64,000 nucleotides of DNA from Anaerovorax odorimutans (GTDB lineage Bacteria > Bacillota > Clostridia > Peptostreptococcales > JAAYPU01), in contig JAENZQ010000004.1 of assembly GCA_016841185.1 (NCBI GenBank), positions 62,001-126,000 of the forward strand. Reading direction: 5' to 3'. Shown in pieces: positions 1-64,000 of the stretch (positions are counted from its first letter, which is position 1; the number at the start of each line of letters is the position of its first letter). The notes below the pieces were generated by a model. The model had not been told where the DNA came from. It did no database searches and was given only the letters and a program-made list of their open reading frames with translations. Both the position numbers and the translations under genes were made by a program.

Positions 1-186
1 GATGCGGTGATTATTGATGCGGATACGGAAGTACTTATTTTTCAAATCTGTAATACAAAAGAAAAAATAGACTCTTTCTATGAAGAAATAAGACCTTACG
101 GTATTGTGGAAACCATTAGAAGCGGTGTGATCGCATTGTCCAGAGGGAAAAGAAATATTTACGGAGAAGATACACTGCATTACTAA
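1..186 (+). CDS. ilvN: Acetolactate synthase small (regulatory) subunit, C-terminal fragment
   Basis: The open frame enters from the left edge and stops at TAA 184-186, leaving the last 61 residues. The ending resembles the C-terminal ACT-like half of IlvN/IlvH: an 'IFQICNTKEKID' strand-helix followed by 'PYGIVETIRSGVIALSRG', the family's usual conserved ending. IlvN binds the catalytic subunit IlvB and carries valine feedback control of the first common step of branched-chain amino acid synthesis, in the cytoplasm. The upstream part and any ilvB lie outside the window. A strong hairpin follows directly, so this is the last gene of its transcript. What is seen is a short tail only; the family call rests on the terminal motif. 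Confidence 0.8.
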   Translation, partial: DAVIIDADTEVLIFQICNTKEKIDSFYEEIRPYGIVETIRSGVIALSRGKRNIYGEDTLHY

Positions 187-213
187 TTTAAAAATAAGAA
201 TTATGATAAAAAG

Positions 214-246
214 AAAGGTTTTACATGAAAATGTAAAACCTTTTTT
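214..246 (+). terminator. Rho-independent terminator after ilvN
   Basis: A perfect 13-bp stem (214-226 with 231-243) with a GAAA tetraloop runs into a T tract. It separates ilvN from the lipoprotein gene. Confidence 0.9.
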
Positions 247-361
247 CGTAGAAAAATTTATATCTATAAATACTAAACCGAAATATTACTGGTGCAAATT
301 TCTAAACCTTGGAATAACTTTTTCGAATACTATCAATACTAATGACAAGAGAGGTGTTGAT

Positions 362-1474
362 ATGAAAAACAAGAAATATATATATATATTTATTTTACTG
401 CTTTTTTTATATTTTATAATAGGATGTAAAGGCAAGGAGGAAGAGGAAAAAGAATCCGGAAGTGAAAGCCAGAAACCTCCCAATGCTCTGGAACAGGTTC
501 AGCAATTATCGGATGAGATCGTGACTTCAACCATGGGGCAGGATTGGCCCGGAAGCCTGGACAAAGTAAGAGAACTTCAGACCAAGTGGAATGAGTTGTA
601 CCCAGACCTACAGAAAAAAGGCGTAGGCAAAGAAGAAGTAGATGCATTTGTGTCGGATATGAATACTCTAATGGATGCCTTGATCTCTAAAACTCTGAAT
701 CTACCTCAAAAGCCGCCTGAGGGTCAGGTTCAGCAGAACCAAAGCAAGGAAGAAGAACCACAAAAACAGGAGCAAGGCCAGGAAGGACAGCAGGAACAAG
801 GGCAGCAGAGTCAGGATGGCGAACAGGAACAACAGGATCAGGGCAGCGAACAGGAACAACAGGATCAGGGCAGCGAACAGGAACAACAGGATCAGGGTGG
901 CGAACAGGAACAACAGGATCAGGGTGGCGAACAGGAACAACAGGATCAGGGTGGCGAACAGGAACAACAGGATCAGGCCACCCAGGAAGAACAGGGTGAT
1001 AGTGATACGGAGGAAAAAGATAAAGATCCTAAAACGGTTCTGGAAAAAATGAATCCTATCATATCCGTAGCAGAAGCCGATCTTCAGATCATTAATGCAT
1101 CTGTGGAGGTTACAAAGCATATTCCGGAATTCATGGATTTGTTTAAGAGTGAAGTACCGTCTGAATTATATAAATTAAAATATTTAATCCGACATTTAAA
1201 TGTGTTTGCAAAATTAAAGGATTGGGAAGTGGTATCGGCGGGTCTTGAAAGTGTCGAAGAAACGTGGAATTCTGTAAAATCCACAGTTATGGAGACGGAT
1301 GAAGATATGAAAATAAAGTTGGAACAAAACATTACGGAATTAAAAGATGTGATAGACTCTAAAAATGCTAATCTGACCGGTGTAAAAAGTAAACTGACCA
1401 TTGAAAATATAGAGAGTGTCATTAAAAGTATAAAAGAAAAAGAAAAAAGCAAAGAGAAAGAAAAAGAAGAATAA
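362..1474 (+). CDS. Lipoprotein with Gln-rich tandem repeats between two related helical domains
   Basis: A 370-residue exported lipoprotein. ATG 362 is preferred over an earlier in-frame ATG at 203 because GAGAGGTG lies just upstream and the product then begins with a lipoprotein signal ending in 'FIIGC' (Cys22). A helical segment with 'DWPGSLDKVRELQTKWNELYP' spacing is followed by a Gln/Glu/Asp-rich linker with six nearly identical 9-residue units (EQEQQDQGS/G). A second helical segment has matching landmarks (DWEVV..., ETWNSVK). The two segments look like duplicates and recall DUF4363-like helical proteins, but I do not recognise the family firmly. The highly charged end (KEKEKSKEKEKEE) is odd. 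It likely sits on the outer face of the membrane; its function is unknown. Confidence 0.75.
   Translation: MKNKKYIYIFILLLFLYFIIGCKGKEEEEKESGSESQKPPNALEQVQQLSDEIVTSTMGQDWPGSLDKVRELQTKWNELYPDLQKKGVGKEEVDAFVSDMNTLMDALISKTLNLPQKPPEGQVQQNQSKEEEPQKQEQGQEGQQEQGQQSQDGEQEQQDQGSEQEQQDQGSEQEQQDQGGEQEQQDQGGEQEQQDQGGEQEQQDQATQEEQGDSDTEEKDKDPKTVLEKMNPIISVAEADLQIINASVEVTKHIPEFMDLFKSEVPSELYKLKYLIRHLNVFAKLKDWEVVSAGLESVEETWNSVKSTVMETDEDMKIKLEQNITELKDVIDSKNANLTGVKSKLTIENIESVIKSIKEKEKSKEKEKEE
821..982 (+). repeat. Six tandem 27-bp in-frame repeats
   Basis: Units begin at 821, 848, 875, 902, 929 and 956, each starting GAACAGGAACAACAGGATCA. They differ only in the last codons (GGCAGC, GGTGGC or GCCACC). They keep frame and encode the Gln-rich linker. 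Such arrays change copy number by slippage or recombination. Confidence 0.97.
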
Positions 1475-1497
1475 GGTAATCTAAAAATATTGAAATC

Positions 1498-1524
1498 AAA
1501 CCATGTATGTACATGGTTTATTTT
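1498..1524. terminator. Palindromic terminator between convergent genes
   Basis: AAACCATGTA-TG-TACATGGTTT followed by ATTTTAT. It lies between the plus-strand lipoprotein and the minus-strand HD hydrolase, and its symmetry could serve both. Confidence 0.7.
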
Positions 1525-1550
1525 ATAAATTAATAATGCCTAATATCCAA

Positions 1551-2201
1551 TTAATTCCTTTTTGAGATGTTGAAATGTAAATGATCCATACACTTTTCCA
1601 TGAATATTTTAACATTGTTTTCTTCGTCGGATATTGTGTCATTGTTCATATTACCCCGTCCCAATCTGTCGCACAACGATAAAAGAGCTATATCTTCCAG
1701 ATCAACTTCTGATAACATGGTCTCAATATCAGCAAATGGGAGTTCTTTTACAACGAACAAAATCTGCATGTGCCATCTTACCATTTTGGACACTTTGTGA
1801 ATCAATTTTTTGTCTGCATTTAAAGCCGACAAAAATTCAACTGACATCTTTTCACCAAATTTGTCATGATCATAAGCTGTTATTCTGCCTTTTCGAACTT
1901 TAGTTGCTGATGTTTTCCCTATATCATGCAATAAAGAAGCCCACATAAGTGCTTTAGGATTATGGCTTTGTTTTTTTCTGGCGGATGCATTATCAATAAC
2001 AAGCATGGTATGGTTCCAAACATTTCCCTCAGGATGGTATTTTGAGGATTGGTTTACTTTCTTTAAGTCATTGAGCATGGTAAAAGGATATACTGTAGAG
2101 ATTGGAAGATTTTCAAATATTTGGTTAAAGTAACAAGAAGGCTGTGTATCCGTTATCAGATGGTTCTCAAAATCATAAAATATTTGCTTGAAATCTATCA
2201 T
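1551..2201 (-). CDS. HD-domain phosphohydrolase
   Basis: A 216-residue cytoplasmic protein. The HD metal-binding pattern is visible: an upstream 'WNHTMLVID' histidine, then 'ASLLHDIGK' (the HD pair), and a distal 'VRWHMQ' histidine. This resembles the HD module attached to tRNA nucleotidyltransferases, but no nucleotidyltransferase domain is present here. HD proteins hydrolyse phosphoesters such as nucleotides or cyclic nucleotides; the substrate cannot be told. The gene stands alone, convergent with the lipoprotein gene. The N-terminal 60 residues are not recognised. Confidence 0.75.
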   Translation of the reverse strand: MIDFKQIFYDFENHLITDTQPSCYFNQIFENLPISTVYPFTMLNDLKKVNQSSKYHPEGNVWNHTMLVIDNASARKKQSHNPKALMWASLLHDIGKTSATKVRKGRITAYDHDKFGEKMSVEFLSALNADKKLIHKVSKMVRWHMQILFVVKELPFADIETMLSEVDLEDIALLSLCDRLGRGNMNNDTISDEENNVKIFMEKCMDHLHFNISKRN

Positions 2202-2417
2202 TGTAATTCAACTCCAATTCTATAGTCCATTTTCAGATTCAATTGGACATAAATCTGATTTCAGTACTATTTTAACCATAATCCTGTCTATAAGTATATC
2301 TAAAAAACATTTCCAATGGTAATAATATTTCTTTTCATGAAATAATTTTAAAAGAATTGACATTTTAAAGTTTTGAATGGTAAAATCTGATAACAAAATA
2401 TAAAAGAAGGAGCCGGT

Positions 2418-3503
2418 ATGAAAATTTGTATTTTAATGGGAAGCCCCAGACTTAGAGGACATACGGCAGCTCTTGTGAAACCACTGATTTCTGAATTGAA
2501 TAATATGAATAATGAAATCATTTCTTTTAATTTACCATCAAAAAAAATCAATTCATGCAAAGAATGCTTTAAGTGCCAGCGTGTTTCAGACAGACCAGGG
2601 TGTGTCATAAAAGATGATATGGAAGAAATATATGACAAGATATTATCTTCAGACTGTATTGTTTTTGCCACGCCAATATTTACTTGGTATTCCACACCTT
2701 CCATAAAAGTGTTACTGGACAGGTTATTCTGCTGCTCTAAAAAGTATTCCAATCAACCAGAAAGGTTGTTATTGCAAGGTAAATCAGCAGCATTGATTAC
2801 AACATGCGGCTATAATCCTTCAGAAGGCTCGGATTTAATGGAAATTGGATTAAAAAGATTTTGTGATTATGCCGGTTTAAACTTTAAGGGACATCTCTCT
2901 ATTCAAGATAAAAAGGGCATGTCTGATTTTATTTGTGATACGGCTGTCGGACAAGTAAAAGATTTTGCTCATATGATAATTAAAATGCCGTCCGGTAAGC
3001 TTGATAGAGAAGAATTATTAAAAGGAATCAGTATTCGAAATTACTTAAAGCCCGGGGATGTAGGGTATTTGATATATCTTCATGGGTGGATTTATGCTAA
3101 AGAGTGCGGATATAATCATAATTTTGAAGGATATGTTTGTAAAACATTTTATGATTTTTTTGAAAATTATAGTTCGGATAAAGACAGGATATGGTTTGCA
3201 GAAATCAAGGGCAAGATAATAGGTGCCATTGCCATATTGGGGCATTCGGCAATAAAAGCTCAATTACGGTGGTTTATTATACATCCGGACTATAGAGGCA
3301 GGGGAGTTGGAAGAAAGCTATTTGATGAAGCAATGTGCTATTGCCGTAAAATGAACTTTAAAAAAATTTTTCTTGCGACGACTCAGGATCAGAAAACCGC
3401 TGTCAACATGTATATTAACGAAGGTTTTAAAAAAGTATCCCAGACGGAAAATGAGGCATGGGGAAAACCCCTGACAGAAGAGATCTATGAACTGCTGCTC
3501 TAA
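2418..3503 (+). CDS. NADPH-dependent FMN reductase / Fe-S flavoprotein fused to GNAT acetyltransferase
   Basis: A 361-residue two-domain protein; AGAAGGAG precedes ATG 2418. Residues 1-190 form a flavodoxin-like fold: 'ILMGSPRLRGHT' phosphate loop, 'ATPIFTWYSTPS' flavin-edge motif, and a cysteine cluster C47-x2-C50-x2-C53 plus C62 as in iron-sulfur flavoproteins. Residues about 205-361 are a GNAT fold with the acetyl-CoA loop 'RGRGVGRKLFDEA' and a late 'NMYINEGFKKV' motif. The reductase half should move electrons through FMN; the other half should transfer an acetyl group to an amine. A continuous frame argues for a true fusion. The joint substrate is unknown. The gene stands alone. Confidence 0.8.
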   Translation: MKICILMGSPRLRGHTAALVKPLISELNNMNNEIISFNLPSKKINSCKECFKCQRVSDRPGCVIKDDMEEIYDKILSSDCIVFATPIFTWYSTPSIKVLLDRLFCCSKKYSNQPERLLLQGKSAALITTCGYNPSEGSDLMEIGLKRFCDYAGLNFKGHLSIQDKKGMSDFICDTAVGQVKDFAHMIIKMPSGKLDREELLKGISIRNYLKPGDVGYLIYLHGWIYAKECGYNHNFEGYVCKTFYDFFENYSSDKDRIWFAEIKGKIIGAIAILGHSAIKAQLRWFIIHPDYRGRGVGRKLFDEAMCYCRKMNFKKIFLATTQDQKTAVNMYINEGFKKVSQTENEAWGKPLTEEIYELLL

Positions 3504-3666
3504 TTACTGTTTCATCTATTTAAACCTTTATGTTTATAATCCTGTTTATGCTTTTAAGAGATGTAGTATTTATTAATTTATATTAAAATTGAATTAATGA
3601 ATAAAAGAAGAATTCCCTACTAAACTAATAACAATAATTTTTTTATCTCATAGGAAGGAGACTCAA

Positions 3667-3912
3667 ATGGGAAGTAAATTATCGGGAAAGTTGGAAGCTG
3701 CAGGGCGAGCAGGTGTAAGAGATAAACATACCAATGAATTGGTGGCAGTTTATCCTTATAAAGTATGGGGAAAAGACGGAGAAATAAAAGTTAAGGTAAA
3801 GGACTGGTTTTATGAAAGAAACCGGAATAGATGTATAGATGTGGCCGAATATTATGTAGATACTTTATCGCCTTCAGAATTAAAAAATGCTCAGGAAAAA
3901 TTTTTTGATTAA
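3667..3912 (+). CDS. Small hypothetical protein (81 aa)
   Basis: I do not recognise this protein. It has a good AGGAAGGAG site before ATG 3667 and its own strong terminator, so it is probably real and monocistronic. It is soluble and rich in Lys/Glu, with an N-terminal 'GSKLSGKLEAAGRAG' stretch, a central part with aromatic residues (PYKVWGKDG, KDWFYERN) and a helical end. There is no signal peptide, membrane segment or cysteine pair. Its neighbours on either side are unrelated, so context does not suggest a role. Confidence 0.65.
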   Translation: MGSKLSGKLEAAGRAGVRDKHTNELVAVYPYKVWGKDGEIKVKVKDWFYERNRNRCIDVAEYYVDTLSPSELKNAQEKFFD

Positions 3913-3913
3913 T

Positions 3914-3949
3914 ATACCAGGCTGATGCAGCATATCAGCCTGGTATTTT
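3914..3949 (+). terminator. Rho-independent terminator
   Basis: A 13-bp perfect stem (3914-3926 with 3934-3946), 7-nt loop, then TTT. It starts two bases after the stop codon. Confidence 0.88.
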
Positions 3950-4110
3950 GGTTTTATTCACGCCTTATCGGGGTCTTTTTTTTCTATGAATATCACAAAT
4001 TGCCGTTTGATTTTCGGATATAGGTTTTTCTCTTCTTTTTCTGATCTTTTGGGATTTGCTTTTTTCTTTAGTTTCATAGAGGTCTATGGATTCAATATGA
4101 TTATTATTAT

Positions 4111-4353
4111 TCATGACAGTACCTTTTTAATAAAAGAAGGTGTCCTTTTTTTGGGGGACCACCCCATTAAGTCATTTAATATACAGTATGCAAATATGGA
4201 ATCCATAAATAAGGATAAGGAAAATATTCTGTAAAAAATAGATTGGTGTTTTGGAGTTGTTTCTTTAAAAGCAATTTTCAGTAAAAGCAAACCGATAACA
4301 GTACGTATGATTCTTTCTTCTTTACTTAAATTCTTTTTTAAGTCCATATTCAT
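4111..4353 (-). CDS. Small membrane protein, DUF2892-like
   Basis: 80 residues. The N-terminal 'KEERIIRTVIGLLLL' fits the DUF2892/YgaP-type membrane motif (charged ER-IR then a hydrophobic helix). A second hydrophobic stretch 'IFSLSLFMDSIFAYCILNDLMGW' follows. AAAGGAGT lies upstream on the minus strand; a second in-frame ATG six bases downstream is an alternative start. DUF2892 proteins are small inner-membrane proteins of unknown role, sometimes joined to rhodanese domains, which are absent here. No partner gene is adjacent on this strand. Confidence 0.6.
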   Translation of the reverse strand: MNMDLKKNLSKEERIIRTVIGLLLLKIAFKETTPKHQSIFYRIFSLSLFMDSIFAYCILNDLMGWSPKKRTPSFIKKVLS

Positions 4354-4482
4354 TAAAAAGCCACTCCTTTTGATATTTAAAAATAAGATATTTTTAGCTT
4401 TTCCTTTTTAAGATAAACAATACTGCTTTTAAAAAGAACATATTTTTTATTAAGCTGTAAAATATATCAGGAGGTGGTGAGA

Positions 4483-4818
4483 TTGTATCGAATCAAAATA
4501 GATACAAAAAAGCATATTTTGAAACTTTTTAATGATAATGACTTTATAAAAGAATATCCTGTTGCCGTAGGGAAGCCTTCTACACCAACACCATCAGGTA
4601 ACTGGACTATTATAAAGAAAGGCCTGTGGGGGGCACAGTTTGGAGGCCATTTTATGCAGCTTAGTGTTCCCTGGGGGATATATGGCATACATGGTACCAA
4701 TAAACCATGGTCTGTGGGAAAAGCAGTAAGCCACGGTTGTGTCCGCATGTACAATAAGGATGCAAAAGAGCTGTATGATTTGGTCCCTATTGGAACACCT
4801 GTTCAAATTTATGGTTAG
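4483..4818 (+). CDS. L,D-transpeptidase (YkuD domain), minimal single-domain form
   Basis: 111 residues if translation starts at TTG 4483, which sits 8 nt after a perfect AGGAGG (4469-4474). GTG codons at 4474 and 4477 are in frame but overlap or abut that site. The YkuD catalytic pattern is complete: H70 in 'GIYGIHGT' and 'SHGCVRM' with H84 and C86. The family forms 3-3 peptidoglycan cross-links or attaches proteins, using the cysteine. Unusually there is no signal peptide, LysM or other wall-binding domain, so how it reaches the wall, or whether it acts in the forespore or mother cell, is unclear. Spore cortex or coat use is plausible inference only. Confidence 0.85.
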   Translation: MYRIKIDTKKHILKLFNDNDFIKEYPVAVGKPSTPTPSGNWTIIKKGLWGAQFGGHFMQLSVPWGIYGIHGTNKPWSVGKAVSHGCVRMYNKDAKELYDLVPIGTPVQIYG

Positions 4819-5138
4819 TAACTCAACTTTCCCATAATAAGCAGATTTGCAATTGTTTTTACTGCAAATTTCCTATAATTTTTTTAAATGTATTTGCAGT
4901 AAAAACCGATCCCTACATCACATATTGTAAAGGATTTAACACACCGCGTCTTAGCTGAACATTTAAAGTATCAAAAGGGTTCGTTAAGCAAAGTAAGAAT
5001 CAGTATATTAAATGTCTCCCATAAAATATAAATATTTAGCTATATTATTCAAGTGGTAAAGTTGATTTAGTAACTTCAATAATTTAAATTATGATAGAAT
5101 GTTAAAAGAGAAAAGTAAAAGTCAAAGGAGTAATCGAT
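4819..5138. other. 320-bp gene-free stretch with one inverted repeat
   Basis: The stretch holds a 14-bp inverted repeat (4856-4869 with 4892-4905, TTTTTACTGCAAAT and its complement) with 22 nt between arms. No T run follows the plus-strand stem, so it is not a normal terminator. An AT-rich block before 5139 presumably holds the promoter of the DUF3048 gene. I see no further gene. Confidence 0.5.
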
Positions 5139-6230
5139 ATGGCAGGGTATAAGCAAACATTGAAAGTGTTTATGGCGGTAATATTATTGTTGTCTATGGT
5201 TTTGGTATCTGGATGCGGGCAGAAGGATCAGGAGGTAATCAAGCCTGAGCCGGCAGAGAATGTTTCAGAAGTTTCTACAGACAGCGCCATTAATGAGAAA
5301 AGGGAGCAAAATAGAAAGAACCAGATCCAATCCCCTCTGAATGGCATGTATATAGATAAAGAAAAATTAAACAGCAGAGTGATTGCAGTTATGTTGGACA
5401 ACCAGTACAGTGCAAGGCCTCAGGCTGCATTAAGCATGTGTGATGTTGTATATGAAATTCTTGCGGAAGGAAATATCACCCGATATATGGGGATTATAGG
5501 GTCTGAAAAACCTGATAATATAGGGCCAATCAGAAGTTCGAGGGACTATTTTGTTGACAAAGCATTGGAATATGATGCATTATATGTCCATGTTGGAGGA
5601 AGCCCTCAAGCTTATGAAGCGATCCGCGATTTAAGTGTTGCTTCAGTAGATGCCATGAACCAGAGCAGTGATATTTTTTGGAGAAAAAAGCATAAGTTTC
5701 CACCTCATAATACCTACTCCGATTATGATGTTATTATAAAAGGTGCTTCCAGAAAAAAATTCAGAGAAGAAGGAAAATTTAAACCTTTATTGTTTTATGA
5801 AGAGGAAACTGAAATAGAAGGTGAACGTATATCTTATATTTGTTTTCCATATAACGACAGAAAGTATTATTCCGAATATCAATATAATAAAGAGGAAAAA
5901 ATCTATAATAGATATGTAAATGGAGAACCACATTTGGATGAGAATGAAGATATTCCAATTCAAACAAAAAATATAATTGTTCAATTTGTTGAAACAAAAA
6001 GGATAAAAGGAGATCCTGAGGGAAGGCTGACCATGAGGCTTATAGGAGAAGGAAGAGGGCTATATATTACTAACGGAAAATATATAGAAATCACATGGAA
6101 GAAAACAGGAGAACGTTCAATGACAAGGTATTATGATGAAGACGGTAATGAGATATCTTTAAATCCAGGGAAAATATGGATACAGGTATATCCTGAACAC
6201 AGGGCCGAAGAAATTGAAATCAGGGAGTAG
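5139..6230 (+). CDS. DUF3048 (YerB-family) lipoprotein
   Basis: 363 residues with a lipoprotein signal ending 'LVSGC' (Cys26). The mature part matches the DUF3048/YerB family: 'AVMLDNQYSARPQAALS', 'DVVYEILAEGNITRYMGI', 'IGPIRSSRDYFVDKALEYD' and 'YVHVGGSPQAY' are the hallmark blocks, followed by the C-terminal beta-rich domain with a 'W.K....M.YYD..G' pattern. The family is widespread in spore formers, is anchored outside the membrane and has no firmly known biochemical role. CAAAGGAG precedes ATG 5139. The csaA gene starts 41 nt downstream without an obvious terminator, so co-transcription is possible. Confidence 0.88.
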   Translation: MAGYKQTLKVFMAVILLLSMVLVSGCGQKDQEVIKPEPAENVSEVSTDSAINEKREQNRKNQIQSPLNGMYIDKEKLNSRVIAVMLDNQYSARPQAALSMCDVVYEILAEGNITRYMGIIGSEKPDNIGPIRSSRDYFVDKALEYDALYVHVGGSPQAYEAIRDLSVASVDAMNQSSDIFWRKKHKFPPHNTYSDYDVIIKGASRKKFREEGKFKPLLFYEEETEIEGERISYICFPYNDRKYYSEYQYNKEEKIYNRYVNGEPHLDENEDIPIQTKNIIVQFVETKRIKGDPEGRLTMRLIGEGRGLYITNGKYIEITWKKTGERSMTRYYDEDGNEISLNPGKIWIQVYPEHRAEEIEIRE

Positions 6231-6271
6231 AAGGAAAGAAGAATAGAGAAAAAGAGAGGAAAGAGAAAGAA

Positions 6272-6601
6272 ATGGCGGAATTTGATGATTTTTTAAAATT
6301 AGACATTCGTGTCGGAGAAATAGTGAAAGCAGAAATTTTTGAAAAGGCAAAGAAACCTGCATATAAGCTGTGGGTTGATTTTGGAAGTGATATTGGTATT
6401 AAAAAATCCAGTGCTCAGATCACTGAATGTTATAATACGGAAGACCTGACAGGAAAGCAAGTATTGGGTGTGGTAAACTTTCCTCCAAGGCAAGTTGCAG
6501 ATTTTATGTCGGAAGCTTTAGTATTAGGGGTGTATTCAGAACAGGGTGTTGTTTTGATACAGCCTGAAAGACCAGTTAAAAAAGGCGATAAGTTGGGTTA
6601 A
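6272..6601 (+). CDS. csaA: CsaA-like tRNA-binding domain protein
   Basis: 109 residues forming a single OB-fold tRNA-binding domain like the extra domain of methionyl- and phenylalanyl-tRNA synthetases. Hallmarks are 'LDIRVGEIVKAE' at the start and 'GVVNFPPRQVADFMSEAL' in the middle, with the late 'VVLIQPERPVKKG' strand. The length equals that of CsaA (about 110 residues). CsaA is a dimeric cytoplasmic chaperone-like protein implicated in export, and it binds tRNA in vitro. A purine-rich GAGAGGAAAGAG leader supplies the ribosome site. Confidence 0.9.
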   Translation: MAEFDDFLKLDIRVGEIVKAEIFEKAKKPAYKLWVDFGSDIGIKKSSAQITECYNTEDLTGKQVLGVVNFPPRQVADFMSEALVLGVYSEQGVVLIQPERPVKKGDKLG

Positions 6602-6629
6602 GGATCCTGTATAGGTGAAAGGAGAATGC

Positions 6630-6866
6630 ATGATGAATATGATGGGATGGGGCTATGGTTTAATGGCATGGATCGGAATGATGTTGGTTCCTGCTGCAAT
6701 TATATTGGTAGTTATTTTTATTGTATTGAAGCTTATCATGAATAACAATAACAAGAATGAGACTATCCCCAGCAATGCTTTAAGAATTCTTGATGAAAGA
6801 TTTGCCCGGGGAGAAATCGATGAGGAGGAGTATAAAGAAAAAAAGGCGCTCATTTTAAAACGGTAG
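6630..6866 (+). CDS. Small SHOCT-domain membrane protein
   Basis: 78 residues. Start ATG 6630 is chosen over GTG 6615 because AAAGGAG (6618-6624) lies 5 nt before it; ATG 6633 is equally possible. One transmembrane helix (about residues 10-33, VPAAIILVVIFIVLKLI) is followed by a short Asn-rich hinge and a typical SHOCT module, 'LDERFARGEIDEEEYKEKK'. SHOCT modules are short C-terminal helical hairpins on many membrane proteins and are thought to mediate oligomer contacts. The function is unknown. A terminator follows. Confidence 0.8.
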   Translation: MMNMMGWGYGLMAWIGMMLVPAAIILVVIFIVLKLIMNNNNKNETIPSNALRILDERFARGEIDEEEYKEKKALILKR

Positions 6867-6905
6867 CATCATTATATGCTTAAAAAGATTCCTTATAATT
6901 AAAAG

Positions 6906-6950
6906 AAAAAGAGTCTTTAAGAATTTTTGTGTTCGTAGGCTCTTTTTTAT
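6906..6950 (+). terminator. Rho-independent terminator
   Basis: An 11-bp stem (6906-6916 with 6937-6947, one G-T pair) and a 20-nt loop, then TTTTTTATTT. It ends the SHOCT gene transcript. Confidence 0.7.
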
Positions 6951-7003
6951 TTAATGTCAAAAATGTTAAAATGAAATCAGGAAAAAATAATGAAGGAGTA
7001 GAT

Positions 7004-7507
7004 ATGAAACAAAAAGTCTTAAGAAAACAAGAAAACAGTAAATTATGTATTGTATGTGGCATGAAAAATGATTTGGGGTTAAAGTGCAGTTTTTATGAAT
7101 TGGAAAATAATGAGCTTGTAGCAATTTTTACCCCGAAAGAGGAACACCAAAGCTATCCGGGGAGACTGCACGGAGGTATAGCGAGTGCAGTATTAGATGA
7201 AACCATCGGAAGAGCTATGCTTATAAATGACAAAGATTCATGGGGGGTTACTGTGGAATTGAGTTTGAAATACCATAAGCCGATCCCTCTCGATGAAGAG
7301 TTAAGAGTGGTTGGCCGGATTACATCAGACAGAAGAAGGATTTTTGAAGGAAGTGGTGAAATACTACTTGGTAATGGGGATGTGGCCGTAAGCGCTTATG
7401 GTAAATATTTAAAAATGCCCATTGGCAAAATTTCAGATTCAAGTGAAGAAGATTTGGAATGGAAGGTATTGGAATTTGAAGAAGATCCCAAGGAAATTGA
7501 TTTGTAA
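7004..7507 (+). CDS. Hotdog-fold thioesterase (PaaI-like)
   Basis: 167 residues from ATG 7004, which has GAAGGAG just upstream; an in-frame ATG at 6929 lies within the preceding terminator loop and is rejected. The hotdog signature is 'GRLHGGIASAVLDETIGRA' with the usual HGG-x-x-A-x-x-D/E arrangement. Strands 'VTVELSLKYHKPIPLDEEL' and 'VVGRITSDRRRIFEGSGEI' follow. The family hydrolyses acyl-CoA thioesters in the cytoplasm; the substrate is not predictable. An N-terminal 'LCIVCGMKNDLGL' with two cysteines is common in this PaaI subgroup. The DMT transporter gene starts 20 nt later, so the two may be co-transcribed. Confidence 0.85.
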   Translation: MKQKVLRKQENSKLCIVCGMKNDLGLKCSFYELENNELVAIFTPKEEHQSYPGRLHGGIASAVLDETIGRAMLINDKDSWGVTVELSLKYHKPIPLDEELRVVGRITSDRRRIFEGSGEILLGNGDVAVSAYGKYLKMPIGKISDSSEEDLEWKVLEFEEDPKEIDL

Positions 7508-7527
7508 GAATTAAAGGAATTGATGAT

Positions 7528-8397
7528 ATGGAATCAAGAAGTAAGGGTGCGCTATTTATGTTAGCTGCGGCATGTTTTTTTGCATTGACTGCGGCAGTTG
7601 TTAAAAGTCTCACGGGAATTCCAGTAGCTGAGAAGGTTTTTTTCAGGAATATTATCAGCTTGGTCCCTATTATCGTACTGGCCTATAAGAAACAGGGTTC
7701 AAAAAGGTATTTAGCAGGAAATAATAAGCTGTTTCTTATTCTCAGAGGAATTCTGGGGCTTATTGCTACAGGCGGGTATTATTATGCTTTATCCAATGCA
7801 CCTTTGGCGGATACAGTAACACTTACAAATATTTATCCTTTTTTTGTTATTATATTTTCCTGGTTTTTTATCAAAGAAAAAATCAAAAAAGTGCATATAT
7901 ATACATTCCTATTGAGTCTGATGGGAGCTGTTATGATTATAAGGCCCCAGTTTGACAGTATTAATTTATTTTATATTTTTGCATTTTTTTCAGCTGTTTT
8001 TACAGGCGGCGCCTATACAGCTGTAAAATATCTTCAAAAAACAGATGAAACGCTTGTTATTATGTTCTATTATTCACTTATTACAGCAATTGCATTTCTT
8101 CCTCTTGTGCTTATGGGCCATTTTGTTATTCCGAAAGGATGGGGGTTAATAAAATTATTAATGTTGGGTGTAACCGGAACGATGTATCAAATTTGTATGA
8201 CCACAGCTTATAAATATGCACCTGCAGGGGAAATTGCCATATACAGTTATGCCAGTATAGTGTTTTCTGGAATTATTGGTTTATTACTCTGGAATGAAAT
8301 ACCGACTTTGTTATCTCTGGCAGGTTCTGTTTTTATAATAACAGCTGCTTTTATCAATTATAAAGCAAGACAAACAAAAACGAATGAACCCATATAA
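7528..8397 (+). CDS. DMT-superfamily (EamA) metabolite exporter
   Basis: 289 residues with ten predicted membrane helices in two EamA halves. The first half shows 'FFRNIISLVPIIVLAYKK' and 'PLADTVTLTNIYPFFVII', the usual 'A.a..l....P' helix; the second half ends with 'YAPAGEIAIYSYASIVFSGIIGLLLW'. EamA proteins move small metabolites or amino acids, usually outward; the substrate is unknown. It directly follows the hotdog gene and its stop codon lies inside the bidirectional hairpin shared with the L25 gene. Confidence 0.87.
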   Translation: MESRSKGALFMLAAACFFALTAAVVKSLTGIPVAEKVFFRNIISLVPIIVLAYKKQGSKRYLAGNNKLFLILRGILGLIATGGYYYALSNAPLADTVTLTNIYPFFVIIFSWFFIKEKIKKVHIYTFLLSLMGAVMIIRPQFDSINLFYIFAFFSAVFTGGAYTAVKYLQKTDETLVIMFYYSLITAIAFLPLVLMGHFVIPKGWGLIKLLMLGVTGTMYQICMTTAYKYAPAGEIAIYSYASIVFSGIIGLLLWNEIPTLLSLAGSVFIITAAFINYKARQTKTNEPI

Positions 8398-8425
8398 TCA
8401 GAAAATCTGATTATATGGGTTTATA
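8387..8425. terminator. Bidirectional terminator between eamA-type gene and L25
   Basis: A 16-bp perfect stem (8387-8402 with 8406-8421) and 3-nt loop followed by TTATAATTTT. The left arm contains the last codons of the DMT gene. It lies between convergent genes. Confidence 0.8.
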
Positions 8426-8453
8426 ATTTTAAGATACTAATCTCAATATAGTC

Positions 8454-9083
8454 TTATTTCTCTTCGCTTTCTGTTTCTTCGGCAGCTTCAGCAGCTTCTT
8501 CAGATTCGCCTGCTTCTTCTTTTTCAGGTTCTTCGATTGTTGTAATTTTCAGATGTCCGATACTGCCGTAAATCTCATCCGGGTTTACGATCCTTATTTT
8601 ATCGCTCAACTCAATATCTTTGGATGTAATCATATCGCCATGCTCTTTTTCAGACACATCTACATATATAGCGTCAGGCATCAAGACTGCCCTTCCAATT
8701 ACTTCAACAACAGATTTTTGAACTTGAAGATGCAATTGGTTTTGTCTAAGCTGATTTTCACCATTAAATATGATTGGCAGCTGCATCTTGACATCATGAT
8801 CCTGTGAAACGATTTGAACATCCATATGTAGTATTTGGTGGGAAACAGGATGCTTTTGTATATCTTTTATGAATCCGAATTTTTTATCGTCGTTATATTG
8901 AATCCATAATTTTGTATGGGCACCATGCTTTGAAAGGATTTTTCTTAAATCCGATTCATTGAATTTTACGGATGTAGCTTGATCGATGCCATCACCATAT
9001 AATACACCGGGAATATAACCTGTTTCTTTAAATTTCCCGGACTTAGCGATCCTTTCTTCCGCATTTAAAATAACTTCCTGCAA
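8454..9083 (-). CDS. rplY: 50S ribosomal protein L25 / general stress protein Ctc
   Basis: 209 residues. The start is TTG 9083, 9 nt after AAAGGAG on the minus strand, giving 'MQEVILNAEER'. Residues 1-90 are the 5S-rRNA-binding L25 domain ('GYIPGVLYGDG', 'FGFIKDIQKHPVSHQILHMDV'). Residues about 95-185 are the C-terminal TL5/Ctc beta domain. An acidic Glu/Ala-rich tail ends the protein, as in many Ctc proteins. It binds 5S rRNA in the large subunit; the Ctc form is stress-induced in Bacillus. The SLH protein gene lies upstream on the same strand but 153 bp away. Confidence 0.92.
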   Translation of the reverse strand: MQEVILNAEERIAKSGKFKETGYIPGVLYGDGIDQATSVKFNESDLRKILSKHGAHTKLWIQYNDDKKFGFIKDIQKHPVSHQILHMDVQIVSQDHDVKMQLPIIFNGENQLRQNQLHLQVQKSVVEVIGRAVLMPDAIYVDVSEKEHGDMITSKDIELSDKIRIVNPDEIYGSIGHLKITTIEEPEKEEAGESEEAAEAAEETESEEK

Positions 9084-9236
9084 TTGAACACACTCCTTTC
9101 AGCATTATTCATTTTATACCATATATTCCCCAAATACAAGCCTTAATAAACCTTTTTCATAAAACCTTTCCCGGGTGTATGAAAAGACCGATTTTGGAAA
9201 GAGGATGCTTTTATACAAAGCACTTTTTTATAAAAG

Positions 9237-10988
9237 TTATATTTTCTGCAGCAGTCTTTTTATGATTACTGCTGTTTCCGCCCTGGTGATATTTTCATGA
9301 GCAGCAATGGTATTTCCGCTTCTACCGGTAATGATTCCTTCCTTTATACAAAGTGCTGCAGATGTTTTTGCCCAATCACTTACATAGCTTCTGTCAGAAA
9401 AAGCCGCAAGGATGTTGGTGACCTCATTCATATCCAATTCTGAAGCCGAATCATCGTATATGGCTCTTACAACTATTGCCATTGCTTCTTGTCTGGTTAT
9501 ATTGGATTGAGGCATAAAAGAACCATCGCTGTAGCCTGTGATCAATCCGTTTTCAAAAGCTGCAAGCACTGAATCATAATACCAGTAGGAAGGTGAGATA
9601 TCAGAAAATGGGTTTGAACTATTTGTTTTAGTATGGTTCAGAGCTCTTACGATAACGGCTGCAAATTCTGCACGGGTTATATCTCTTTCAGGTTCAAATA
9701 AATTGTTGCCGATTCCGTTGATGATATTTTCAGAGCTCATTTCAAGAATTACTTCTCTTGCCCAATGACTTGAAGTATCTGAGAATCCACTTTGGGATGG
9801 TTCTTCAGGTGTAACAGGTGTAACAGGTGCAGCAGGTGGAGTCGGTTCAACAGGGGCGGGAACTGCAGAAGCTGTATATTTCATTACGGTTGCACCTCTG
9901 TAGGTGGCATCTCTGTAAGCAACGTAAGGAATACCATTATCCACCATCAATGAAATGGATTCAACGAATCCTGATGAAAACCCGGCCAGACCGACATATA
10001 CCCAAGAGTTTCCGTTATATTTCATTACAGTAGCTTTATTGTTGATGGAATCCTTAAAAGCGACATATGGCGTTTCTCCTTCCAGGAAAAGCGTTGAATA
10101 ATCTGCCATGCCTTTTGTGAATCCTGGATTTCCGACTGAAACCCAAGAAGTGCCGTTATATTTCATGACAGTCAGTTTTCCGTTTTTGGACAAGTCCTTA
10201 TAGGCGATGTAGGGTGTTCCACCGGATACTTGTAAAGAAACATATTCAGGGTTAGGATCTATTGCATTTTTCGGATAACCCACAGCACCCACTGAAATTC
10301 CTTGATTGCCTACATTGGTCCATGAGCTTCCGTCATATTTCATTACCGTTGCCTTATCATCTTCCGCGGAATCTTTAAAAGCGACATAAGGTGTGCCATT
10401 GTCTACGAATAGAGAAATACATTCGGCAGCTTTTTCGGAAAAACCTGCTTTGCCTACATTATTCCATGACGTACCATCATACTTCTTTACCGTTATTTTA
10501 TGGCTGCTCACGGCATCTTTATAGGCGACGTATGGTGTATTGGCATCTACATAAAGGGCTATGTAATCGGCATATCCATCGGAGAAACCTGTACTCCCCA
10601 CATTTTTCCATGAAGCGCCGTCATACTTCATAACGGTAACTTTATTGCCAAGAGACATATCCCTTATTGCAATATAAGGAGTACCACTGCTGACAAACAA
10701 AGAAAATTCGTGGACTTGGCCTTGTGTAAAGCCGGGGCTGCCCACATTGACCCAAGTTGTTCCATTATACTTCATAACGGTTATTTTCTTATTCTGCATG
10801 TTATCCTGATACGCTACATATGGGGTTCCTTCATAAACGGACATATCAACCATAGATGTACTGCTGAATCCTGCACTGCCCACTGTTTGCCAGGTATTGC
10901 CTGCTGCATCTGCCGTGTACACAGAGAGACCGATGAGACAGACTATGAGCAATAAACTGAAATAGTTTCTAATCATACGCTTAGCCAT
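9237..10988 (-). CDS. S-layer-anchored protein with seven propeller-like repeats
   Basis: 583 residues; AAGGAGG precedes the ATG. A signal peptide (about 1-29, ending 'TADAAG') is followed by seven repeats of about 50 residues (30-375), each with 'W..VG..GFS', 'G.PYVAYKD' and 'K.TVMKY.G.SW'. Seven such four-strand units suggest a beta-propeller. A Pro/Thr/Val linker (about 378-400) leads to three SLH domains (about 403-583: 'HWAREVILEMSSENIINGIG', 'FENGLITGYSDGSF', 'ALCIKEGIITGRSG'). SLH domains bind pyruvylated wall polymer, so the propeller is displayed on the surface. A binding or adhesion role is inferred. Confidence 0.85.
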   Translation of the reverse strand: MAKRMIRNYFSLLLIVCLIGLSVYTADAAGNTWQTVGSAGFSSTSMVDMSVYEGTPYVAYQDNMQNKKITVMKYNGTTWVNVGSPGFTQGQVHEFSLFVSSGTPYIAIRDMSLGNKVTVMKYDGASWKNVGSTGFSDGYADYIALYVDANTPYVAYKDAVSSHKITVKKYDGTSWNNVGKAGFSEKAAECISLFVDNGTPYVAFKDSAEDDKATVMKYDGSSWTNVGNQGISVGAVGYPKNAIDPNPEYVSLQVSGGTPYIAYKDLSKNGKLTVMKYNGTSWVSVGNPGFTKGMADYSTLFLEGETPYVAFKDSINNKATVMKYNGNSWVYVGLAGFSSGFVESISLMVDNGIPYVAYRDATYRGATVMKYTASAVPAPVEPTPPAAPVTPVTPEEPSQSGFSDTSSHWAREVILEMSSENIINGIGNNLFEPERDITRAEFAAVIVRALNHTKTNSSNPFSDISPSYWYYDSVLAAFENGLITGYSDGSFMPQSNITRQEAMAIVVRAIYDDSASELDMNEVTNILAAFSDRSYVSDWAKTSAALCIKEGIITGRSGNTIAAHENITRAETAVIIKRLLQKI

Positions 10989-11287
10989 ATGAATCCTCCT
11001 TTTACATTTTGCTATTATTTTTGAGTAGAGAAATAAAATATTTATGTCTGAACATTATATGTAATAATTGAGCAGAACATTTTTTAAGAATACTTGATCA
11101 TTATTACATCTTTAAAACATTATATAATAATTTATTGCTAAAACATATACCTCAAAGATAAAAACAGATTAAAAATCTATCTGGTAATTTTTGAATTTAA
11201 TCGATAGAAAAAACAATGTTAACTATTGACACAAGTGTTCATACTGTATATAATGTACATATACAGTAGAGGGAGTGATAGATTCAC
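10989..11287. other. Divergent intergenic region (299 bp)
   Basis: AT-rich. It separates the divergent SLH gene and the GntR/ABC operon. The right end carries the GntR operon promoter and operator. The left end must hold the SLH gene promoter, which I cannot place confidently. No short gene is evident. Confidence 0.5.
11226..11268 (+). promoter_or_regulatory. SigA promoter with overlapping GntR (YtrA-type) operator
   Basis: TTGACA (11226-11231), a 17-bp spacer and TATAAT (11249-11254) match the vegetative consensus perfectly. A 10-bp perfect inverted repeat, TACTGTATAT (11242-11251) and ATATACAGTA (11259-11268), surrounds the -10 box. Its position right before a gntR gene implies autorepression by blocking polymerase. 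Confidence 0.88.
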
Positions 11288-11662
11288 ATGGATATTATTA
11301 TTTCTAATGCCTCTCAGGAACCTATATATGAACAAATCGTAAGACAAATAAAAAATATGATCATGAAAGGTGATCTGGAAGAAAATGAAATGCTTCCTTC
11401 CATCCGAAGCCTTGCAAAAGAACTGCAGATCAGTGTCATTACAACTAAAAGGGCGTATGAAGAGCTTGAAAGGGATGGGTATCTGGTAACAGTTCCCGGT
11501 AAAGGTTCTTATGTGGCAGCTCAAAACAAAGAGTTATTAAGAGAAATGCGTATCAAGATAGTCGAAGAAAAGCTTGTCCAGGCGGTAGATGCCGGAAAAT
11601 CTATAGAATTAACTTTGGAAGAAATGCAGAAAATACTGAAACTGCTCTATGAGGAGGTATAG
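11288..11662 (+). CDS. GntR-family regulator, YtrA subfamily
   Basis: 124 residues, the short length typical of YtrA-type GntR repressors. The winged helix is clear: 'SQEPIYEQIVRQIKNMI', 'LPSIRSLAKELQISVITTKRAYEELERDGYLVTVPGKGSYV'. The tail is a short helical dimerisation arm instead of a large effector domain. It begins the operon; the ABC ATPase starts 2 nt after its stop. YtrA-type repressors commonly control ABC exporters induced by wall-active antibiotics, and the palindrome on its own -10 box fits autorepression. The inducer is unknown. Confidence 0.9.
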   Translation: MDIIISNASQEPIYEQIVRQIKNMIMKGDLEENEMLPSIRSLAKELQISVITTKRAYEELERDGYLVTVPGKGSYVAAQNKELLREMRIKIVEEKLVQAVDAGKSIELTLEEMQKILKLLYEEV

Positions 11663-11664
11663 AA

Positions 11665-12531
11665 ATGTCATCGATCTTGGAGGTTAATAATCTGAAAAAA
11701 AACTACAAGCATTTTAGCCTTAAAGAAATAAATTTTACTATGAAAAAAGGTTATATAATGGGATTTATTGGCCCTAACGGTGCCGGAAAAAGCACGACCA
11801 TCAAGTTGATTTTAAATCTTTTAAAAAAAGATGGGGGTGAAATAAAAGTATTTGATCTGGATCATATAAAACATGAAAAAGAAATTAAAAACAGAATCGG
11901 TTTTGTTCTGGATGAAAGTCATTTTTATGATGAGCTTACAGTATCGGAAATGAAAAAAATTATCGCTCCCTTGTATGATCAATGGGATGAATCTGTTTTC
12001 AAAAAATATACCGGAGAATTCGGATTATCCCTTGAAAAGAAAATTAAAGAATTATCAAAGGGCATGAAAATGAAATTATCTCTTGTCATGGCTCTATCAC
12101 ACAATGCGGAATTATTAATAATGGATGAGCCTACTTCCGGGTTGGATCCCATTGTAAGGTCGGAACTGCTGGACATATTGTCAGAACTTATTATGGATGA
12201 GGATAAAGGCGTATTCTTTTCAACACACATTACATCGGATTTAGATAAGGCTGCCGATTATATTACATTTATAAATAATGGCGAAATAATTTTTTCCGAA
12301 TCAAAGGATGAGATCATCGACAAATATGGGCTGGTAAAGGGAAAAAAGGAGTTATTGAATCAAGAAATACGAAAAGATTTTATCGGCATCCGGGAAAACC
12401 AGTTTGGTTTTGAAGCATTGGCAAAAGATAAGATTGAAACGGCCAAAAAATTAAAAGAAAGTGTTATTATTGAAAAACCGTCTTTAGACGATATTATGCT
12501 ATATTTTACAAGGAGGCAGTGCAATGATTAG
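11665..12531 (+). CDS. ABC transporter ATP-binding protein
   Basis: 288 residues. Walker A 'GFIGPNGAGKSTTIK', signature 'LSKGMKMKLSLVMALSHN' (a variant LSKGM in place of LSGGQ), Walker B 'LLIMDEPTSGLDP' and switch 'FFSTHITSDLDKAADY' are present. The C-terminal 80 residues form the extra domain seen in ABC-2 type exporter ATPases such as YtrB and BcrA. GAGGAGG lies at the end of gntR. It overlaps the next gene by 8 bp, which signals translational coupling with its permease. It energises export of an unknown substrate, perhaps an antimicrobial compound. Confidence 0.9.
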   Translation: MSSILEVNNLKKNYKHFSLKEINFTMKKGYIMGFIGPNGAGKSTTIKLILNLLKKDGGEIKVFDLDHIKHEKEIKNRIGFVLDESHFYDELTVSEMKKIIAPLYDQWDESVFKKYTGEFGLSLEKKIKELSKGMKMKLSLVMALSHNAELLIMDEPTSGLDPIVRSELLDILSELIMDEDKGVFFSTHITSDLDKAADYITFINNGEIIFSESKDEIIDKYGLVKGKKELLNQEIRKDFIGIRENQFGFEALAKDKIETAKKLKESVIIEKPSLDDIMLYFTRRQCND

Positions 12532-13183
12532 TCTTATCATTAAAGATATATTCACTCTTAAAAAAACCTTTATATTTGCTTTGCTTTATGTTCCTTTTTT
12601 TATGATTGCTTTTCAAAAGATGGAAAATGCCATGCTTTCGGCAGGGATAGTCGGAGTTACTTATATTTTGGTTGTAACAGCCTGTGCTTATGATGAAAAA
12701 AGCAAAGCGGATATCTTGTTAAACAGCTTGCCGGTTAACCGTTTTGAAATCGTTCTTGCAAAATATATATCGATTTTACTTTACGCATTTATTGCAATGC
12801 TGGAATACTTTTTTATTGAGAGGTTGGTAATGGTTATAGGAATACCGTTCAGTATTTCTCCCGTAACTTTTGAAAGTCTTTTCGGTGCGTTATTTGCGGT
12901 AATACTGATGAATAGTATTTATTTGCCTTTGTTTTTTAAATTCGGATATGTTAAATCAAAAATAGTCAGTTTTGTTCTGTTCTTTGTATTTTTCTTTGGA
13001 ATAAGTACTGTTGTTGAGATTGTTAAAAATGCAGACGGAAATGGCATAATCAAAGGCTATATTTTAAAAATAATGAGCCAGACAGATTTTCTAACAGCAG
13101 TTCAATTTTCTCTCTTTTTAATATTGATTTTTTTAGGATCTATCCTGATTTCAGTAAAGTTTTATAATAAAAGAGAATTTTAA
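12524..13183 (+). CDS. ABC-2 type permease
   Basis: 219 residues with six predicted membrane helices. The opening 'LIIKDIFTLKKTFIFALLY' and 'ILLNSLPVNRFEIVLAKY' are characteristic of the ABC2_membrane_5 family that pairs with YtrA-regulated ATPases. AGGAGGCAGTGCA precedes ATG 12524, which lies within the ATPase gene. It is the membrane channel of the exporter. The operon ends at the hairpin right after its stop. Confidence 0.87.
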   Translation: MISLIIKDIFTLKKTFIFALLYVPFFMIAFQKMENAMLSAGIVGVTYILVVTACAYDEKSKADILLNSLPVNRFEIVLAKYISILLYAFIAMLEYFFIERLVMVIGIPFSISPVTFESLFGALFAVILMNSIYLPLFFKFGYVKSKIVSFVLFFVFFFGISTVVEIVKNADGNGIIKGYILKIMSQTDFLTAVQFSLFLILIFLGSILISVKFYNKREF

Positions 13184-13211
13184 TAAGGTTTTGCGGAAAG
13201 CAAAACCTTAT
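13183..13211. terminator. Shared bidirectional terminator
   Basis: A 12-bp stem (13183-13194 with 13200-13211) and GGAAA loop. It begins at the permease stop codon, and the right arm contains the sspH stop codon, so the convergent genes share it. The T tract is weak on both strands. Confidence 0.65.
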
Positions 13212-13378
13212 ACTTCGTTTAATTCATTAACCGGAACTCTTTTGATCCTGTTGGAGGACAGGTCCTTTACTTCTGCATAGCTGCCTTCTACATTTTCCAG
13301 CCAGACTTCGGAACTGTCATGCCATATCTGAATCACATCTTTTGAATTAATGATTTCTTTAGCCCTTTCTGTATTCAT
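13208..13378 (-). CDS. sspH: H-type small acid-soluble spore protein
   Basis: A 56-residue gene on the minus strand. ATG 13378-13376 is preceded by AGGAGGTAGCAA. The product starts 'MNTERAKEIINSKDVIQIW', continues with 'SEVWLENVEGSYAEVKDL' and ends 'IKRVPVNELNEV'. This is the SspH pattern (RAKEI-x-S, V-W-I/L-E-x-V, V-P-V-x-x-L-x-E). H-type SASPs are minor spore-core proteins made in the forespore, so a SigG promoter upstream (above 13395) is expected; I could not confirm its -35 and -10 boxes. It converges on the ABC operon. Confidence 0.82.
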   Translation of the reverse strand: MNTERAKEIINSKDVIQIWHDSSEVWLENVEGSYAEVKDLSSNRIKRVPVNELNEV

Positions 13379-13488
13379 TTGCTACCTCCTGGTCAAATGT
13401 TTGTCTAATAGTATGTTCCGTTACATTTCACTTTATACCTTATTACGGAATACTATAAAACAGCTGATGTTTCAGGGAGGAATTAAAA

Positions 13489-13927
13489 TGAACAAGCTGA
13501 ATATAGAAGTATATGACGGGCAAATAACGCCGCATTTTAATATATATGAATTTAAATGTGCAGCAAATGGAGAAGTACTTTTAAATGATAAAGTCATTGA
13601 TCATATTCAAAGACTGGAGAAAATCAGAGTATGGTATAACAGAGTGATGGTCGTGAACAGCGGATTCCGAACCATAACCTATAATGAAGCTATCGGAGGA
13701 GCACCTAACAGTAAACATTTGATTGGTATTGCGGCTGATATTGCTCTTCCCATGAAAGGTTTTCCGCCTACTCAAAAGAAAGGCAGGATCAATTTCTGAA
13801 TAACGTAAAGGAAAAGTGGATGGCATTGTGCAAAGAGGATGGCTTGGGCGGCGGTGTCGGATTTTATGATACGCACTTTCACTTAGACAGCAGGAAAGAA
13901 GCGGTCTTCTGGGATTTAAGAACTTGA
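13489..13927 (+). pseudogene. Peptidase M15-type (zinc D-Ala-D-Ala carboxypeptidase-like) protein, split by a -1 frameshift
   Basis: ATG 13489 has CAGGGAGGAATTAAA upstream. Frame 1 runs to TGA 13797-13799 and gives 'FNIYEFKC', 'VNSGFRTITYNEAIGG' and 'SKHLIGIAADI', which hold the first two zinc ligands (His and Asp). The third ligand, in 'YDTHFHLD', lies in the -1 frame that runs to TGA 13925-13927. The switch must occur near 13770-13790 (CAAAAGAAAGG), so about 145 residues would form one complete M15 enzyme. Either the gene is broken, the base sequence has a one-base error, or there is programmed -1 slippage. The intact family trims peptidoglycan peptides. Confidence 0.75.
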
Positions 13928-13935
13928 TTTGAAAT

Positions 13936-13974
13936 ATCTGAAGCAGGTATACATACCTGCTTCAGATTGTATTT
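13936..13974 (+). terminator. Hairpin after the M15 gene
   Basis: A 15-bp perfect stem (13936-13950 with 13953-13967) followed by TGTATTT. It is terminator-like, with a weak T tract. A decayed mobile element abuts it. Confidence 0.6.
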
Positions 13975-14061
13975 CTACAAAATCTTCGATACCCACTTGG
14001 CTTCAAAGTAAGCTCGTTACCTGATTTCCGTGCGCCTTCAACTTGACTTGTTTTTAAAAGC
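13975..14061 (-). repeat. Decayed copy of the 149-bp hairpin-associated element
   Basis: Read on the minus strand, this contains blocks matching the intact elements at 32817 and 57312 in the same order: GCTTTTnAAAA, AAGTTnAAGGCGC, GAGCTTACTT and a 3-prime GAAGATTTTGTAG resembling GGAGATTTTCAACAG. The 5-prime terminal repeat is missing and many bases differ. Confidence 0.55.
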
Positions 14062-14142
14062 ATGGCTGCAAAATAATATTATTTATGATAAAGGGCAGAA
14101 TTTACTATAGGATAATAAACTCTTATACGGGGAGTGCATTTT

Positions 14143-15381
14143 ATGAAATATGGAAGCGAACTTGTTGCGTTGATAATACTTTTATTTTTTTCAGGGTTTT
14201 TCTCTGCTTCGGAAACTGCCCTTATGTCTTTAAGCAAAATCAGAATACGCCATATGGTGGAAGAAAACATTAAAGGTGCAGAAATGGTGAATCGCCTGGT
14301 TGATAACCCTACCAGATTATTGGGAGCCATCCTGGTTGGTAATAATATTGTAAATATCGGGGCATCGGCGTTAGCGACCTATATCGCCATTGAATATTTT
14401 GGGGATAATGGTGTTGGTATTGCAACAGGTGTAATGACCATCCTAGTATTGATTTTTGGAGAGATAACCCCAAAGTCATTGGCTGTAGAAAACTCCGAAA
14501 AAATTTCTCTGAAGATTGCAAAAATAATCTCCTGGATTACAGTAATTCTGGGTCCCATAGTATTCATACTGATGAAAATTACTCATGGCATAATCAGAAT
14601 CATGGGAGGGAAACAGGACAGCAAAGAACCTTTCATAACTGAAGACGAACTTAAGACAATGGTTCATGTCGGTCATGAAGAGGGCGTGTTAAAAGGGGAA
14701 GAGAAAAAGATGATATATAATGTTTTTGATTTTGGAGATTCTACAGTGAAAGAAGTCATGACACCCAGAACAGACATGGTAGCTGTAGAAAAAAGGACAA
14801 CTTATGATGATATAATCGGTATTTTTAAAGAAAAGCAGTTTTCCCGCATTCCGGTTTATCAGAATACAATCGATAATATAATAGGGATTCTGTATTTCAA
14901 AGATTTATTTTTATATGATAATGTGGCTGAAGATTTTAATGTAACACAATATATGAGGATACCTTATTTTACTTATGAGTTTAAGCGAACCGCAGAATTA
15001 TTCAAGGAAATGCAGAAAAAAAGAATTCCCATAGCCATGGTGTTGGATGAATATGGCGGTACCTCCGGAATGATTACCATGGAGGATCTGGTAGAGGAAA
15101 TCGTTGGAGAGCTGCAAGATGAATATGATGAACAGGATGAAGAAATTACGGAGATAAGAGAAGATGAATATATCGTGGATGGCAGCGCGAAAATAGATCT
15201 GGTAAATGAAATAACAGGGATCCATATAGAAACTGAAGACTTTGATTCAATCGGAGGCTTTATAATAGGTGAACTGGGCAGATTTCCGCATGAAGGAGAA
15301 ACACTGGAATACAAAAGAAATAAACTTGTGGTTGAGAAAGTACGAAAGAACAGGATAGAAAAAATTCGGATTATGATTTGA
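14143..15381 (+). CDS. CNNM/CorC-type membrane protein (HlyC/CorC family)
   Basis: 412 residues from ATG 14143, which has GGGGAG 8 nt upstream; GTG 14134 is in frame but lies inside that site. Four membrane helices form the DUF21/CNNM domain (about 1-190: 'FFSGFFSASETALMSLSK', 'VGNNIVNIGASALATYIA'). Two CBS domains follow (about 200-325: 'MTPRTDMVAVEK', 'FSRIPVYQNTIDNIIGILYFKDLF', 'GGTSGMITMEDLVEEIVGEL'), then the CorC_HlyC transporter-associated domain (about 335-412). The family includes Mg2+ exporters and antiporters gated by nucleotide binding at the CBS pair. The gene is monocistronic. Confidence 0.92.
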   Translation: MKYGSELVALIILLFFSGFFSASETALMSLSKIRIRHMVEENIKGAEMVNRLVDNPTRLLGAILVGNNIVNIGASALATYIAIEYFGDNGVGIATGVMTILVLIFGEITPKSLAVENSEKISLKIAKIISWITVILGPIVFILMKITHGIIRIMGGKQDSKEPFITEDELKTMVHVGHEEGVLKGEEKKMIYNVFDFGDSTVKEVMTPRTDMVAVEKRTTYDDIIGIFKEKQFSRIPVYQNTIDNIIGILYFKDLFLYDNVAEDFNVTQYMRIPYFTYEFKRTAELFKEMQKKRIPIAMVLDEYGGTSGMITMEDLVEEIVGELQDEYDEQDEEITEIREDEYIVDGSAKIDLVNEITGIHIETEDFDSIGGFIIGELGRFPHEGETLEYKRNKLVVEKVRKNRIEKIRIMI

Positions 15382-15532
15382 TTCATTATTATGATAAAAA
15401 ATATACGTATTACAAAAGATACATTTATTGTTTATAATGTCGATTCATGTTATAATAAAGCGATTTAAGTAATATTTTGGGAATTTTTCTTGTAATAAGT
15501 CAAAGTAATATAATTCAAAGGGGGACTTTGAC

Positions 15533-16891
15533 ATGAATTTTTTACATAATTCTTCAAACGAAAACAGGAAAGGAGGAAAATTATTATTTAATGAATATCC
15601 ATGTTGTGACAGAGAACAAGAATATACAGATTATCTTAATGTTGTATATGCATTGGAAAATCAAGTAACCGGTATAAGTAGTTTCTTTGAATGCATTCCC
15701 ATAGGTATTATGATCATAAATGAAGACAAAATTATTGTAGATGTAAACAAGGTATTGGAAAATAAAACTAAAAAGGACAAGAAAGATTTTATTGGGAAAA
15801 AGACAGGGGAAGGTTTAGGCTGCTATAACAGTATCAGTAAAGGTTGTGAAAAAAGTAAGGTTTGTAATATCTGCCCTTTAAAAAATAGCATTGAGTCTGT
15901 ATTAATAAACGGAAAAACAATATCAGATGTAGAAATCAATTCTTATTTTGTTATAAGGAAAAACATTGTTAATCAATGGGTAAGAGTTAATATTTCTCGC
16001 CTCGAAGTGAATAAAAGAAAATATGCGGTGATAATGATTGAGGATATCTATAAAGAAAAAAGAAATATTCATCTTGAGAATAGAGTGATTGAAAACGAAA
16101 AAAAACTGATTGAAATGATAAAACATGACCGGAAACGTAATGAGTTTTTTGCCAATGTAACCCATGAATTTAAGACGCCGCTTAATATTATTCTAAGCAC
16201 GATCCAACTGTTGAATGATTTGAACTCCGGGAATGAAGTGCTCCTGAGATATAATAAGGTCATGAAGCAGAATTGCTACAGGCTATTAAAATTGATTAAT
16301 AATCTTATTGATATTGCAAAGATCGAGTCTGGATTCTTTGATTTAAATTTAAGAAATCAAAATATTGTGGCTATTATTGAAGAAACCACACTTTCTACTG
16401 TTGAATATGCTAAAGTGAAAGACATAACGATGATTTTTGATACGGATATCGAGGAAAGAATAATAGCGTGTGATCCGGAAAAGATTGAACGAATTATACT
16501 CAATCTTCTGTCAAACGCTATAAAGTATACAAAAGTAAATGGAACCATTAAAGTAAACATATATGAAAAAAGAAACTGTATCTTTATATCTGTAAAAGAT
16601 TCAGGTATTGGCATACCACCTGAAATGTCCGATGAAATTTTCAAAATATTTCGGCAGGTGGATACTTCATTTAAGAGAAACAATGAAGGAAGCGGTATTG
16701 GCCTGTTTATCGTAAAAACTATTGTGGATTTACATGGAGGAGAGCTTAAAATCAATAGTAAAGAAGGAGAAGGAAGTGAATTTATTATTGAGCTTCCCAT
16801 AAAGATTCTTCCGGATGATGATAAAGAAGAAGGATATACATATGAGCATAATCAGGAAAGATCGACCATTGAATTCTCCAATATCAAATAG
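15533..16891 (+). CDS. Soluble PAS-domain sensor histidine kinase with cysteine cluster
   Basis: 452 residues with no membrane segment. A PAS domain (about 48-175) carries an inserted cysteine motif C97-x7-C105-x5-C111-x2-C114 ('GLGCYN', 'GCEKSK', 'CNICPLKNS'). The kinase core has the H box 'VTHEFKTPLN' (H211), N box 'LNLLSNAIKYT', and G boxes 'DSGIGIPPEM' and 'GSGIGLFIV'. AAGGGGG lies 8 nt before the ATG. The cysteine pattern is common in PAS sensors thought to sense redox state or bind a metal or Fe-S centre. No response regulator is adjacent, so its partner is elsewhere; in spore formers orphan kinases often feed Spo0F/Spo0A. Confidence 0.88.
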   Translation: MNFLHNSSNENRKGGKLLFNEYPCCDREQEYTDYLNVVYALENQVTGISSFFECIPIGIMIINEDKIIVDVNKVLENKTKKDKKDFIGKKTGEGLGCYNSISKGCEKSKVCNICPLKNSIESVLINGKTISDVEINSYFVIRKNIVNQWVRVNISRLEVNKRKYAVIMIEDIYKEKRNIHLENRVIENEKKLIEMIKHDRKRNEFFANVTHEFKTPLNIILSTIQLLNDLNSGNEVLLRYNKVMKQNCYRLLKLINNLIDIAKIESGFFDLNLRNQNIVAIIEETTLSTVEYAKVKDITMIFDTDIEERIIACDPEKIERIILNLLSNAIKYTKVNGTIKVNIYEKRNCIFISVKDSGIGIPPEMSDEIFKIFRQVDTSFKRNNEGSGIGLFIVKTIVDLHGGELKINSKEGEGSEFIIELPIKILPDDDKEEGYTYEHNQERSTIEFSNIK

Positions 16892-16961
16892 TAATTTTAA
16901 ATATTATGACTTGATTTATTGATCATATAATATATAATAATATTTACAATACAATAATAAT

Positions 16962-17040
16962 GGGAGCTGATGTTTTCGGCTGAGAGGGGATAAGTGAATC
17001 CCGACCGAGGAACCTGATCTGGATAATGCCAGCGTAGGAA
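16962..17040 (+). promoter_or_regulatory. TPP (THI-box) riboswitch aptamer
   Basis: All hallmarks of the thiamine pyrophosphate aptamer are present: a GGGAGCTGAT opening, CTGAGAGGGG, the CCCGACCGAGGAACCTGATCT turn and GGATAATGCCAGCGTAGGAA. It precedes the terminator at 17054 and the thiamine transport genes. TPP binding should favour termination and lower their expression. Confidence 0.97.
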
Positions 17041-17053
17041 AAGCTTGTTAAGA

Positions 17054-17087
17054 AACTGTTGCCTATTCTGTGCAGCAGTTTTTTTAA
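17054..17087 (+). terminator. Riboswitch-controlled terminator
   Basis: AACTGTTGC (17054-17062) pairs with GCAGCAGTT (17072-17080, one G-T pair) and is followed by seven T. It lies 14 nt after the TPP aptamer and 72 nt before the first gene. Confidence 0.88.
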
Positions 17088-17158
17088 TGTATGAATACAT
17101 ACCAATTTCCTTGTGAAGTTACTGGTATATGTAAATATTAGAGTAAAGGAGTGAAGAA

Positions 17159-17443
17159 ATGGTTAATGTCAGCTTACAGGTATTGCCGGCAGTACCTGAA
17201 ACCCAAATATATCCTGTTATCGATAAAGTGATCGATTTCATTCAGAAAAGTGGTGTTCGATATGAGGTCGGCCCAATGGAAACGACTATGGAAGGTGAAC
17301 TGGATAAGTTGTTAGAAATCGTAAAAGCAGCACAGGAAATATGTGTAAAAGAGGGCGCGAAACGAGTTATATCTATTGTAAAAATAGATTATAAACCGGA
17401 AGGTGTGACAATAGATGAGAAAGTGGCAAAATACCGAAAATAA
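17159..17443 (+). CDS. Thiamine-binding protein (MTH1187/YqgV family)
   Basis: 94 residues, a single ferredoxin-like domain of the MTH1187/YkoF type: 'VNVSLQVLPAVP', 'VIDKVIDFIQKSGVRYEVGPMETTMEGE' and 'VCVKEGAKRVISIVKID'-like strands. These small soluble proteins bind thiamine or its HMP moiety. AAAGGAG precedes the start. It lies directly behind the TPP riboswitch and overlaps the permease gene by 29 bp, so it is part of the thiamine uptake operon. A role in handling the imported pyrimidine or thiamine is inferred. Confidence 0.87.
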   Translation: MVNVSLQVLPAVPETQIYPVIDKVIDFIQKSGVRYEVGPMETTMEGELDKLLEIVKAAQEICVKEGAKRVISIVKIDYKPEGVTIDEKVAKYRK

Positions 17444-18185
17444 AATAGGGTCGCTAATTTTTATGATTACCGTCATTCTCATATGGGAACTGGTGATTCG
17501 TATCCATTCATTACCTAAATACATATTACCGGCGCCATCCGCGATCATAATATCATTGGTAGATTCATGGCAGATTCTGTGGGAACATACCCGGACAACG
17601 CTGCTTGAAGCGCTCAGTGGTTTTGTTGCTGCTATTATTATCGGTGTTTTTATATCCGCTGTCATGAACAGGTATAAAATTGTGAAAAATATTTTTTATC
17701 CGATCTTGGTGATTTCGCAGACTGTACCTATTATTGCCATAGCACCTCTTTTAATGATTTGGATGGGGTTTGGCATACATCCGAAGATTGTAATTGTTAT
17801 TCTCGTATGTTTTTTCCCTGTTGCGGTCAATGTTACAGAAGGTTTGGCGGTAGTGGACAGAGACCTTATTAATCTGCTGAAAGTTATGAAAGCCAGTTCT
17901 TGGCAGATATTTTTTAAAGTCCAATTACCTGCTGTTATGCCTGCATTTTTTTCAGGTGTTAAGATTGCAGCAACTTACAGTATTATGGGTGCGGTTATAT
18001 CTGAATGGATCGGTGCTAAAAGCGGTTTGGGAATCTACATGACACGAGCCATGAGCTCATTTCGTACGGAAGCTTTATTTGCAGATATCCTGATTATTGT
18101 TGTATTGAGTATAGGGCTTTTTAAACTGATTGAATGGCTGGAAAAGAAGATAATACCTTGGACAATGTTAAATAATAAGGAGTGA
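17415..18185 (+). CDS. thiX: HMP/thiamine-precursor ABC permease (ThiX-type)
   Basis: 256 residues with six membrane helices. The BPD-permease coupling loop is visible: 'EGLAVVDRDLINLLKVMKAS' and 'QLPAVMPAFFSGVKIAATYS', as in SsuC/ThiX permeases. Its ATG lies 29 bp inside the thiamine-binding protein gene. The next gene encodes a lipoprotein receptor whose ribosome site overlaps this stop codon. It forms the channel for formylaminopyrimidine or hydroxymethylpyrimidine uptake, based on the receptor family and the TPP riboswitch. Confidence 0.88.
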   Translation: MRKWQNTENKIGSLIFMITVILIWELVIRIHSLPKYILPAPSAIIISLVDSWQILWEHTRTTLLEALSGFVAAIIIGVFISAVMNRYKIVKNIFYPILVISQTVPIIAIAPLLMIWMGFGIHPKIVIVILVCFFPVAVNVTEGLAVVDRDLINLLKVMKASSWQIFFKVQLPAVMPAFFSGVKIAATYSIMGAVISEWIGAKSGLGIYMTRAMSSFRTEALFADILIIVVLSIGLFKLIEWLEKKIIPWTMLNNKE

Positions 18186-18190
18186 TTCTG

Positions 18191-19165
18191 ATGTTAAAAA
18201 AAATGGGTACTTGTTTAATGTTTTTTTTATTGATGGCATTATTCTTATCAGGGTGCACAGCATCCGATGAAAAAATCACCGTATCTCTTGATTGGGCACC
18301 GAATACCAATCATACAGGTCTTTATGCGGCAGTCGATCAAGGATACTATAAAGAGGAAGGATTGGACGTTGAAATAATACAGCCGCCGGAAGGAACAGCG
18401 GAGTCCTTAGTTGCAGCCGGCCAGGCTCAGTTTGGCGTCGGATATCAGGAAAGCGTTACTTTTGCCAGATTAGAGGATATGCCGGTGGTGTCTATTGCAT
18501 CCGTGATACAGCATAATACCTCCGGTTTTGCATCCCTTAAGAAAAAAGGAATTGAGACACCTGCTGATTTTGAAGGTAAAAGATATGGCGGATGGGGTTC
18601 TCCTGTTGAAAAAGCTACGTTAAAAGCTTTAATGGAGAAATATGATGCGGATGTGGAGCGTGTAGAGATCATTACAAGCGGTGATATGGACTTTTTTGCT
18701 GCCAGTGAGAAAGATATTGATTTTGCATGGATTTTTGAAGGATGGACCGGTATAGAAGCACGCATCAGAGGAATCGAGTTAAATTACATTGATCTCGGAC
18801 AGGAAAATGAAGCACTTGATTATTATACACCGGTGATCATTACAAATGAAAAAATTATCAATAATAATCCGGATTTAGTCAGAGCTTTTATGAAAGCAAC
18901 AGCAAAAGGGTATGAATACTCAATGGAGAATCCTGAAGCTGCAGCAGAAATACTGTTGAAAAATGCTCCTGAATTAGACAGAACACTGGTTTTTGAAAGT
19001 CAGAAATATTTGAGCGGTCAATATCAGGCGGAAGCGGAACAATGGGGCCTCCAAAAAGAAGAAGTATGGCAGAATTATACAGATTGGCTTTTTAAAAATG
19101 GTTTGATCAGCAAAAAAATAGATGTAAAAGCTGCTTTCACCAATGAGTTTTTGCCGGAAAGATAG
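18191..19165 (+). CDS. thiY: HMP-precursor-binding lipoprotein (ThiY / NMT1-THI5-like)
   Basis: 324 residues from ATG 18191, 8 nt after AAGGAG; GTG 18182 overlaps that site. The lipoprotein signal ends 'LFLSGC' (Cys22). The mature part is an NMT1/THI5-like periplasmic-binding fold: 'VSLDWAPNTNHTGLYAAVDQGYYKEEGLDVEII' and 'GQAQFGVGYQES' are diagnostic, with 'GKRYGGWGSPVE' around the ligand site. It is held on the outer membrane face and delivers a pyrimidine thiamine precursor to ThiX/ThiZ. Confidence 0.9.
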   Translation: MLKKMGTCLMFFLLMALFLSGCTASDEKITVSLDWAPNTNHTGLYAAVDQGYYKEEGLDVEIIQPPEGTAESLVAAGQAQFGVGYQESVTFARLEDMPVVSIASVIQHNTSGFASLKKKGIETPADFEGKRYGGWGSPVEKATLKALMEKYDADVERVEIITSGDMDFFAASEKDIDFAWIFEGWTGIEARIRGIELNYIDLGQENEALDYYTPVIITNEKIINNNPDLVRAFMKATAKGYEYSMENPEAAAEILLKNAPELDRTLVFESQKYLSGQYQAEAEQWGLQKEEVWQNYTDWLFKNGLISKKIDVKAAFTNEFLPER

Positions 19166-19192
19166 GGACGATCACAGTAAGATAAGGGGATA

Positions 19193-19951
19193 ATGACGAT
19201 GATACCCAAAATTCAATTGATTGATGTACAAAAAGAATTTGTGTCTCAGAATGATGTACTGAAGGTACTGGAAAGCATCAGTTTACATGTTCATCCCGGT
19301 GAATTTGTATCCATTCTTGGGCCCAGCGGATGTGGAAAGAGTACGATTTTTCATATTTTAACCGGGATTGATCAACAATCCCGGGGGCAGATAAAAATTG
19401 ACAATATCCCATTGGAAAAATGGCAGGGCAAAATGTGTTATATGCAGCAAAAAGACCTTCTGATGCCTTGGAGAACGCTTTTGAATAATGTTATATTGCC
19501 CTTGGAGATCCAAGGTGTCAGAAAAACGGATGCAGTAAAAAAAGTTAGGGAACTGCTGCCGGTTTTTGGTTTGGAAGGTTTCGAATCCGTATACCCAAAC
19601 CAGTTATCGGGCGGCATGAGACAGAGAGCAGCACTTCTTCGGACAGTTTTGACAGATAGCGAAATCATGCTTTTAGATGAGCCCTTCGGAGCTTTGGACG
19701 CCATCAACAGATCCCAAATGCAGCAGTGGTTTTTGGAAATATGGGAAAAATTCAGGCATTCTGTCCTTTTTGTTACCCATGATATTGAAGAGGCGATTTT
19801 TATGTCAGACCGGGTTTATGTCCTCAGCCAAAGGCCTGCAAGGGTAGCGAAGGAAGTCCGTATTGATGTTCAAAGACCTCGAAAGAAGGAATTTTTGGTT
19901 TTGTCGGAATTTTTGGAATACAAAAAAGAACTGGTAAATGCTTTAAAATAA
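19193..19951 (+). CDS. thiZ: Thiamine-precursor ABC ATPase (ThiZ-type)
   Basis: 252 residues. Walker A 'GPSGCGKSTIFHIL', Q-loop 'MQQKDLLMPWRTLLNNV', signature 'LSGGMRQRAALLRTVL', Walker B 'IMLLDEPFGALDAI' and the switch histidine in 'FVTHDIEEAIF' are all present. The protein resembles SsuB/TauB-type importer ATPases. It is third in the ThiX-ThiY-ThiZ set downstream of the TPP riboswitch and drives uptake. AAGGGG precedes ATG 19193. Confidence 0.9.
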   Translation: MTMIPKIQLIDVQKEFVSQNDVLKVLESISLHVHPGEFVSILGPSGCGKSTIFHILTGIDQQSRGQIKIDNIPLEKWQGKMCYMQQKDLLMPWRTLLNNVILPLEIQGVRKTDAVKKVRELLPVFGLEGFESVYPNQLSGGMRQRAALLRTVLTDSEIMLLDEPFGALDAINRSQMQQWFLEIWEKFRHSVLFVTHDIEEAIFMSDRVYVLSQRPARVAKEVRIDVQRPRKKEFLVLSEFLEYKKELVNALK

Positions 19952-19982
19952 TATGAAAATATTTAATTTGAGGGGTGAGTGT

Positions 19983-20750
19983 ATGAGGTATATGGATGTA
20001 CATTGTCACTTGGACCAATATAAAGATAATGAACTGATTAGGATACTGAATACTGAAAACAACGACATGCGGATTACAGGTGCGGCAATAAACGCCAATT
20101 CGGCAAAAAAATTACTACAGATTATATCTGCATATCCCCGGATTCTGGTTTGCTTGGGCATTCATCCTGAATATCCCGAGTATTATGATGAATTTGAAGA
20201 AGTAAAAAAAATGATCATCAATAATAAAGAAAAAATAAAGGGAATTGGTGAAATCGGATTACCGTATTACTATTTACGTCAACTTAATAAAAATAGTGCC
20301 GACATAGTAAAAGCGGCAGGGAAAGAGCTTCTTATAAAATTTTTGGATTTAGCAGAAGACACAGGCCTGCCCGTTGTTTTGCACGCTATTGAAGAAACGG
20401 CTGAGTGCGCTTTAGAGGAACTAAAGAAAAGAGATATTTCAAAGGTGCTCTTCCATTGGTTTGAAGGAGAATTAAATCTGATGGAAGAAATCATAAAGAA
20501 AGAGTACTATATTTCAGTTACTCCGGATATTATCCATAATAGGAAGTACGCTGATTTTGTATCCTGTATTCCTTTAAACAATCTGGTAGTGGAAAGTGAC
20601 GGGCCATGGAAATATGAAAATGTAACAGGTGTACCTCGGATGGTTATCGATGTGGTCGGTTATTTGAGTTGTCAAAGAAAGATACCGGAATCCGAATTAT
20701 CGGAGATAATATATGAAAATTCATGTAAATTATATAACATCGTATATTGA
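19983..20750 (+). CDS. TatD-family metal-dependent hydrolase
   Basis: 255 residues from ATG 19983, with GAGGGGTGAG upstream; an earlier in-frame ATG at 19953 lacks a site. TatD metal ligands are all seen: 'DVHCHLD' (H7, H9), 'GEIGLPYY' (Glu), 'VVLHAIEE' (His), 'LFHWFEG' (His) and 'VESDGPW' (Asp). TatD proteins are TIM-barrel hydrolases, most known ones being DNases. This one is divergent and lies 31 nt after thiZ in a TPP-riboswitch operon, so a role in hydrolysing a thiamine precursor after import is possible (inference). Confidence 0.85.
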   Translation: MRYMDVHCHLDQYKDNELIRILNTENNDMRITGAAINANSAKKLLQIISAYPRILVCLGIHPEYPEYYDEFEEVKKMIINNKEKIKGIGEIGLPYYYLRQLNKNSADIVKAAGKELLIKFLDLAEDTGLPVVLHAIEETAECALEELKKRDISKVLFHWFEGELNLMEEIIKKEYYISVTPDIIHNRKYADFVSCIPLNNLVVESDGPWKYENVTGVPRMVIDVVGYLSCQRKIPESELSEIIYENSCKLYNIVY

Positions 20751-20754
20751 CGAT
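20739..20754. repeat. Short palindromic repeat, copy 1
   Basis: ATCGTATATTGACGAT, an imperfect palindrome overlapping the 3-prime end of the TatD-like gene. A near-identical copy lies at 20799-20814. Confidence 0.6.
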
Positions 20755-20764
20755 GTTTGCAGAT

Positions 20765-20788
20765 AAAGCAGGAATTTTACTGCTTTTT
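20765..20788 (+). terminator. Terminator of the thiamine operon
   Basis: AAAGCAG (20765-20771) pairs with CTGCTTT (20780-20786) over an 8-nt loop and runs into TTTTT. It follows the TatD-like gene stop by 15 nt. Confidence 0.7.
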
Positions 20789-20798
20789 ACATTATAAT

Positions 20799-20814
20799 AT
20801 CGTATATTAACGAT
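20799..20814. repeat. Short palindromic repeat, copy 2
   Basis: ATCGTATATTAACGAT, one base different from copy 1, 60 bp away. Paired palindromes of this size often are repressor operators; the cognate protein is unknown. Confidence 0.55.
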
Positions 20815-20826
20815 AAATGAAAAAAG

Positions 20827-20864
20827 TACCCGTAGGTTGTAGATGAAAATGTGCCTGCGGGTAT
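20827..20864 (-). terminator. Terminator facing the MerR-type promoter
   Basis: TACCCGTAGG (20827-20836) pairs with CCTGCGGGTA (20854-20863). On the minus strand the stem is followed by CTTTTTT, so it stops leftward transcription coming from the promoter at 20893-20923; on the plus strand it is followed by TTTT. Confidence 0.75.
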
Positions 20865-20892
20865 TTTAAAAAAGGTTTAAGTTTATAGTGCA

Positions 20893-20923
20893 AGTATAAA
20901 CTTTATTGTAACAATAAAGTCAA
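20893..20923 (-). promoter_or_regulatory. MerR-type promoter with 19-bp spacer and dyad operator
   Basis: On the minus strand TTGACT (20923-20918) and TATACT (20898-20893) are separated by exactly 19 bp, and a perfect 10-bp inverted repeat around one base (20900-20920) fills the spacer. This is the arrangement MerR activators untwist. It lies just past the stop codon of the MerR gene and points away from it, with no gene downstream. Confidence 0.85.
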
Positions 20924-20930
20924 TGCTTTT

Positions 20931-21764
20931 TTAGTATTTTTTCACCGGTATTTGGATTTTTATCAATAAATGTCTGTCATTATGATAAAAAATGGGCAGT
21001 TCTATGACAACTTCACAAATATAATCACCAATGATCTGATAGGGATTATGCTTAATAAAATCAAGCAGTTTATCTGCATATTTTTTTTCTTCTTCAAAAT
21101 TATCACAGTAAATACACAGGAAATCACTTTCCGGAATGTATTCAATTCCATTGGGCGGGTTGAAGTTTTCGGGTACAAAAAGAAAAATCTCACTGGAAGC
21201 GAACTCATTTGATTCCAATGCAGGTTTTCTTATAATAGAGCCGACATTACAAAAATAAGCCATGGGTAAATGCTGCAGAGTTACTTGTTTCTTCAGTTCC
21301 CGCAGCATATATTCATAATCGTCCAGATTACATTCATATACATCTTTTTGAATATCGTAACAGAATATTTTTCTTTTTGTGATATTTTCAAATTTAATCT
21401 GACCGTATTCAGGTTTCTTAAAATACCGATTATAGTTTATGACACATGTATCCAAAGCATTTTTCATGTTTTCCAGCTTTTCTATTCTCTGCTCAGTCTG
21501 AAGTTTCTGTTCAAGCAGCATTTGTTCAACAGTGGTAACATCTTTTGTTTCAAATTGCTGCTTAATCTGCTTCAAAGACATGCCTAAAGCTTTCATATAC
21601 TGGATCATATCCAGTTTGGCACTCTGCTTGATGTTATAGTAACGGTACCGGCTTTGGTCATCAATGTAAGCAGGCTTCAAAAGACCAATCCTGTCATAAT
21701 GCCTCAAGGTTTGTTCCGTTACTTGATTCAGCAAAGCCATTTTGCCGATTGATATCTTATCCAT
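20931..21764 (-). CDS. MerR-family multidrug-type regulator with GyrI-like effector domain
   Basis: 277 residues from ATG 21764 (GGAG 8 nt upstream); an earlier in-frame start adds ten unlikely residues. The MerR winged helix spans residues 1-70: 'ISIGKMALLNQVTEQTLRHYDRIGLLKP' and 'YRYYNIKQSAKLDMIQYMKALGMSLKQI'. A coiled-coil dimer helix follows (about 75-115), then a C-terminal GyrI/BmrR-like domain (about 125-277) that binds cationic drugs. It should activate an efflux gene from a 19-bp-spacer promoter, and precisely such a promoter lies just past its 3-prime end. Confidence 0.88.
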   Translation of the reverse strand: MDKISIGKMALLNQVTEQTLRHYDRIGLLKPAYIDDQSRYRYYNIKQSAKLDMIQYMKALGMSLKQIKQQFETKDVTTVEQMLLEQKLQTEQRIEKLENMKNALDTCVINYNRYFKKPEYGQIKFENITKRKIFCYDIQKDVYECNLDDYEYMLRELKKQVTLQHLPMAYFCNVGSIIRKPALESNEFASSEIFLFVPENFNPPNGIEYIPESDFLCIYCDNFEEEKKYADKLLDFIKHNPYQIIGDYICEVVIELPIFYHNDRHLLIKIQIPVKKY

Positions 21765-21944
21765 TTGATTCACTCCACAGTTTTGACGTATCAAAATTTT
21801 ATCATAGATTCATTCATTAAGGGCACTGTTGGTTCCCGGGTGTAGCTGCTGCAACAAATAATTCCAAGGATAATTGTTATAATAAGGTAAGAAGAAGCAT
21901 TAGTATAAGACGATTCGTGGGCAAAAGGAAAAGGAGGTAGAAAA

Positions 21945-22286
21945 ATGCCACAAAAACTAATTAAAAATATGGATTTTGCAAAAATATTGGAAATGGAATC
22001 ACTGGTAGAATATCAGCAAGGTCAGGTGGTCAGCAGGACACTTGCTCAGGGAAAATCCCTGAGCCTGACTCTGTTTGCCTTTGATAAAGGTGAAGAGATA
22101 AGTGCACATGCCTCCGGCGGAGATGCACTTGTTTATATTTTAGATGGCAAGGCGGAAATCACCATTGGAGAGGAAATCTTTCATCTGAAAAAAGGAGAAA
22201 CGATTGTTATGCCCGCAGGGATACAACACGCTTTGACGGCAGAAGAAAAATTTAAAATGCTTTTAATCGTTGTGTTCAGTCTATAG
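21945..22286 (+). CDS. Small single-domain cupin
   Basis: 113 residues, one cupin_2 beta-barrel. Motif 1 is seen as 'GEEISAHASGGDALVYILDGKAEI' (H at the start, E replaced by D/L) and motif 2 as 'HLKKGETIVMPAGIQHAL' (final His kept). Such proteins bind a metal and a small ligand or act as isomerases or dioxygenases; the substrate is unknown. AAAGGAGGTAG precedes the ATG. It stands alone, with a 17-bp hairpin just downstream. Confidence 0.88.
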   Translation: MPQKLIKNMDFAKILEMESLVEYQQGQVVSRTLAQGKSLSLTLFAFDKGEEISAHASGGDALVYILDGKAEITIGEEIFHLKKGETIVMPAGIQHALTAEEKFKMLLIVVFSL

Positions 22287-22290
22287 TCAT

Positions 22291-22335
22291 GATTTAAGAG
22301 TTAAGATCTAAGATATCTTAACTCTTAAATCTTTC
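22291..22335 (+). terminator. Long hairpin after the cupin gene
   Basis: A 17-bp perfect stem (22291-22307 with 22315-22331) followed by TTTC. It is probably the cupin terminator although the T tract is short. Confidence 0.5.
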
Positions 22336-22610
22336 ACCTATCACCTGATTATGTTCAGTTTATAGAGTATAGAGTATGGAGCATAGATTAAGTTAGAGAT
22401 TAGAGGTTAGGTAATGTCAGAAATTATTTCCTTCGGTAATAATTTCTACCTTAACTCTTATCTCTTATTTTTTATCTCTTATCTTCCGAAGGGTTTGAGA
22501 ACAAACCCCACCATAATTGTCAATTATCAATTCTCAATTATCAATTTCTGATCTTCTGCCCTCTATCCTTCTACCCTTTCTGTTATCTGTTATCTTTAAA
22601 AATTATTATC
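22336..22610. repeat. Low-complexity stretch with hairpins
   Basis: Phrase-like AT/purine repeats (TTAACTCTTATCTCTTAT and similar) with two hairpins, AGAAATTATT/AATAATTTCT (22419-22447) and GGGTTTG/CAAACCC (22491-22508). The block 22489-22516, read on the minus strand, is closely similar to 53751-53778. No gene is seen. Confidence 0.5.
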
Positions 22611-22659
22611 GTGTTGTAATAAAAATTCAGGCGTGGTATACTTTAGATAATTGAACAAC

Positions 22660-22828
22660 ATATCATGTTTAAGGGAAAAGGGTGAAAGGCCTTTGCTGTA
22701 GTCGCAGCTGTAACCGGTGACGAGGATCATTGATACCACTGTCCGGTATTCAACTATGTTATAGTTGAATACCGATGGGAAGGTTTGATTCAAGGATGAC
22801 CCGGAAGCCAGAAGACCTGTCATGATAT
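22660..22828 (+). promoter_or_regulatory. Cobalamin (B12) riboswitch
   Basis: P1 closes ATATCATG (22660-22667) with CATGATAT (22821-22828). Inside are the family blocks: GGGTGAAAGGC..., GCTGTAACCGGTGACGAGG, CCACTG, ATGGGAAGG and the B12 box GGAAGCCAGAAGACCTGTC. One peripheral arm is a long hairpin (CGGTATTCAACTAT / ATAGTTGAATACCG). Adenosylcobalamin should repress the genes downstream through the terminator at 22936. Confidence 0.96.
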
Positions 22829-22935
22829 TCTTCAAATCATTTCCGACATAGAGAGATTGAAGAGATAGCAAAGAATGACATGCTCCGGTTTGGCTGGCGT
22901 ATGTTTGAATCTTTAGTGTATCAATGGAAATCAAC

Positions 22936-22964
22936 CCTCTCTATAAAGAAATAGAGAGGTTTTT
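22936..22964 (+). terminator. Terminator in the B12 riboswitch expression platform
   Basis: CCTCTCTAT (22936-22944) and ATAGAGAGG (22951-22959) enclose 6 nt and are followed by TTTTT. The stem shares sequence (ACATAGAGAG at 22847) that could form an alternative pairing. Confidence 0.88.
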
Positions 22965-22981
22965 ATTTTAAGGTGATTGCA

Positions 22982-23917
22982 TTGAAGAAATTATTTATCG
23001 TACTGGTATTGATAATGAGCCTGTTAAATGCAGCAGGGTGTCAGAACAACAATAATAGTACTATTGGCCGGGCAGAAATAATTGTATCAAGAAATTTTGG
23101 AAAGGAAATCATTTCAGAGAATAATTTTGAAGTACCGGATGGTGCAGTGCTTTTAGACATAATGGAAGATAATTTTCAGGTGGAAACGGCTTATGGCGGT
23201 TCCTTTATCAATAGTATAGACGGGTTGCAATCTGGATTTACTGCAAAGAAAAACGGTGAAAAGCTGGATTGGTTTTTTTATGTCAATGGTATTTTGTCAC
23301 AGATTGGTTCAGGAGATTATGAAATGAAACCGGATGATTGCATTATATGGGATTATCATGATTGGGATACATCTTTGCATATATCCAGTATTGTAGGTGC
23401 ATTTCCTGACAATTTTACAAAAGGTTACAACGGTCCGTTGGGCTTAAACATTATGTATACAGATGGATATGAGAACCAGGGGGAAACTCTAAGAGATTAT
23501 TTAACCGGAATCGGTCTGTCTGATATTGAACTTACAAAGGTAAATGATGCGACTATTAGAGAAGGTAAAGACAATGTCATTGTTATAGGAGCCTGGGATG
23601 CTGCTTCAAAATATGAATATCTGAAGGAAATATACGGTCATAGATTTCAGACAGGTCTTTTTTTTGAAATAGATCAAGATATAAAAGCGCTTGATTTTAA
23701 GGGAGATATTTCTGCAACTTATGAAAAGGGAGCAGTCATTGCCTCCACGCTTAACGGATATGATGTGATGTCTACCATTTGGCTGATTACCGGAAACAGC
23801 AAAGAATACATAGAAAAAAGTGTAAAACTGCTGTGTGAGGACCCGGATCGGATAAAGGGAAGATTTTCGGTTTTAATAACCGGCAATCAAGTAATAGACC
23901 TGCCATTGGATCAATAA
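22982..23917 (+). CDS. Cobalamin-linked lipoprotein with DUF4430 (transcobalamin C-terminal-like) domain
   Basis: 311 residues if TTG 22982 is used (AAGG 6-10 nt before); GTG 22973 is the alternative. The lipoprotein signal ends 'LLNAAGC' (Cys20). Residues about 32-135 form a DUF4430 domain: 'PDGAVLLDIMEDNF', 'FINSIDGLQ', 'DWFFYVNGIL' and 'MKPDDCIIWDYHDW'. In animals this fold is the C-terminal B12-binding domain of intrinsic factor and transcobalamin. Residues about 140-311 are an alpha/beta region I do not recognise. It is the first gene behind the B12 riboswitch and 13 nt before the ECF T component, so it probably receives cobalamin on the outer membrane face. Confidence 0.85.
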   Translation: MKKLFIVLVLIMSLLNAAGCQNNNNSTIGRAEIIVSRNFGKEIISENNFEVPDGAVLLDIMEDNFQVETAYGGSFINSIDGLQSGFTAKKNGEKLDWFFYVNGILSQIGSGDYEMKPDDCIIWDYHDWDTSLHISSIVGAFPDNFTKGYNGPLGLNIMYTDGYENQGETLRDYLTGIGLSDIELTKVNDATIREGKDNVIVIGAWDAASKYEYLKEIYGHRFQTGLFFEIDQDIKALDFKGDISATYEKGAVIASTLNGYDVMSTIWLITGNSKEYIEKSVKLLCEDPDRIKGRFSVLITGNQVIDLPLDQ

Positions 23918-23930
23918 GAGGTAAATAATA

Positions 23931-24812
23931 ATGAGATTTCATCCAATAACCATGCTTTCTTTTTTTTCAATGCTTTTTATCATGATATTGATATATAGCA
24001 ATCCTGCATATATCTTTTCTTTACTGATATTCTTAATAGTTCTTATAATTATCGTAAAAGGAGAAAAGAAGCTTAAGGCAATGATCAGGTACGGCATTTA
24101 TAATGTTCTTATTATTACTGCCATTAATCCCCTTTTATCAAGAGAGGGGCAGGCAGTGATTTTTCAAAGTGGCAGAATGCCGGTGATTGGGAGAATAAAA
24201 ATCACTGCTGAAGCTTTAGCCTATGGTGCAAACATGGGACTAAAACTGACCTGCTTCATATTAATTTTTGTCATATTTAGTATGATGACCAATAAGGATG
24301 ACACCTTTAGCTTTTTTTCAAAAACTGTCCATAAGTTGACCATCACCTTCTCAATGTCGTCAAATATTATTCATCGATTGAAAATAGAAGCTATACGGGT
24401 AAAAGAAGTGATGGAAATGAGAGGGGTCAATTTTTCTGAAAAAAAACTTAGAAAACGGATCAGAGCCTATTATCCTTTGCTTAAAGTCATTTTTATTTCA
24501 GCGTTGGAGGGTTCTGTTGACAGGGCGGAGGCTCTTTACTCAAGAGGGTATGGACAATATAAAAGGACCAGTTATACCTGTATGAATATGTCTTTTTCAG
24601 ATTATATATTTCAAATTATTTCTTTAATGCTTCTGGTTTTTTTTCTGACAGGTATTGTGAACGGTGTGGGTGAATATCAATTCTATCCGTATTTTCAGAA
24701 GCTTTATACTTCTGATTTTATCTGGTTGACGGTATTGGATTTTATATTGATATTGACACTGTTCTATGTTTGGGGGTGTAAGCGTTGGAAATTTTTAAAA
24801 TACAGGATTTAA
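23931..24812 (+). CDS. ecfT: ECF transporter transmembrane T component (EcfT/CbiQ family)
   Basis: 293 residues with about five to six membrane helices. The two coupling-helix motifs that grip the ATPases are visible: 'VMEMRGVNF' and 'RAEALYSRGYGQ', each with the Ala/Met-x-Arg-Gly core. The protein links the substrate-binding S component to the ATPases. It lies 13 nt after the DUF4430 lipoprotein gene and its last 28 bases overlap the ATPase gene. A dedicated T component beside its own S component makes this a group I (single-substrate) ECF system. Confidence 0.9.
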   Translation: MRFHPITMLSFFSMLFIMILIYSNPAYIFSLLIFLIVLIIIVKGEKKLKAMIRYGIYNVLIITAINPLLSREGQAVIFQSGRMPVIGRIKITAEALAYGANMGLKLTCFILIFVIFSMMTNKDDTFSFFSKTVHKLTITFSMSSNIIHRLKIEAIRVKEVMEMRGVNFSEKKLRKRIRAYYPLLKVIFISALEGSVDRAEALYSRGYGQYKRTSYTCMNMSFSDYIFQIISLMLLVFFLTGIVNGVGEYQFYPYFQKLYTSDFIWLTVLDFILILTLFYVWGCKRWKFLKYRI

Positions 24813-26353
24813 GCTATTATTACCCGGAAAACAGAGAGGCTGCACTGAAAGATATAAATTTGTCTGTCGAAAATGGAGAATTTATTTTGCTTTTGGGTGA
24901 ATCAGGTTCCGGAAAGTCCACGATAGGAAGAATTTTCAACGGAATCGTTCCTGAATTTTACGGCGGAACCCTCTATGGAGAGATTAAAGGGGATATTGGG
25001 ACAGTAGGTATGGTATTTCAGGATCCGGAAAAACAATTGATTATGGATAAGGTTGAAAGGGAAATTGCCTTTGGTCTTGAAAACTTAGGAACAGATTACT
25101 CAATTATGAGAAAGCGGGTTATGGAAACTCTGAGCTTTCTTAATATAGAAGGAATAAAAAATCAGAATACATATGAACTCTCAAACGGGCAGAAGCAAAA
25201 GGTCGCCATAGGTACCGCACTGGCCATGGGACATATGTTTATCGTTTTTGATGAGCCCACTTCACAGCTTGACCCTGCTGCTGCAGATGAGATTATTCAT
25301 GTAATAGAACGATTAAATAAAGAACTGGGATACACCATTATTTTGATCGAACAAAGAATAGACCGGTGCTTTCATTTGGCTGATAGAGTTCTGTTCATGG
25401 AAAGCGGAAAGGTATCTTTTGACGGAACGCCGGAAGGATTTACTTTATGGAGCCGAAAAAATAAATCCAGTTTTTTGCCTTCAGTTTCAGGCTTTTTTGC
25501 TCTTTCCGGTTATGAAAGCCTTCCCGGTACCATTAAAGAAGGCCGAAGAAGGCTTCTGGAAACAACCGGAATTAAGAGCATATCTGAAAGGAAAGAGAAT
25601 TCACTTATACAGGGCTCAAATCCTATTGCAGTGAAATTAGAAAAAGTCTATTTCGAATACGGCAACGGCATACTGGCTCTCAATAATATGGATATGAGAG
25701 TAGAAAAGAATGAGATAGTAGGTGTGATAGGCCCCAACGGAAGTGGGAAAACGACTTTACTGAAAATAATCAGCGGTTTGCTTAAACCTTCCTCGGGAAA
25801 CGTCGAAAGGGAAGAGAAAATCGGTTATTTATCTCAAAATCCTAATGATTATCTGTTTAACGATTCTGTTTATGAAGAACTGAAATTTACTTTGGATATA
25901 AACAAAATAAAAGCATATGAGAGAATAGAAAGGGTTTTAGAGGATTTAAACCTGATTCATCTTAAAGATAAAAACCCCAGAGATTTAAGCGGAGGGGAAA
26001 AACAGAGAGTGGCTTTGGCTTCGATTCTGGTTTCACAGCCTGGCTTGATCCTTTTAGATGAGCCTACCAGAGGGTTAGACAGAATATTAAAGGATGCTTT
26101 GGGAAAAGTACTCAGTAAACTTTTAAAAGAAAAAAAGACCATTATAATAGTAACCCATGATATAGAATTTGTTGCAAAGTATTGTACAAAAACATGTCTG
26201 GTTTATGAGGGATCCGTTGTAGAAATGGCGGATACGTATCAGGTCTTGACTTCAGGTCTTTACTATACAACACAAATGAAGAAATTGTTTCATGGACTTG
26301 CAGATGGTATTTTGACCATAGAGGACGCTTTGCGAGCTAGCGGTAAGATTTAA
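24785..26353 (+). CDS. ECF transporter ATPase, two ABC domains fused (EcfA-EcfA')
   Basis: 522 residues from TTG 24785 (GGGGGTG upstream). Two complete ABC domains occur in tandem. The first has 'GESGSGKSTIGRIFNG', Q-loop 'MVFQDPEKQLI', 'LSNGQKQKVAIGTALA' and 'FIVFDEPTSQLDP'. The second has 'GPNGSGKTTLLKIISG', 'YLSQNPNDYLF', 'LSGGEKQRVALASIL' and 'LILLDEPTRGLDR'. Most ECF transporters use two separate ATPases; here one chain supplies both sites. The 28-bp overlap with ecfT suggests coupled translation. It drives uptake of the substrate bound by the downstream S component. Confidence 0.92.
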   Translation: MEIFKIQDLSYYYPENREAALKDINLSVENGEFILLLGESGSGKSTIGRIFNGIVPEFYGGTLYGEIKGDIGTVGMVFQDPEKQLIMDKVEREIAFGLENLGTDYSIMRKRVMETLSFLNIEGIKNQNTYELSNGQKQKVAIGTALAMGHMFIVFDEPTSQLDPAAADEIIHVIERLNKELGYTIILIEQRIDRCFHLADRVLFMESGKVSFDGTPEGFTLWSRKNKSSFLPSVSGFFALSGYESLPGTIKEGRRRLLETTGIKSISERKENSLIQGSNPIAVKLEKVYFEYGNGILALNNMDMRVEKNEIVGVIGPNGSGKTTLLKIISGLLKPSSGNVEREEKIGYLSQNPNDYLFNDSVYEELKFTLDINKIKAYERIERVLEDLNLIHLKDKNPRDLSGGEKQRVALASILVSQPGLILLDEPTRGLDRILKDALGKVLSKLLKEKKTIIIVTHDIEFVAKYCTKTCLVYEGSVVEMADTYQVLTSGLYYTTQMKKLFHGLADGILTIEDALRASGKI

Positions 26354-26370
26354 GATTGAAAGATGATTTT

Positions 26371-26389
26371 GACAGCCGCAAGGGCTGTC
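26371..26389. repeat. GC-rich hairpin between ATPase and S-component genes
   Basis: GACAGCC (26371-26377) and GGCTGTC (26383-26389) with loop GCAAG, followed by CCTACAAC. No T tract follows, so transcription should continue. Short GGGACAGCC-type hairpins occur as dispersed repeats in many genomes. Confidence 0.55.
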
Positions 26390-26422
26390 CCTACAACTTG
26401 CACCTATTGGGAGGAAGCACCA

Positions 26423-27055
26423 ATGAATTATGGGGTTTTGTCGGCTATCATATTGATCATTTCTTTATTAGGGATTTTTATTTCCTACGAGAGAAAAAAA
26501 ACAACACTGAAGGAAATTTCCTTGATTGCAACTCTTTCTGCTTTGGCGGGTATCGGTCGGGTCCCCTTTGCAGCCTTTCCTAATGTGCAGCCGACAACAT
26601 TTTTGATCATGGTATCCGGATATGTTCTGGGGCCGGGGCACGGATTTGTAGTGGGTGCTTTTGCAACCTTGGTATCCAACACATTTCTCGGGCATGGTCC
26701 ATGGGAACCGTGGCAGATGCTGGCCTGGGGCCTGGTTGGATTCAGTTCGGGTTTCATCGGAAAGATAAGAAAAACACCTTCCCGGTTATTTTTAAGCCTT
26801 TTTGCTTTTTTCTGGGGATTTGCATTCGACTATATAATGAATTTATGGCATTGGCTGTTTTTTATATATCCTTTAAATCTGAAAAGCTTTATTGCTATAA
26901 ATGCAGCATCATTTTATCTGGATATTATGCATGCTGCAGGCAATTTCATTTTCACATTCTTTTTTGGAAAAGACTTTATATTGATTTTAAACCGGTTTAA
27001 AAAAAGATTATCATATACACAAATTAACAACGGCCAATATGTAAAAAATAACTGA
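26423..27055 (+). CDS. ECF transporter S component, probably cobalamin-specific
   Basis: 210 residues from ATG 26423, 7 nt after GGGAGG; upstream in-frame ATG 26363 has no site. About six membrane helices. The start 'KEISLIATLSALAGIGRVPFA' and 'PTTFLIMVSGYVLGPGHGFVVGAFATLVSNTFLG' are typical ECF S-component blocks, including the Ala-rich helix 1 that contacts EcfT. Position within a B12-riboswitch transcript, next to its own T and A subunits, implies cobalamin or a corrin precursor as ligand. The subfamily cannot be fixed without a profile search. Confidence 0.85.
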   Translation: MNYGVLSAIILIISLLGIFISYERKKTTLKEISLIATLSALAGIGRVPFAAFPNVQPTTFLIMVSGYVLGPGHGFVVGAFATLVSNTFLGHGPWEPWQMLAWGLVGFSSGFIGKIRKTPSRLFLSLFAFFWGFAFDYIMNLWHWLFFIYPLNLKSFIAINAASFYLDIMHAAGNFIFTFFFGKDFILILNRFKKRLSYTQINNGQYVKNN

Positions 27056-27071
27056 GATAAGGGGAGAGAAT

Positions 27072-28376
27072 ATGAGAAGAGTTACGCTGTGTATTTTTGT
27101 ATTTGTATTTATGTTGTCAAATATTGCTTATGGTCAAAATCTAAAACTTACAGAAGATTATTTAAAGAAGCAGGATCTGGACCACTGGGGCTTTCTGGCA
27201 CTTTATTCCGCTGAAAACCCCATAAGCGGTGATCTCGAGAAGGTAGACTCGGAATTAACAACAGACTTTGAGGGATATCTTTTAGGGGCTTTGGTATCCG
27301 GGGAAAATGTACTAAATGTTGTAGAAAAGTTGGCGGAATGCCAATTGGAAAGCGGTAAATTTTCCGATTTTACAGACGGGACAGGTGAAGATCTGGTCAA
27401 TGCCCATATTTGGGGGATCATTTCTCTGTATGCAGCGGATTATGAAGAATATGACAAAGTATCGGCATTGAAGTGGCTCAAGGAAAATCAGAATAAGGAT
27501 GGCGGATTTCCCATATATGCAGGTATGGGTACTTCGGATCTGGATATGTCTTCGATGGCTTTGATTGCTTATGATATCCTGGGATTGGACAGGGAGGCGG
27601 ACGAAGTCAAACAGACCATTGCATACATAGAAAAAAATCTCAGCAGAAAAGAAAGCTGTGAGGCATATGCGTGGTATATTTTGGCACGGATAAAGTTAGG
27701 GTTGAGTATTGATGAGGATTTATATAATGATTTGATGAAGTTCAGACTTCAGGACGGTTCTTTTATGCATCTGGAGTCTATGAAGAAATCTAACTATATG
27801 GCAACCTGGCACGGTCTTTTAGCACTTGCGGATTATTACAGAAAATCTTCCATATTCGACAGACTGCATGATGAAGTGAATTTTGTGGATTTAGGTAATG
27901 ACCATGAGGCTTATGAAGCAATAATGGCTTTGGTCAATGAGAAAATCATATCCGGATACTCGGATAATACTTTCAGACCGGATAATTCTGTGAAAAGAGG
28001 AGAGTTTTGTAAATTTATGGTTTATGGCATGGACCTGCAGGATCAGGCATTATTGGAAAACAGTAAATTTAAGGATCTAAAAGGCCACTGGGCAAATAAG
28101 ATCGTGAATGTGGCAGTAGATAATGGATGGATCAAAGGTGTTACCGGTTATTATTTTGCACCGGAAGGAAAAATTAAAGGGTCTGAGATTGCAGCAATCC
28201 TTGTTCGAGTCAAAGGACTTGAAGACAAGGCTTCAATTATTCATGGCGACAATTGGTACGATGGATATGTACAGATTGCAGAAGAAAATGATCTATTATA
28301 CACAAACTTTCACCCTGAGGGTTATGCCTCAAGGGTCCAGTGTTCGGAAGCGGTCTATAAATTAATTAAAAATTAA
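27072..28376 (+). CDS. SLH-anchored alpha/alpha-toroid (prenyltransferase/terpenoid-cyclase-like) surface protein
   Basis: 434 residues. A signal peptide (1-21, ending 'NIAYGQ') precedes an alpha/alpha-barrel of helical repeats (about 25-265), with repeat hallmarks 'WLKENQNKDGGFPIYAGMG', 'DLDMSSMALIAYDILG' and 'LQDGSFMHLESM'. Three SLH domains complete the protein (about 270-434: 'NEKIISGYSDNTFRPD', 'HWANKIVNVAVDNGWIKG', 'YVQIAEENDLLY'). GGGGAGAGA precedes the ATG, 16 nt after the S component. The toroid is the fold of the N-terminal half of intrinsic factor and transcobalamin. A surface cobalamin-binding role is inferred from fold and operon position. Confidence 0.82.
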   Translation: MRRVTLCIFVFVFMLSNIAYGQNLKLTEDYLKKQDLDHWGFLALYSAENPISGDLEKVDSELTTDFEGYLLGALVSGENVLNVVEKLAECQLESGKFSDFTDGTGEDLVNAHIWGIISLYAADYEEYDKVSALKWLKENQNKDGGFPIYAGMGTSDLDMSSMALIAYDILGLDREADEVKQTIAYIEKNLSRKESCEAYAWYILARIKLGLSIDEDLYNDLMKFRLQDGSFMHLESMKKSNYMATWHGLLALADYYRKSSIFDRLHDEVNFVDLGNDHEAYEAIMALVNEKIISGYSDNTFRPDNSVKRGEFCKFMVYGMDLQDQALLENSKFKDLKGHWANKIVNVAVDNGWIKGVTGYYFAPEGKIKGSEIAAILVRVKGLEDKASIIHGDNWYDGYVQIAEENDLLYTNFHPEGYASRVQCSEAVYKLIKN

Positions 28377-28465
28377 TAATTAACAATGAAAATACTTCTA
28401 CTTTAAACTTGGCCTCGGAGAGAACTAATGAAGTTAATATTTAAAATTAAAAAATGGGGGGAAAT

Positions 28466-31132
28466 ATGTTTAATTTTAGAAAACTTGAAATGAAAAAACT
28501 GATAAGCTATTCTTTAATCATTCTTTTGCTGTTTTCTTTGATATCCATTTATGATATTGAAACATATGCCGAAGGAACCGATTTAGCCCGGATAGCAGTA
28601 AGCAACAATTATTTGGAATATCAAGACGGTATTGCAGTAGATAACAGTCTGGGGAATCTGACGGCGTATGATGTCTATGTCCTTGAAAAAGAAGGCGCCG
28701 ATACGAGTCTGTGGGAAAGAGAAGGGACGGACCTGAAAGCAGAGACCCTTGAATTGATCGATGAAAACAGGTCAGGTGCTGCAATCGATGCGAAAGCTCT
28801 GATCCAGACCTATCTGGCAGCGAAAGAATATGGAGAAACCGGCAGGGCGGAAAGTCTGTTGAGTAAAATACAGAATCAGCAGGATGAAAGCACAGGTATA
28901 TTTGGATTTGGAGACATTTTTATCAATATGCCTGCATATGACATGTTAGGTAAAATAGGGGACTTGCCTGAAATTGATTTGGATGCTTGTAAAACTTATG
29001 TTATGACAGAGCAAAATATGGAAGATCCGGCCGATGAAGAAGTTTACGGAGCTTGGGGCGCGCTTGGATGGATTGAAGTTTCCCCGGGTAATTGGCAGCA
29101 AACAGGGCCATGGGATCCGGATTTTATTAGCAGCATACAGGGCGTAAGGATATTACAGTATTTATATAATATTACTGCAGATAATGAAATCAATAACAGA
29201 AAAGATATTGGTTTAAACTGGCTTTTACAACAACAACAGGCAGATGGAAGCTTTGCAGTCAGTGCCTGGGATGATGCAGTTACGAATACGGCAGAGATGA
29301 TCATTACCCTGGACAAGTTGGGTATGAGGGACAGTGAGGCCTGGGATGATGCAGTGAATTATTTACAGAACCATGCTTTGAATGATGATGGAGAATTCGG
29401 AAATTACGGTGGTATCGCAAACAACACGTTGATTCTTGAAGCTTATCATCTCATAAATGAAGCACCGTTGGAGGCAGGGACTGTTATAGATATGGTGATT
29501 ACTCCTTCCTATGTAGAAATAGCTGTGGGGGATGAATACCAGTGCAGCCTGCAAGTCTACCGATTCGGTTCAGGCTTTGATGATTTAACGTCGGAGTCGG
29601 TTGAATGGTCCATTGCTTCAAATGGAAATGTAGCAAGTATTGACGATACAGGGAAAATAACTGGAAGAGCAAATGGCACGGCTATTGCTACGGCAGAATT
29701 CAGCAATATTGAAAGGCTTGTAGAAGTAACCGTCGAAGGCGGGACGAATCCGGGGGGAATTGAGGAGAAACCGGATTATATCAGGATTACTCTGTATATT
29801 TCAGGTATTGATGATGAAATCATGTTTTCCGATGTACTTAAGCTGAGAGATGAAGAAGAAGAAGGGATTACCGTTATGGATGCATTGGATACCAGCAACG
29901 TACGGTACAAATGCAGAGGGTCTTATGTTTATGAAATAGACGGATTGGAAGAAAAAGAAACAACCGCATTGTCAGGATGGAAGTATAAAGTGAACAACAG
30001 CATAAAAAACGTATCAGCAGATAATTGTTATCTGGATGATGAAGATGTCGTCATATGGTTTTATGCAGAAGGCCCTTCAGACCGCGGGCCGTCATTGAGC
30101 TCTTTGATCGAAAAAGTGAAGAGATCGGAAGAAGAGCAGGAAGAAACTGCTGATATTAATCAATCGAAAGAAGAGGATGAAAAAACGCTTTCAGATGCAA
30201 TAAACAAGCAGGGCAAAGCGATATTGGATCTGGATAAGGATTCCGACAGCAAAGCCTATTTGTCTCCTTACACACTAAAAATGTTATCGGATAAAAAAAT
30301 GCCTCTGATAATAAAAAATCAGGATATAACTGTTGAATTTGCTTCGGAATCTATTCCAAAACAGGTGCTGGATCAGGAAATAAATGATGAAAAAGCCTCT
30401 GTTCAAATAAAAGCAAATGTAATGACGGAAGAAGAAAATGACGAACTGCTGAAAAAGGCAGATCCGGAAAGAATGAAAGGTCTGTTTGATATCGGAGGCC
30501 AGCTGGTAGATTTATCTGTTCATATCATTCACACAGACGATGAAGGGAATGCGGAAGAAGAGCAGATTCATCATTTCATCGAGCCTGTAAAGATCGTTAT
30601 TCCCATACCTGAAGATTTAACCATGGAGAAATTGGAGAATATAACCGGCATTCGATACGAGAAAGACGAGAACGGAAATATCGTACCTGTTAAAATAGGA
30701 GGCAGTTATGATGCTGAGTCGGGAACCATCACTTTATATACGGACCGCTTTTCATACTATGGTGTGATGCGGGCGGAGCAATTAAGAAAAATCAGACTGC
30801 AGATCGACAGCTCTGTGGTGGCAGTGAACGGAGAAGAAAAGAATCTGGATGTACCGCCGATGATCATCAACAGCCGTACCATGGTACCTGTCCGGTTTGT
30901 TTCCGAAGCATTAGGCGCAGATGTTCAGTGGATTGCAGAAGAGCGAAAGGTGTTGATTACAACACAAAAAAGGCAAATAGAACTGATGATAGGCAAAATT
31001 CCTGAGGGATCAGATGTAGCACCTGTCATAAAAGACAGCAGAACTTTGATGCCCGTCAGATATATTTCAGAAAAAATAGATGCAAGCGTTTTATGGATTC
31101 CCTCAAGCCGATCGGTGGAAATCATTCAATAA
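28466..31132 (+). CDS. Exported intrinsic-factor-like protein: alpha/alpha-toroid, Big2, DUF4430 and CuAO-N-like domains
   Basis: 888 residues from ATG 28466 (GGGGGG just upstream; ATG 28454 is alternative). Signal peptide about 1-37 ending 'ETYAEG'. Helical toroid repeats at about 38-335 ('NWLLQQQQADGSFAVSAWDD', 'YLQNHALNDDGEFGNYGG'). A Big2 immunoglobulin-like domain at about 340-425 ('EIAVGDEYQCSLQV', 'KITGRANGTAIATA'). DUF4430 at about 435-538 ('VMDALDTSNVRY', 'GWKYKVNNSIKNVSADNCYLDDEDVVIWFY'). An unassigned region follows, then two copper-amine-oxidase-N-like units at about 775-888 ('VNSRTMVPVRFVSEALGADVQW'-like). Toroid plus DUF4430 is the domain pair of animal B12 carriers. No terminator separates it from the ECF operon. 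Confidence 0.83.
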   Translation: MFNFRKLEMKKLISYSLIILLLFSLISIYDIETYAEGTDLARIAVSNNYLEYQDGIAVDNSLGNLTAYDVYVLEKEGADTSLWEREGTDLKAETLELIDENRSGAAIDAKALIQTYLAAKEYGETGRAESLLSKIQNQQDESTGIFGFGDIFINMPAYDMLGKIGDLPEIDLDACKTYVMTEQNMEDPADEEVYGAWGALGWIEVSPGNWQQTGPWDPDFISSIQGVRILQYLYNITADNEINNRKDIGLNWLLQQQQADGSFAVSAWDDAVTNTAEMIITLDKLGMRDSEAWDDAVNYLQNHALNDDGEFGNYGGIANNTLILEAYHLINEAPLEAGTVIDMVITPSYVEIAVGDEYQCSLQVYRFGSGFDDLTSESVEWSIASNGNVASIDDTGKITGRANGTAIATAEFSNIERLVEVTVEGGTNPGGIEEKPDYIRITLYISGIDDEIMFSDVLKLRDEEEEGITVMDALDTSNVRYKCRGSYVYEIDGLEEKETTALSGWKYKVNNSIKNVSADNCYLDDEDVVIWFYAEGPSDRGPSLSSLIEKVKRSEEEQEETADINQSKEEDEKTLSDAINKQGKAILDLDKDSDSKAYLSPYTLKMLSDKKMPLIIKNQDITVEFASESIPKQVLDQEINDEKASVQIKANVMTEEENDELLKKADPERMKGLFDIGGQLVDLSVHIIHTDDEGNAEEEQIHHFIEPVKIVIPIPEDLTMEKLENITGIRYEKDENGNIVPVKIGGSYDAESGTITLYTDRFSYYGVMRAEQLRKIRLQIDSSVVAVNGEEKNLDVPPMIINSRTMVPVRFVSEALGADVQWIAEERKVLITTQKRQIELMIGKIPEGSDVAPVIKDSRTLMPVRYISEKIDASVLWIPSSRSVEIIQ

Positions 31133-31224
31133 CCTATCATAAAAAATTAACCAAATAGAAATATTTTCTTTTCTCCAGTAATATGATTTATAGATAGCTT
31201 CTTTTATAGAGAAAGGGGAGGAAA

Positions 31225-31821
31225 ATGGCTTTTATCGGAATGTTTTCCAAGTATGTGATAGATATGGTTAATCATTTTGATGAAGCCGTTTACTCTTTTT
31301 TGTCTGTTTATATTTCTGAGAGCTGTACCAAATTAATGACTGTGATTACCCACATGGGTTCTTCATACACATTGACCCTGATTGCAGTCATTATTTTCTT
31401 AGCATTTGGGGTAAATCGTCAATTTTCCGTTTATAGTAAATATGTTATATATAATCTTGTATTGACTTGGGTGGTCAATGAGATACTTAAGGTTCTGTTT
31501 CAAAGAGAGAGGCCGGATGTTCTTCATTTAATCGCTGTTAACGGCTACAGTTTTCCAAGCGGACATGCGATGATCAGCATGAGTTTTTATGGATTGTTGA
31601 TTTACATATTTTTAAGGCATTTACATAGTAAGTGTTTGCGTGTTTGCATCACAGCGGTTTTCGGATTGTTGATTTTTTTCATCGGTTTGAGCCGGGTCTA
31701 TTTGGGTGTACATTATGCAAGCGATGTTATAGCAGGCTTTGTTATTGGCATTATCTGGTTAAAACCGATGATTTTATGTATGAATTGGTTCTGCATTTCA
31801 AAGTATTCTTCTAACATTTAA
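31225..31821 (+). CDS. PAP2-family membrane phosphatase
   Basis: 198 residues with about five to six membrane helices. The three PAP2 motifs are complete: 'KVLFQRERP' (KX6RP), 'YSFPSGHAM' (PSGH) and 'GLSRVYLGVHYASDV' (SRX5HX3D). Such enzymes dephosphorylate lipid phosphates, either phosphatidylglycerol phosphate/phosphatidate or undecaprenyl pyrophosphate, on the outer face of the membrane. GAGAAAGGGGAGG precedes the ATG. It stands alone downstream of the B12 operon. Confidence 0.9.
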   Translation: MAFIGMFSKYVIDMVNHFDEAVYSFLSVYISESCTKLMTVITHMGSSYTLTLIAVIIFLAFGVNRQFSVYSKYVIYNLVLTWVVNEILKVLFQRERPDVLHLIAVNGYSFPSGHAMISMSFYGLLIYIFLRHLHSKCLRVCITAVFGLLIFFIGLSRVYLGVHYASDVIAGFVIGIIWLKPMILCMNWFCISKYSSNI

Positions 31822-32033
31822 TAATCTTTTTTGAGATATTAAGGCATTTAATACTAAAAAATATTGAAGCAACACCGATATTATAATATATATAGAATAT
31901 ATATACTGTAATAAAATTAGTATATTTTGTAGATTTATGAAAATTGAAAATATTCAAAAAGTATTGTAAGATACCTCAGTGTGTAGTATACTATTATAAG
32001 ATATTATACAATATATGGTAAGTGGGGATATAG

Positions 32034-32762
32034 ATGGGTTTAAAAGTGTCAAAGAAAAAGCATATTATTTGGCAAACCATTATCATGTCGGGCGTGGCCT
32101 GTTTTCTGTCCGTCTATTTATCCTTCTTCATACGCCAGTTATTTGATATGAGCTTTGTGGTTTCCGATATTATTCTGGCCTTTGTCATTCCTGCCATCAT
32201 ATCTCCTATCATCATTTACGTTATTCTCGAACAGGCTTATGAACTGTATCATTCAAAAAAGAAGATAGAAGAATTGGTTCATAAAGATGCCCTTACAGAG
32301 ATTTATAATAAGCGGTATTTTGAGACTTTTGCTGAAGATATATTTCTAAGCAGAAGAAAGTGTTCCATAATTCTTATTGATATTGATGATTTTAAGAATA
32401 TAAATGATCAATATGGCCATCTTGCCGGAGATTTGGTTATGAAAGAAACAGCAGGAATCATCAAATCCCAGCTGAGAGAGACAGATATTGTGGCTCGTAT
32501 CGGTGGGGATGAGTTTGCAATTATATGTTTAGATGCAGAAGCAGAATACGGGAAAGAAATTGCTGAAAGAATCAGGAAGAAAGTCGAACAAACAGAATTA
32601 TCTTATTTATCCAATAATATATGCTTGACCATAAGCGTAGGTTGTGTTTCCAATGAAAATGACGAAATATCACTTAATGAATTTATTCAAAATGCTGACG
32701 CTGCTTTATATACATCAAAAGAAAACGGTAAGAATAAGGTCACTTTTATCGGTTGTGCATAA
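32034..32762 (+). CDS. Membrane diguanylate cyclase (GGDEF) with intact I-site
   Basis: 242 residues. Two membrane helices (about 14-34 and 41-65) with very short external parts precede a GGDEF domain (about 85-242): 'LTEIYNKRYF', 'DIDDFKNINDQYGHLAGD' and 'RIGGDEFAII'. The inhibitory site RxxD is present as RETD five residues before GGDEF, so product inhibition by c-di-GMP is expected. It makes c-di-GMP from two GTP. No sensor domain beyond the membrane part is visible. Its terminator hairpin was split by the mobile element at 32817. Confidence 0.92.
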   Translation: MGLKVSKKKHIIWQTIIMSGVACFLSVYLSFFIRQLFDMSFVVSDIILAFVIPAIISPIIIYVILEQAYELYHSKKKIEELVHKDALTEIYNKRYFETFAEDIFLSRRKCSIILIDIDDFKNINDQYGHLAGDLVMKETAGIIKSQLRETDIVARIGGDEFAIICLDAEAEYGKEIAERIRKKVEQTELSYLSNNICLTISVGCVSNENDEISLNEFIQNADAALYTSKENGKNKVTFIGCA

Positions 32763-32816
32763 ATCCTTTGGACTGAAAGAGAAAATGATATTTTTTAAAG
32801 AAGCCAAAAGGCTTTT

Positions 32817-32965
32817 GAGATTGTTGAAAAAGCCTACAATTTCCAGGCTTTTGAAAATTCGAAGTTCAAGGCGCGCTGAGAGCGAGCAGCGGAGCTTACT
32901 TCAGGTAAGTGAGCATGTTCGCTTGAAAGCAGCAACGCAGAAATTCGGAGATTTTCAACAGACTG
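32817..32965 (+). mobile_element. 149-bp MITE-like element, copy A, with 18-bp flanking duplication
   Basis: It begins GAGATTGTTGAAAA and ends GATTTTCAACAGACTG; TGTTGAAAA and TTTTCAACA form terminal inverted repeats. A central dyad (32882-32922: GCGAGC...CTTAC TTCAG GTAAG...GTTCGC) can fold. It is flanked by identical AGAAGCCAAAAGGCTTTT (32799-32816 and 32966-32983), itself a hairpin. It has no coding capacity. Copy B at 57312-57460 is the same length and nearly identical. Confidence 0.8.
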
Positions 32966-32988
32966 AGAAGCCAAAAGGCTTTTTTTAA
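32966..32988 (+). terminator. Terminator of the GGDEF gene (right copy after insertion)
   Basis: AAGCC-AAAA-GGCTT followed by TTTTT. The left copy at 32799 lacks the full T tract because the element interrupts it. Confidence 0.7.
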
Positions 32989-33115
32989 TTTATAGCAGAA
33001 AGTTTTTGTATAAGAACAATGGATATTATTCCAAAATTTGTCGAAAATAATTGTTTTGAGCTGTAAATAATTATATAATAAATGTCATAAGCAAAAGATT
33101 AAGGGGAGTAACCAC

Positions 33116-34273
33116 ATGGAGAAGACGATTTTATTTGTTGACAGTAATGAAAATATTCTTAAATCATTGGAAAAATTAGTATCTGATACAAATTATACTG
33201 TCCATTTGGCAAGGTCCGGTGAAGAAGCGCTCCATATTCTTAAGAATAACCGGATCGATTTAATAATGGCAGATATTTATCTTGATGAGATGAATGGGTA
33301 TGATTTGTTGACTCAGACCAAAAGAAAATACCCAAAAGTATTCAGAGTGATTCTCAGTGAGAATAAGGAGGATGCATTAATCCTTAAAGCCATACAAAAA
33401 AATATTGCCAAGTTATATATATATAAACCATTGGATAATGACTACCTTCTGGATATTTTAAACAGTATTTTCGAATTTCAGAACAAAATTTCCAGCCCTG
33501 AACTGATCAACATTATAAATAATCTGGAAGGGCTGCCGACCTTGCCTAATTTGTATAATCATCTTTCCAAGGCGATTCATGATGATGAAAATATTGAGAA
33601 TATTGCTTCAATCATCCAGAAAGATCAGGCTGTCGCGGCTCAGGTATTACATGTTGCGAACTCCGCTTTTTACGGGATAAAGACCAGCTCCATTGCACAG
33701 GCCATCATGAATATCGGACTCAACAATATAAAAAATATTGTATTAGCGACTTCGGTTTTCAACATCAATTTACCGACTTCAAGGATGAATGTTTTTAAAC
33801 AATTATGGGACCATGCTTACCTGTGCAACCAACTGACCAATTTGCTGTACATGAGAATTTTTAAGAAAAAGATGCCTGTAGAATATCTGTCTGCCGGGCT
33901 GCTTCATGACATCGGGAAAATAGTGCTGATCAGCATATTTGGTAATGACTATTATCAGATATTGGAGAGTAATGATTTTTATGCCAGAGAGAAAAAGGAA
34001 ATTGGCATCACACATCAGCAAATAGGGGGATATTTTCTGGACTGGTGGGAGTTGCCGATGCCTGTAATAGAGGGCGTTTTATACCATCATGATCCTCTGA
34101 ATACCAATATTGTGAATAAGGATCTTCTGGCAGTTGTCCATTTAGCGGATTATTATGCCCTTAAGAAAAAAAATGATGGTGTTGATCTGGATAATGAAGT
34201 TTTTGCTTATTTAGGCATCGATAAAGACAGAGTGGATCAATATATAAATGAAAGTGATTTGATTGGGGATTAA
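33116..34273 (+). CDS. Response regulator with HDOD output domain
   Basis: 385 residues. REC domain about 1-120 with acidic pocket 'FVDSNEN', phosphoacceptor Asp in 'LIMADIYLDEMNGYD' and Lys in 'YIYKPLD'. HDOD domain about 135-340: 'LEGLPTLPNLYNHL', 'IIQKDQAVAAQVLHVANSAFYG', 'AIMNIGLNNIKNIVLATSVF' and 'AGLLHDIGKIVL'. HDOD proteins act in signalling, often with c-di-GMP networks or motility, without clear enzymatic activity; this one keeps an HD pair. AAGGGGAG precedes the ATG. A diguanylate cyclase lies upstream, so a shared signalling role is possible. Confidence 0.88.
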   Translation: MEKTILFVDSNENILKSLEKLVSDTNYTVHLARSGEEALHILKNNRIDLIMADIYLDEMNGYDLLTQTKRKYPKVFRVILSENKEDALILKAIQKNIAKLYIYKPLDNDYLLDILNSIFEFQNKISSPELINIINNLEGLPTLPNLYNHLSKAIHDDENIENIASIIQKDQAVAAQVLHVANSAFYGIKTSSIAQAIMNIGLNNIKNIVLATSVFNINLPTSRMNVFKQLWDHAYLCNQLTNLLYMRIFKKKMPVEYLSAGLLHDIGKIVLISIFGNDYYQILESNDFYAREKKEIGITHQQIGGYFLDWWELPMPVIEGVLYHHDPLNTNIVNKDLLAVVHLADYYALKKKNDGVDLDNEVFAYLGIDKDRVDQYINESDLIGD

Positions 34274-34351
34274 TAAATTATGTTATCCTATTATGATTAC
34301 TTTATAACATATATATAGTAATAAATAGTGATACGATTGGGAGGCAATGAG

Positions 34352-35878
34352 ATGAAATCAACATTAGAAGATATTATTAATACTGCAGTAAGTGATAAAC
34401 TCACTTATCAACAGAAATTATTTAATCTTGCCAATATTGCCGAGAGATTAGTGGACCCTAAAAAAATCTTAGGCTATTCAGAAAAAGAAATGGCATACAT
34501 TGAAAAAGACATGATTTGTGATCTGAATGAAGGATATGCCATTTATCGACCCCGATATATTGTTCCGGATTATATGGCTTTTCTGAAACATGGATGCAGA
34601 TTTTTAGACATCCGCCCTCCTGAAGATCTGGAAGAGCTTTTGGACAACTTGCTGATTTTATATCACCATGTTCCTTCTATCACTTCTTTTCCGGTATTTA
34701 TCGGTCGGCTGGATCTTATGATTGATCCATTCATCAATGATGAAAAATATGATTATATTAGAATAAAGAGGTTTTTAAATCATATCGATAAAACCATAAC
34801 GGATTCTTTTTGCCATGCAGATATAGGTCCCAAGGCAACCAGAGCGGGAGAGATGATACTTAAAGCCATTATGGAATTGGAGAATCCGACACCGAATATG
34901 ACATTACGATATGACAAAGATATCACAGATCCGGATTTTTCTCAAAAGGCAGCAGAGGCATGTTTAAAAGTGTCGAAACCCTCTTTTAGCAATGAAAAAA
35001 TGTATTATCAGGATATGGGAGAGCATGAAATCGTGAGTTGTTATAATGCCCTGCCTTCAGCAGGGGGTGCTTATACGCTTCCCCGGTTAAGGTTAGGTAC
35101 TATTGCGCATAGTACGTCTTCTCTTGACGAACTGCTTAATGACAAACTTCCGGATGTTTCTGAAGCTATGCTTTCTATGATGGATAAACGAATCAAGTTT
35201 TTGGTGGAAAAATCAAATTTCTTCGAGTCTTCCTTTTTGGCAGATGAAGAACTAATAAAAAAAGAAAACTTTACTGCTATGTTTGGGATCGTAGGTCTGG
35301 CGGAAGCAGTAAACCATATACTGAATATGGAAAACAAAGATGAACAATTTGGACTGTCATCGTATGGAGATGAAATTGCCCATAAAATCATGAAAAAAAT
35401 ACAGACGATTGTGAATGAGCATGAGGGCGTATATGCTGAAAGGACAAATGGAAGATATTTATTACATGGGCAGGTAGGAGCAAACCTGTGTCATGAGGAC
35501 AATTTTAATACTCCTGCTCACAGAATTCCTGTGGGGGATGAGCCCCCGTTGCCTAAGCACTTAAAACAAGCCGGACAATTTCATAAATATTTTGAATCCG
35601 GGACGGGAGATTTATTTGCATTCGATCAGACTTATATAAAAAAACCACAAGCCGTGATGGATATAATCAATGGTGCTATGGACACAGGTTATCGCTATAT
35701 CACAACCTATTTAGAAAATACCGACCTTATAAGGGTAACCGGATATCTCATTAAAAAAAGCGAAGCACAAAAAGTTACCGATGGAAAAGCTGTATTAAGA
35801 GATACGGCGATAATGGGTGAAGGAACAAATCAGAATGCAAGAGTATTTGAAAGAAAAATCCGCCGTAATGGACTGTAA
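34352..35878 (+). CDS. yjjI: YjjI-family glycyl radical enzyme (DUF3029)
   Basis: 508 residues from ATG 34352, 7 nt after GGGAGG; GTG 34328 is upstream in frame. The sequence matches the YjjI family (E. coli YjjI, 516 residues). The glycyl-radical loop is present as R461-V-T-G464-Y near the C-terminus, and the likely thiyl-radical cysteine is C230 in 'HEIVSCYNALPSAGG'. Glycyl radical enzymes are made active by a radical-SAM activase and are destroyed by oxygen. The YjjI reaction is not known. The activase gene overlaps its 3-prime end by 44 bp or more, a clear functional pair. Confidence 0.9.
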   Translation: MKSTLEDIINTAVSDKLTYQQKLFNLANIAERLVDPKKILGYSEKEMAYIEKDMICDLNEGYAIYRPRYIVPDYMAFLKHGCRFLDIRPPEDLEELLDNLLILYHHVPSITSFPVFIGRLDLMIDPFINDEKYDYIRIKRFLNHIDKTITDSFCHADIGPKATRAGEMILKAIMELENPTPNMTLRYDKDITDPDFSQKAAEACLKVSKPSFSNEKMYYQDMGEHEIVSCYNALPSAGGAYTLPRLRLGTIAHSTSSLDELLNDKLPDVSEAMLSMMDKRIKFLVEKSNFFESSFLADEELIKKENFTAMFGIVGLAEAVNHILNMENKDEQFGLSSYGDEIAHKIMKKIQTIVNEHEGVYAERTNGRYLLHGQVGANLCHEDNFNTPAHRIPVGDEPPLPKHLKQAGQFHKYFESGTGDLFAFDQTYIKKPQAVMDIINGAMDTGYRYITTYLENTDLIRVTGYLIKKSEAQKVTDGKAVLRDTAIMGEGTNQNARVFERKIRRNGL

Positions 35879-36710
35879 AGCTATTGTGAACAAAATAATA
35901 CATTTTTCCAATGTGGATGGTCCCGGAAACAGATTTGCAGTTTTTTTCCAAGGATGCAATGCGAGATGCATATATTGTCATAATCCTGAGACCATTGGCT
36001 ATTGCATGGATTGTCTTGAATGCCTTGAGGTATGCCCTCAAAATGCCCTGAGTTGTGTAAACGGTAAGGTGAAATACAATGAACAACTTTGCATTTCATG
36101 TGATGCATGTATTCATAAATGCCCTTATCATGCTTCACCCAGAACAAAAATAATGACAGTGAATGAACTGTATGATCAAATCCAATCGTATAAGCCTTTT
36201 ATTCGGGGAATCACCGTATCCGGCGGGGAGCCTTTTCTGAATCATAATTTTGTTATAAAGCTGTTTAAAAAAGTTAAAAAGGAATCCAATCTCTCCTGTT
36301 TTGTGGACACAAATGGTTTTTTTGATAAAGATGAGATGCTCGAGTTGATAGATATAACCGATCAATTTATGCTGGATATAAAATCCATTCATAAAGTTCA
36401 GGAATTGTGCGGAGTAGAGAATTCACACCCAATAGAGAACCTTGAATATTTACTGAAAAAAAGTAAAGTTTATGAAGTCAGAACAGTTATTATTGAAGGT
36501 ATGGATGCTGAAGAAACAGTGGCAACAGTTTCTTCCATGTTGAAGGATTATCCGGATGTGAATTATAAACTCATTAAGGTACATACCACCGGTATGAGTG
36601 GAAGCCGGAAAGAGATGATAAAGAATAAAATACCCGACAATATAAAAATGGATCAAATGAGAGCGCTTGCACTAAAAAAAGGCGTTCATAAAGTTGAGTG
36701 TATTCTGTGA
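35835..36710 (+). CDS. yjjW: YjjW-type glycyl radical enzyme activase
   Basis: 291 residues if ATG 35835 is used (GAAGGA 10 nt upstream); GTG 35817 and ATG 35871 are alternatives. The radical-SAM motif is C41-x3-C45-x2-C48 in 'QGCNARCIYCHNP'. Two ferredoxin-like clusters follow (C57, C60, C63, C67 and C86, C89, C92, C96), as usual for activases. 'TVSGGEPFLN' is the SAM-binding GGE motif. It abstracts a hydrogen from the YjjI glycine using 5-deoxyadenosyl radical. It overlaps yjjI and converges on the MntR-like gene with only 4 bp between. Confidence 0.9.
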   Translation: MQEYLKEKSAVMDCKAIVNKIIHFSNVDGPGNRFAVFFQGCNARCIYCHNPETIGYCMDCLECLEVCPQNALSCVNGKVKYNEQLCISCDACIHKCPYHASPRTKIMTVNELYDQIQSYKPFIRGITVSGGEPFLNHNFVIKLFKKVKKESNLSCFVDTNGFFDKDEMLELIDITDQFMLDIKSIHKVQELCGVENSHPIENLEYLLKKSKVYEVRTVIIEGMDAEETVATVSSMLKDYPDVNYKLIKVHTTGMSGSRKEMIKNKIPDNIKMDQMRALALKKGVHKVECIL

Positions 36711-36714
36711 AAAA

Positions 36715-37194
36715 TTAAGTTTTTGAATTATTATATTGAGTTTGATAATCAATGAATTTTTCTTTGATATCGGGATTTTCATTAAAGAAACTGACAAGGA
36801 CAGCAAAACTTTTGACAGTCTTTTTATTGATTGTATGCTCTATTTTTTCTGTTTCCTGCAAGATTTCATTTTCTTCAATTCCCAGCAATTTCAAAAAATT
36901 TTCTATGGTGTTATGCCGTCTGAGAAGGAGCTCGCCCAATTCCTTACCACAATCCTCCAGTATGATATATCCATATTTTTCGTATTTTATAAGTTTTAAT
37001 TTTGAGAGTTTTTGTACCATTTTAGTTGCAGAAGGAGGTTGGACATTAAGAGCTGAAGACAATTCATGGATTCTTGTAAAACCATTATCACATGAAAGCC
37101 TGTATATCATTTCCAAATAATCTTCCATAGATGCAGTAAGTAGTTTATCAACATTTTTCATGTATTCTCTAAAGGTATGAAAATTTTTAACCAT
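36715..37194 (-). CDS. DtxR/MntR-family metal-dependent regulator
   Basis: 159 residues, two-domain MntR-like length (no SH3 domain). The winged helix is 'LTASMEDYLEMIYRLS', 'TRIHELSSALNVQPPSATKMVQKLSKLKLI'; the dimerisation/metal domain includes 'LLRRHNTIENFLKLLGI' and 'ETEKIEHTI'. The metal ligands Glu/His of this family (MEDYLE, RRHNTIE, EKIEH) are visible. It should repress metal (Mn2+ or Fe2+) uptake genes when metal is plentiful. AAGGAGAAAG precedes the ATG. No metal transporter is adjacent, so its targets lie elsewhere. Confidence 0.87.
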   Translation of the reverse strand: MVKNFHTFREYMKNVDKLLTASMEDYLEMIYRLSCDNGFTRIHELSSALNVQPPSATKMVQKLSKLKLIKYEKYGYIILEDCGKELGELLLRRHNTIENFLKLLGIEENEILQETEKIEHTINKKTVKSFAVLVSFFNENPDIKEKFIDYQTQYNNSKT

Positions 37195-37279
37195 AACTTT
37201 CTCCTTCTCTCCTACTTAATCTATATGCCGATTATTTTAAAACATGCTTTAGCTGGGAAACAATGATGTGACTAAAAAA

Positions 37280-37305
37280 TAAAAAGTGGTTTATTAACCA
37301 CTTTT
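37280..37305 (-). terminator. Terminator of the CotF-like gene
   Basis: AAAAGTGGTT (37282-37291) pairs with AACCACTTTT (37296-37305); read leftward it is followed by TATTTTTTAG. The stem overlaps the cotF-like stop codon. Confidence 0.8.
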
Positions 37306-37786
37306 ATTGTGTCTGGTACATCCCATTGCTCTGCATATAATTAAAAATACCTTCACCATGCTGCTGTTCTTCTTTTTGTATGTGATTAAGTGCATTTCGT
37401 ATGTTATGGTCTGAGAATTCAAAAATGGCCGTATTATAGGTTGAGGCTATATACTTTTCAGTTGTGAGCATATCTTGACAAAGCTCGGCATCTTTTTTAT
37501 TCTGATTTGCATCGGATTGCTTCTGTATGCTCTGCATTTGCTGGCCTTGCACCTGCCCGTCCTGCTGTTGTTGATCCTGTTGAGAAGCCGTATTTGGAAC
37601 CTGGCCGTTTATAATCTGATTAATGGTGTTTAAATGTTGCTGTTCTTGTTGTGCAAAGTTCTGAAACATTTGTTTCAGTTGAGAGGCCTGAGCCTGATTG
37701 GCATAATTATTGTATTTTTTTATACAGAGTTCTTCATGGGATTGTTGATCTTTTAATAGCAATTTTTCCTTTTGAGTTAAGTTCAT
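37304..37786 (-). CDS. CotF-family spore coat protein
   Basis: 160 residues. Two helical halves of ferritin-like character, 'KEKLLLKDQQSHEELCIKKY' with 'MFQNFAQQEQQHLNTINQII' and 'AELCQDMLTTEKYIASTYN' with 'IRNALNHIQKEEQQHGEGIF', are joined by a Gln-rich linker (about 72-100). This is the CotF/DUF2383-like coat protein layout common in Clostridia, made late in sporulation under mother-cell sigma factors (known family behaviour). CGGAGGTGATT precedes the ATG. It is monocistronic. Confidence 0.85.
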   Translation of the reverse strand: MNLTQKEKLLLKDQQSHEELCIKKYNNYANQAQASQLKQMFQNFAQQEQQHLNTINQIINGQVPNTASQQDQQQQDGQVQGQQMQSIQKQSDANQNKKDAELCQDMLTTEKYIASTYNTAIFEFSDHNIRNALNHIQKEEQQHGEGIFNYMQSNGMYQTQ

Positions 37787-37926
37787 TTAATCACCTCCGG
37801 TATTATTGTTTTCTTTTTCAATGCGAATATGTATAATAATTTCTTTCTTTTGTTGATTCCTTTTGATTGCTCTAATATAATGAGATATGAGAATACCTGA
37901 ATATTAATCCTGTGAGGTGAGTTGAG

Positions 37927-38127
37927 ATGTATTTGAGAGTTGTTTTTCTCGCTCTTTTGTGTGTTCCTGTTTTATACATAGTTTTCATATTAACAGGTTA
38001 TCTGATTGATGAGATAATTCGCAAAGAACAGAGAAGAAATATGGATTACACGAAACGGGATTATGAAGATGATTATATTTATAAAGAATACCGGAAAAAA
38101 CGAGATAATTTTAAAGTGATTAGATAA
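37927..38127 (+). CDS. Small membrane protein of unknown function (66 aa)
   Basis: I do not recognise it. A single hydrophobic helix (about residues 4-28, VVFLALLCVPVLYIVFILTGYLI) is followed by a highly charged cytoplasmic tail rich in Arg, Lys, Asp and Tyr ('RRNMDYTKRDYEDDYIYKEYRKKR'). GTGAGGTGAG precedes the ATG. It lies 69 bp upstream of tmk on the same strand and may be part of that operon. Confidence 0.6.
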   Translation: MYLRVVFLALLCVPVLYIVFILTGYLIDEIIRKEQRRNMDYTKRDYEDDYIYKEYRKKRDNFKVIR

Positions 38128-38196
38128 AAAGGAATTCATTCTATAATTTCACACAAAATATTAAAGAAGGGAAACTGCAAAATCAGGGTGTATGAT

Positions 38197-38820
38197 ATGC
38201 AAGGCTATTTTATTACATTTGAAGGTCCTGATGGCTCAGGAAAATCCACTCAGATTCAATTGATTCAACAATATTTTCAGGAAAAAGGGTTTGACATGGT
38301 CATAACACGAGAACCCGGCGGAACAAGAATAAGCGAAAAAATAAGGAAAATAATCTTGGATAAGACACATGTGGAAATGGACTATATTACGGAAGCATTA
38401 TTATATGCTGCTTCAAGAGCACAGCATGTTTCACAGGTTATTATGCCTGCATTGGAAGAAGGGAAAGTGGTTATTTGTGATCGGTTTGTGGACTCAAGTC
38501 TTGTGTATCAGGGCGTTGGCAGAGGTTTAGGAGAATGTGTCAAGGAAATAAATGATATTGCCATTCGCGGCTGCTTACCGGACATAACCTTTTTGTTTAA
38601 AATATCTCCTGAAGAGGGAAAAAAACGTATACGCCATGAAGACAGACTGGATATGGAGAACCTGGATTATCACACAAAAGTATACCAAGCATATTTAGAA
38701 TTAGAAAGGATGAATCCTGATAGAATAAAGGGAATCAATGCAGACAGGTCAGTTGAAGAGATTCACAGGGAAATAAAGGACTATTTAGAAGTGTTATTGA
38801 AGAATCTTAAGAAAAAATGA
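38197..38820 (+). CDS. tmk: Thymidylate kinase
   Basis: 207 residues from ATG 38197; GTG 38188 is in frame just upstream and the ribosome site is weak. P-loop 'FEGPDGSGKSTQIQ', 'REPGGTRISEKIRKIIL', 'ICDRFVDSSLVYQGVGRGLG' and 'RLDMENLDYH' are the standard dTMP kinase motifs. It makes dTDP from dTMP in the cytoplasm. It heads the tmk-holB-ricT cluster, the same order as in Bacillus, but without yaaQ and yaaR between tmk and holB. Confidence 0.95.
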   Translation: MQGYFITFEGPDGSGKSTQIQLIQQYFQEKGFDMVITREPGGTRISEKIRKIILDKTHVEMDYITEALLYAASRAQHVSQVIMPALEEGKVVICDRFVDSSLVYQGVGRGLGECVKEINDIAIRGCLPDITFLFKISPEEGKKRIRHEDRLDMENLDYHTKVYQAYLELERMNPDRIKGINADRSVEEIHREIKDYLEVLLKNLKKK

Positions 38821-38837
38821 AAGAAGACTGATGATAA

Positions 38838-39815
38838 ATGAGTTTAAAAGATGTTATCGGACAGGAACACCTTATTGATATGCTTACAAAATCTTTAAAG
38901 GAAAAAGATTTTTTTCATGCTTATATTTTCGAAGGACCCGCCGGGATCGGAAAACGATATACAGCTTTTAATTTTGCTAAAGGAATATTGTGCAACTCGG
39001 GTACATATGATGCATGTGAATCTTGTATATCATGTTCCAAAATGAATCATTTTTGCCACCCTGATTACCATTATATTAAGTCAGAGGATAGTATCAAAGA
39101 CAGACAGATTGAGGAAATCCAGAAAGCCATGTCAAAGAAGCCCTATACAAGTCAGAATATGGTTTTTGTAATTGATGGCGCTGAAACTATGACAAAACGA
39201 GCACAGAACCGATTGTTAAAAACTCTGGAAGAGCCCAACAAAAATAATATTATCATTCTTCTGACAGAAAACCTCAGCAGAATCCTCCCTACTGTTGTTT
39301 CAAGATGTATGACTTTGAAGTTTAAACCTTTATCGGATGAAAAGATATGTTTCTATTTAAAACATAAATATTCGGCAGATAACAAAAATATTGAGATTCT
39401 GGCTGCATTTTCTAAGGGACGTATTGGAATGGCGGATGAAATGTATTGTTCGAAGACTTTCAGAAAAAGAAGAGAAAAAAGTATAGAGATTGCTCGAAAA
39501 ATGGCACGCCCGGATGAAGGATTCTTTGATTTGATTCACGAATTAGATGGTGAAAAAATAGACTTCCCCTTTTTTTTAGATATGATGGAATACTGGTATC
39601 GTGATATTGCCTTTGTTTCATTTGTCGGTTATCATGAGAAGATATTGATGAATGTAGATTATCCGGATGCTTTACTTGAAGAAGCAAATAAGATAGGATA
39701 TGAGAAAGCGGTAAAGATCGTTGAGATATTGGAAGAGGCAAAAAAAGAAATCAATTTGAATTTTAATTTTAATATGGTAATTAAAAACATGCTTTTTAAA
39801 ATACAGGAGGAATGA
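38838..39815 (+). CDS. holB: DNA polymerase III delta-prime subunit
   Basis: 325 residues. AAA+ clamp-loader features: 'HAYIFEGPAGIGKRYTAFNFA' (P-loop), a zinc knuckle with C-x8-C-x2-C-x2-C spacing ('CNSGTYDACESCISC'), 'VFVIDGAETMTKRAQNRLLKTLEEPN' and the SRC motif in 'VVSRCMTLKF'. It is part of the clamp loader that places the beta sliding clamp on DNA. It starts 17 nt after tmk and ends one base before ricT, so the genes form an operon. Confidence 0.93.
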   Translation: MSLKDVIGQEHLIDMLTKSLKEKDFFHAYIFEGPAGIGKRYTAFNFAKGILCNSGTYDACESCISCSKMNHFCHPDYHYIKSEDSIKDRQIEEIQKAMSKKPYTSQNMVFVIDGAETMTKRAQNRLLKTLEEPNKNNIIILLTENLSRILPTVVSRCMTLKFKPLSDEKICFYLKHKYSADNKNIEILAAFSKGRIGMADEMYCSKTFRKRREKSIEIARKMARPDEGFFDLIHELDGEKIDFPFFLDMMEYWYRDIAFVSFVGYHEKILMNVDYPDALLEEANKIGYEKAVKIVEILEEAKKEINLNFNFNMVIKNMLFKIQEE

Positions 39816-39816
39816 T

Positions 39817-40722
39817 ATGGTTAAAGTCATAGGTGTTAGATTTAAGAAAGCAGGTAAGATATATTATTTTGATCCGGATGAATTTGAAATAAATGAAGGA
39901 GATAAAGTTATTGTCGAAACAGCCAGAGGCATAGAATTCGGAAATGTTGTAGTTGGTAAAAAGATGGTTCATGAAGAGGAAATCGTACAGCCTTTAAAAA
40001 AAGTTGTCAGGATTGCAACGGAAAAAGATCTGGCCCACCATCGGGAAAATATTCAAAATAAAGAACGGGCGTTATCCATATGTCAGGAAAAGATAGAAAA
40101 ACACGGATTAAAAATGAAATTGATTGATGTAGAATATACATTTGACAATAATAAAATTATTTTTTATTTCACGGCTGAGGGGAGAGTGGACTTCAGGGAG
40201 TTAGTAAAAGATCTGGCAGCAATTTTTAAGATGCGGATTGAATTAAGACAAATTGGTGTCAGAGATGAGGCCAAAATGTTAGGGGGAATCGGAACTTGCG
40301 GGAAAAGCTTGTGCTGTGCTTCCTGGCTTGGTGAATTCGACCCTGTCTCCATAAAAATGGCTAAAGTACAGAATCTGTCCTTGAATCCAACAAAAATATC
40401 AGGAACATGCGGCCGCCTTATGTGCTGTTTAAAATTTGAGAGTGATATTTATCAGATGCTCAGAGATAATCTTCCGGAAGTTGGCGAAAGAGTTATGACG
40501 CCTGAAGGAATAGGAAGAGTTATAGAAAGCAATATTTTGGAAGAAAAAGTTAAAGCAAGACGTATCATTGAGGAAGCCTCAATGGATAAGGAAGAAAAAC
40601 TGGATGATGAAGTAATGGAATTTGATAAAAAATCTGTTGAAAGATTAGATATTTCAGATGCAGATACTGATGATGGAGATGATCAGATTCCTGAAGAATT
40701 CAAAGAGCTTCTTGATGATTAA
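39817..40722 (+). CDS. ricT: RicT/YaaT (PSP1 domain) sporulation and RNA-maturation regulator
   Basis: 301 residues. PSP1 domain with 'KAGKIYYFDPDEFEINEGDKVIVETARGIEFG' at the start and the two cysteine blocks 'GGIGTCGKSLCCASWLGEF' and 'GTCGRLMCCLKFE'. In Bacillus RicT joins RicA and RicF in an Fe-S complex that aids RNase Y processing and Spo0A phosphorelay function. AGGAGGAATGAT precedes the ATG; the gene follows holB by one base. The acidic tail (last 50 residues, many Asp/Glu) is longer than usual. Confidence 0.93.
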   Translation: MVKVIGVRFKKAGKIYYFDPDEFEINEGDKVIVETARGIEFGNVVVGKKMVHEEEIVQPLKKVVRIATEKDLAHHRENIQNKERALSICQEKIEKHGLKMKLIDVEYTFDNNKIIFYFTAEGRVDFRELVKDLAAIFKMRIELRQIGVRDEAKMLGGIGTCGKSLCCASWLGEFDPVSIKMAKVQNLSLNPTKISGTCGRLMCCLKFESDIYQMLRDNLPEVGERVMTPEGIGRVIESNILEEKVKARRIIEEASMDKEEKLDDEVMEFDKKSVERLDISDADTDDGDDQIPEEFKELLDD

Positions 40723-40753
40723 AAACACTCATCAGTATTTAAAGGAGATCAAC

Positions 40754-41365
40754 ATGAGAAAAAATATATTTGTTATTCTTTTTGTGTTGGCAGTTCCCTT
40801 GTTTTTTTTGCCGGGATGTTCCGGCAGCGATATGTCAGAGTCTGATTCCCAAAAGATGGATGAAATAAATGAAGAAAAAGAAACGGAAAACAAGGATGAT
40901 ATAAGAGAGTCCGGTATATTTGAAGGAGATATGCTGAAAACTTTTTACTTGGAAGATAATAGCGGTAACAGTGTGAGTAGTTCAGACCTCATAGGCAGTG
41001 TCACTCTCCTTAATTTCTGGACTTCATGGTCTTTGGAATCTGAAGCTGTTAATGATATTTTTTCAGATTGTGCAAACACTTTTAAAGACACTGTCAATAT
41101 TGTGTCTGTAAACGTAACTGCCGTTGAAGGGCATAATCTGGAATATGTGATCAAGTACATCAGGGATAAAGGTTATGAATTCCCGATTTACTTTGATTTA
41201 GAGGGAAGTGTTGCAAAAAAATATCTTATTCGGTCTTTTCCTACAACTTATTTAATCGATGAAAAAGGCTATATTGCTAATATCTATATCGGAGAGATCG
41301 ATGAAAAAGATTTTATAGCAGAAATTAAAGAGTTATTAAATGATTATGGTTCATCCGATGACTAA
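40754..41365 (+). CDS. TlpA/ResA-like thioredoxin-fold lipoprotein lacking both active-site cysteines
   Basis: 203 residues from ATG 40754 (AAAGGAG upstream). Lipoprotein signal ends 'FFLPGC' (Cys22), then an acidic linker (about 25-55). The thioredoxin fold follows: 'SVTLLNFWTSWSLESEAVNDIF' is the region that normally reads FWATWCPPC, and both cysteines are serines here (S93, S96). The cis-Pro motif 'IRSFPTTYLIDEKGYI' is intact. A redox role is therefore unlikely; it may bind a ligand or partner. It sits where yabA lies in Bacillus, between ricT and trmN6. Confidence 0.87.
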   Translation: MRKNIFVILFVLAVPLFFLPGCSGSDMSESDSQKMDEINEEKETENKDDIRESGIFEGDMLKTFYLEDNSGNSVSSSDLIGSVTLLNFWTSWSLESEAVNDIFSDCANTFKDTVNIVSVNVTAVEGHNLEYVIKYIRDKGYEFPIYFDLEGSVAKKYLIRSFPTTYLIDEKGYIANIYIGEIDEKDFIAEIKELLNDYGSSDD

Positions 41366-41431
41366 GAATTCTAAGACGCCATCTTAAGATGAGAATTTTA
41401 CAGTCACCGGATACGATTTCTAACCTTCACA

Positions 41432-41450
41432 TGGAGCTTTAAGCTCCATA
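41432..41450. repeat. Short palindrome upstream of trmN6
   Basis: ATGGAGCTTTAAGCTCCAT, a perfect 9-bp inverted repeat about one central base, with no T tract. It is possibly a weak terminator for the preceding operon or a regulatory hairpin. Confidence 0.4.
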
Positions 41451-41485
41451 TAAAGCCAAGAACTCTGTTTATGATCGGGTGTGTT

Positions 41486-42226
41486 ATGCAGAAAATATTA
41501 CTAAAAGAAAACGAGCGGATCGAGGAAGTTCAATTTGCAGGAATAAGGCTTATTCAGAATCCTCAATGGTTCTGTTACGGGATAGATGCTGTTCTTCTTT
41601 CTAAGTTTTGCAAAGCAAAAAACGGGTGGAGAGCTGTGGATTTGGGGACCGGAACAGGAATCATTCCTTTGCTGCTCTGCCGCGCTTCCAATTTCAATGA
41701 GATAATTGGAATAGAAATACAAGATGAAGTTGCAGATATGGCATATAGAAGTGTCAAATTGAATAATCTTGAACATAAAGTAAAAATATTGAATACGGAT
41801 CTCAATAATGCCTGTGATTATATTGAAATGAATTCATTTGATATGGTCATAAGTAATCCTCCATATATGTCTAAGAATGAAGGGCTTAAAAATAAGGAAA
41901 GCATAAAGGCTTGTTCAAGGCATGAAATGAAAGCCTCCCTCGAGGAAGTGATTGCTGTTGCATATAAATTACTAAAACCGCAAGGGCATTTTTATATGGT
42001 GCATAGGCCCCATCGGTTGGCAGACATTTTTTGTACATGCAGAGAGTATCGCCTTGAACCTAAGAAAATCCAGTTTGTTCATCCTAAAATGGGCAAAAGG
42101 CCTAATATCTTGTTGCTGCACTGTACGAAATATGGAAAGAAAGAATTAAAATTCATGGATCCTTTATATGTATATAATGAAGATGGAACATATACCGAAG
42201 AGATCCTTGAAATTTATGGAAAATAA
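41486..42226 (+). CDS. trmN6: tRNA1(Val) (adenine37-N6)-methyltransferase family protein
   Basis: 246 residues from ATG 41486; ATG 41471 is also in frame and neither has a strong ribosome site. SAM-binding motif I is 'AVDLGTGTGIIPLLL', followed by 'IIGIEIQDEVADMA' and the catalytic 'MVISNPPYM'. This is the YfiC/TrmN6 (COG4123, Bacillus YabB) family that methylates an adenine in tRNA. It follows the ricT operon by 120 bp and precedes abrB, keeping the Bacillus yaaT-yabA-yabB-...-abrB order. Confidence 0.9.
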   Translation: MQKILLKENERIEEVQFAGIRLIQNPQWFCYGIDAVLLSKFCKAKNGWRAVDLGTGTGIIPLLLCRASNFNEIIGIEIQDEVADMAYRSVKLNNLEHKVKILNTDLNNACDYIEMNSFDMVISNPPYMSKNEGLKNKESIKACSRHEMKASLEEVIAVAYKLLKPQGHFYMVHRPHRLADIFCTCREYRLEPKKIQFVHPKMGKRPNILLLHCTKYGKKELKFMDPLYVYNEDGTYTEEILEIYGK

Positions 42227-42231
42227 ATATA

Positions 42232-42260
42232 AAAGCTTGTTGATGTGTGCAACAAGCTTT
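42232..42260. terminator. Bidirectional terminator between trmN6 and abrB
   Basis: AAAGCTTGTTG (42232-42242) pairs with CAACAAGCTTT (42250-42260). AT-rich tracts lie on both sides. The right arm overlaps the abrB-like stop codon. Confidence 0.8.
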
Positions 42261-42501
42261 ATAATTTCTTAATTTCTTCCAGACAATCTTTGCAGATATT
42301 TTTGTCGTGAATTCTGGTTACCTCTTTTGCGTTTCCGCAGAATATACATGCAGGTGCATATTTTTTCAGAATAATCATTTCTCCATCTACATATATTTCC
42401 AACGGGTCTTTGATTTCGATATTAAGGTTTCTCCTTAATTCAATTGGTAATACAACTCTTCCCAGCTCATCGACTTTTCTGACAATACCGGTTGCTTTCA
42501 T
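42259..42501 (-). CDS. abrB: AbrB/Abh-family transition-state regulator with CxxC...CxxC tail
   Basis: 80 residues from ATG 42501, with TAGGAGGTTTG upstream; the longer frame to 42582 is rejected. The swapped-hairpin DNA-binding domain is 'GIVRKVDELGRVVLPIELRRNLNI' and 'DPLEIYVDGEMIILKKY'. The C-terminal half has C52-x2-C55 and C70-x2-C73, a zinc-ribbon-like pair typical of clostridial AbrB proteins. AbrB represses sporulation and stationary-phase genes during growth and is itself under Spo0A control in relatives. It is monocistronic. Confidence 0.92.
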   Translation of the reverse strand: MKATGIVRKVDELGRVVLPIELRRNLNIEIKDPLEIYVDGEMIILKKYAPACIFCGNAKEVTRIHDKNICKDCLEEIKKL

Positions 42502-42620
42502 GTGCAAACCTCCTATAAAATTTACATATTTCGACAATAATCTGACTTTTATGATACCAAATGAAAAAAAATAAGTCAACAACCAAAAAAATTTAATTAA
42601 AAGGTAAAATTACCCAATAG

Positions 42621-42956
42621 CTATGATTTAAAGATTTTCATTAAAATATTTCTAAGAGAAGCAACGGCATTTATAACAGTGGTTACTGCAGCTACTACAT
42701 TTTGGTTGTTTTTAACAGAGTCGGACAAAATAGAGGCTGATTCAGACAGATTATTGATTGCAGATTGAACATTCTTTGTGCTTTGTGATGCCATATTAGT
42801 GATCATCTCAATGTCTTCCAAAACAGAATTCATTTTTTTGACTGCGGGAATTAAATTCCTGATTAAAATGATGATATAAATAATCATAATAATCAAGGCA
42901 GCCCCAATTAAAATCCAACCTAATTCTCCCAATGTAATTTCAATTGAAGTATCCAT
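42621..42956 (-). CDS. DUF948-like small membrane protein
   Basis: 111 residues. One N-terminal membrane helix (about 11-35, LGWILIGAALIIMIIYIIILI) is followed by a long amphipathic helix region ('LIPAVKKMNSVLEDIEMI', 'NVQSAINNLSESASILSDSVK') and a second weakly hydrophobic stretch. This matches DUF948/YtxG-type proteins, often stress-related and of unknown function. CAGGAGGTGGAAA precedes the ATG. It lies upstream of abrB on the same strand but is separated by about 120 bp. Confidence 0.65.
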   Translation of the reverse strand: MDTSIEITLGELGWILIGAALIIMIIYIIILIRNLIPAVKKMNSVLEDIEMITNMASQSTKNVQSAINNLSESASILSDSVKNNQNVVAAVTTVINAVASLRNILMKIFKS

Positions 42957-43362
42957 TTTCCACCTCCTGTTGTGCTTTAAAATCTATCATAACTCAAAAG
43001 CGAAGATTTTAAACTTAATCTTACTTTATTATTACTCATAAAGCGATATTTTACAATAATATTGTTTAAATTTACAAAAATTATCCAGATGCTTTACTTC
43101 ACAATAGATAATGGATAATGGACAATGATGTCTGTTTTTTCTTCAATGAGAATTTTGCTTTTTCTATATATACCCAATATATATTTTTCTAACAATCTAA
43201 TTATATAAGTTATCAAAGGATTATTATGAGATAGTAATATGTTCAGAATGCTTGAATATTATTAAGAAGAAATACGATTCAGGGGTTTTTAGAGGTTACT
43301 GATCCAAAAAGATAATTGTCCATTAACCTCTGATCTTTGGTTTTTGAAAGAGGTGCATGAAT
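42957..43362. other. 400-bp intergenic stretch between divergent genes
   Basis: AT-rich. It contains an 8-bp inverted repeat AGAGGTTA (43291-43298) / TAACCTCT (43324-43331) shortly before spmA and low-complexity ATAATGGACAATGATG phrases. Promoters for the DUF948 gene and spmAB must lie here, but I cannot assign boxes safely. No gene is seen. Confidence 0.5.
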
Positions 43363-43935
43363 ATGATGGGTTACATTTGGGCGGGATTGATGATCATTGG
43401 GATAATGACTGCTCTGTTTTCAGGGGAATTGGAAGCATTGAACACTGCTTTTTTTCAATCCTGTGAGGATGCGGTTTTTTTTACAATTGGATTGGCAGGG
43501 ATCATGGCGCTCTGGTCGGGGATCATGAATATTGCAAAAGGCGCCGGAATGATCCGGGCTTTTTCAAAAGCCGCACGACCAATTTTAAGATATATATTTC
43601 CTGAAGAAAAAAATGAGGATACGTTAAGCCTGATTATAATGAACATGGTTATGAACATGTTTGGTGCAGGAAACTCCGCCACCGTGTTCGGGATAAAAGC
43701 AATGAAAGCTTTAGACCGGTCAAATCATCATAGGAAGACTGCCAGCAATACCATGTGTATGTTTTTGGTAATCAATATGTCCTCGGTTCAGCTTATACCC
43801 CTTATGATTATGAAAATAAGAAGTGATGCAGGTTCGTTGAATTCAGTGGATATTCTGATTCCTACTATTATTGCGACTTCTGTTTCCACTTTAACAGGGA
43901 TAATTATTTGTAAATTTTTTGAAAGGAGAACCTGA
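43363..43935 (+). CDS. spmA: Spore maturation protein A
   Basis: 190 residues from ATG 43363 (AGAGG 9 nt upstream); ATG 43357 is also possible. Several membrane helices with nucleoside-recognition (Gate) domain motifs: 'FSGELEALNTAFFQSCEDAV', 'GIMALWSGIMNIAKGAGMI', 'NMVMNMFGAGNSATVFGIKAM'. SpmA and SpmB are needed for full dehydration of the spore core. The stop codon is followed immediately by spmB. In Bacillus dacB precedes this pair; here it does not. Confidence 0.93.
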   Translation: MMGYIWAGLMIIGIMTALFSGELEALNTAFFQSCEDAVFFTIGLAGIMALWSGIMNIAKGAGMIRAFSKAARPILRYIFPEEKNEDTLSLIIMNMVMNMFGAGNSATVFGIKAMKALDRSNHHRKTASNTMCMFLVINMSSVQLIPLMIMKIRSDAGSLNSVDILIPTIIATSVSTLTGIIICKFFERRT

Positions 43936-44460
43936 ATGGATATTTTAAAGCTTATCTCTTATTCCATAATACCTGTTATACTGACGGTTATTCTTGCATA
44001 TGGTCTGATAAAAAATGTAGATTTATACGGGCTTTTTGCCGAAGGTGCAAAAGATGGCATCCATACAGCAGTGGGTATTATGCCCTATATGATTGCTATT
44101 TTTGTTGCAATTGCTTTTTTTACTGCTTCCGGGGCTTTGGGTATGCTGGAACATCTTTTCTCTCCTATCTGTAAGATATTAGGCTTTCCGTCTGAACTTC
44201 TGTCATTACTTTTTATCAAACCTGTTTCCGGGAGCGGAGGCTTGGCAGTTGTTAAAACCATTCTTGAACAATACGGGGCGGACAGTTATATTGGCCGGGC
44301 GGCTTCTGTAATGATGGGGTCTGCAGAAACCATTTTTTATACGATAGCAATATATTTTGGTGTCACATCTGTAAAAAAATCAAGATATGTCATGATAAGC
44401 GGATTAGCAGCATATTTTGCAGGTGTGGCGGCATCGGTAATCATCTGTAAATATATTTAG
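43936..44460 (+). CDS. spmB: Spore maturation protein B
   Basis: 174 residues. Gate-domain membrane protein with 'FAEGAKDGIHTAVGIMPYMIAIFVAIAFFTASGALG' and 'LFIKPVSGSGGLAVVKTILEQYGADSYIGRAASVMMGSAETIFYT' as family hallmarks. It starts directly after the spmA stop, with GAAAGGAG at the end of spmA as ribosome site. It acts with SpmA in the forespore membrane during core dehydration. Confidence 0.93.
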   Translation: MDILKLISYSIIPVILTVILAYGLIKNVDLYGLFAEGAKDGIHTAVGIMPYMIAIFVAIAFFTASGALGMLEHLFSPICKILGFPSELLSLLFIKPVSGSGGLAVVKTILEQYGADSYIGRAASVMMGSAETIFYTIAIYFGVTSVKKSRYVMISGLAAYFAGVAASVIICKYI

Positions 44461-44786
44461 CATTTTCTATGTATAGGCAGTAGTAAAATGGGAATAATTT
44501 AGATTGAACAAGGAAGATGTGCATTTATTAATATGTTTTCGTCCCCCTTTAGCATATATAACAAAATGCCCACTTCCTTTTCTTTTTTTTTGGTTATAAA
44601 ACAAAAAGTATGGTATAATTTTAAAGAATATTATTTGAAAATATATAGATATTGTAGTATATATAAAGTGGCATATAATATATATGTGACTTGATTGATC
44701 ATTCGGCAATGAAATTCCTTATTTTGCTTAAAGGAATTTAAAACTTGGAGAATGTAAAGAATATGTATTTATAAGGAGGAAAGGTA
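44461..44786. other. Intergenic region spmB-murA (326 bp)
   Basis: It holds the spmB terminator (44510-44590) and a possible murA promoter: TTGGTT (44590-44595), 18 bp, TATAAT (44614-44619). About 165 bp of leader remain before murA. No additional gene is seen. Confidence 0.45.
44510..44590 (+). terminator. Long-stem terminator after spmB
   Basis: AAGGAAGATGTGCATTT (from 44510) pairs imperfectly with AAATGCCCACTTCCTT (to 44579), with one bulge and a large loop. It is followed by TTTCTTTTTTTTT. Confidence 0.65.
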
Positions 44787-46052
44787 GTGCCGAAATATAT
44801 CATAGAAAGAAATGGTCCCCTTAAAGGAGAGGTAGAGATAAGCGGTTCGAAAAATGCAGTATTGCCAATTATGGCTGCTTCCATTCTTACATCAAAGAAA
44901 TGTATTATTACAGAAATTCCTAAACTTAGAGACGTAGATGTGATGTGTCAGCTTCTTAAAAGTGTGGGTGCCGAGGTACATATAGATTACATAAAGAAGG
45001 AAATATCCATAACCTGTGATACTGTTAGTGAATTAGAAGCACCTTACGAATTAGTAAAGCAAATGAGAGCATCCAACCTTATAATGGGGCCTCTGCTTGC
45101 ACGAACCGGTAAAGTTAAAATAGCAATGCCCGGGGGATGTGCAATAGGGGCAAGGCCCATAGATCTTCATCTTAAGGGTTTTCAGGCACTTGGAGCGGAA
45201 ATTGAATTAGAACATGGATATGTAGAAGCCAGAGCGGATAGATTGGTGGGTGACAAGATATATCTTGATTTTCCAAGTGTCGGGGCGACAGAAAACATTA
45301 TGATGTGTGCAGTGTTGTCTGAAGGTACTACAACAATTGAAAATGCTGCAGAGGAGCCGGAGATCGTTGACCTGGCTAATTTTCTCAACAGTATTGGAGG
45401 TAAAATAAAAGGCGCCGGTACAGATACCATTAAAATAGAAGGTGTTTCTGAAAGAGAATTGACGGGAACACGGTATACAATCATTCCTGACAGAATAGAG
45501 ACAGGAACATTTATGGTTGCGGCAGCGGTGACAAGAGGTGATTTGATTATAAAAAATGCCATTGCCGATCATGTCAAGCCTGTTATCGCTAAACTTAAAG
45601 AATGTGGTGTAGAAATAACAGAAAGCGATGGAAACATTCGGGTAACAGCATATAACGAGATTAAAGCGACCGATATCAAAACGCTTCCTTATCCGGGATT
45701 TCCAACCGATATGCAGGCTCAATTTATGACTTTGCTCACTTCGGTCAACGGAACCAGTATTATTATTGAAACAGTATTTGAAAACAGATATATGCATATT
45801 GGTGAACTGAATCGTATGGGTGCCAATATAAAAATTGAAGGCAGAAGTGCGGTTGTTTCAGGAAAACAACCATTAGAAGGGGCTCAAGTGACGGCTACGG
45901 ACTTGAGAGCCGGGGCAGCTCTTGTTCTTGCCGGTCTTATAGCAGAAGGTGCTACGGAAATATCTGATATCTATCATATTGAAAGAGGATACTCGGAGTT
46001 TGTTGAAAAACTTTCAAAAGTAGGCGCTAAAATAAAAAAAATTGATGACTAA
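44787..46052 (+). CDS. murA: UDP-N-acetylglucosamine 1-carboxyvinyltransferase
   Basis: 421 residues from GTG 44787 with AAGGAGGAAAGGTA upstream. EPSP-synthase-type fold: 'ISGSKNAVLPIMAASILT', 'ASNLIMGPLLARTGKV', and the flexible loop 'AMPGGCAIGARPIDLH' with catalytic Cys118, the fosfomycin target. 'YPGFPTDMQAQFMTLLT' and 'RAGAALVLAGLIAEG' complete the family pattern. It catalyses the first committed step of peptidoglycan synthesis. spoIID follows, the same neighbour as in Bacillus. Confidence 0.96.
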   Translation: MPKYIIERNGPLKGEVEISGSKNAVLPIMAASILTSKKCIITEIPKLRDVDVMCQLLKSVGAEVHIDYIKKEISITCDTVSELEAPYELVKQMRASNLIMGPLLARTGKVKIAMPGGCAIGARPIDLHLKGFQALGAEIELEHGYVEARADRLVGDKIYLDFPSVGATENIMMCAVLSEGTTTIENAAEEPEIVDLANFLNSIGGKIKGAGTDTIKIEGVSERELTGTRYTIIPDRIETGTFMVAAAVTRGDLIIKNAIADHVKPVIAKLKECGVEITESDGNIRVTAYNEIKATDIKTLPYPGFPTDMQAQFMTLLTSVNGTSIIIETVFENRYMHIGELNRMGANIKIEGRSAVVSGKQPLEGAQVTATDLRAGAALVLAGLIAEGATEISDIYHIERGYSEFVEKLSKVGAKIKKIDD

Positions 46053-46070
46053 TCAAGAAACAAAGAAACA

Positions 46071-46131
46071 GAAGGGACGGTTCTTTTTGTTTACTCAATT
46101 GCTTTGGGTAAACAAAAAGAACCGTCCCTTC
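46071..46131. repeat. 26-bp near-perfect palindrome
   Basis: The arms 46071-46096 and 46106-46131 (GAAGGGACGGTTCTTTTTGT... and its complement) differ at one base and enclose 9 nt. No T tract follows; the true murA terminator is just downstream. GGGACGGTTCTTTTTGT-type palindromes occur as dispersed repeats in Clostridia (recollection). Confidence 0.85.
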
Positions 46132-46150
46132 GTTTACTTATACTTACACT

Positions 46151-46176
46151 AACCGGATTCAAAAGATCCGGTTTTT
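46151..46176 (+). terminator. murA terminator
   Basis: AACCGGAT (46151-46158) and ATCCGGTT (46166-46173) with 7-nt loop, followed by TTTTT. Confidence 0.85.
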
Positions 46177-46264
46177 GATTCTTCCAAACCTTTCAGGAAT
46201 ATTTCCCATAAGCATGTCATATAAATTTATAAAATGATTATCAAACCTGAAAAGGTGGATGTTG

Positions 46265-47245
46265 ATGAAGAAATTGATTTTTTTGGGACTTTTGCTTTGT
46301 TTTGCGGTTATAGGCTTGCCTTTCGCCATTATCAGTACCTTCGACGATAAATCAATGGTAGAAGAACCGAAGGAGCCTGACGAAAAAGTAAGAGTGTTTT
46401 TAAAAAAGGAAAACAAGACGGTGGAAATGGATCTGGAGGAATATATTAAAAGTGTTGTTGCCAGTGAAATGCCGGGAGAATTTGAAGAGGAGGCTTTAAA
46501 GGCACAGGCTGTTGCTGCAAGGACGTATGCAATGTCTCGTATGATGCTATACGGGAAAAACGGACATCCTGACCATCCTCAGGCGCCTCTTTGTGATGGT
46601 GTCCACTGTCAGGTATACATATCCTATGAAGCATTAAAGGATATTAAGTCTTCAGAGTGGATATTGAAATATTGGGGGAAAATAAGCCAAGCGGTAGAGA
46701 GTACAAGAGGACAGGTCATGACATATGATGGGAAATTAGTAGATCAGCCGCTTTTTCACTCTACCAGTGGAGGGAAAACAGAAAATTCAGAAGATGTTTT
46801 TACAACGGCAGTACCTTATCTAAGAAGTGTAGAAAGCCCATTTGAACAAGAAGCACCTTATTTTAAAGATTCCGTCATGATGAGTTTAAATGAGTTCAAG
46901 TCACAGATCACGTCAAAATATAAGAACTTTTCCATTGACTTAAGTAATGTTGAGGATTCGGTCAAGGTTCTTGATCACAGCAGCGGGGGGCGTGTAAGCA
47001 GGATACAGGTGGGCAACCTTATCTTGTCAGGAAGGGACGTAAGAGAAATGTTGGGCCTCAGGTCTGCAAACTTTACCATAGAATCCGATAATAATCAGAT
47101 CGTTTTCAATACCATAGGATACGGACACGGCGTAGGAATGAGTCAATGGGGGGCAAATGGAATGGCGGGCAACGGAGCAGACTATGTGAAAATTCTTAAA
47201 CATTTTTATCAGGGTATAGAAATCAGAAAAATAAGTCAACTCTGA
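46265..47245 (+). CDS. spoIID: Stage II sporulation protein D
   Basis: 326 residues from ATG 46265, 6 nt after AGGTGG; ATG 46259 would abut that site. A membrane anchor or signal (1-22) is followed by the SpoIID domain: 'EYIKSVVASEMPGEFEEEALKAQAVAARTYA' (with the catalytic Glu), 'QVMTYDGKLVDQPLFHSTSGGKTENSEDVF', and 'GYGHGVGMSQWGANGMA'. SpoIID is the lytic transglycosylase of the engulfment complex, cutting denuded glycan in the septum, and is made in the mother cell under SigE. spoIIQ, often next to spoIID, is not here. Confidence 0.95.
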   Translation: MKKLIFLGLLLCFAVIGLPFAIISTFDDKSMVEEPKEPDEKVRVFLKKENKTVEMDLEEYIKSVVASEMPGEFEEEALKAQAVAARTYAMSRMMLYGKNGHPDHPQAPLCDGVHCQVYISYEALKDIKSSEWILKYWGKISQAVESTRGQVMTYDGKLVDQPLFHSTSGGKTENSEDVFTTAVPYLRSVESPFEQEAPYFKDSVMMSLNEFKSQITSKYKNFSIDLSNVEDSVKVLDHSSGGRVSRIQVGNLILSGRDVREMLGLRSANFTIESDNNQIVFNTIGYGHGVGMSQWGANGMAGNGADYVKILKHFYQGIEIRKISQL

Positions 47246-47291
47246 CGAAAAAAGTTGAGAGATGAAAAGATGAAAGATGGAAGTTAATGAT

Positions 47292-47322
47292 AAAAGAGGT
47301 GCGGTGTCCGCACCTCTTTTGC
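47292..47322 (+). terminator. spoIID terminator (possibly bidirectional)
   Basis: A 13-bp perfect stem (47292-47304 with 47308-47320) with TGT loop and TTTTG. It lies between spoIID and the convergent symporter accessory gene. Confidence 0.8.
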
Positions 47323-47328
47323 TTGTCT

Positions 47329-47475
47329 TTATTGACTTTGGTCATGGAGTTTTTTAATTTTTACTTTTACGGCTTTATAATACCAACCTACAAGAAACAG
47401 GGGTCCTATAATGCATATCGCACCTGCAACATTACACCAGAAATCCCAGTTCCAAGTTAACATGCTATCTAACAT
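47329..47475 (-). CDS. Symporter small accessory protein (48 aa)
   Basis: A gene too short for routine calling. Its ATG (47475-47473) overlaps the TAA stop of the symporter (TAATG), so translation is coupled. The product is a single membrane helix with aromatic N-terminus ('MLTWNWDFWCNVAGAICII', 'GPLFLVGWYY') and a basic tail ('KAVKVKIKKLHDQ'). Tiny one-helix proteins next to SSS symporters form a recognised accessory class, thought to help assembly or activity. The upstream GAAGGGGG in the symporter end serves as ribosome site. Confidence 0.8.
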   Translation of the reverse strand: MLDSMLTWNWDFWCNVAGAICIIGPLFLVGWYYKAVKVKIKKLHDQSQ

Positions 47476-48980
47476 TAAATATTACCCCCTTCACTCATGG
47501 TTTCTTTTCCAAGAGCATTAGCAATCAAGTAAATCACTATAACAACGGGCACGATGATCAGAATTCCTTGTTCCTGCCATAGTTCAACTCCGCCAATTTT
47601 AACCACATAAACTTCCCAGTCATCCGACCATACGCCGAAGAAGTTGGTCCAGATATACCAGACAAATGAGAATACAAGACCGAAGGTGGTTGCCAGTGTA
47701 CCGGCAATCTTTTTCGGTGCTTTCTTGGAGAATGCACCGAAGTATACCGGAACCAGTGATACCCCAACGATAATGGTAGCCTGGAATACCCAGATTTCCA
47801 TGATCCTGTCAAACATAAAGGTTAAAGCTAATGAAATAACAGCACTGGCGAGCAACCCGTATTTCGTAACCTTTTCAACTTTTTTAGTGTCTGCTTCCGG
47901 ATTGATAACTCTTTTGTAAAGGTCATGACCAACAACCCCGCCGGCAACCAGGAAGTAGGAATCGGCTGTTGACATTGCACATGCAAGGACACCGGCAATA
48001 AATAAACCGAGGATTCCAGGCGGCAGGTATTGACCGACAATTGCAAGCAGTGCCTGATTGGCTTCAACTTCCGGAATCATGCCGATACCGATAGCAGCAG
48101 CACCGAGAATTCCAAGGAAGGTAACGACCCAGTCAAAGGCCAGCCACATGGGAACACCGACTGAGAAAGCTTTTTTGATTTCTTGCGGACCGGCTGAAGC
48201 AAAGACTCGCTGGAAGAAAGCCGGCTCTGCAAGTACGGCCAGAGCGGTAATGGAATAAGAAACAAGTGTTGCAGGAGACAGATAACCGGCACCGACGCTG
48301 AAGAAGTACCATGGATCTTCACCGCACCATTCGGTCAGGCCTGCATAAACCTGCTCATATCCGCCAAACGAGCTCCATCCGACGATCATAGCGATACCCA
48401 AAGTGATCATCATGAGGACAAATTGGATAAAGTCAGTCATGGTAACAGCCCAAAGACCACCGGTATAAGTATAGATGACAACGATAATAGCACCTAAAAT
48501 CGTTCCCAGCCAGATAGGAATAGGGAGGACCAGTGACAGAAGCATCCCGATTCCCATCATTTCCATTGTATTGGTAGAGTACACGAGTGCTGCAATGGAA
48601 GATGCGATTCCTGCAGTTTTACCATATTTCTCATAACAAATATCTTGCATTGTGGTTCCGGTAGGGAACTTTTGTTTAAATACAGGGGCAAGAAATGCCA
48701 TTAAAATATACATGGCAGTATAAGGCAGTGAATAAGCGAAAAATGCTGAAATACCTTCATAAAAACCAACTTCTGAGGTTCCGAATAAGGTATCCAGTCC
48801 ATAGAAGGTAGATACTAATGTACCGACCAGCAATGGGGCAGTCAGATCTCTTCCTGCCATAAAATAATCGTCAAAACCTTGAGATTTTTTTGAAAAATAG
48901 AATCCCAGCCAAAGCATAAAACCAATATAAGCTACAATAATAATCCAGTCAAGGGAATGTAGTTGTACTACAACATCCAT
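47475..48980 (-). CDS. Sodium:solute symporter (SSS family)
   Basis: 501 residues, about 13 membrane helices. The start 'LDWIIIVAYIGFMLWLGFYFSKKSQGFDDYFMAGRDL' is the SSS opening, and the Na+ site region 'VYSTNTMEMMGIGMLLSLVLPIPIW' and 'GLWAVTMTDFIQFVLMMI' follow; 'GVLACAMSTADSYFLVAGGVVGHDLYKR' is the TM8/9 signature. AAAGGAGG precedes the ATG. The substrate (a carboxylate or amino acid) cannot be told from sequence. A sigma-54-type promoter lies upstream and an NtrC-type regulator plus hybrid kinase follow on the same strand, so its expression is probably substrate-induced. Confidence 0.92.
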   Translation of the reverse strand: MDVVVQLHSLDWIIIVAYIGFMLWLGFYFSKKSQGFDDYFMAGRDLTAPLLVGTLVSTFYGLDTLFGTSEVGFYEGISAFFAYSLPYTAMYILMAFLAPVFKQKFPTGTTMQDICYEKYGKTAGIASSIAALVYSTNTMEMMGIGMLLSLVLPIPIWLGTILGAIIVVIYTYTGGLWAVTMTDFIQFVLMMITLGIAMIVGWSSFGGYEQVYAGLTEWCGEDPWYFFSVGAGYLSPATLVSYSITALAVLAEPAFFQRVFASAGPQEIKKAFSVGVPMWLAFDWVVTFLGILGAAAIGIGMIPEVEANQALLAIVGQYLPPGILGLFIAGVLACAMSTADSYFLVAGGVVGHDLYKRVINPEADTKKVEKVTKYGLLASAVISLALTFMFDRIMEIWVFQATIIVGVSLVPVYFGAFSKKAPKKIAGTLATTFGLVFSFVWYIWTNFFGVWSDDWEVYVVKIGGVELWQEQGILIIVPVVIVIYLIANALGKETMSEGGNI

Positions 48981-49115
48981 AGATTTTTTCCTCCTTTATT
49001 AATTATTTTCAATAAGGATAGAACAAGATTCACCTCCTCAAATGATACTTGCTCAAAGCAGTTAATGCTTGAGAGCGCAAATGGATAGTTTTTTATCCGA
49101 TACTATTATAGTAAT

Positions 49116-49132
49116 AGCAAAAAATATACCAA
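49116..49132 (-). promoter_or_regulatory. Sigma-54-type -24/-12 promoter of the symporter gene
   Basis: On the minus strand TTGGTATATTTTTTGCT fits YTGGYRYRNNNNTTGCW with GG and GC exactly 10 nt apart. Transcription would start near 49105, leaving a leader of about 125 nt. The neighbouring regulator carries the sigma-54-contact motif GAFTGA, which makes the assignment stronger than the sequence match alone. Confidence 0.78.
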
Positions 49133-49226
49133 TTAGTTATTAAATCATCAATATGAAAATTCGTTAGAATGTAATAGGTAGGGGAGTCAAGCCATTTTCA
49201 ATTTTCAAAAAATTTAAAATGGACCA

Positions 49227-49272
49227 CTGTAAAAAATACAGCAGCCCATGAAGTTAATTGTAATTTTTACAG
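49227..49272. promoter_or_regulatory. Two palindromic candidate enhancer sites for the NtrC-type regulator
   Basis: CTGTAAAAAATACAG (49227-49241, perfect 5-bp arms) and TTGTAATTTTTACAG (49258-49272, one mismatch) have centres 31 bp apart, three helical turns. They lie about 130-160 bp upstream of the predicted start, the usual enhancer distance. Confidence 0.6.
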
Positions 49273-50604
49273 TTATATATGATATTTGCTTAACTTATTA
49301 TAGAGCGTTTTTTCACTTATTCCCAATTTTTCAGCGGTTTTTTTCTTGTTACCCTTTAGTTTTCGGAGAGCAGATTTAATATAGGCTTTTTCCAATTCAT
49401 CCAAAGGTACGATCTCATCGGATTCAAAGAAATTCATAAAAGTGTTCCGTGATTCGGTATCGTAGATATAACGAGGCAAATCACAAGGCTGTATTGTGTC
49501 GTTTACTGTCAGAGATGCTGTGGTTTCTATGACATTTTTAAGCTCCCTTACGTTTCCGCTCCATTCATATTTTTCAAGGATGGCAAGTGCCTCTTTTGAA
49601 ATTTTTTCTGCAGTGACCATAAATTTTTTGCGATATTGTTTTAAAAAGTGATGAATAAGAGGTTCTATATCACTTTTACGCTCTCTCAAAGGTGGAATTT
49701 TCAGGGTAACAGTATTAATTCTGTAAAATAAGTCCTGTCTGAAATTTCCTTTTTCCACTTCATCGTTCAAATTCTTATTGGAGGCGCATATTAAACGAAA
49801 ATCGGTTTCTATTGTATTTTTTCCTCCGACTCTTTCGTACTTTTTATATTCAAGAACGCGTAATAATTTAGTTTGAAGATTGGGGCTGAGATCCCCGATT
49901 TCATCTAAAAAGAGAGTACCTTTATTGGACAGTTCAATTTTTCCCTGTCGTGTATCTACAGCACCGGTAAAAGCACCTCTTTCATGCCCGAATAATTCGC
50001 TTTCAGCTAAATCTCCCGGGATTGCTGCACAATTAACTTTAATCATATTGTTATATTTTCTGAGACTGTTGTAATGGATAAAATCAGCCAGTATTTCCTT
50101 TCCTGTTCCATTTTCACCCAGAATCAGGATAGGGAGATCGCTGTTACAAACTTTAAGTGCTTTATCGATACAGTTTGTTATTTCCGGGCTTTTGCATATG
50201 AAACTCAATCTTTTATCATATAATTCCTGTGAAGCTTTGTCGTTTTCATCCGAAAAAACATGGGCCAGAACGGTGTTAATCTCATTCAAAGAAAATGGTT
50301 TTGCAATGAAATCAATGACGCCGTTTTCAAGGAAATAGTGTATTTTTTCCAAATCGGCATAAGCTGTCATAATGACTACTTTCAGATCCGGATCAATCCG
50401 CTTCATAAGTTGAAGTGCTTCAAGGCCGTTCATTTTAGGCATTTCAATGTCCATAATGATTAAATCCGGAGCCTGGGTTTTGATTTGAGAAAGGGCAGTT
50501 GAAGCGTCGCTGAATTCAAAAACAGTGTATCCTGAATTATCAAGTATCTTATGAATAAGTTTTAGGGTTGGTATTGAATCGTCAATTACGAATATTTTTT
50601 TCAT
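49273..50604 (-). CDS. NtrC-family sigma-54-dependent response regulator
   Basis: 443 residues. REC domain 1-120 (acidic pair 'VIDDS', phosphoacceptor D52 in 'IIMDIEMPKMNG'). AAA+ sigma-54 activator domain about 140-375 with Walker A 'GENGTGKEILADFIH', the sigma-54 contact loop 'RGAFTGAVD', Walker B 'GTLFLDEIGDL' and 'RQDLFYRINTVTLKIPPLRER'. A Fis-type HTH ends the protein ('KKTAEKLGISEKTLYNKL'). Phosphorylation lets it form an ATPase ring that opens sigma-54 promoters. The hybrid kinase gene lies 8 nt upstream and is its evident partner. Confidence 0.94.
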   Translation of the reverse strand: MKKIFVIDDSIPTLKLIHKILDNSGYTVFEFSDASTALSQIKTQAPDLIIMDIEMPKMNGLEALQLMKRIDPDLKVVIMTAYADLEKIHYFLENGVIDFIAKPFSLNEINTVLAHVFSDENDKASQELYDKRLSFICKSPEITNCIDKALKVCNSDLPILILGENGTGKEILADFIHYNSLRKYNNMIKVNCAAIPGDLAESELFGHERGAFTGAVDTRQGKIELSNKGTLFLDEIGDLSPNLQTKLLRVLEYKKYERVGGKNTIETDFRLICASNKNLNDEVEKGNFRQDLFYRINTVTLKIPPLRERKSDIEPLIHHFLKQYRKKFMVTAEKISKEALAILEKYEWSGNVRELKNVIETTASLTVNDTIQPCDLPRYIYDTESRNTFMNFFESDEIVPLDELEKAYIKSALRKLKGNKKKTAEKLGISEKTLYNKLSKYHI

Positions 50605-50612
50605 TTTTCACC

Positions 50613-53603
50613 TCAAAGTGTATCGCTTTCATAGGTTTTATCAATATAATCGGCGACCTCATTCAATTTTTCTTCTATCAAATTGATTTTTTTAAGGATC
50701 GTATCTTTAGGCAGATGTTCTATCTGACTTTCAAGTTTGATGATATCTTCGAGGCCATATTGAATATAGAGACTGGCCGCAGTTCCTTTTAATCCGTGCA
50801 AAATCTTCCTGCATTCAATTATATCATTATTTTTGGCAGAACATTTTGCTTTTTCAATAAAATCCATATATGTACCGGTAAAAGATGTCAATAAATCACC
50901 GATGAAAGCTTCTTCTCCGCTGACTAAATCGCAGAGTTTTTGATGGTTGACGTATCGAATATCTTTTTTTGTTGTAAACTTTTCACCGGCAAGATATTTT
51001 AAAAGCTTATTATATAACATATCCAAGCTGATAGGTTTACAGACATAATCATCCATCCCGGCTACAAAACATTTCTGTATTTCGCTTTCAAGGACATATG
51101 CCGTAACTGCAATAATAGGAACATTTCTTTTCTGAGAGATGCATTTTTCTTTTATTTTTGAAGCTGCTTCGAGACCATCCATTACCGGCATTTCTATGTC
51201 CATAATAACAAGGTCTACAGGATTGTTTTCAAATAAATATAAAGCTTTTTCTCCATTATCGGCTGTTAGGATATTAATATGCAGCTTTTTTAGAAGTTCT
51301 ACAATTATTTTTCTGTTGATATAGCCATCTTCAGCGACTAAAACTGTTCTTCCTGATAAAGTAATAAATTTTTGCTCTTTAGTTCCGGTTTTTTCATTTC
51401 CCTGCAAAAGATTTAAAGTATCATGAATGACGGATTTGAATTCAGACGGAAGAACAGGCTTTATGACCTGAGTGAAAATATTGAGTTCCTTTAACAGAAT
51501 AGAGTCTCCAATCATGTCTGCCGGAGAAACCAGAAGAATAACAGGTACAGGTTCTTTCCGTATGCCTGAAATCTTTTTTGACAATTCTAATCCGTCCATA
51601 TTTTCCAGATATAAATCCATGATAATTATGTCAAAATCAGCTGATGAAGTTAAAGCCTTCATAGCATTCTCGGGGGAAGATAGGACAACATAATTGATTG
51701 AGATATCCTGGCAGATTTTTTCCAGGGTTTTCCTTATTTTTTCATTCTTTTCAACGATTAGAATTGTTTTATCTTTTAAATCTTGGGAATGATCGATTAT
51801 TTCTTTTGTATTTGAAGCTTTGAACGGGATATTAAAAGTGAAAGCACTTCCAACTCCGACTTTGCTTTGGACTTTTATCTCGCCGCCCATAGCTTTGATC
51901 AATTGATTGCTGATGGCCAGGCCTAAACCGGTACCGCCGTATCTTCTGGTAATAGAGCTGTCGGCCTGAGTAAATTCTTCAAACATTTTATCCACTTTAT
52001 CAGAAGGGATTCCTATACCTGTGTCCGATATGCAGAATACAATGTTATTTTCCGAAGCGCCTTTCTGAGTAACTGAAATGCTTATTTCGCCTTTTTCGGT
52101 AAACTTAATGGCGTTGTTCAGCAAATTCAGCAATATCTGATTAAGCCGCATAGAATCACCAACTACATATGTTGGAATATTTCGGTCGATATCAAGAATG
52201 ATTTCGATGTTTTTTTGAAGAGCCCGCGTGGAAGTAAGTCGGGTCAATTTTTCTACAGTATCTATAAGATTAAATTCAATATTTTCAAGCTGCAATTTTC
52301 CAGCTTCAATTTTTGAATAATCCAAGATGTCATTAATAATATTCAATAGAATATTGCTGGAATATCGGATCATTTCCAGATAAGTACGTTGTTGATGAGA
52401 AATATCGGTCATATAAGTCAAATCTGTCATGCCCATGATGCCGTTTAAAGGTGTCCTGACTTCGTGACTCATGTTGGCTAAAAAACGGCTTTTGATTTCA
52501 TTGGCTTCTTCTGCTTCTTCCTTTGCTTTTTTAAGTGCTTCATGAGCAGCTTTAAGCTCTTCTGTTCTTCCGTATATGGTTGCCAGCATTTTGTTGATGG
52601 AAGTTGCCAAGATCCCGATTTCATCTGATCCTCCAAGGGCAACACTTCTCTGAAGATTACCGTCAAGAGCAATTGTGGAAACTTCATTGGTCAGGTTTGT
52701 AAGTCGTGAGATAATGTATTTATTAAATATGTATGACCCTAAGATGGCAATAATGATTCCAGCGCCTGCAAGGTAAAGCAGTATGAACATAATGGTTTCT
52801 TTTCCCTGAAGATAAATCTGCTTTGGCGAAGATACTTTAAATACAAGAGCAGGCTCTCCGTAGATATCATTATAAATGCCGTAAGTCTCTATGATATTGT
52901 TATCCGAACTATGCCCGGTAAAAATATTTTGCCTGTTTTCAATAGAATCAGCAATAAGCCGTTTGGTATAAGGATTTAGTGAGGCTTTATCTATAGGCTC
53001 CAATGGATAGACAAGTGAATTATTTATTTCATTGATAATCGATTGATTTAAATATCGTCCGATAATTAATGTTCCTTTGGAACCTTTCCAATCGCTTTTC
53101 TGAATTGGAAGCGCACATATTAACAATTTCTTTTCATCTATGGTGATTATTCCGGTCATTCCGTTGGTTAAACGTTCTTTCCTAAAGGCATCCTGAGCAA
53201 AAATTTTTGTTAATTCCTTAGGTACGCCAATGTATTCATTTTTCATAATATCGTAGCCTTCTCCATAATAAAGGCTTCCTTCGATATCATAGAAAAGCAT
53301 AAAATTTATTTTTAATGTAGTAAAGGATTTCTCAAAGATATTATTTTCTATATATTCAGGATATTCGCCGGACATATAGGCATACGTATCATCCCAGACA
53401 GACCATTCTGCAGTTAAAGTTCTCAAAGATGCAAGGTGGTGGTTGATCTCCGAAAAAGCTCTTTTTACGTTTTGTTGATTTAATTCTTCATCCATGGAGA
53501 TATATTCTCCCATGATAATGGTATATAGAATAGCATAAAGAAGCAAAGTGATCAGTGTTACAGTTGCAATAATGGTAAGGGTAGTCTTATGTCGCAGTGT
53601 CAT
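50613..53603 (-). CDS. CHASE4 hybrid sensor histidine kinase with two REC domains and HPt
   Basis: 996 residues. TM1 about 8-30; extracellular CHASE4-type sensor about 35-265 ('WSVWDDTYAYMSG', 'GYDIMKNEYIGVPKEL'); TM2 about 270-293; HAMP about 292-345; coiled coil; HisKA with H380 in 'ANMSHEVRTPLNG'; HATPase (N box 'LNLLNNAIKFT', 'DTGIGIPSDK', 'GGTGLGLAIS'); REC1 about 612-730 (D663); REC2 about 753-872 (D802); HPt about 895-990 (H936 in 'LHGLKGTAA'). GGAGCTGAAGCTT precedes the ATG. The relay H380-D802-H936 should pass phosphate to the adjacent NtrC-type regulator. The ligand sensed outside is probably the symporter substrate (inference). Confidence 0.93.
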   Translation of the reverse strand: MTLRHKTTLTIIATVTLITLLLYAILYTIIMGEYISMDEELNQQNVKRAFSEINHHLASLRTLTAEWSVWDDTYAYMSGEYPEYIENNIFEKSFTTLKINFMLFYDIEGSLYYGEGYDIMKNEYIGVPKELTKIFAQDAFRKERLTNGMTGIITIDEKKLLICALPIQKSDWKGSKGTLIIGRYLNQSIINEINNSLVYPLEPIDKASLNPYTKRLIADSIENRQNIFTGHSSDNNIIETYGIYNDIYGEPALVFKVSSPKQIYLQGKETIMFILLYLAGAGIIIAILGSYIFNKYIISRLTNLTNEVSTIALDGNLQRSVALGGSDEIGILATSINKMLATIYGRTEELKAAHEALKKAKEEAEEANEIKSRFLANMSHEVRTPLNGIMGMTDLTYMTDISHQQRTYLEMIRYSSNILLNIINDILDYSKIEAGKLQLENIEFNLIDTVEKLTRLTSTRALQKNIEIILDIDRNIPTYVVGDSMRLNQILLNLLNNAIKFTEKGEISISVTQKGASENNIVFCISDTGIGIPSDKVDKMFEEFTQADSSITRRYGGTGLGLAISNQLIKAMGGEIKVQSKVGVGSAFTFNIPFKASNTKEIIDHSQDLKDKTILIVEKNEKIRKTLEKICQDISINYVVLSSPENAMKALTSSADFDIIIMDLYLENMDGLELSKKISGIRKEPVPVILLVSPADMIGDSILLKELNIFTQVIKPVLPSEFKSVIHDTLNLLQGNEKTGTKEQKFITLSGRTVLVAEDGYINRKIIVELLKKLHINILTADNGEKALYLFENNPVDLVIMDIEMPVMDGLEAASKIKEKCISQKRNVPIIAVTAYVLESEIQKCFVAGMDDYVCKPISLDMLYNKLLKYLAGEKFTTKKDIRYVNHQKLCDLVSGEEAFIGDLLTSFTGTYMDFIEKAKCSAKNNDIIECRKILHGLKGTAASLYIQYGLEDIIKLESQIEHLPKDTILKKINLIEEKLNEVADYIDKTYESDTL

Positions 53604-53682
53604 AAGCTTCAGCTCCGTCCGATTTATATATTGACAATATTATATATCAGATTAAAGTGGCGGGCAAATGTGATATAATTTA

Positions 53683-53790
53683 GTTAGAGGTTAGAGGGAT
53701 AGAAGGTTAGGGTTAGAAGATTAAGAAAGATAAAAGATTACAGATAAGAGTTATGGTAGGTTTTGTTCCAAAACCTTGATTTATATTAAA
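53683..53790 (+). repeat. Low-complexity stretch with a hairpin related to 22489-22516
   Basis: Purine-rich phrases (TTAGAGGTTAGAGGGATAGAAGG) end in TTATGGTAGGTTTTGTTCC... (53751-53778). That block forms AGGTTTT/AAAACCT and matches 22489-22516 on the minus strand at most positions. No gene is seen between 53604 and 53881; the addB promoter is presumably here. Confidence 0.5.
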
Positions 53791-53881
53791 ATGAACGATG
53801 AAAAGATGAAAGTAAAAGTGGTTTACACTCTCACTATTCCGAAGGGAATTGATTAAACTTACACTTTAATGGGGTGTCGAT

Positions 53882-56800
53882 ATGGCTGTAAATTTTCTAA
53901 CAGGAAGAGCGGATAAGGATTTAAATGAGTACATGTATGAAAAGATTTCTGAAAGAATGAAGCATGCACCGGATAGTCATATTATTATACTTGTTCCAGA
54001 ACAGTTCACCCTTCAGGCGGAGCGTATTGCCTTTGAAAAACTAAAAGTTCCCGGATTAATCGGCGTAGAGATTTTAAGTTTTTCAAGACTTGGCCACAAG
54101 GTGCTGGGGGAAACCGGCGGCGGGATCAGGACTCATATAAATGAGCAAGGTAAACATATGGTGCTCTATAAAATTATTTCAGAATTACATGAGGCTCTCG
54201 AAATATTTGGAAATGTAGCAGGTAAGCACGGTTTTATAAGTTTGGCAAACAGCTTGATAACGGAATTGAAGCAATTTAATATATCTGTCGATGACTTGAA
54301 AAATATAGCAGATGGCCTTGAAGACGATCATCTGATTCTTAAAAAGAAACTTAAAGATATCTATTTAATATATGAAAAATTCAGTATGTATCTGGAAAAT
54401 CAGTTTGTTGATTCGGAAGACTTTATCAATTTGTTGATTGGTCAGATTCGGAATGTATCTTTTCTGAAAAATGCATCCATATGGGTAGATGGTTTTGATT
54501 TTTTTAATCCTCAAACTTTCTTGCTTATCGAGCAGCTTATGCTCTGCTCGGGGGAGATTAATTTTAATTTTACTATCGACTCGGAATACTTGTGTCGTGA
54601 TTTTGATCTTTTCGATGTTTCCCGCTACACAATGAAGAAATGTAGGAATATTGCAGAAAAGAACAATATTTCTTACAAAATTATAAAAACTCCGGACAAG
54701 TATATAAAAGAAAAAGTACCTGAGATCAAATATCTTGAAAAAGAGTTATTCGCCCATCCACCATATCCTTATAAAGCAGATGTGGCACATATCGATATTG
54801 TTTCTTGCAGCGGTTATTCGGCAGAATTGGAAAGTGTTGCATCTCAGATTATTGAACTGGTAAGAAATAAAGGCTACCGCTTCCGGGAAATTGCAGTGAT
54901 CTGTAATGATATGGACTCTTATGGTTTGTTGATTTCAAAGGTTTTTGAGGAATATAAAATACCAGTTTTTATGGATATTAAAAGAAGTATCATGCATAAT
55001 CCTTTTGTGGAATATCTGCTTGCATTGATGGATATTGTTGCCGGCGGGTACAAATACGAAGATATTTTCAGATTTCTGAAAACACAATTGGCCGAATTGG
55101 ATCCGGATGATTGCGAAGCCCTTGAAAACTACGCTTTGAGATATGCTATCAAAGGCAGTCAATGGAAAAAAGATTTTGTTTTCGGACTGGATGAATTGGG
55201 ACAGGAATACCTTGACGGTTTAAATGAACATCGGAAAGCCTTGTTATCCTTCTTTACTGCGTTTGAAAAGGCTATGAAAGAAGAGAAAAGCGTTAAGGGT
55301 AAGACAGAGGCATTATATGAGTTTATTCGAAGCAGGGCAGATTTGAATAACAGGATTGAAGAATTAATATCAGATTTAAGAAAAAACAATGAACTGACTT
55401 TTGTCAGGGAAATGACTCAGATATGGAACGTCATTATAAATGTTCTGGATCAGATGGTAGAATTGGTGGGAGATCTTGAGATTAAGTTATCCGAATATGT
55501 AAATATTATGAGAGCGGGGATGGAATCTGTTGAAATCGGGATCATCCCTACAACGGTAGACCAGGTTTTGGTAGGTACTTTGCAGAGATCCAGAATAGGT
55601 ACTGTCAAGGCATTGTTTATGATTGGTGTTAACGATGGAATTATTCCCAGTGATGAGAAAAATAGTGAACTTTTTGTTTTTGAGGAAAAAGAAGTTTTGA
55701 AAGAAAAAAATATCGAGTTAAGTAAAAGCGAGGATATAAGAATCAGGGAAGAGAGGCTTGCAATCTATAAAACAATGTGTTGTCCGGAGGCATACTTATG
55801 GGTAAGTTATGTGACTGCTGATTCAGAAGGAAAGGAGATGCGGCCATCTCTACTCATTAACCGCCTGAAGAAATTGTTTGGGAATATTGCCGTTCAAAAA
55901 GATTTTTTGGAGAATAACCACCATTCGAAGTTGATATCTACTCCGGATAGTACGAAGAAATATCTCATTGAGCAGAGCCGAAATATCATGGAAGGCGATG
56001 AAATGCCGGAAATCTGGAAAAGTGTTTTCAATTGGTATTTAAAAAAAGATGAACATGCTTCTTTTATGAATCTGCTTTTTTCCGGTTTGTTCTATGAGAA
56101 TAAGGTGAATAAAATGGATAATTCAAATATTAAAGCGTTGTATGATATGCCTCCGGTACTTAGCCCTACCCGTTTAGAATGTTTTTCCAGATGTCCGTTT
56201 GAGCACTTTCTCCGTTACGGGATCAAAGCGGATGAAAGAAAGGTTAGGGAAGTGGCATTTGTTGAAATGGGTGAGATATACCACCAATCACTTATGAGGT
56301 TTACAAAAGAGATTGCCAACAGAGGATTAAGCTGGCAGAACATTGACGATACCCAATGTGTGAAGATAATGGAATATGTAATGGATGTGATTGCAGAGGA
56401 ATATGGAGAAGGTATTTTAAAACGTAACGGAAGATATGCCTACAGGTTTTCAAGGATAAAGCGGGCAGCCCAAAAAACAGCTTTGATTTTGACAGAGCAA
56501 GTAAAAAAGGGAAACTTCAATGAATTTTATTATGAAGTGAGTTTCGGAAGAAAAGGAAAATTTCCGCCTATCCAGGTAGTTTTGCCGGAGGGAGAAACTG
56601 TTTATATCGAGGGGAGAATTGATAGGGTTGATGTATTGAGAAGAGAAGAAGATGTATTGATAAAAGTCATTGACTATAAATCGGGAGGCAAAAAAATAAA
56701 TCTTTCTGAGGTGGTAAACGGTCTGCAGTTACAGTTGATGGTGTATTTGCACGCTGCACTTAAAGGGTTTGAGGGAAAAAATGAAGCATTAAAAGCCAAA

Positions 56801-57274
56801 CCGGCAGGAATATTTTATTTTAAAATAGATGATCCTGTTATTGAATCAGCGGAGGTCCAAAACAAAGAAAGTATAAGAACAATTGTTGAAAAACAAATAC
56901 GAAAAATGTTTAAAATGGATGGATTGGTTTTAAAAGATATTGATATCATTAAAAGTATCGATAGTTATATTAATGGCTATTCCGATGTGATTCCTGTAAA
57001 TATTAAAAAGGACGGAAGCATAGGAGAGAAATCAAAAGCAATGGATGAGGGGGATTTAAAAAAACTTTTGTCACATATGGGTAAATTAACTAAAGAAATA
57101 TGCATGGACATTATGCAGGGAACCATTGACATAAGGCCCAAAAAGTTAGATAATAATAAAACAGCCTGCACATACTGCAAATACAAAACCATTTGCCAAT
57201 TTGACACTTCACTGGCAGGCCAGAAATACGAAAGATCAGATAAAATCAAACCGGAAGATATTTTAAAGAGTTAA
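53882..57274 (+). CDS. addB: AddB subunit of the AddAB helicase-nuclease
   Basis: 1130 residues. N-terminal inactivated helicase part with 'FLTGRADKDLNEYMYEKI', 'IILVPEQFTLQAERIA' and 'EILSFSRLGHKVL'. C-terminal RecB-type nuclease with 'DYKSGGKKI' and 'QLMVYLHAAL'. The four cysteines that bind the Fe-S staple are present: one in 'RLECFSRCPFEHFLRYG' and three in 'CTYCKYKTICQF'. AddAB processes double-strand breaks for RecA and degrades linear DNA up to Chi sites. The usual next gene, addA, does not follow; a mobile element and tRNA do. GGGGTG is a weak ribosome site before the ATG. Confidence 0.94.
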   Translation: MAVNFLTGRADKDLNEYMYEKISERMKHAPDSHIIILVPEQFTLQAERIAFEKLKVPGLIGVEILSFSRLGHKVLGETGGGIRTHINEQGKHMVLYKIISELHEALEIFGNVAGKHGFISLANSLITELKQFNISVDDLKNIADGLEDDHLILKKKLKDIYLIYEKFSMYLENQFVDSEDFINLLIGQIRNVSFLKNASIWVDGFDFFNPQTFLLIEQLMLCSGEINFNFTIDSEYLCRDFDLFDVSRYTMKKCRNIAEKNNISYKIIKTPDKYIKEKVPEIKYLEKELFAHPPYPYKADVAHIDIVSCSGYSAELESVASQIIELVRNKGYRFREIAVICNDMDSYGLLISKVFEEYKIPVFMDIKRSIMHNPFVEYLLALMDIVAGGYKYEDIFRFLKTQLAELDPDDCEALENYALRYAIKGSQWKKDFVFGLDELGQEYLDGLNEHRKALLSFFTAFEKAMKEEKSVKGKTEALYEFIRSRADLNNRIEELISDLRKNNELTFVREMTQIWNVIINVLDQMVELVGDLEIKLSEYVNIMRAGMESVEIGIIPTTVDQVLVGTLQRSRIGTVKALFMIGVNDGIIPSDEKNSELFVFEEKEVLKEKNIELSKSEDIRIREERLAIYKTMCCPEAYLWVSYVTADSEGKEMRPSLLINRLKKLFGNIAVQKDFLENNHHSKLISTPDSTKKYLIEQSRNIMEGDEMPEIWKSVFNWYLKKDEHASFMNLLFSGLFYENKVNKMDNSNIKALYDMPPVLSPTRLECFSRCPFEHFLRYGIKADERKVREVAFVEMGEIYHQSLMRFTKEIANRGLSWQNIDDTQCVKIMEYVMDVIAEEYGEGILKRNGRYAYRFSRIKRAAQKTALILTEQVKKGNFNEFYYEVSFGRKGKFPPIQVVLPEGETVYIEGRIDRVDVLRREEDVLIKVIDYKSGGKKINLSEVVNGLQLQLMVYLHAALKGFEGKNEALKAKPAGIFYFKIDDPVIESAEVQNKESIRTIVEKQIRKMFKMDGLVLKDIDIIKSIDSYINGYSDVIPVNIKKDGSIGEKSKAMDEGDLKKLLSHMGKLTKEICMDIMQGTIDIRPKKLDNNKTACTYCKYKTICQFDTSLAGQKYERSDKIKPEDILKS

Positions 57275-57311
57275 GAAAGAAAAGAGAGAATATGGAACCT
57301 TTGGTTCCATT

Positions 57312-57460
57312 GAGATTGTTGAAAAAGCCTACAATCTCCAGGCTTTTGAAAAATTCGAGGTCAAGGCGCGCTGAGAGCGAGCAGCGGAGCTTACTTCAGG
57401 TAAGTGAGCATGTTCGCTTGAAAGCAGCAACGCAGAAATTAGGAGATTTTCAACAGCTTG
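57312..57460 (+). mobile_element. 149-bp MITE-like element, copy B, with 21-bp flanking duplication
   Basis: Same length as copy A at 32817 and nearly identical throughout. It starts GAGATTGTTGAAAA and ends GATTTTCAACAGCTTG. Both sides carry the same 21 bp, TATGGAACCTTTGGTTCCAT plus T (57291-57311 and 57461-57481), a hairpin in its own right. It lies between addB and tRNA-Thr. Confidence 0.82.
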
Positions 57461-57483
57461 TATGGAACCTTTGGTTCCATTAT

Positions 57484-57558
57484 GCCAACATAGCTCAGCG
57501 GTAGAGCAGCTCACTCGTAATGAGCAGGTCGTGGGTTCAAGTCCCGTTGTTGGCTCCA
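57484..57558 (+). tRNA. tRNA-Thr (anticodon CGT)
   Basis: 75 nt including an encoded CCA. Acceptor GCCAACA/TGTTGGC, D arm GCTC-AGCGGTA-GAGC, anticodon arm GCTCA-CTCGTAA-TGAGC (anticodon CGT), variable AGGTC, T arm with TTCAAGT. It reads ACG threonine codons. It is a single gene with its own terminator; the preceding sequence is the mobile element copy B and its hairpin. Confidence 0.96.
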
Positions 57559-57599
57559 TAAAATTCCTATGTCCTTTAGGACATAGGAATTTTATTTTT
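57558..57599 (+). terminator. tRNA-Thr terminator
   Basis: A 17-bp perfect stem (57558-57574 with 57579-57595), TTTA loop, then TTTT. It starts at the tRNA CCA end. Confidence 0.92.
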
Positions 57600-57778
57600 G
57601 ACAGGACTTGAGACCACGGCCAAAGGGAGTAAAGGGGTAAAGGGGTTTTCCCCCTTTAAAAAGTGTTTCAGAGAAACACAATTATATCAATGTTCATTAA
57701 AAAATGATATATGGTTTTACAGGTAAGGAACAAAATGGTAGAATAATTTCGCAAGATATTTTAAAGGGAGAAGTTGAT

Positions 57779-58954
57779 ATGAAAAAGTTTTTAATAGGTT
57801 TTATTTTAGGAGCATTGATATTTAGTTTGATTCCTTTCGGAACTTTAAAAGAATATATATGTTACAAAGCAGATGACAAAGAGAAAAAAACGATTGTATT
57901 ATTTGGTGATTCTATCACCGCCTATAATGCATCATTAGGGGATCAGGGTTTTTTTACTTGGGCAAATGTGTTTTTAGGACAACGATTTGAAGTTTTAAAC
58001 TGCGCAGGAGTAGCCGAAAACACAACTGCCCAAATGTTAGCAAGGATACAAACCGATGTAATTAACTATGCGCCAGACTATTGCTTTGTTATGGGAGGTT
58101 TGAACGATACGAGGGCATCCATAGACCCTGCAACTACTATTGCTAATTTAAAGGATATTTATGCAGCTTTAAAAGATGCAGGAATAAAAGTAATAGCGGC
58201 AACATTGACTCCCGACGATTCGGTTTACAAAGGCGAATGGTATGAAGTCAACGATTGGATCAGAAGCAACGCTAAATCGGACGATGTTATTGTTATTGAA
58301 ATTGGTAAAGGAATGATAGATTCTACAAATGGAAACCCATTAAAAAATACTACTATAGATAATTTACATCCATCCCCTTACGGGGCTTTTTTGATGGGTA
58401 AAGAAGTTTATCGGCAATTAGACGGCTTGATCAAACCGATTGATAGCTTTGCTATAAAAAACGGTGATAATAATGTATTGAATCCTAATCCTATGATGTT
58501 GGGGGATAATTCAGGCGTAGCAGATTTCTCGGCATTTATAAGCGGCGATGTAACACCTTCTAAAGTTATTCGTAAAGATGGAATTGATGGAGAATGGCAG
58601 CAAGTAATCACATCAACCGAAACAGTAGCAGACTTTGGTCAAAGTACAGCAACAGGATTCTCAGCAGGTGATGAAGTTTATGGACAATGTGAAATAGAAG
58701 TAAATGATATTACAAGCTTGAAAAAGGTTGAGTTATGGGTAGGAGCATGGGATTCGGAATTTATGCCTTTGAAAGTCACTAAGGCATTATTGCATGATGA
58801 CTCTTATGCGGATGTTAATAATGGTAATTGGTCCGGAGTAATAAAAACAGGTACTTTAACAATTCCTGAAAACACAAACACTATAATTATTCAATTGAGA
58901 TTTACAGGAATTGCGACATATAAAATAGGCAGAATGGAAATAAGAAAAAAGTAG
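57779..58954 (+). CDS. SGNH/GDSL hydrolase with C-terminal beta domain
   Basis: 391 residues from ATG 57779 (AAAGGGAG upstream; ATG 57704 lacks a site). An N-terminal membrane or signal segment (1-20) precedes the SGNH domain (about 37-225): block I 'IVLFGDSITAYNA', block II Gly in 'LNCAGVAENTTAQML', block III 'VMGGLNDTRAS', block V 'DNLHPSPYGAFLMG' with catalytic Asp and His. Residues about 230-391 are a beta-rich domain resembling carbohydrate-binding modules ('EVYGQCEIEVNDI', 'TLTIPENTNTIIIQLRF'). It is probably a secreted esterase on a polysaccharide. It stands between tRNA-Thr and an excisionase-like gene. Confidence 0.85.
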   Translation: MKKFLIGFILGALIFSLIPFGTLKEYICYKADDKEKKTIVLFGDSITAYNASLGDQGFFTWANVFLGQRFEVLNCAGVAENTTAQMLARIQTDVINYAPDYCFVMGGLNDTRASIDPATTIANLKDIYAALKDAGIKVIAATLTPDDSVYKGEWYEVNDWIRSNAKSDDVIVIEIGKGMIDSTNGNPLKNTTIDNLHPSPYGAFLMGKEVYRQLDGLIKPIDSFAIKNGDNNVLNPNPMMLGDNSGVADFSAFISGDVTPSKVIRKDGIDGEWQQVITSTETVADFGQSTATGFSAGDEVYGQCEIEVNDITSLKKVELWVGAWDSEFMPLKVTKALLHDDSYADVNNGNWSGVIKTGTLTIPENTNTIIIQLRFTGIATYKIGRMEIRKK

Positions 58955-59049
58955 GTATTAAAAGGAAGGCTTTGCAATATGGGTGAATATTCCTCTTCAT
59001 ATAACATATATTAAATTCAACATACAAAAAAATCAAGTAGGAGGATACT

Positions 59050-59250
59050 ATGGACAAGACTCTAATAACGCCTGATGAAGCTGCTGAAATATTACATATC
59101 GCACCGGACACCGTTCGCCTTTGGTGTAGAACAGAGCCGGCTTTTCCAAGCATTAAAGTAGGAGATCACTATAAAATCGACCAATCTGAGCTTCGTACAT
59201 GGATTGAGAATCAATGGGAAATAAAAATTGAATCAAGTAAAAGAGATTAA
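59050..59250 (+). CDS. Small helix-turn-helix protein (excisionase-like, HTH_17)
   Basis: 66 residues. The MerR-like winged helix of the excisionase family fills it: 'LITPDEAAEILHIAPDTVRLWCR', 'FPSIKVGDHYKIDQSELRTWIENQ'. TAGGAGGATACT precedes the ATG and a good terminator follows. Such proteins serve as excisionases or small regulators in mobile elements, but no integrase gene is visible nearby, so it may be a remnant or a domesticated regulator. Confidence 0.82.
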   Translation: MDKTLITPDEAAEILHIAPDTVRLWCRTEPAFPSIKVGDHYKIDQSELRTWIENQWEIKIESSKRD

Positions 59251-59253
59251 TAT

Positions 59254-59280
59254 AAAGAGGCTTTTTTAAGTCTCTTTTTT
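59254..59280 (+). terminator. Terminator after the excisionase-like gene
   Basis: AAAGAGGCTT (59254-59263) pairs with AAGTCTCTTT (59268-59277, one G-T pair), TTTT loop, then TTT. Confidence 0.8.
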
Positions 59281-59682
59281 AACATCTCAGATGGAACAAT
59301 GAAATAAAATAGATGGTTTATTATAAAGACAGTAGTTAGGGGTAGGAAGAATAATAGTTAATAATTTAACAAAAATTATAATCATATCGTCTCTTTAAAA
59401 ATAAGAGAAATTTGTTAATTAAATAACAGAAAAAAGCTGATCAAAATTGATCTAAAAATAAAAATTATCCATAAAGTGCCGGTAATTCAATAAAATTTAT
59501 CCTAATATCAAAAGAATTTTTTTAAAATAAATAGTTAAAAAATTATCAAAAATATATTGACATTTTACAAATACGTAGTATCATATAATTAAGAAAAAAA
59601 GTAAATGTTAAATAATTAACAAAAAACAATCATCAAAACGCAAAATGTAAATTGATAAAACAAAAACATAGGGGGGCCGCTT
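59281..59682. other. Very AT-rich stretch upstream of the small-gene cluster
   Basis: No coding region is visible. It contains many TTAAC/GTTAAT phrases (AACAAAAATTATAAT, TTGTTAATTAAATAAC) and the promoter at 59557-59584. Confidence 0.5.
59557..59584 (+). promoter_or_regulatory. Probable SigA promoter of the small-gene cluster
   Basis: TTGACA (59557-59562), 16 bp, TATCAT (59579-59584), partly overlapping a TATAAT at 59583. It lies about 100 bp before the first small gene. Confidence 0.6.
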
Positions 59683-59784
59683 ATGAATATTAAAAACATT
59701 GTACGTGAATCACTGGAAAAGCCAATTGTTTCCATAGGATGGAGTGAAGTACCTCCGGTAAACTTTTTAAAATTTCCTTACTAA
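59683..59784 (+). CDS. 33-residue peptide, unrecognised
   Basis: ATG 59683 follows a strong GGGGGG ribosome site. The product starts 'MNIKNIVRESLEKPI' and ends 'EVPPVNFLKFPY'. It has a charged N-terminal half and a Pro/aromatic C-terminal half with no cysteine, signal peptide or membrane helix. The layout (helical leader-like half, distinct tail) is reminiscent of signalling or precursor peptides, but there is no processing enzyme nearby. It heads a run of three tiny genes. Confidence 0.5.
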   Translation: MNIKNIVRESLEKPIVSIGWSEVPPVNFLKFPY

Positions 59785-59877
59785 TCTGGTGAATATTACG
59801 GAAGCTATGAAATTTTTATAATATGTTTGTAATAACCGTATTCATCTAATAAAAATAAAATGAAAGAGGGATAGAAA

Positions 59878-59994
59878 ATGGATAAAAAGTTTGCGAAAAG
59901 ATTGTTTAATGAATGCAGAGACTGGTCAAGTATCCAATCCATGATGACCGAAAAAGAATATGCTGAATTTATACAAATGGCCAAAGTCTTTTAA
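59878..59994 (+). CDS. Small protein, paralogue 1 (38 aa)
   Basis: ATG 59878 with AGAGGGATAGAAA upstream. It starts 'MDKKFAKRLFNECRDWSSIQ' and continues 'MMTEKEYAEFIQMAKVF'. It is 65-70 percent identical by eye to the next small gene, which argues that both are real coding sequences: most changes are conservative (K/R, F/Y, S/A, M/I) and the frame is kept. It is predicted to be helical, with one cysteine. I do not recognise the family. Confidence 0.7.
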   Translation: MDKKFAKRLFNECRDWSSIQSMMTEKEYAEFIQMAKVF

Positions 59995-60069
59995 TCTTGA
60001 AGTACATAAAGATAATAAATGATTAATTAAAGTATTGACTCATAAATATTAAGAAAAGAGGGATAAAAA

Positions 60070-60198
60070 ATGGACAAGAAATTTGCAAGGAGATTATACA
60101 ATGAATGCAGGGACTGGGCAAGTATCCAATCGATTATGACAGAAAAAGAATATATAGAGTTCATAAATTTAGCCAAGGAGTTTCAAAAAGAAAAGTAA
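60070..60198 (+). CDS. Small protein, paralogue 2 (42 aa)
   Basis: ATG 60070 with AAGAGGGATAAAAA upstream, the same leader as paralogue 1. It starts 'MDKKFARRLYNECRDWASIQ' and continues 'IMTEKEYIEFINLAKEF', with a QKEK tail. Shared core: MDKKFA-R-L-NECRDW-SIQS-MTEKEY-EFI-AK-F. Tandem duplication of a gene this short, with conserved ribosome sites, is notable. The role is unknown; no export signal. Confidence 0.7.
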   Translation: MDKKFARRLYNECRDWASIQSIMTEKEYIEFINLAKEFQKEK

Positions 60199-60269
60199 AA
60201 TAAAAATCAAAGAACGATTTTTGAATTTTCTGTAAAGAATTTAATATAGATTACTTAAACTTAAACCTG

Positions 60270-60297
60270 CCACTCAGATGCCAGATCATCTGAGTGG
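60270..60297 (+). terminator. 11-bp hairpin after the small-gene cluster
   Basis: CCACTCAGATG / CATCTGAGTGG with a 6-nt loop, followed by AAATCTTA. The T tract is poor, so it is an inefficient terminator or an RNA structural element. Confidence 0.45.
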
Positions 60298-60399
60298 AAA
60301 TCTTATACGGTAACACTGCTTAAATATAGATGTAATGAAGGATCTGGTTCAGCCTATAACCAAGTCTCGATTTCAAAATTTAATATTACTAAGGGAAGG

Positions 60400-60441
60400 C
60401 AGCTCCATAATTTAACCCGAAATTGGAGCTGGTTTCTTTTT
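60400..60441 (+). terminator. Rho-independent terminator
   Basis: CAGCTCCA (60400-60407) and TGGAGCTG (60424-60431) with 16-nt loop, then GTTTCTTTTTTT. It precedes the GGDEF gene promoter. Confidence 0.75.
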
Positions 60442-60464
60442 TTGAGAACAAAATTCATTAATTA

Positions 60465-60493
60465 TTGACATAAACTCCGGATAAATATACGAT
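60465..60493 (+). promoter_or_regulatory. Probable promoter of the second GGDEF gene
   Basis: TTGACA (60465-60470), 17 bp, TACGAT (60488-60493). It lies 45 bp before the start codon. Confidence 0.5.
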
Positions 60494-60537
60494 AAATACA
60501 TCTTTATCTTCCATATAATTCTTTGGGGGATGCGCGT

Positions 60538-61830
60538 ATGTTTCTAAATAAAAAAGAGAAAAGCTATTATTTTCTTGTGGTTTTCTGCATTATTTTTGTC
60601 CTATTATTGAGTTTTTTTTCGATTGATTCGTTAAAAAATGATTATTTTGATGCTATCGGCCAAAGAGCTTTAAGCGTGGCCGTTGTAACAGCTGACAGTA
60701 TAAAGCTCAGTGATTCGGAAGTTGAACGGCTTGAAAAACTGGGATTTAGTGATTTGTTAGATGACACGGTTAATATAGAATTTGAACAACATGTTCGCAA
60801 GTTTATGAAAAGCAGCGGAATAAAATATATATATATTATGAGGAGGTTATCACCGGATAAAATAAAGTATACTGTTAACAAAGAAGAAACGAGCTATTTT
60901 GGTGTTCCTGAAGGAACAAAACTGGATACAATTTATTTAATGGATGCAGTAATTGATCATAGGACAAGATTAGAGGATACGGATAACCAATGGTATTGTG
61001 ATAAAGACCGGTATACCGTATTAACTAAGTATATTTTAGATATTTATACCCATGAGAAAACAACTTATGCTTTCTATGAAGATGAATGGGGAAGCTATCT
61101 TACCGGATTTGCCCCGGTATATTCAATTGAAGGCAATTATATTGGTATATTAGGCGTAGATATTTTTCTCGAAGAATATACAACATTAGTAAATAAAAGA
61201 ATAATGATTCTTGTATTATTGAATTTTATCAGTGTCATTATGGGCATAATTATAATCAATAGTTTCAGGCGTATATACAAAACCAGAGCCGATGCATATC
61301 ATTTCAGGCAAAAATCCTATCTGGATGATATGACGGATTTGTATAATCGCCGTACTTTAAAAGAACGTTCTAAAGATTACTGGGAAAAGGCATTGAAACA
61401 AAATATATCCATTACTGTTGTCATGATGGATATAGATCATTTCAAAGCATATAACGATAAATACGGGCATATGGTCGGAGATGAATTGATCTCAAAAGTT
61501 GCTTCTGCTATGAAACTTTGCACAAGGGAGAATGAAGATCTGCTTTTCAGATATGGCGGTGATGAGTTTATGATAATGTTTTTTGATACTGAAATAAATA
61601 CCATTAATTTAATAATAAAAAGGATAAGGGAACATGTAAAAAGCATCTGGATTAAAGGAGTGGATGAAAGAGTGACATTAAGCTTTGGCATTGCTTCAAC
61701 ACTTCCGAAAGAAGGCTCGGATTTGAATCAGCTCATAGAAAATGCGGACCAAGCTCTTTATCTGTCCAAACAGGAAGGAAGGGATTGTATACATTTCTTC
61801 GATGACAGGCATCAAAAGAATCAAAAATGA
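60538..61830 (+). CDS. Sensor diguanylate cyclase with extracellular domain, no I-site
   Basis: 430 residues from ATG 60538 (GGGGGA upstream; TTG 60523 is in frame but overlaps that site). TM1 about 10-30; extracellular Cache-like sensor about 31-215 ('YFGVPEGTKLDTIYLMDAV', 'YLTGFAPVYSIEGNYIGILGVDI'); TM2 about 223-245; GGDEF domain about 265-430 ('LTDLYNRRTL'-like start, 'DIDHFKAYNDKYGHMVGDE', 'RYGGDEFMIMF'). The four residues five before GGDEF are ENED instead of RxxD, so feedback inhibition is probably absent. It makes c-di-GMP in response to an external ligand. It is monocistronic. Confidence 0.92.
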   Translation: MFLNKKEKSYYFLVVFCIIFVLLLSFFSIDSLKNDYFDAIGQRALSVAVVTADSIKLSDSEVERLEKLGFSDLLDDTVNIEFEQHVRKFMKSSGIKYIYIMRRLSPDKIKYTVNKEETSYFGVPEGTKLDTIYLMDAVIDHRTRLEDTDNQWYCDKDRYTVLTKYILDIYTHEKTTYAFYEDEWGSYLTGFAPVYSIEGNYIGILGVDIFLEEYTTLVNKRIMILVLLNFISVIMGIIIINSFRRIYKTRADAYHFRQKSYLDDMTDLYNRRTLKERSKDYWEKALKQNISITVVMMDIDHFKAYNDKYGHMVGDELISKVASAMKLCTRENEDLLFRYGGDEFMIMFFDTEINTINLIIKRIREHVKSIWIKGVDERVTLSFGIASTLPKEGSDLNQLIENADQALYLSKQEGRDCIHFFDDRHQKNQK

Positions 61831-61889
61831 ATTTCATTTTTTCTATTTCCGATTTTATTCCAATAGTAACAATATGAAAGGATTTTTCT

Positions 61890-61922
61890 AAAAAGAACAA
61901 AGGTTAAGCTTTTGTTCTTTTT
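61890..61922. terminator. Bidirectional terminator
   Basis: AAAAAGAACAAA (61890-61901) pairs with TTTGTTCTTTTT (61911-61922). It lies between the convergent GGDEF and DMT genes and overlaps the last codons of the latter. Confidence 0.85.
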
Positions 61923-62815
61923 AACGCAGGAAAAGGAAGCTGTGAAAAAAGTATGCCTGAAAACATCAAAAGGCCGCCAACCACGCCCCGAGTACCTAAG
62001 CTTTCATTTAAAATGAACCATCCGCCAAAAGCACCCACAACGACTTCCATGCTTAGAATGATGGCTGCATGAGCAGGTGGTGCATGTTTTTGTCCGATAA
62101 CCTGAAGCGTATAGGCAATTCCAACAGAGCAAATACCGCCGTACAGAATAGGCACAATTGCCAGATTCAGAATATTAAGTGTAATCGTTTCTATGAATAA
62201 ACTCGTTATCAGACTTAATGCCGAGCAAATTGCAAATTGTAAGGCTGACAGTATTAAGGGGTTTGTTTTTTTTGAAAAGTAGTCTATGATTAATATATGT
62301 GCAGCCCAGAAGAAAGCCCCGATAAGTTCAAGAAAATCCCCTTTTGACAGGGAAAAACTCCCGATGGAAGTAAGGAAATAAAGGCCAATCACCGCTAATC
62401 CTGCGCCAAACCAGGTGTTCAGAGTGATTTGATGCTTTAAAAAAATACCTAAAAAGGGGACGAGCACGATATACAGGCCGGTAATAAAAGCAGCTTTACC
62501 GGCGGAGGTGTAGGCAAGTCCTATTTGCTGAAATGAAGCTGCAAGAAATAAAAAGATACCAGGCCCGATACCTGCAATAAAGGCTTTTTTTATTTCCGAC
62601 GACATCTGAAATTTTTCCAATGCAGAGTCTTTTTTCTTTTTGTTTAGAAAATAAATGAGAGGCAACAGGGAGAGGCTTCCAAGGGCAAACCGTATGCCAT
62701 TAAAGGTAAAAGGGCCGATATACTGAGCTCCGATACGTTGAGCTACAATGGCGAGCCCCCATATGGCTGCAGCAAGAAATAAAATCAAGTTGGACTGAAG
62801 TGTTTTTGAATTCAT
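61904..62815 (-). CDS. DMT-superfamily (EamA) transporter
   Basis: 303 residues with ten membrane helices in two EamA halves. The start 'LILFLAAAIWGLAIVAQRIGAQYIGPFTFNGIRFALGSLSLLP' and the late 'HAPPAHAAIILSMEVVVGAFGGWFILNESLG' are typical. The subfamily resembles EamA-type exporters of amino acids or related metabolites. The hom gene lies upstream on the same strand, 118 bp away, so an amino-acid link is conceivable. It is only distantly related to the DMT protein at 7528. Confidence 0.9.
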   Translation of the reverse strand: MNSKTLQSNLILFLAAAIWGLAIVAQRIGAQYIGPFTFNGIRFALGSLSLLPLIYFLNKKKKDSALEKFQMSSEIKKAFIAGIGPGIFLFLAASFQQIGLAYTSAGKAAFITGLYIVLVPFLGIFLKHQITLNTWFGAGLAVIGLYFLTSIGSFSLSKGDFLELIGAFFWAAHILIIDYFSKKTNPLILSALQFAICSALSLITSLFIETITLNILNLAIVPILYGGICSVGIAYTLQVIGQKHAPPAHAAIILSMEVVVGAFGGWFILNESLGTRGVVGGLLMFSGILFSQLPFPALKRTKA

Positions 62816-62896
62816 GATTAAGGTACCTCTGTTTTATAGTATATTTCGTCAACGAAGGATTTAAGATTTAAATATAAGTACGAATTGCTCGTACCC

Positions 62897-62925
62897 ATAC
62901 AATTTAATTTTCTTCCAAATTGTAT
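62897..62925 (-). terminator. Hairpin between hom and the DMT gene
   Basis: ATACAATTT (62897-62905) and AAATTGTAT (62917-62925). It lies 9 nt past the hom stop on the minus strand. There is no strong T tract, so termination is uncertain. Confidence 0.4.
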
Positions 62926-62933
62926 TATCCGGC

Positions 62934-63968
62934 CTATCGTAGTCGTTTAAGTAAAGTTAGCAAATCACTGTAAATTCCATATGCGGTCTGTTGTATTTCA
63001 GGTGCATGTTCAAGTATGCTTAAAGTACCCATTAAATCCGTTGTGATGGAAAGAATGGACGAAGTGGCATCAATGTTATAATATATATCATTTGAATCGA
63101 TTTTACAAGGTGAAACTTTCCCTTTTATTTCGTTATGCTCATAATAACCTTCACAGATGAGTTTGATTTTTTTTCCGGACAGGAAAGCAGATTTAATTTC
63201 TGAAGCTGTAACATTGGTAATGCCTGTTCTGTCAACAGATTCAGGGTTTAAATCGCCATTCATAAGTACATTTGCAATGGCAGCCGTTTTAGCGGCCGCA
63301 TCCCAACCTTCTGTATCCATAGTAGGATCTGCTTCTGCAAAACCCTGTTTTTGGGCAGAAATAACGGCTGATTCATAAGTTTCTCCTTTTTCCATTTGCT
63401 CCAGTATGAAATTTGTAGTGGAGTTGAGGATTCCTTTAAAGGATAGTATTTTGCAGCCCGTAAGGGTTTCACGAACCATATTAAAAACAGGTGTTCCATC
63501 CATTACTGTGGTTTCGTAAAGAAACTGAACTTGGTGGTCTGCCGCAAGTTTGCTTAACCTTTTAAATGCCCAGGCAATAGGCCCCTTGTTGCCGGTAATA
63601 ACGTGCATATTTTGGCTGAAAGCAGTTTCAATATGTTGAATAGCAGGTTGGCCGTCGGCAATAGATAAAGTGCTTAATTCAATGAGAACGTCTGCAGTGG
63701 AATCTTGAATCAAGTCTATTGCCTTTGAGGAAGTATATGATGGATTTGAAGATAAAAATTTTTCGTAAGTATCTATTTCGTTTAGAGCGTTTTTCAAATC
63801 TATTCCTTCTTTGTTCAAAAGGCATCCTTTTGATCCGGTGGCAATAGCGGTCACCTTAACCTGATTACCGGTGAGTTGATTTATCTCTTTTTCATTTTTC
63901 ATGATCATTTCGCAAAAGGCCCTGCCTGCATTGCCGAAACCGATTAAGCAAAGATTTAAAGTATTCAT
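62934..63968 (-). CDS. hom: Homoserine dehydrogenase
   Basis: 344 residues, the short form without a C-terminal ACT domain. NAD(P) fold 'LIGFGNAGRAFCEMI', 'VITGNKGPIAW' (catalytic-site Lys), 'YETTVMDGTPVFNMV' and 'GILNSTTNFILEQMEKGETYESAV', 'GFAEADPTMDTEGWDAAAKTAAIANVLM' are the family signatures. It reduces aspartate semialdehyde to homoserine for threonine and methionine synthesis. Lack of the ACT domain suggests no direct threonine feedback. The gene is followed by the DMT transporter gene on the same strand. Confidence 0.94.
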   Translation of the reverse strand: MNTLNLCLIGFGNAGRAFCEMIMKNEKEINQLTGNQVKVTAIATGSKGCLLNKEGIDLKNALNEIDTYEKFLSSNPSYTSSKAIDLIQDSTADVLIELSTLSIADGQPAIQHIETAFSQNMHVITGNKGPIAWAFKRLSKLAADHQVQFLYETTVMDGTPVFNMVRETLTGCKILSFKGILNSTTNFILEQMEKGETYESAVISAQKQGFAEADPTMDTEGWDAAAKTAAIANVLMNGDLNPESVDRTGITNVTASEIKSAFLSGKKIKLICEGYYEHNEIKGKVSPCKIDSNDIYYNIDATSSILSITTDLMGTLSILEHAPEIQQTAYGIYSDLLTLLKRLR

Positions 63969-64000
63969 AATAAATCACTCCGTTTCATTTGGATTATATA

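Follow-up and report, generated by a model that had tools for sequence, protein, structure and literature searches.

The window, the whole 64,000-nucleotide stretch of DNA analysed here, contains a cobalamin riboswitch followed by six co-directional open reading frames on the + strand, and this operon very likely imports cobamides (B12) through an ECF transporter with a CbrT-like S component. Cobalamin binding by the S component is inferred from its homology to CbrT. Three further genes of the operon encode exported proteins, one with both of the domains that make up the vertebrate intrinsic-factor family and two with one each. Taken as a whole, the locus is likely to be an AdoCbl-repressed B12 (cobamide) import operon with surface capture in a corrinoid auxotroph, a model in which the binding and hand-off of the ligand outside the cell are inferred.

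Riboswitch leader and operon layout

The cobalamin riboswitch aptamer is located at 22649..22838 on the + strand and was identified with RF00174 (73.9 bits, E 2.5e-16; gathering score 31.5). The covariance-model match covers the full-length aptamer, positions 1-189, and is the sole copy in the 3.56-Mb genome. An intrinsic terminator with a 9-bp stem (22936..22959, + strand) and a T-run extending to 22969 forms part of the expression platform and lies directly 5′ of the first gene. When the transcript was folded only to 22947, that is, cut before the 3′ arm of the terminator, the minimum-energy fold of 22839-22947 contained an antiterminator, in which the 5′ arm AUAGAGAG (22848..22855, + strand) pairs with 22937-22944. 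The latter positions are also the 5′ arm of the terminator, so that the two folds are mutually exclusive, and the longer transcript (fold of 22839-22985) forms the terminator instead of the antiterminator. The leader is a standard termination/antitermination platform that can be read directly from the sequence; repression by AdoCbl, and with it the direction of control, is inferred from the riboswitch class.

The six open reading frames downstream of the riboswitch are spaced by 13, -28 (an overlap), 9, 16 and 77 bp. An initial annotation, made from sequence alone, had described a riboswitch, a terminator and six genes without an internal rho-independent terminator. The layout held, as judged by the RF00174 match, the terminator call, the positions of the open reading frames and their Pfam domains. 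The absence of an internal terminator held as well, since the terminator-like matches inside the genes were weak and at chance level (8 in total, compared with 5.8 in shuffles). No terminator was detected between the gene for the large exported protein and the downstream PAP2 gene, which starts 92 bp on, and the 3′ end of the operon is not fixed. Genes for CbiM and CbiN are absent from the operon, and according to Pfam it encodes neither a Peripla_BP_2-type BtuF nor a FecCD permease.

The ECF transporter and the exported proteins

The transporter is encoded by three consecutive genes. The transmembrane coupling subunit EcfT (23931..24812, + strand; Pfam CbiQ, E 4.4e-13) contains two xRG motifs, MRG and SRG. 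The adjoining gene specifies a fused EcfA-EcfA double ATPase (24785..26353, + strand) with two ABC_tran domains in Pfam, which scored 347 bits with TIGR04520 against a cut-off of 315 and in which both copies of the Walker A, Walker B and signature motifs are intact. Given these complete motif sets and the two xRG motifs of EcfT, the motor looks functional. The S component (26363..27055, + strand; PF07155/PF12822) had 6FNP chain A as its sole PDB sequence match (E 4.2e-15). A family profile built from 18 relatives reached 6FNP at E 2.5e-27, with the next PDB chain, 4hzu_S, at 0.0091, and retrieved no riboflavin S component from the PDB at E up to 10. The Pfam label “ECF-type riboflavin transporter” was dropped for this protein because the PDB sequence comparison gives CbrT alone. 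The structure 6FNP is that of ECF-CbrT, which transports cobalamin and cobinamide; CbrT binds cobalamin with a Kd of about 9 nM, and the uptake of cobalamin is ATP-dependent (PMC5997447). An S component placed firmly with another vitamin had been named in the initial annotation as an outcome that would refute its proposal, and the check came out for cobalamin.

The first gene of the operon (22973..23917, + strand; Pfam DUF4430, E 3.7e-16) encodes a DUF4430 lipoprotein resembling the transcobalamin beta-domain, for which TTG at 22982, behind AAGGTG, is the likely start codon. The protein has a lipobox-like AAGC, and a simple-pattern lipobox was found in most, not all, of its relatives. Its AF2 model (pLDDT 92.7, pTM 0.90; 36-sequence alignment) gave 2v3n, transcobalamin with cobalamin, as the best Foldseek match in the PDB, and also matched haptocorrin, intrinsic factor and the isolated transcobalamin beta-domain, both apo (5no0) and with cyanocobalamin (5np4). 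Of the two carrier domains it has the beta-type domain only, without a toroid, and its C-terminal domain is similar to part of BcsB in the Foldseek comparison. The fifth gene (27072..28376, + strand) encodes an exported alpha/alpha-toroid protein with an SLH wall anchor (Prenyltrans and SLH in Pfam), which has the toroid only, without a beta-type domain.

The sixth gene (28454..31132, + strand) encodes a large exported protein composed of a toroid, Big_2, DUF4430 and PF07833, as assigned by Pfam and AF2, and is the only one of the three exported proteins with both intrinsic-factor domains; its build resembles that of intrinsic factor with Big_2 as an Ig-like insert. Pfam detected its toroid only weakly (SQHop_cyclase_N, E 0.005), but the structure model shows it clearly. 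With the AF2 model of the exported region (pLDDT 84.3, pTM 0.69; 15 sequences), the best 12 Foldseek matches among 350,542 PDB chains were all transcobalamin, haptocorrin or intrinsic factor (E 1e-7 to 3e-6), with Ig-like domains, terpene cyclases and glycosidases ranking below them. The alignment, of ~545 columns, spans the toroid and then the beta-domain, in the same order as in transcobalamin. As a whole, the model superposes only loosely on transcobalamin (rmsd about 10 A, TM 0.4-0.5), which is attributable to the Big_2 insertion between the toroid and DUF4430 and to the uncertain relative placement of the domains; a B12 pocket between the toroid and DUF4430 is therefore not shown.

At the sequence level, transcobalamin was not reached by phmmer or by profiles of the whole lipoprotein, the large protein and the toroid protein. 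A profile of the DUF4430 domain retrieved haptocorrin as its second PDB match, with a weak E of 0.012, which places the sequence relation to the transcobalamin family at the limit of detection. The link to transcobalamin consequently rests on structure. A DUF4430 domain has been placed at the C-terminus of TCN proteins, the vertebrate B12 binders (PMC4350170). All three exported proteins had been called intrinsic-factor-like in the initial annotation. This comparison held structurally for the large protein, which matches the whole carriers, and for the beta-domain of the lipoprotein; as a description of three proteins it held only in part and was overstated, because both domains are present in one of them and only a single domain in each of the others. 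The domain list given there for the large protein was also incomplete, as the C-terminal PF07833 domains had been missed.

The toroid was present in all 31 orthologues of the toroid protein, SLH in 22 of them and PF07833 in 4, and among the 25 orthologues of the large protein the corresponding numbers were 24 for DUF4430, 21 for SLH and 4 for PF07833. These counts suggest that SLH and PF07833 replace each other among the orthologues of both proteins, from which we infer that PF07833 probably serves surface attachment here. At least one of the exported proteins likely binds corrinoid; this is inferred from fold and conservation, without binding data.

Corrinoid metabolism and conservation across relatives

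Family searches of the genome detected no CbiD, no CobS and no PduO-type adenosyltransferase. The genome encodes a CobA-type adenosyltransferase, a MetH-like protein and two B12-binding radical SAM proteins. This profile, with MetH and a CobA-type adenosyltransferase present and CbiD and CobS absent, fits a corrinoid auxotroph, as would be expected of a B12 importer. No clear BtuFCD was found in the genome. The only FecCD operon, located elsewhere and adjoining a HypB/UreG-like gene, was considered as a candidate BtuFCD and rejected, its binding protein being nearer to IsdE/FecB and the operon lacking a riboswitch.

All six genes were found in unchanged order behind RF00174 in a Clostridia bacterium (L003), “Lutibacter” sp. 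B2 (L004) and Marinisporobacter sp. (L005), and a relative of the lipoprotein is encoded in 56 of 398 sampled genomes of the phylum. We examined 35 loci, comprising these three and 32 from the survey. The lipoprotein, EcfT and EcfAA occur together in 33 of them and all six parts in about 30, the usual order being large protein, lipoprotein, EcfT, EcfAA, toroid protein and S component. The genomes with the operon, together with that of the window, carry 21 different family labels. Among the 26 survey operons that could be assessed, 24 have RF00174 no more than about 360 bp 5′ of the first gene, and the remaining two have a cobalamin riboswitch 0.9 and 3.5 kb away. Two riboswitch distances were slightly negative because the start of the open reading frame had been called too early. 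With only a few such riboswitches per 2-4 Mb genome, chance would almost never place one upstream.

A genome survey for the co-occurrence of the riboswitch, DUF4430 and ECF genes had been suggested in the initial annotation as a check, and strong co-occurrence was found. At least 91 of the 123 loci whose S component is strongly CbrT-like have DUF4430 at a distance of up to 15 kb. The genome-level odds ratio between CbrT-like S components and DUF4430 is at least 78, without correction for relatedness among the genomes. A reduced operon (L076) consists of a cobalamin riboswitch, a small DUF4430 lipoprotein, a CbrT-like S component (6FNP match, E 4.4e-20) and a cobalamin adenosyltransferase, so that DUF4430 is linked to B12 in another operon context as well. 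Pairs of a small DUF4430 protein and an S component are also found in carboxylase clusters without a cobalamin riboswitch, indicating that DUF4430 has other uses.

Proposed mechanism, rival explanations and known systems

In the mechanism that we propose, the leader would form the antiterminator at low intracellular AdoCbl, and the six genes would be transcribed. The large protein and the SLH-anchored toroid protein would bind scarce corrinoid at the cell wall, possibly as transcobalamin and intrinsic factor do, with the ligand between toroid and beta-domain; both steps are inferred from the fold. The corrinoid would then be passed from the wall proteins to the membrane-tethered DUF4430 lipoprotein, which would load the CbrT-like S component, these two transfers also being inferred. 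Finally, the dedicated EcfT/EcfAA motor is predicted, from its close homology to ECF-CbrT, to drive ATP-dependent uptake. The order of hand-off as written, from capture to lipoprotein to S component, is itself an inference that could as readily prove wrong as right. As a variant, it is plausible that the toroid-only and DUF4430-only proteins together constitute a split, two-chain intrinsic factor. Surface capture, hand-off to the lipoprotein and ECF uptake had all been proposed in the initial annotation; the ECF-CbrT part is supported, corrinoid binding has good but indirect support, and the hand-off remains inference. It speaks against the model that toroids and DUF4430 serve other purposes too, that binding data are lacking, and that the characterised ECF-CbrT functions without any such exported proteins (PMC5997447).

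One rival accepts B12 import by ECF-CbrT but assigns the surface proteins with toroid and DUF4430 domains a role other than binding free corrinoid: they might adhere to or strip B12-carrying proteins or polymers, or organise the wall in the vicinity of the transporter. Glycoside hydrolases, lyases and cyclases do account for many of the alpha/alpha toroids in the PDB and appear lower in the Foldseek list of the large protein, and SLH, Big_2 and PF07833 are generic surface modules. However, the group of transcobalamin, haptocorrin and intrinsic factor outranks all other toroids in Foldseek, the DUF4430 lipoprotein is kept even in the minimal operon L076, and the transcobalamin beta-domain alone has been crystallised with cyanocobalamin, according to the title of 5np4. 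We regard this rival as unlikely. Less likely still is the uptake of an incomplete corrinoid, such as cobinamide or another precursor, in place of complete cobamides. ECF-CbrT does carry cobinamide besides cobalamin (PMC5997447), but the adenosyltransferase present suits the import of complete corrinoids, and without CobS and CbiD in the genome cobinamide could not be finished by the known route.

It could also be argued that the operon imports cobalt or a different vitamin and stands under a cobalamin riboswitch by happenstance. Pfam labels the S component “ECF-type riboflavin transporter” and EcfT “Cobalt transport protein”, and C. difficile has a CbiMNQO cobalt importer that is controlled by a cobalamin riboswitch (PMC11477304). 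This explanation is all but excluded: a different vitamin is opposed by the S-component profile, which matches CbrT at 2.5e-27 and the next chain at only 0.0091, and cobalt is opposed by an operon without CbiM and CbiN and by a genome without CbiD, in which there would be no corrin ring to metallate.

The B12-capture model draws on two elements already known separately, namely ECF-CbrT and, in Bacteroidetes, surface capture of B12 by BtuG and BtuH. Like ECF-CbrT of Lactobacillus delbrueckii (6FNP, PMC5997447), the operon combines a CbrT-family S component, EcfT, two EcfA domains and an association with B12 genes. Whereas the L. delbrueckii ECF module is common to about eight S components, the module here is dedicated and co-encoded, has fused ATPases and is accompanied by exported DUF4430 and toroid proteins. 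BtuG and BtuH are surface-exposed accessories of a transporter controlled by a cobalamin riboswitch, for which they capture B12 (PMC6143338, PMC8941943), a role similar to that proposed here. In contrast to BtuG, a beta-propeller that works with the outer-membrane BtuB, the present proteins have DUF4430 and toroid folds and belong to Gram-positive-type operons with ECF transporters; the models, a DUF4430 beta-domain and an alpha/alpha toroid, show neither the beta-propeller of BtuG nor the fold of BtuH. BtuFCD is likewise an ABC-type importer of B12 that uses an external binding protein, but the lipoprotein of the operon has a different fold.

The large exported protein has in common with vertebrate transcobalamin, haptocorrin and intrinsic factor (2bb5, 4kki, 2pmv) an alpha/alpha toroid at the N-terminus and, after it, a DUF4430-type beta-domain. 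The vertebrate carriers are soluble and receptor-bound, whereas the bacterial proteins are attached to wall or membrane, include a Big_2 insert, are single-domain in two of three cases and have not been shown to bind corrinoid. A bolder reading, towards which we lean by a narrow margin, is that many Gram-positives display on their surface B12 carriers whose two domains are both homologous to those of animal transcobalamin and intrinsic factor, and that these carriers, partly as split two-chain forms, feed a dedicated ECF importer. If so, the architecture of animal B12 carriers would be paralleled in bacteria or derive from them, and some ECF transporters would rely on external proteins for substrate capture. 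The widespread B12-regulated module is a testable candidate for the capture of scarce cobamides in Gram-positives, and it would give DUF4430 a function and bear on the origin of the animal carriers.

Databases already call DUF4430 transcobalamin-like, and for this reason the resemblance at domain level may have been recognised before. In the open-access literature searched, we found neither a bacterial B12-binding role described for DUF4430 or toroid proteins nor the combination of a CbrT-type ECF transporter with exported proteins resembling transcobalamin or intrinsic factor; subscription papers may already note some association. The nearest remark concerns Eubacterium siraeum, in which a btuH homologue lies next to an ECF-like cobamide transporter (PMC8941943).

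Reduced and rearranged S-component loci in other genomes

Locus L076 of another genome (8095-10135) was identified as a minimal B12 operon, comprising a cobalamin riboswitch and genes for a small DUF4430 lipoprotein, a CbrT-like S component and a PduO-type cobalamin adenosyltransferase. A natural fusion links the S component with the toroid protein at L054 (5112-7325), where a single reading frame encodes both in 737 aa. The toroid protein is flanked by two CbrT-like S components in the L068 operon (4370-6857), and these may serve different cobamides.

A CbrT-like S component is overlapped or abutted by a small DUF4430 protein at L074 (7534-8411), L077 (5481-6382) and L079 (7441-8369). Each pair shares its cluster with a PYC_OADA carboxylase-type gene, and the cobalamin riboswitch was absent from these three clusters.

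A longer DUF4430 lipoprotein paralogue

Two loci, L038 (5132-10883) and L039 (5324-11135), each encode a paralogue of the DUF4430 lipoprotein that is longer, at 461-467 aa. Three conserved genes come after it; their products, of about 690, 248 and 524-546 aa, matched no Pfam family. The ORF in the L039 genome has a cobalamin riboswitch about 325 bp upstream. This gene set, which lacks ECF genes, could represent a further system under B12 control that acts at the surface or in transport.

C-terminal domains and a TPP riboswitch in the window

The conserved domain in the C-terminal half of the window lipoprotein (22973-23917) resembles part of BcsB, a cellulose synthase subunit, in Foldseek comparisons. 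In the large exported protein (28454-31132) and its orthologues, PF07833 (Cu_amine_oxidN1) apparently replaces the C-terminal SLH, which hints at a role for PF07833 in surface attachment. Elsewhere in the window, a TPP riboswitch (16950-17059) precedes apparent thiamine-precursor ABC transporter genes (17415-19951), an ordinary arrangement.
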